Positions 1-10,138 of a stretch of 10,138 bases of DNA are shown here, one piece after another; the stretch's first letter is position 1, and each line of letters starts with the position of its first letter. The notes beneath the pieces are model-generated. The model was not told the DNA's origin, ran no database searches, and saw nothing but the letters and a program-made list of their open reading frames with translations. The translations under genes and the position numbers were made by a program. Source of the stretch: Ilumatobacteraceae bacterium (GTDB lineage: Bacteria > Actinomycetota > Acidimicrobiia > Acidimicrobiales > Ilumatobacteraceae); NCBI GenBank assembly GCA_016650435.1, contig JAENVT010000025.1:1-10138 (forward strand), given 5' to 3'.

Positions 1-1275
1 CTTGGCGTACTCGTATGCCGCCTGATCGATCTCGCTCTGCTGGAAGCCGGCCTCGATGCCCTCGACGGCCCCGCCCATCGCGTCGATGCGATCGAGGTAC
101 TCCCATGCCAATCGCTCGACCTCGTCGGTCAAGGTCTCGACGAAATACGAACCGGCCAGCGGGTCGGGTGTGTCGACGATGCCGCTCTCGTAGCCGATGA
201 TCTGTTGCGTTCGCAGGGCAACCTGTGCCGCCTCTTGCGACGGCAGGCTGAGGGCCTCGTCGTAGCCGTTGGTGTGCAGGCTCTGCGTCCCGCCCATCAC
301 CGCAGCCATCGACTGGATGGCGACGCGCACGACGTTGTTCTCCGGTTGTTGCGCCGTCAGTGTCGAGCCGCCGGTCTGGGTGTGGAACCGCAACAGCTTG
401 CTCGACTCCTTCTTGGCGCCGAAGCGTTCGTTCATCAACCGGTACCAGATGCGCCGAGCAGCGCGGTACTTGGCAATCTCTTCGAAGAAGTTGTTGTGCG
501 CGTTCCAGAAGAAGCTGAGACGCGGCGCAAACGCATCGATGTCCATGCCTGCCGCGAGCGCCGCTTCGACGTAGGCGATGCCGTTGGCGATCGTGAAGGC
601 GATCTCTTGAACTGCGGTGCTGCCGGCCTCGCGGATGTGGTAGCCGGAGATCGAGATCGTGTTCCACTTCGGCACGTTTGCCGCGCAGTATTGGAACGTG
701 TCGGTGATGATCCGCATGCTCGGCCGAGGTGGATAGATGTAGGTGCCGCGGGCGATGTATTCCTTCAAGATGTCGTTTTGGATCGTGCCGCTGATCGCAC
801 TGGCTGGCACGCCTTGTTCTTCGGCAACTAACTCGTACAGCAACAGCAGAATGGCTGCGGTCGAATTGATCGTCATGCTCATCGATGCCGTGTCGAGTGG
901 GATGTCGGCCAACAGCATGCGCATGTCGGCAATCGAGTCGATGGCAACACCAACCTTGCCGACCTCGCCCTCGGCGCGGGGGTGGTCGCTGTCGTAACCC
1001 ATCTGTGTCGGAAGGTCGAACGCGCACGACAGCCCGGTCTGACCCGCACCGAGCAGGAACTTGAATCGCTCGTTGGTCGACTTCGCCGTGCCGAAGCCGG
1101 CGTACTGGCGCATCGTCCACAACTTGCCGCGGTACATCGTGGGATACACGCCGCGTGTGTAGGGCGGTTCGCCTGGCTTGCCGAGCCGCTCGACCGGATC
1201 CCAGCCTGCTAGGTCGTCGGGCCCGTAGAGGGGCTTGATCTCGATGCCCGAATCAGTGCGCTTGTCGTCACTCAT
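1..1275 (-). CDS. B12-dependent acyl-CoA mutase large subunit, methylmalonyl-CoA mutase type (partial, N-terminal 425 residues)
   Basis: The enzyme catalyses coenzyme-B12 radical rearrangement of the acyl-CoA carbon skeleton, typically succinyl-CoA to or from (R)-methylmalonyl-CoA, in the cytosol. The visible part is the substrate-binding barrel. Numbered from the ATG at 1275 and offset by 31 from the Propionibacterium shermanii enzyme (numbering from memory), these residues are present: Thr54, Arg56, Tyr58 (T85/R87/Y89), Ser83, Thr164, Gln166, Arg176 (R207), Asn205, catalytic Tyr212-His213 (Y243/H244), Arg252 and Ser254. Tyr58 plus Arg176 point to a carboxylated substrate rather than isobutyryl-CoA or 2-hydroxyisobutyryl-CoA; ethylmalonyl-CoA mutase cannot be excluded. 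The gene runs off the window at codon 425, so I cannot see whether a C-terminal B12 domain is attached; relatives of this type often have it as a separate small subunit. An in-frame TAG at 1279-1281 limits the start to GTG (1278) or ATG (1275). It lies 34 nt downstream of the RidA-family gene. Confidence 0.93.
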
Positions 1276-1283
1276 CACCTACG

Positions 1284-1289
1284 AGCGTA
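1284..1289 (-). promoter_or_regulatory. Possible -10 box (TACGCT) of the acyl-CoA mutase gene
   Basis: On the minus strand TACGCT matches TANNNT and lies 8 nt before the ATG at 1275, or 5 nt before the alternative GTG at 1278. This would allow a leaderless or nearly leaderless transcript. No -35 box is evident. The upstream ridA gene ends only 34 nt away, so read-through from ridA is equally possible. Confidence 0.3.
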
Positions 1290-1309
1290 CGACCCGCGCC
1301 GGTCCACTG

Positions 1310-1699
1310 CTAGCGAGCGGCAACGACGGCGATTTCCATCTTCCATGCCGGCCGAGCCAACGCCGGCACGCTGACCAGCGTGCTGGCCACTCGGTGACCG
1401 TCCAATGCCTTGTCGCGGGCGGCCATGACGTCGGGGAGGCAGGCCATGAAATCGACAACTACATAGGTGGTGATGCTGACGATGTCGTGGAGGTCCATGT
1501 TGGCCTCGGCGAGGATTGCGACGATGTTCGACCAGATCACCGCGGCCTGATCGGCTACGTCGTCGGGGATCGTCGCGTCGGGGCGGGTCGCGACAACACC
1601 GCTGAGGTGCAGCAACTTGTCGGCTCCCTCACTGAGCACCGCATGGGCGTAGTTGGCCGCTGGTGGTGCGATCGACGATGGCATGATCTCGCGGTTCAT
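1310..1699 (-). CDS. RidA (YjgF/YER057c/UK114) family protein lacking the deaminase arginine
   Basis: This 129-residue protein has the full length and sequence pattern of the RidA fold: the LSG strand near residue 33, the central helix with VIWSNIVAILAEA, the DIVSITTYVVVD segment, and the C-terminal STLVSVPALARP...MEIAVVA strand. Canonical RidA is a trimeric cytosolic enzyme that hydrolyses reactive enamine/imine intermediates using Arg105 at a subunit interface. Here the matching place (residues 105-106, Ala-Ser) has no arginine, so this is probably one of the Rid subfamilies without proven imine deaminase activity. It lies upstream of the acyl-CoA mutase on the same strand and could be co-transcribed with it. 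The chosen ATG at 1699 sits 6 nt after a TAGAGT box; Met6 is an alternative start. The fold call is firm and the activity is uncertain. Confidence 0.85.
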   Translation of the reverse strand: MNREIMPSSIAPPAANYAHAVLSEGADKLLHLSGVVATRPDATIPDDVADQAAVIWSNIVAILAEANMDLHDIVSITTYVVVDFMACLPDVMAARDKALDGHRVASTLVSVPALARPAWKMEIAVVAAR

Positions 1700-1705
1700 G
1701 GCCCG

Positions 1706-1711
1706 ACTCTA
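1706..1711 (-). promoter_or_regulatory. Candidate leaderless -10 box (TAGAGT) of the RidA-family gene
   Basis: Minus-strand TAGAGT fits TANNNT and is followed by six bases (CGGGCC) and then the ATG at 1699. This is the geometry expected when transcription starts at the A of the start codon. There is no good Shine-Dalgarno sequence. The same hexamer occurs upstream of the ArsC-like and GlsB-like genes in this window. Confidence 0.5.
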
Positions 1712-1766
1712 CGACGCACCTATAACGAAGGAGACGTCCAGCCCACCCGCCACCGGGATGACGCCG

Positions 1767-1772
1767 TATCGT
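1767..1772 (+). promoter_or_regulatory. Candidate leaderless -10 box (TATCGT) of the class II aldolase gene
   Basis: TATCGT fits TANNNT and is separated by six bases (TGAGGC) from the ATG at 1779, so the transcript probably begins at or beside the start codon. The 79-bp region 1700-1778 separates this gene from the divergent RidA-family gene. It also holds TATAAC at 1721-1726, a second, weaker plus-strand -10 candidate. Confidence 0.45.
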
Positions 1773-1778
1773 TGAGGC

Positions 1779-2594
1779 ATGACGACTACTGAATCTGGCC
1801 TGCGCATGATCGACGGCGTCGAACTGACGCCACAGGCAGTCAGCCTGGAAGGCCCGCCGACGTTTGCAAACGTCGAGGACGAGCGGCTTCATCGCAAGCA
1901 GAAGTTGGCCGGCGCTCTGCGGATCTTCGGGCGTGTCGGGTTCGGTGAAGGTGTCGCCGGCCACATCACCGTGAGAGATCCCGAATTCCCCGACCACTTC
2001 TGGGTCAACCCGTTCGCGATGAGCTTCCGCCACGTGCGGGTCAGCGATCTGCTGCTGGTCAACCACAACGGCGAAGTGGTCTACGGGACGAGGCCGGTCA
2101 ACCGCGCCGCATTCGTGATCCACTCGGCGATCCATCAGGCTCGGCCCGACGTGATCTCCGCGGCGCACAGCCACAGCATGCACGGCAAGGCGTTCTCCTC
2201 GCTGGGCATCCCCCTCGATCCCATCACCCAGGATTCGTGCGCCTTCTACGGCGATCATCGGGTGATCACCGAGCAGGGCGGCAAGGTCGTCTTCGACATC
2301 GAAGCCGGACATGAGATGGCCGCAGCGTTCCCAACCGGCAAGGCAGCGATTCATCAGAATCATGGTCTGTTCACCGTCGGCGAGACTGTCGACGAGGCCT
2401 GTTTCTGGTTCCTCAGCATGGATCGCTCGTGTCACGCACAGTTGATGGCGATGGCGGCCGGAACGCCGAAGCTCATCGAGCACAGCATGGCTCAGTACAC
2501 CTTCGAGCAGACCGGGTTCCACACCGCCGGATGGTTCAGCTTCCAGCCGTTGTGGCAGGAGATCTGCCGAACCGATCCCGACCTCTTCGACTGA
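1779..2594 (+). CDS. Class II aldolase/adducin family protein
   Basis: This 271-residue cytosolic protein has the class II aldolase fold. The zinc-binding pattern is clear: the HSH pair His130/His132 in a segment ending SMHG, and His195 in QNHG. A preceding segment, IHQARPDV (118-125), is also typical. Family members include L-fuculose-phosphate aldolase, ribulose-phosphate 4-epimerases and many decarboxylase or unassigned members. The glutamate that acts as acid/base in FucA (E73) aligns with alanine (residues 110-111, in VNRAAF). That is the usual state in the adducin-like branch, so an ordinary phospho-aldol reaction is doubtful. The N-terminus (residues 1-30) is a non-conserved tail. The substrate cannot be read from the sequence. 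The gene is probably monocistronic and converges with the membrane-protein gene, leaving 12 nt between stops. Confidence 0.85.
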   Translation: MTTTESGLRMIDGVELTPQAVSLEGPPTFANVEDERLHRKQKLAGALRIFGRVGFGEGVAGHITVRDPEFPDHFWVNPFAMSFRHVRVSDLLLVNHNGEVVYGTRPVNRAAFVIHSAIHQARPDVISAAHSHSMHGKAFSSLGIPLDPITQDSCAFYGDHRVITEQGGKVVFDIEAGHEMAAAFPTGKAAIHQNHGLFTVGETVDEACFWFLSMDRSCHAQLMAMAAGTPKLIEHSMAQYTFEQTGFHTAGWFSFQPLWQEICRTDPDLFD

Positions 2595-2606
2595 GCCTGT
2601 CGGCGG

Positions 2607-3635
2607 CTAGTTCGGCGTGATGCCAAACGATGCGGCGAGGGCTGGACGCCGCAACTTCCACACGAACCCGTCGTACAGGATGTGCAACGCACCGAAGAAC
2701 AACACCGCGAACGCGTATAGCCGCCCGTCGAAGTGCGACTTGGTGAAGTAGACGAGGGTGCCGATCGCCACGAAGTAGGACCCGTACGCGACGACGCGCC
2801 GAGTCGTCGTACGCGTTGCGGCCGCCACCGGCGACGCATCGGTGCGCTTGCGCAGCGAACTGTGCACGACGGCGAAGTACTCGATCGCATGCGCGGCCAC
2901 GTAGCCGGCGACCCCGGCGATCGGGTCGATCATCACCGCGATCACGAGTCCGGCCGTGCCGAGGGCATACCAGTGCTTCGGCCGGCTGGCGGCGGTTCCG
3001 AGGCGGCGTTCGGCTTGCATCCAACGAGCGACGAGCACGACCCCGACAATCGCGCCGACCCAAAAGAGAATGCGGGCGTACGGGGCGAGGTCGCCGAGCA
3101 GTCGAACGCTGCGCGCGTTGGTACCGCCGAAGCCGAGCTTGCGCACGAGTCGTTGCAGGTTGACGTACCCACCGATGTACGAGATTGCGGCGACGAGCCA
3201 GACGATCAGCATCGGCTTCTCGAGCCGGCCGTGGTCGTCGCCGGCTTTGCGACCGTAGATGCGCATCACCCCGTACCGCTGCATCAACGTGTGCTCGGCA
3301 TTCCACAAACCGGCCATCAACGCGACGCCGGACAGGCTGACGTTGAGTCCGACGACGATCAATCCGAATGCCACCCACGGGGCCCACAGGTACAGACGAC
3401 GATGCGCGCCACGCTGCACCGGATCGCCATAAACGAGACCGAGCGTCAACGGTTGATGGGCGAACGAGATCAGGAAGATCACGCCCATGATCGATTGCAC
3501 CGCGGTGAGGTGCGGCTCGGCCGCATGCACGATCAGCGCAATCGGTAGCCAACACCAACCAAGCGCAATGTCCGAGACGGGACCGTGCACCCACAGCCGT
3601 CTCGTCGTCTCTCGCTGCCCCGTCGCTACCAGCAC
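2607..3635 (-). CDS. Polytopic integral membrane protein with conserved-looking histidines, function unknown
   Basis: I do not recognise this 342-residue protein. Hydrophobic segments lie roughly at 22-40, 46-68, 84-106, 142-160, 184-204, 221-239, 241-262, 283-298 and 305-325, giving about eight or nine membrane spans. Several His and acidic residues sit at span edges: FAHQP (His60), WNAEHTLMQRYG (His115), AAHAIEYFAVVH (His249, His258) and ALHILYDGFVWK (His318). Such a spread of histidines recalls membrane di-metal or haem enzymes such as Brp/Blh carotene cleavage proteins or desaturase-like proteins, but this is only a resemblance in pattern. The GTG start at 3635 is 18 nt downstream of the rhodanese-ThiF stop codon, with no strong ribosome binding site; a GTG at 3590 (Val16) is an alternative. 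The spacing suggests co-transcription with the rhodanese-ThiF gene. Confidence 0.75.
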   Translation of the reverse strand: MLVATGQRETTRRLWVHGPVSDIALGWCWLPIALIVHAAEPHLTAVQSIMGVIFLISFAHQPLTLGLVYGDPVQRGAHRRLYLWAPWVAFGLIVVGLNVSLSGVALMAGLWNAEHTLMQRYGVMRIYGRKAGDDHGRLEKPMLIVWLVAAISYIGGYVNLQRLVRKLGFGGTNARSVRLLGDLAPYARILFWVGAIVGVVLVARWMQAERRLGTAASRPKHWYALGTAGLVIAVMIDPIAGVAGYVAAHAIEYFAVVHSSLRKRTDASPVAAATRTTTRRVVAYGSYFVAIGTLVYFTKSHFDGRLYAFAVLFFGALHILYDGFVWKLRRPALAASFGITPN

Positions 3636-3653
3636 GGAACGAACAGTAGTGCG

Positions 3654-4817
3654 TCAGTCGTGCAGGCCTGGAGCGCAAAGACCTTCGAGGTCGCGCACGA
3701 TGATGCGATCGCGGTTCTCGTAGGTGATCTGGTTGTTGGGATCCTTACGAAGGTTGAACGTGCGGAAGCTCATGTCGGTGGTGTCGATCGACAGGATGCG
3801 TCCGATCAGCGGCTCGCCGAGGCCGAGCAACAGCTTGATGACTTCGAGCGCTTGGATCGAGCCGACGATGCCAGGCAGCACGCCGAGCACGCCGGCTTCG
3901 GCGCAACTGGGTGCCAACTCGGCAGGCGGCGGCTCGGGAACCATGTCGCGGTACGTCGGTCCGTCGAGTGGATGAAAGACGCTGACCATGCCTTCGAAGC
4001 GGAAGATCGAGCCATGCACCACCGGTATCCCAAGTTTGACGCTGGCGTCGTTGAGCAAGTAGCGGCTGGGGAAGTTGTCGGCGCCGTCGACGATCACGTC
4101 GTACCCGGCGATGATGTCCATGATGTTGCTGGCGTCGAGTCGCGTGTCGTAGGTGACGACGTCGACATCGGAGTTCAACAGCGTCAGCGTCTTCTTTGCC
4201 GAGTCGACCTTGCGATCGCCGATGCGGTCGAGGTTGTGCAGGATCTGGCGCTGCAGGTTGCTGGCGTCGACCTCGTCCATGTCGACGATGCCGATCGTGC
4301 CGACACCGGCTGCGGCGAGATAGAGCGCTGCAGGTGAGCCGAGGCCGCCGGCGCCGAGCATCAAAACCTTGCTGTCGAGCAGCTTGACCTGACCGGCGAC
4401 ACCGACTTCAGGCAGCAGCAGATGGCGCTGGTACCGATTGCGCTGATCGGCGGTGAGCACGACCGGGGTCTTCCACGGGCGACCTTCGTCCTTCCACTTC
4501 CCGAAGCCTCCGGCAACAGACGAGACGTCGGTGTAGCCGAGCTCCTGCATGGTCTTTGCGGCGAACGCGCTGCGCACGCCACCGGCGCAATACACCACGA
4601 CTTGGGCGTTCTTGTCGAGGAGCCTGCCCTCGACCTGAGCTTCGAGATGACCGCGGGGAATGTGGATCGCGTCGGGCAGGGCGCCCTGGTCGTATTCGTC
4701 TGGTTCGCGCACGTCGAGCACCACCGCGCCGGCTGCGATCTTGTCGGCAGCTCCGGCCGTGTCGACTTCGGTGATCTCCGCTTTTGCGGCGCTGAGCAGA
4801 TCTCGGAAGGTAGCCAT
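3654..4817 (-). CDS. Rhodanese-ThiF fusion: MoeB/MoeZ-type adenylyltransferase-sulfurtransferase
   Basis: Proteins of this kind adenylate the C-terminus of a ubiquitin-like sulfur carrier (MoaD, ThiS, CysO) and pass on sulfur for molybdopterin, thiamine or cysteine synthesis. The 387-residue protein has an N-terminal rhodanese domain (about 20-118) with active-site loop CAGGVRS (Cys77), then an E1-like ThiF domain (about 125-387). The ThiF domain has nucleotide-binding GAGGLGS (155-161), SNLQRQ (186-191), Lys203, DGADNF (244-249) and PSCAEAGVLG with the conserved Cys305. The order is the reverse of MoeZ/Uba4, in which ThiF comes first. Both CxxC zinc pairs of E. coli MoeB are missing: YRD stands at 289-291 where CYRC is expected, and NNQITYE follows RKDP. 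From memory, actinobacterial MoeZ shares this loss. The ATG at 4817 lies 7 nt after a TAGGCT box. The sirtuin ends 33 nt upstream. The carrier partner is not in the window. Confidence 0.9.
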   Translation of the reverse strand: MATFRDLLSAAKAEITEVDTAGAADKIAAGAVVLDVREPDEYDQGALPDAIHIPRGHLEAQVEGRLLDKNAQVVVYCAGGVRSAFAAKTMQELGYTDVSSVAGGFGKWKDEGRPWKTPVVLTADQRNRYQRHLLLPEVGVAGQVKLLDSKVLMLGAGGLGSPAALYLAAAGVGTIGIVDMDEVDASNLQRQILHNLDRIGDRKVDSAKKTLTLLNSDVDVVTYDTRLDASNIMDIIAGYDVIVDGADNFPSRYLLNDASVKLGIPVVHGSIFRFEGMVSVFHPLDGPTYRDMVPEPPPAELAPSCAEAGVLGVLPGIVGSIQALEVIKLLLGLGEPLIGRILSIDTTDMSFRTFNLRKDPNNQITYENRDRIIVRDLEGLCAPGLHD

Positions 4818-4824
4818 GAGCTAA

Positions 4825-4830
4825 AGCCTA
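4825..4830 (-). promoter_or_regulatory. Candidate leaderless -10 box (TAGGCT) of the rhodanese-ThiF gene
   Basis: Minus-strand TAGGCT fits TANNNT and is followed by seven bases (TTAGCTC) before the ATG at 4817. A weak GTAGG that could act as a ribosome binding site overlaps the same bases. If the promoter is real, the rhodanese-ThiF gene is transcribed independently of the sirtuin as well as possibly by read-through. Confidence 0.45.
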
Positions 4831-4850
4831 CCCAACTGGTCGGGATTTGG

Positions 4851-5627
4851 CTACGGGCCCTTTCGGACGGGACGTCTGATCAATTCGGGAAGAATCTCGC
4901 CGAGGGATCCGATCAACAACGCGTCGGCGAAACGGTCCATCGCCGTCGGCTCGCCGTTGACGATCACCACCCGCGCCCCGCTTGCCTTGGCTCGCGGCAC
5001 GACGTTTGCCGCCGGGAAAACCGACAGCGTCGAACCGGCCGCCAGCAAGAGATCGCATTCGTCGGCAGCGCGCATCGCCGCGTCGATCACCTCAGGCACC
5101 AACGATTGGCCGAACGACACCGTGTCGCTCTTCAGGATGCCATCCCGGCAGACAAGGCAGTGTGGATCGTCTTCGCCGGCGCGTACACGCTCCAGCGTCT
5201 CCTGCATTGGACGGCGGTCGTAACAGGACCAACATCGGCTCCAGCGCATCGTGCCGTGCACCTCGATGACGTTCGCCGGCAGGTGCCCAGCTCGTTGATG
5301 CAACTCATCGATGTTCTGCGTCACGACGGCGCGCAGCCGGCCCTGTCGCTCCAACTCGTAGATCGCCAAATGGCCGCTGTTGGGCACCGCTTCCCACGCC
5401 GGGGAGTGCAGTCGGTTCTGCCACGCGAACCGACGAACGTCGGGGTCGGCGAGGTAGTTCTGCAGGGTCGAAGCCTTCTCGGCGGCTGGGTTCCTGGTCC
5501 ACAACCCATTCGGCCCCCGGAAGTCGGGAATGCCCGAGTCGGTCGAGATCCCGGCTCCGGTGAACACGGTGATGCGCTGCGCCTCCGCAATCCACTCGCG
5601 TGCCTCTTCGAATTCCGCATCGATCAC
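4851..5627 (-). CDS. Sir2 family NAD-dependent protein deacylase (sirtuin)
   Basis: Sirtuins remove acyl groups from lysine side chains, consuming NAD+ and releasing nicotinamide and O-acyl-ADP-ribose, in the cytosol. In the 258-residue product the NAD-binding GAGISTDSGIPDFRG lies at 24-38, followed by NGLWT. QNIDELH is at 104-110, catalytic His124 in VHG, and the zinc cysteines are Cys132/Cys135 and Cys157/Cys160. GILKSDTVSFGQ is at 163-174 and the Rossmann-fold GSTLSVFPAAN at 198-208. GTG at 5627 was chosen as start because it gives the normal family length and leaves the divergent DUF7662 gene its own start; the frame stays open to 5834, but that extension has no sirtuin-like sequence. The class (deacetylase, desuccinylase or other) cannot be fixed. 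I do not see the Ala-Tyr-Arg pattern of the CobB/SIRT5 desuccinylases, so a deacetylase is favoured weakly. It may be the first gene of a run with rhodanese-ThiF. Confidence 0.92.
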   Translation of the reverse strand: MIDAEFEEAREWIAEAQRITVFTGAGISTDSGIPDFRGPNGLWTRNPAAEKASTLQNYLADPDVRRFAWQNRLHSPAWEAVPNSGHLAIYELERQGRLRAVVTQNIDELHQRAGHLPANVIEVHGTMRWSRCWSCYDRRPMQETLERVRAGEDDPHCLVCRDGILKSDTVSFGQSLVPEVIDAAMRAADECDLLLAAGSTLSVFPAANVVPRAKASGARVVIVNGEPTAMDRFADALLIGSLGEILPELIRRPVRKGP

Positions 5628-5664
5628 GCCGACATCTTGGCGCAGTGAGTGGCATCCTTTCGGC

Positions 5665-5928
5665 GTGGCGAAGTACGACCCGCTGTTCAAGTTTCTCTGC
5701 CAGGCGGGCGACGAGCCGGTTGAACTCACGTTCGATGAGATCGAACGCCTCGTCGGATCGCTTCCCACGTCGGCCCGCAAGTATTCAACGTGGTGGGCAA
5801 ACGAGATTGTTGGCACCCAACACGTCCAAGCCATCGCCTGGATGAACGCCGGACGCGAAGTCGTATCGGTGGACCGTCACGGCGGACGGGTCAGGTTCAG
5901 CGCCGCCAGCTGGAGGCGCGGGGCATAG
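5665..5928 (+). CDS. DUF7662 family small protein
   Basis: This 87-residue protein starts with KYDPLFKFL and continues with a VELTFDEIERLVGSLPTSARKYSTWW region (residues 19-44), then HVQAIAWMNAGREVVSVD (53-70). The pattern matches the small uncharacterised DUF7662 family found in many bacteria; its biochemical role is unknown. It is a soluble protein without signal peptide or cysteine motif. The KYxxWW segment, with a helical DEI..LVG..P before it, is the conserved core. GTG at 5665 is the first in-frame start just before the conserved KYDPL. No clear Shine-Dalgarno sequence precedes it. The gene is divergent from the sirtuin, with only 37 nt between the start codons. Confidence 0.8.
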   Translation: MAKYDPLFKFLCQAGDEPVELTFDEIERLVGSLPTSARKYSTWWANEIVGTQHVQAIAWMNAGREVVSVDRHGGRVRFSAASWRRGA

Positions 5929-6009
5929 GGAAGCATCGGTCGGGCCGGCCTGCGGCCGCGACACCGCTTCGCGTCGAACCATCGGTGCCGCTCGGGTCGA
6001 TTCGCCGTA

Positions 6010-6023
6010 CATCTTTGAAGATG
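6010..6023. promoter_or_regulatory. 14-bp dyad (CATCTT-TG-AAGATG) upstream of the unknown gene at 6064
   Basis: Six-base arms CATCTT and AAGATG are perfect reverse complements around a central TG, 40 nt before the ATG at 6064. This could be an operator for a dimeric regulator or a small hairpin in the leader. The rest of the 135-nt gap 5929-6063 shows nothing else I can name apart from the ribosome binding site. Confidence 0.3.
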
Positions 6024-6051
6024 GCTTCCCCCGTCAGCGTCCACCACCCGC

Positions 6052-6058
6052 GAGGAGG
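6052..6058 (+). promoter_or_regulatory. Strong ribosome binding site (GAGGAGG)
   Basis: GAGGAGG ends 5 nt before the ATG at 6064 and fixes that start codon. It is one of only two strong Shine-Dalgarno sequences in the window; most other starts appear leaderless or weakly led. Confidence 0.8.
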
Positions 6059-6063
6059 CCGTA

Positions 6064-6669
6064 ATGGCAATCGCCCCGATGGATATTCCGGTGACCGATC
6101 AACTGCTGATGGTCGTGCCGTGGCTCGATCCGCTCGTCGACTCCGTCGGCTACGAGGTGCGTTCGCAGTACGTCGAATTGTTCTGGCTCAACGTGCTGGG
6201 CCCGACCGCAACGTGGATCCTGCGTCGACTGGTGCTCGGCTTCGACCGCTACCCGCTGGGTTACGAACTCGACCTCGAAGAGACGGCAAGCGCGCTCGGC
6301 CTGTCGTACACAGTCGGCACTGCAAACGCCTTCATGCGCTCGTTGAACCGATGCGTGTTGTTCGGCGTGTCGCAGCCGACCGAGGGCGGCCTGGCAGTGC
6401 GACGCCGTGTTCCTCCTGTCGCCACTCGCCACCTATCGCGTATGCCAGCGCATCTGCGCCAGGCCCACCAGCAGTGGAGTGTGCCGATGACGCGCATCTC
6501 GCTCTCCGATCTCGAGCGAGCACGCGTGCTGGCCGAGGCAATGGTTGAAACCGGCGACGATCCTGACGCAGTCGAGCGTCAACTGCTGGCACTCGGGGTG
6601 ACGCCGGCAGCTGCGATCGAGGCAACGTCGATGGCAATCAGCCGCGGCTACTCACCCGACGCGGCGTGA
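6064..6669 (+). CDS. Actinobacterial protein of unknown function, possible winged-helix-like N-terminal domain
   Basis: I recognise the style of this 201-residue protein as a widespread unnamed actinobacterial type but know no function. Residues 36-60 (YVELFWLNVLGPTATWILRR, then LVLGF) form a well-defined aromatic/hydrophobic helix pair. Residues 68-100 (ELDLEETASALGLSYTVG, then a helix ending in NRCVLFG) and the following LAVRRRVPPVATRHLSRMPAHL (110-131) resemble a winged-helix unit with a basic wing. Residues 145-201 form a separate acidic, alanine-rich helical tail. The protein is soluble, without signal peptide. The start is set by a strong GAGGAGG. The stop is one base from the stop of the convergent aminopeptidase gene. 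A role in DNA or RNA binding is a guess from the fold-like pattern. Confidence 0.75.
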   Translation: MAIAPMDIPVTDQLLMVVPWLDPLVDSVGYEVRSQYVELFWLNVLGPTATWILRRLVLGFDRYPLGYELDLEETASALGLSYTVGTANAFMRSLNRCVLFGVSQPTEGGLAVRRRVPPVATRHLSRMPAHLRQAHQQWSVPMTRISLSDLERARVLAEAMVETGDDPDAVERQLLALGVTPAAAIEATSMAISRGYSPDAA

Positions 6670-6670
6670 G

Positions 6671-8119
6671 TCAGGCGGTGAAGTCGAGTGCCAATTGGAT
6701 CAACAGGCGAGTGCCGAATCCGCTCGCACCTCGCGACAGCCAACCTTCGTCGCCATCGGTGTTCATCGGGCCGGCGATGTCGAGGTGAGCCCACGGCGTG
6801 TCGCCGACGAACTCGGCGAGGAACAACGCGGCGATGATCGCGCCGCCGTAGGGGCCGCCAACGTTCTTCATATCAGCGACGTTGCTGTCGATCAGCTTGC
6901 GGTAGCTGCGTTCCAGCGGCAGTTGCCACACAGGCTCGTCGGCGTCGGCAGCTGCGGTCTTCACACGATCGACGAAGGGCTGGTCGTTTCCGAACACTGC
7001 GGCCATCTTCAGTCCGAGTGCGCCCATCGCAGCACCGGTCAGGGTGGCGATGTCGACGATCGCGTCCGGCTTGTCTTCGACGCCCATCGACAATCCGTCG
7101 GCCAACACAAGGCGACCCTCCGCATCGGTGTTGTGGATCTCGGCTGTCTTGCCGTTGCGGAACGTCAGCACATCGCCGACGTTCAACGCACTACCCGACG
7201 GCATGTTGTCGGTGCACATCATGTAGCCGGTGACTGCCGACTTGCACTTCAACGCCCGCAGAGTCGTCATCGCCGCGAGTACCGCAGCGGCGCCGCTCAT
7301 GTCCATCTTCATCGTCTTCATGCCGTCGTTGGTCTTCAGGCTGAGGCCGCCGGAGTCGAACATCACTCCCTTGCCGACCAACACGAGATGGCCCCGTGGA
7401 TTCCGCGGCGTGTACGTCAGGCGGACCATGCGAGGTGGCTGGGTGCTCCCGTTGTTGACACCGACCATGCCGCCACAACCCATGGCGGTCAACTGGTCCT
7501 TGTTGAAAACCTCGACGTCCAGCCCATTTGCCGCACCGAGCGCGACAGCCTTGTCGGCGATCATCCGCGCCGTGAGATGTGCCGGCGGCGTGTTGGCGAG
7601 ATCTCGCGCCAGGCTGGCCGCTGTTGAAGTGATCGAACCACGGTCGGCTCCGAGCCTGGCCCCTGCTGTGCGGTGCTCGCCCACGACCAGCGTCAACTCC
7701 TGCAGCCCTGCGGGCACCTGCTCTGTCTTCAGGCCGTGGTAGCGGTACGCGGCGAGCGACGCGCCCTCCACAACTGCTTGCGCAGCGCTCGCCGGGTCAA
7801 CGCCCTCAAGGTCTGCGAGGTTGGTCGCAATCGAGGTGCGTTTGCCGGCCGCGCGCACCAGCGCTGCCGCAGCGTTGCGCAAGCCCGCCGCCGTCAACCT
7901 CTCGTCGCCGATCCCCACCGCGATCTGCGTCGGTCCTGTGGCCGACGGCAACGCCAACGTCTGTCCGGGCTTGCCTTCGAAGCCCGCTGCTGCCAGCGCA
8001 GCGCGGTTGAGGCCGAGGCTGCGCGGCACAGTTCCCTTGACGCCGACCGGTACACCTACCGATTCGACGGTCTTCGGAGCACTGCGGACGATACGGACGG
8101 TGACGGACATGAAAGACAT
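6671..8119 (-). CDS. pepA: Leucyl aminopeptidase, M17 family
   Basis: This cytosolic hexameric metallo-aminopeptidase releases N-terminal residues from peptides. The 482-residue product has a variable N-terminal domain (1-165) and a catalytic domain (165-482). With an offset of 20 from E. coli PepA, every active-site residue is present: metal ligands Lys250 and Asp255 (in VGKGVMFDSGG), Asp273 (in KMDMSGAA), Asp332 and Glu334 (in NTDAEGRL), and catalytic Lys262 and Arg336. The NTDAEGRL signature (330-337) is perfect. Length is close to the family norm of about 480-500. The start is ATG at 8119; a second ATG at 8110 (Met4) is possible, and neither has a convincing ribosome binding site. E. coli PepA also binds DNA in Xer recombination, but nothing here suggests that. 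It is divergent from the GlsB-like gene across a 168-nt gap. Confidence 0.95.
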   Translation of the reverse strand: MSFMSVTVRIVRSAPKTVESVGVPVGVKGTVPRSLGLNRAALAAAGFEGKPGQTLALPSATGPTQIAVGIGDERLTAAGLRNAAAALVRAAGKRTSIATNLADLEGVDPASAAQAVVEGASLAAYRYHGLKTEQVPAGLQELTLVVGEHRTAGARLGADRGSITSTAASLARDLANTPPAHLTARMIADKAVALGAANGLDVEVFNKDQLTAMGCGGMVGVNNGSTQPPRMVRLTYTPRNPRGHLVLVGKGVMFDSGGLSLKTNDGMKTMKMDMSGAAAVLAAMTTLRALKCKSAVTGYMMCTDNMPSGSALNVGDVLTFRNGKTAEIHNTDAEGRLVLADGLSMGVEDKPDAIVDIATLTGAAMGALGLKMAAVFGNDQPFVDRVKTAAADADEPVWQLPLERSYRKLIDSNVADMKNVGGPYGGAIIAALFLAEFVGDTPWAHLDIAGPMNTDGDEGWLSRGASGFGTRLLIQLALDFTA

Positions 8120-8227
8120 TCTGACGTAACCACCGCGACAGGCGCGAACTCACTGTCGGTGCTCAGATGTCGGAAGTTCTCAACCGCCCGCGACGTCGGG
8201 GATGTGCATGAAACGTCATTGGAAGAA

Positions 8228-8237
8228 GATTGCAATC
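8228..8237. promoter_or_regulatory. 10-bp palindrome (GATTGCAATC) in the pepA-glsB intergenic region
   Basis: A perfect palindrome lies between the divergent aminopeptidase and GlsB-like genes, about 35 bp upstream of the candidate -10 box of the latter, where an operator or activator site could sit. At 10 bp it may well be chance. The rest of the 168-nt gap shows no clear -35 box, terminator or coding potential. Confidence 0.2.
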
Positions 8238-8272
8238 GCCGTTGCTGATCCAGTCTGCTTGCGCGCCCAACC

Positions 8273-8278
8273 TAGAGT
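8273..8278 (+). promoter_or_regulatory. Candidate -10 box (TAGAGT) of the GlsB/YeaQ-like gene
   Basis: TAGAGT fits TANNNT and lies 9 nt before the ATG at 8288, giving a predicted leader of only a few bases. No Shine-Dalgarno sequence is present. No well-spaced -35 hexamer is visible. Confidence 0.4.
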
Positions 8279-8287
8279 GATCGCCGA

Positions 8288-8560
8288 ATGAACATCATTG
8301 CGTGGATCTTCGTCGGCCTCGTTGCCGGCCTGCTGGCTCGATGGATCGTTCGCGACGACCGCAGCGGTTGCATCTACACGGTCGCCGTCGGGATACTCGG
8401 GGCGCTGATCGGTGGGGCGTTGATGAACGCCGGTGGTCACGATGGCATCGGCGAATTCAGCCTGCGATCGTTGGGTGTCGCCGCGCTCGGAGCGATCTTG
8501 CTGTTGCTGGTTCTGCAGGCGATCAGCGGCGGCCGCCGAGGCATCGGGCGACGCCGCTAG
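8288..8560 (+). CDS. GlsB/YeaQ/YmgE family small membrane protein
   Basis: This is a 90-residue inner-membrane protein of the transglycosylase-associated (PF04226) family. Three hydrophobic segments are visible at about 2-20 (NIIAWIFVGLVAGLLARWIV), 29-49 (a GILGALIGGAL glycine-zipper span) and 60-80, followed by a basic cytosolic tail. The opening pattern of a small helix ending in GLLAR, then a short charged loop and GILGALIGG, is characteristic. Members are often called stress-response proteins, and their molecular role is unknown. The gene ends tail to tail with the ArsC-family gene: the two TAG stops share the bases of one CTAG. Confidence 0.88.
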   Translation: MNIIAWIFVGLVAGLLARWIVRDDRSGCIYTVAVGILGALIGGALMNAGGHDGIGEFSLRSLGVAALGAILLLLVLQAISGGRRGIGRRR

Positions 8561-8913
8561 CGACTCAACAGATCGCGCACACGGTCCTTCGGTCTGCCGA
8601 TGATCGCCTTCTTCTTCGTCACGACGACCGGCCGTTGCATCAGTTGCTTGTGCTTCAGGAGCACGGCAACGACCTGATCCTCGGTTTGCACATCGGCCTC
8701 GGTGAGACCGAGTTTGGTCCACAAGCTGTCGCGGCGGACGAGATCGGTGACCGGGTCTTCGAGCTTGGCGATGATGCCGCGCAATGTGGCCTCGTCTGGA
8801 GGCGTCTTCAGATACAGGACCGTGTCGAAATCGACTCCGAGCTCGTTGGCAATGCTCACGGCATTGCTCGACGAGTTTCAATGAACGTTGTGGTAGATCG
8901 TGACGCCGGCCAT
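8557..8913 (-). CDS. ArsC-family selenoprotein: in-frame TGA (predicted Sec12) at the catalytic cysteine
   Basis: ArsC-family (thioredoxin-fold) proteins reduce arsenate or act in thiol redox chemistry through one active-site Cys. Read from ATG 8913, the frame is open for 118 residues except for TGA at 8880-8878, codon 12. It begins MAGVTIYHNVH-U-NSSSNAV. A gap-free comparison, from memory, with R773 ArsC (MSNITIYHNPAC) puts the TGA on Cys12 and keeps His8, Arg60, Arg94 (QRP) and Arg107 (GRP) at identical numbers. PPDEATLRGIIAKL (38-51) is also typical. It lacks the last ~23 residues of R773 ArsC, as chromosomal relatives may. A SECIS-like hairpin follows the TGA. The intact frame on both sides argues against decay. 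The alternatives are a nonsense mutation, a sequencing error, or translation from GTG 8859, which would lose the active site. Substrate (arsenate or another oxidant) is unknown. It is monocistronic, with a TAGAGT box 5 nt before ATG. Confidence 0.82.
8842..8875 (-). promoter_or_regulatory. Candidate bacterial SECIS element
   Basis: In the mRNA, immediately after UGA-AA, a lower stem CUCGU/ACGAG (5 bp) is followed by a small internal loop (CGA against CA), then a perfect 7-bp upper stem GCAAUGC/GCAUUGC closed by the 5-nt loop CGUGA. The loop begins 17 nt after the UGA and has G as its second base. This satisfies the commonly used bacterial SECIS criteria as I know them: loop 16-37 nt downstream, short loop, and a G in the first two loop positions. 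It lies wholly inside the coding sequence, as bacterial SECIS elements do. Such an element recruits SelB with Sec-tRNA. The E. coli fdhF bulged U is not seen. Confidence 0.75.
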
Positions 8914-8918
8914 GCGTC

Positions 8919-8924
8919 ACTCTA
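8919..8924 (-). promoter_or_regulatory. Candidate leaderless -10 box (TAGAGT) of the ArsC-like selenoprotein gene
   Basis: Minus-strand TAGAGT is followed by five bases (GACGC) and the ATG at 8913. There is no clear Shine-Dalgarno sequence. The position supports ATG 8913 as the true start and thus inclusion of the TGA codon in the reading frame. Confidence 0.45.
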
Positions 8925-8954
8925 CTTCGGCGGCACCCTGTGAGACCCCTGTCG

Positions 8955-8960
8955 TATTGT
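8955..8960 (+). promoter_or_regulatory. Possible -10 box (TATTGT) for the RadC/JAB-like gene
   Basis: TATTGT fits TANNNT and would give a leader of roughly 50 nt ending with the strong GGAGG at 9008-9012. No -35 match was found at 16-18 nt upstream. Confidence 0.3.
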
Positions 8961-9007
8961 GATCGTGCGGCTTCCCCCGAGCATCAACGACCCAGTGTCA
9001 CGACGTC

Positions 9008-9012
9008 GGAGG
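9008..9012 (+). promoter_or_regulatory. Ribosome binding site (GGAGG) deciding the start at 9021
   Basis: GGAGG lies 8 nt before ATG 9021. An in-frame GTG at 8940 would add 27 residues with no conserved character and would place this site inside the coding sequence, so 9021 is preferred. Confidence 0.7.
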
Positions 9013-9020
9013 TATATCGC

Positions 9021-9464
9021 ATGCCGCATCCCACCGCCCGTTCCCGCCGGCCTCAGGCCAGCGATCCCATCCGCTCCTCCACCGATGCGATCGCCGTCGT
9101 GTCGATGGTGATTCACCGTCCGCTCGAGGCCGAGACAATCGCGTTCTTCCTCGACGACACCAGCCGCAGCAACACCATCACCGTGGTCAGTGGCACGACC
9201 GACCCCGACTCTGTGCTGTCGGTAGCCGAGTGCATATCGGCGGCGGGCGCCCGGTACCCAGCGTTGTGCGGGGTCGTGCTGGCCACCGTTCGACCTGCGA
9301 CCGCACCAAACCTGCCGGCCACGCTTCCCGGTGACATCGACCGATGGATCGAAGCCAGCCAGATCACCGAATCGAATGGGATCGAGTTGATCGAATGGTT
9401 CATCGTCGGCCCGGCGGGGGTCGACTGCCCCCGCGAACTGCTCGGCGAGCCGGAGCGGTGGTGA
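9021..9464 (+). CDS. RadC/JAB-like domain protein without metalloprotease residues
   Basis: This 147-residue soluble protein begins with a low-complexity basic leader (1-20). The body runs RPLEAETIAFFLDDTSRSN (33-51), ITVVSGTTDPDSVLSVAECI (53-72), GVVLATVRP (84-92), and DIDRWIEASQITESNGIELIEWFIVG (105-130). This succession resembles the RadC/JAB (MPN) fold: the ...FLDD...R strand pair, the LAHNHPSG-like strand replaced by LATVRPAT, and the final helix plus IELIEWFIVG, which parallels the LLDHIIVG end of RadC. The HxHPSGD metal-binding residues are absent, so it cannot be an active JAMM protease. I base this on pattern resemblance only; it could also be an unrelated actinobacterial family. Start chosen by GGAGG. 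It ends 4 nt from the stop of the convergent DUF4031 gene. Confidence 0.6.
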   Translation: MPHPTARSRRPQASDPIRSSTDAIAVVSMVIHRPLEAETIAFFLDDTSRSNTITVVSGTTDPDSVLSVAECISAAGARYPALCGVVLATVRPATAPNLPATLPGDIDRWIEASQITESNGIELIEWFIVGPAGVDCPRELLGEPERW

Positions 9465-9468
9465 GCGC

Positions 9469-9753
9469 CTATCGGCGAGTGCGTCGTTCGGTCGGGCTCA
9501 AGCGCAACCCGGCCCCACGGAGGCGGCGCAACAGTTCGCGACTCGGCGTCAGAGACGCACCAGCCCCGATCAAGTCGTCGAAATATTCCTCGGGAACGTC
9601 GTAGTGGTCCCCCTGAAACCCTCGGCGCGGGATCCCTGCCTGTTCGGCAAACGCGTGCAGCTCGTCGTAGCTCACATCGCTGACCAGGTGCGACCACCGA
9701 CGCCCCCTGAACCACCAGATCGGTTCGTCGATCAGCACAGCCACGGCCGCCAC
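9469..9753 (-). CDS. DUF4031 domain protein
   Basis: This 94-residue protein carries the DUF4031 pattern common in Actinomycetota and some Proteobacteria: VLIDEPIWWFRGRRWSHLVSD (6-26), SYDELHAFAEQAGIPRRGF (28-46), DHYDVPEEYFDDLIGAGA (49-66), and SRELLRRLRGAGL (71-83). Its biochemical function is unknown; conserved Trp20, His22, Asp26, His50 and Tyr51 look like a binding or active site. GTG at 9753 was taken as start. GTG at 9744 (three codons later) is equally possible, and nothing upstream of 9753 resembles the family. It is divergent from the HD-domain gene, with 20 nt between the starts. Confidence 0.82.
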   Translation of the reverse strand: MAAVAVLIDEPIWWFRGRRWSHLVSDVSYDELHAFAEQAGIPRRGFQGDHYDVPEEYFDDLIGAGASLTPSRELLRRLRGAGLRLSPTERRTRR

Positions 9754-9760
9754 TGTGCCG

Positions 9761-9766
9761 TAACGT
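9761..9766 (+). promoter_or_regulatory. Candidate leaderless -10 box (TAACGT) of the HD-domain gene
   Basis: TAACGT fits TANNNT and is followed by seven bases (CGCCTCG) and the ATG at 9774. It lies within the 20-nt gap between two divergent starts, so the promoters of both genes must overlap each other's coding ends. Confidence 0.45.
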
Positions 9767-9773
9767 CGCCTCG

Positions 9774-10138
9774 ATGACCCAACCGGAGACCGAGATCCGG
9801 ACAGCGTGGCGACGCATCGCCGGGCCCACACATGACGGCTATGTCGACGCCCTGCTGATGAGGTACGCCGAGGCACACCGCCACTACCACACCGCGACGC
9901 ACATCATGTTCGTACTGCGCCATCTGCACGACATGGCGCAGGAGCCGACAACACAGCCATCGCCCGAGGTTGTTGCCGCCGCGTTGTATCACGACGCCAT
10001 CTACGACCCAACGGTCGGCACCAACGAGGCCCTCAGCGCGGTTCTGGCTGCGAACGACCTCGCCGAGATTGGCTGGACGTCGCTTCGCTGCGATTCGGTC
10101 GCGGCGATGATCATTGCCACCGCCGGTCACCTTGCCGA
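9774..10138 (+). CDS. HD-domain metal-dependent phosphohydrolase-like protein (partial, N-terminal 121 residues)
   Basis: This matches the small predicted HD-superfamily phosphohydrolases (COG4339 type). Residues 30-43 (RYAEAHRHYHTATH) carry the characteristic RYxExHRxYHTxxH motif, YHDAIYDP (72-79) is the HD dyad (His73-Asp74), NEALSA (84-89) follows, and IIATAGH (113-119) is the start of the third helix motif. These histidines and aspartate bind divalent metal in HD enzymes. The substrate is unknown; relatives are usually about 190-210 residues and are sometimes misnamed as receptor subunits. The last codons lie beyond the window. The start ATG at 9774 follows a TAACGT box by 7 nt. Confidence 0.85.
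   Translation, partial: MTQPETEIRTAWRRIAGPTHDGYVDALLMRYAEAHRHYHTATHIMFVLRHLHDMAQEPTTQPSPEVVAAALYHDAIYDPTVGTNEALSAVLAANDLAEIGWTSLRCDSVAAMIIATAGHLA

What the first reader, a model, noticed from the sequence alone, without database searches (positions are those of the whole stretch)
8557..8913. ArsC-family gene with in-frame TGA exactly at catalytic Cys12: a probable selenoprotein
Seen: from ATG 8913 the frame is open to TAG 8557 apart from one TGA at codon 12, inside IYHNVH-TGA-NSSSN. Known: R773 ArsC uses His8, Cys12, Arg60, Arg94 and Arg107, and TGA can encode Sec when a SECIS follows. Seen: the four non-Cys residues sit at the same numbers in this protein with no gaps. Inference: the UGA encodes Sec, giving a 118-residue seleno-ArsC-like oxidoreductase. 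Sec would make a far more reactive nucleophile and may mean a substrate other than arsenate. A standard caller would start at GTG 8859 and lose the active site. To my recollection ArsC-like selenoproteins have been proposed from marine metagenome surveys; a cultured actinobacterial example would be notable.
Basis: partly seen in the sequence, partly recalled or inferred. Interest (0 to 1): 0.92.

Follow-up and report, generated by a model that had tools for sequence, protein, structure and literature searches.

The report
Selenocysteine ArsC in Ilumatobacteraceae
A small arsenate-reductase-like gene of an environmental actinobacterium carries a UGA that very probably encodes selenocysteine at the catalytic position, a well-supported new member of a known but biochemically untested selenoprotein family that databases often truncate.

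Summary
In detail: from ATG 8913 the frame is open to TAG 8557 except TGA at codon 12; the ordinary gene call starts at GTG 8859. In 80 relatives from public genomes that column is TGA in 77 and Cys in 3. In the class of Ilumatobacter nonamiensis, 34 of 34 TGA genomes have selA and selB, 31 also tRNA-Sec; 20 of 45 Cys genomes have none of the three. A SECIS-type hairpin with frozen synonymous codons follows the UGA and is found in few Cys homologues. Neighbours use TGA as a stop. The kind is not new: UxxS seleno-arsenate reductases are in print since 2005 (PMC1088965). New, as far as searched, are its actinobacterial home (TGA in 65 of 71 gene-bearing genomes of one family of 221), a named strain carrying it, and its truncation in databases. 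A physiological arsenate role is doubtful: in three single-contig genomes it lies far from acr3, and some acr3 loci carry another reductase type. The window's own genome is not held, so its sel genes were not tested.

The parts
8557..8913 (-). seleno-ArsC gene, 118 codons plus TAG, read through UGA codon 12
8878..8880 (-). in-frame TGA at the catalytic Cys12 position, read as selenocysteine
8849..8867 (-). SECIS-type upper hairpin: GCAATGC / loop CGTGA (8860-8856) / GCATTGC, 7 bp, loop starts at nucleotide 18 after the UGA
8842..8875 (-). extended predicted hairpin including the lower stem, -16.8 kcal/mol for the 48 nt from the UGA
8557..8859 (-). 100-residue ORF from GTG (8859, inside the SECIS loop), the start an ordinary gene caller picks
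   Evidence: 57 of the 120 best database hits start after residue 12 in the same way
8890..8892 (-). codon for active-site His8
8734..8736 (-). codon for Arg60
8632..8634 (-). codon for Arg94
8593..8595 (-). codon for Arg107
8288..8560 (+). convergent neighbour, Transgly_assoc family protein, overlapping the ArsC stop by 4 bases

Best explanation
It is a selenoprotein gene of the ArsC (PF03960) family with a UxxS motif, in an Ilumatobacteraceae-like actinobacterium. The UGA at codon 12 is decoded as selenocysteine by tRNA-Sec(UCA) delivered by SelB, which recognises the hairpin at nucleotides 11 to 29 after the UGA (inferred from the sequence and from relatives). The product folds like glutaredoxin-type arsenate reductase (predicted), and Sec12 should act as the nucleophile that attacks an oxyanion or oxidised substrate held by Arg60, Arg94 and Arg107, then be released by an outside thiol or redoxin because the UxxS motif has no resolving Cys (inferred). 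Arsenate reduction is possible, but the gene's place outside the acr3 loci makes a more general thiol-redox role at least as likely. The confidence below is for Sec at residue 12 in an ArsC-type redox protein, not for the substrate.
For: (1) Column 12 is TGA in 77 and TGC in 3 of 80 loci from the genome scan. (2) In a draw of 296 genomes from the class of I. nonamiensis (G009) 84 had a hit at E <= 1e-20; for 80 of these 84 the sel genes were searched. TGA genomes: 34, of which 34 have selA, 34 selB, 31 tRNA-Sec, all over cut-off. Cys genomes: 45, of which 24 have selA, 22 selB, 23 tRNA-Sec and 20 have none; 1 genome undetermined. Fisher p = 7.6e-7 for at least two of three genes, not corrected for kinship. 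(3) In the family draw of 221 genomes 71 had the gene at E <= 1e-25, 65 with TGA and 6 without; a selA match in 57 of the 65 TGA genomes, 56 over cut-off, and tRNA-Sec in 7 of the 8 TGA genomes without selA. (4) ARAGORN reads tRNA-SeC with anticodon TCA at all 48 RF01852 sites given to it that were over the cut-off: 8 and 40, including all 31 class-level TGA genomes (29, G005 and G009) and those 7 family genomes. (5) A hairpin of 5 bp or more with G in the first two loop positions in 90 of 95 distinct TGA sequences against 13 of 50 Cys sequences; the window meets the published bSECIS limits (legend in PMC13188914 read). (6) Codons 17-21 are nearly frozen at synonymous sites in 62 distinct TGA genes (AAT 53/53, GCC 60/62, GTG 61/62, CGC 40/40, ATT 62/62); entropy ratio 0.31 for codons 16-23 against 0.87 for codons after 30, p = 0.002, while Ile is ATC in 47 of 62 at codon 6 and 33 of 34 at codon 35. 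(7) In a second clade the 7-bp stem pairs in 25 of 25 sequences, with two pairs changed on both sides. (8) Protein 5' of the UGA is conserved: Ile6, His8 and Asn9 in 62 of 62, with variable codons at Ile6. (9) The locus in L028/G007, in the same gene order, has TGC, and that genome has no selA, selB, selD or tRNA-Sec over cut-off. (10) Model pLDDT 90.2; best PDB matches are ArsC structures at TM about 0.8.
Against: The window's own genome is not held, so its sel genes are untested. One TGA genome (G393, 1.3 Mb) has neither selA nor tRNA-Sec, 8 of 65 family TGA genomes have no selA match, and 3 of 34 class-level TGA genomes have no tRNA-Sec hit (under stricter filters); completeness is not given. 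The association is one-sided: about half of the Cys genomes at class level also have the machinery, and 5 of the 6 non-TGA genomes of the family draw have selA. RF01852 alone is not specific: it is over its cut-off in 5 of 14 control genomes where selA is found in 1 of 14. In the window's clade (63 sequences) the stem shows no double change, only G-U type variation, the outermost pair forms in 25 of 63, and shuffles pair as well (2000 of 2000), so there is no covariation support there. The window's fold has z of only -2.26, 5 of 200 shuffles folding as well. No 75Se, mass spectrometry or activity data. TIGR00014 score 93.3 is under its cut-off of 106.05.
Confidence: 0.95

Rival explanations
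1. Sequencing or assembly error, or a decaying pseudogene: the TGA is a broken Cys codon.
For: A single base separates TGA from TGC/TGT, and the window is one contig of unknown source.
Against: The same TGA at the same column in 77 of 80 loci with an otherwise open aligned frame; nearly frozen synonymous sites after the UGA and conserved protein before it.
Confidence: 0.01
2. The gene really starts at GTG 8859 and makes a 100-residue protein without the active site; the upstream part is not translated.
For: 57 of the 120 best database hits start after residue 12, 53 of them with exactly 100 residues, so public gene calls favour this start.
Against: Residues upstream of the UGA are conserved as protein (Ile6, His8, Asn9 in 62 of 62); that GTG sits in the hairpin loop, where the SECIS explains it; the short form would lack strand 4-8 and the catalytic loop of the fold.
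Confidence: 0.02
3. The organism uses a genetic code in which TGA is not a stop (for example TGA = Trp).
For: Would open the frame.
Against: Four neighbours end in TGA (class II aldolase, MoeB, ORF 6064, PepA), PepA 8 residues after the end of a domain match that reaches profile position 310 of 310; the exchange partner is Cys in 3 of 3, never Trp; Sec machinery is common in the relatives.
Confidence: 0.01
4. It is a selenoprotein whose physiological job is arsenate detoxification feeding Acr3.
For: All R773-type active-site residues are in place; fold matches rank ArsC above Spx; acr3 found in 10 of 12 genomes tested, 9 over cut-off.
Against: In the three single-contig genomes (G035, G011, G164) it lies more than 1 Mb from acr3; beside acr3 an LMWPc-fold protein lies in 2 of 5 loci inspected and an ArsR-type regulator in 2 of 5; no window neighbour with a Pfam match is an arsenic gene; G004 has the TGA gene and no acr3 hit.
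Confidence: 0.35

Closest known systems
Arsenate reductase selenoprotein family (UxxS; 'ArsC 1' of the GOS survey; passages of PMC1088965, PMC2398784, PMC9312934, PMC13188914)
   Same: Pfam ArsC domain, Sec in place of the catalytic Cys, UxxS motif (U12-N-S-S15), downstream hairpin, Cys homologues.
   Different: Those reports are from marine shotgun data or are table entries; the passages read name no Acidimicrobiia source. Here the host lineage, the sel genes of relatives and the distribution are shown.
Glutaredoxin-coupled arsenate reductase of E. coli/R773 (PDB 1jzw, 1i9d)
   Same: His8, residue 12, Arg60, Arg94, Arg107 at the same numbers; TM 0.81-0.83, 35-36% identity.
   Different: Sec instead of Cys; Asn13-Ser14-Ser15-Ser16 instead of Gly-Thr-Ser-Arg; not beside acr3 in the genomes looked at.
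Spx/MgsR regulators and YffB
   Same: Same superfamily fold, TM 0.73-0.81 to the query length.
   Different: Lower sequence scores (TIGR01617 45 bits against TIGR00014 93 bits); the window motif is UxxS, whereas Spx has CxxC (recalled).
Arsenate reductase-like selenoprotein NF041106 (UxxC, 'ArsC 2')
   Same: Related family with Sec at the active site (table of PMC13188914).
   Different: UxxC motif rather than UxxS; NF041106 was not among the NCBIfam matches of the window protein.

Membership tests
Bacterial selenoprotein gene | In-frame UGA at a column that is Cys in homologues | tested here: met
   TGA 77, Cys 3 of 80 loci; 63 of 63 full-length proteins among the 120 best database hits have Cys
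Bacterial selenoprotein gene | bSECIS: 3-9 nt apical loop, 4-16 bp upper stem, G in first two loop positions, 16-37 nt from UGA, MFE <= -7.5 kcal/mol (legend in PMC13188914) | tested here: met
   window: 5-nt loop CGUGA, 7 bp, 17 nt between UGA and loop, -16.8 kcal/mol for 48 nt
Bacterial selenoprotein gene | selA, selB, selC, selD in the same genome | tested here: inconclusive
   present in most TGA-bearing relatives; the window's own genome is not held
Bacterial selenoprotein gene | Sec in the purified protein | not testable with these tools
   needs 75Se labelling or mass spectrometry
ArsC family PF03960 | Pfam gathering score | tested here: met
   53 bits against cut-off 24, with C at residue 12
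Arsenate reductase (glutaredoxin) equivalog TIGR00014 | curated cut-off 106.05 bits | tested here: not met
   93.3 bits with C at residue 12
Arsenate reductase (glutaredoxin) equivalog TIGR00014 | arsenate reductase activity | not testable with these tools
   no experiment
Arsenate reductase selenoprotein family, UxxS | ArsC domain with UxxS | tested here: met
   U12 N13 S14 S15 in a PF03960 match

The most novel reading that the evidence does not exclude
The seleno-ArsC is a long-kept housekeeping selenoenzyme of Ilumatobacteraceae and related Acidimicrobiia that is not an arsenate detoxification enzyme: it sits in a partly conserved non-arsenic gene neighbourhood, coexists in at least some genomes with a separate acr3 locus carrying an LMW-phosphatase-type reductase, and would use Sec with an outside thiol (perhaps mycothiol) on another oxidised substrate, with repeated Sec/Cys exchange, in at least one case together with loss of Sec decoding.
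Probability: 0.4. Interest if true: 0.6.

Novelty: new member of a known kind. Interest (0 to 1): 0.42.

Why it matters
A selenoprotein that is common in one family of environmental actinobacteria appears in databases without its active site: 57 of the 120 best hits start after residue 12 (that these are TGA genes is inferred, since their DNA was not seen). A named strain record, Ilumatobacter nonamiensis YM16-303 (L047, genome G009), carries the TGA form and selA, selB, selD and tRNA-Sec, so Sec insertion and the enzyme's substrate, open since the family was proposed in 2005, could be tested directly. Sec and Cys versions in the same gene order also give a natural test of what Sec contributes.

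Tried and rejected
Error or pseudogene, internal GTG start, and a reassigned TGA code were considered and rejected (see rivals). The Rfam search of the window gave only two weak miRNA matches far under the gathering score, and ARAGORN found no tRNA in it. Covariation was sought in the window's own clade and not found, because the stem hardly varies. A mycothiol link was tested with MshC TIGR03447: 12 of 12 genomes match, best at 408-423 bits, none over the cut-off of 485.1, and 13 of 14 control genomes also match at that E-value with 1 over the cut-off, so it stays suggestive. Literature searches that led nowhere: selenocysteine with Ilumatobacter (one paper, by title and abstract start a soil metaproteomics study, not read), selenoprotein with Acidimicrobi- (two papers, title and abstract start only), selenocysteine with Acidimicrobiia (one paper, title and abstract start only), four-term searches (no paper), exact phrases for an ArsC selenoprotein (no paper), arsenate reductase with selenocysteine and mycothiol (10 of 60 listed, none read). 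deep-Sep paper PMC12013277: a term search of its main text found no ArsC, arsenate reductase or Actinomycetota mention. Statistics on loci are not corrected for kinship.

Full report
Observation. The minus-strand frame from ATG 8913 to TAG 8557 is open except for TGA at 8880-8878, codon 12. An in-frame TGA at 8919-8917 leaves ATG 8913 as the only start before it. The ordinary ORF begins at GTG 8859, 100 residues. With C written for residue 12 the protein matches Pfam ArsC at 4.5e-14, TIGR00014 at 93.3 bits (cut-off 106.05) and, weaker, the Spx families. Against E. coli ArsC 1jzw the residues His8, 12, Arg60, Arg94 and Arg107 share numbers, with two cancelling one-residue gaps between 60 and 94 (counted by eye).

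Relatives. A search of 5.8 billion proteins gave 3534 homologues, the best 120 listed. Of these 120, 63 reach across residue 12 and all 63 have Cys there; 57 start after it, 53 of them exactly 100 residues long. This is what TGA-bearing genes look like after ordinary gene calling, though the DNA behind these 57 was not seen. A scan of the genome collection found 174 stretches encoding relatives and kept the best 80. At the column of residue 12 these 80 carry TGA in 77 and TGC in 3, and no other in-frame stop occurs inside the aligned part (a first pass by motif placed 76 of 80, 74 TGA and 2 TGC). By my reading of the titles, 73 of 80 are actinobacterial, many Ilumatobacteraceae or other Acidimicrobiia; seven are labelled Verrucomicrobiota (4), Acidobacteriota-type (2) or Myxococcales (1). 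L047 is Ilumatobacter nonamiensis YM16-303, a record without the MAG label, so probably an isolate.

Sec machinery. No genome is held for the window. In nine relatives' genomes SelB and tRNA-Sec are over cut-off in eight; the ninth, G007, carries the Cys version. SelD is found in 10 of 12 genomes, not in G006 and G007, both with the Cys version; G006 does have selA, selB and tRNA-Sec. In a draw of 296 genomes from the class of G009 (I. nonamiensis), 84 had a hit at E <= 1e-20. For 80 of the 84 (the four weakest dropped because of a cap, one of them with TGA) I searched tRNA-Sec, selB and selA. By codon: 34 TGA, 45 Cys, 1 undetermined. TGA genomes: selA 34, selB 34, tRNA-Sec 31 of 34. Cys genomes: selA 24, selB 22, tRNA-Sec 23 of 45, and 20 with none. 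Fisher p is 7.6e-7 for two or more genes, without correction for kinship. So a TGA genome has the machinery, while a Cys genome may or may not. In the draw from the family of G001 (the Ilumatobacteraceae-labelled closest relative; the family also holds G009) 71 of 221 genomes have the gene at E <= 1e-25, 65 with TGA and 6 without; 150 have no hit. A selA match is found in 57 of the 65 TGA genomes (56 over cut-off) and in 5 of the 6 others, and tRNA-Sec in 7 of the 8 TGA genomes without selA and in 4 of 4 further Cys genomes. The exception, G393, is 1.3 Mb and may be partial. RF01852 passes its cut-off in 5 of 14 control genomes while selA is found in 1 of 14, so I checked anticodons: ARAGORN reads tRNA-SeC, TCA, at 8 of 8 sites over the cut-off and at 40 of 40, which cover all 31 class-level TGA genomes with a hit and the 7 family ones. 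The best site of G007 is tRNA-Gly.

SECIS. In the window GCAATGC, loop CGTGA, GCATTGC begins 10 nucleotides after the UGA. The 48 nucleotides fold at -16.8 kcal/mol, z -2.26, 5 of 200 shuffles as good. This meets the limits in a figure legend of a 2026 review (PMC13188914, passages read): loop 3-9 nt, stem 4-16 bp, G in the first two loop positions, spacing 16-37 nt, energy at most -7.5. In 95 distinct TGA sequences 90 have as their best hairpin one of 5 bp or more with G at loop position 1 or 2; in 50 Cys sequences 13 do. In 62 distinct genes of the window's clade, codons 17-21 hardly vary at synonymous sites: AAT 53/53, GCC 60/62, GTG 61/62, CGC 40/40, ATT 62/62, whereas Ile is ATC in 47 of 62 at codon 6 and 33 of 34 at codon 35; the entropy ratio is 0.31 for codons 16-23 and 0.87 for codons after 30. 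In that clade (63 sequences) no pair changes on both sides and the outermost pair forms in only 25, so covariation gives no support there; in a second clade a 7-bp stem with loop GGUC pairs in 25 of 25 sequences, with two pairs changed on both sides. GGUC is, from memory, also the loop of the E. coli fdhF SECIS.

Evolution. A 98-row protein tree needs seven Sec/Cys changes, five forced by well-supported branches; the window pairs with L001 at 99/90. Few columns are available, so many forks are open. The gene order around the gene (ORF 9774, ORF 8940-9464, ArsC, Transgly_assoc, PepA, ORF 6064, Sir2, MoeB) is kept in whole or part in many of the loci, and L028, with TGC, has all of these in the same order. 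That genome lacks selA, selB, selD and tRNA-Sec over cut-off: Cys at the corresponding site in a genome without Sec decoding.

Mechanism. The AlphaFold model (45-sequence alignment, C at 12) has mean pLDDT 90.2, and the best PDB matches are ArsC structures from Yersinia, E. coli and Vibrio, TM about 0.8, with Spx close behind. Shown: fold type by prediction, conserved active-site residues, UxxS motif. Inferred: Sec12 attacks the substrate held by the three arginines and is regenerated by an outside thiol or redoxin, since the motif has no resolving Cys. Whether arsenate is the natural substrate is open. Acr3 is found in 10 of 12 genomes, 9 over cut-off, but in the three single-contig genomes it is more than 1 Mb away from the gene. 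Beside acr3 lies an LMWPc-family protein in 2 of 5 loci inspected (G001 and G009) and an ArsR-type regulator in 2 of 5 (G035 and G164); in the fifth, G011, I scanned two flanking proteins and saw neither (20 of the 46 predicted ORFs were scanned). So another arsenate reductase type may serve arsenic in at least some of these bacteria. Mycothiol as partner is suggestive only: MshC-like genes in 12 of 12 genomes, all under the cut-off.

Known or new. The Sargasso Sea paper (PMC1088965, passages) reports 14 arsenate reductase selenoproteins with UXXS and a predicted SECIS; the GOS paper (PMC2398784, passages) lists 77 as ArsC 1; two reviews list the family (PMC9312934 and PMC13188914, passages), and the latter says that the functions of this group remain largely uncharacterised. 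In the passages of PMC1794560 that I read, ArsC-like selenoproteins are listed for two Deltaproteobacteria and not for the actinobacteria named. I found no paper on this selenoprotein in Acidimicrobiia in searches, which cover open-licence PMC papers only. Verdict: real, well supported, a new member of a known selenoprotein family, with an actinobacterial distribution not seen in what I read and an untested function.

Noticed in passing
L179, L180, L181 (selD of G035, G009, G164): SelD itself carries one in-frame TGA in these three genomes, so SelD is probably a selenoprotein there, while the seven other genomes with SelD have none.
   Followed up: no
G044, G188, G032, G249, G052, G142, G259 (L130, L151, L164, L165, L175, L176, L178): A more distant, mostly Cys ArsC group has seven members with TGA at the same column, with other motifs such as HNPG-U-GKS and other downstream hairpins.
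   Followed up: partly
L035, L045, L052, L073, L074, L075, L076: TGA-type ArsC loci on contigs labelled Vicinamibacterales, Myxococcales, Acidobacteria and Verrucomicrobiota groups: lateral transfer or mis-binned contigs.
   Followed up: no
L023: Record titled Bifidobacterium breve MAG carries a gene nearly the same as those of actinobacterial MAGs L015 and L016; the label looks wrong.
   Followed up: no
window 8881-8892: Codons just before the UGA are also nearly frozen in the clade: His8 CAC 62 of 62 and His11 CAT 36 of 36, perhaps a decoding-context effect.
   Followed up: no
window 3654-4817: MoeB-rhodanese fusion; MoeB is a listed selenoprotein family elsewhere, but this copy has no in-frame TGA and ends in TGA.
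   Followed up: partly
window 8557-8560: The ArsC stop and the stop of the convergent Transgly_assoc gene overlap by four bases.
   Followed up: no
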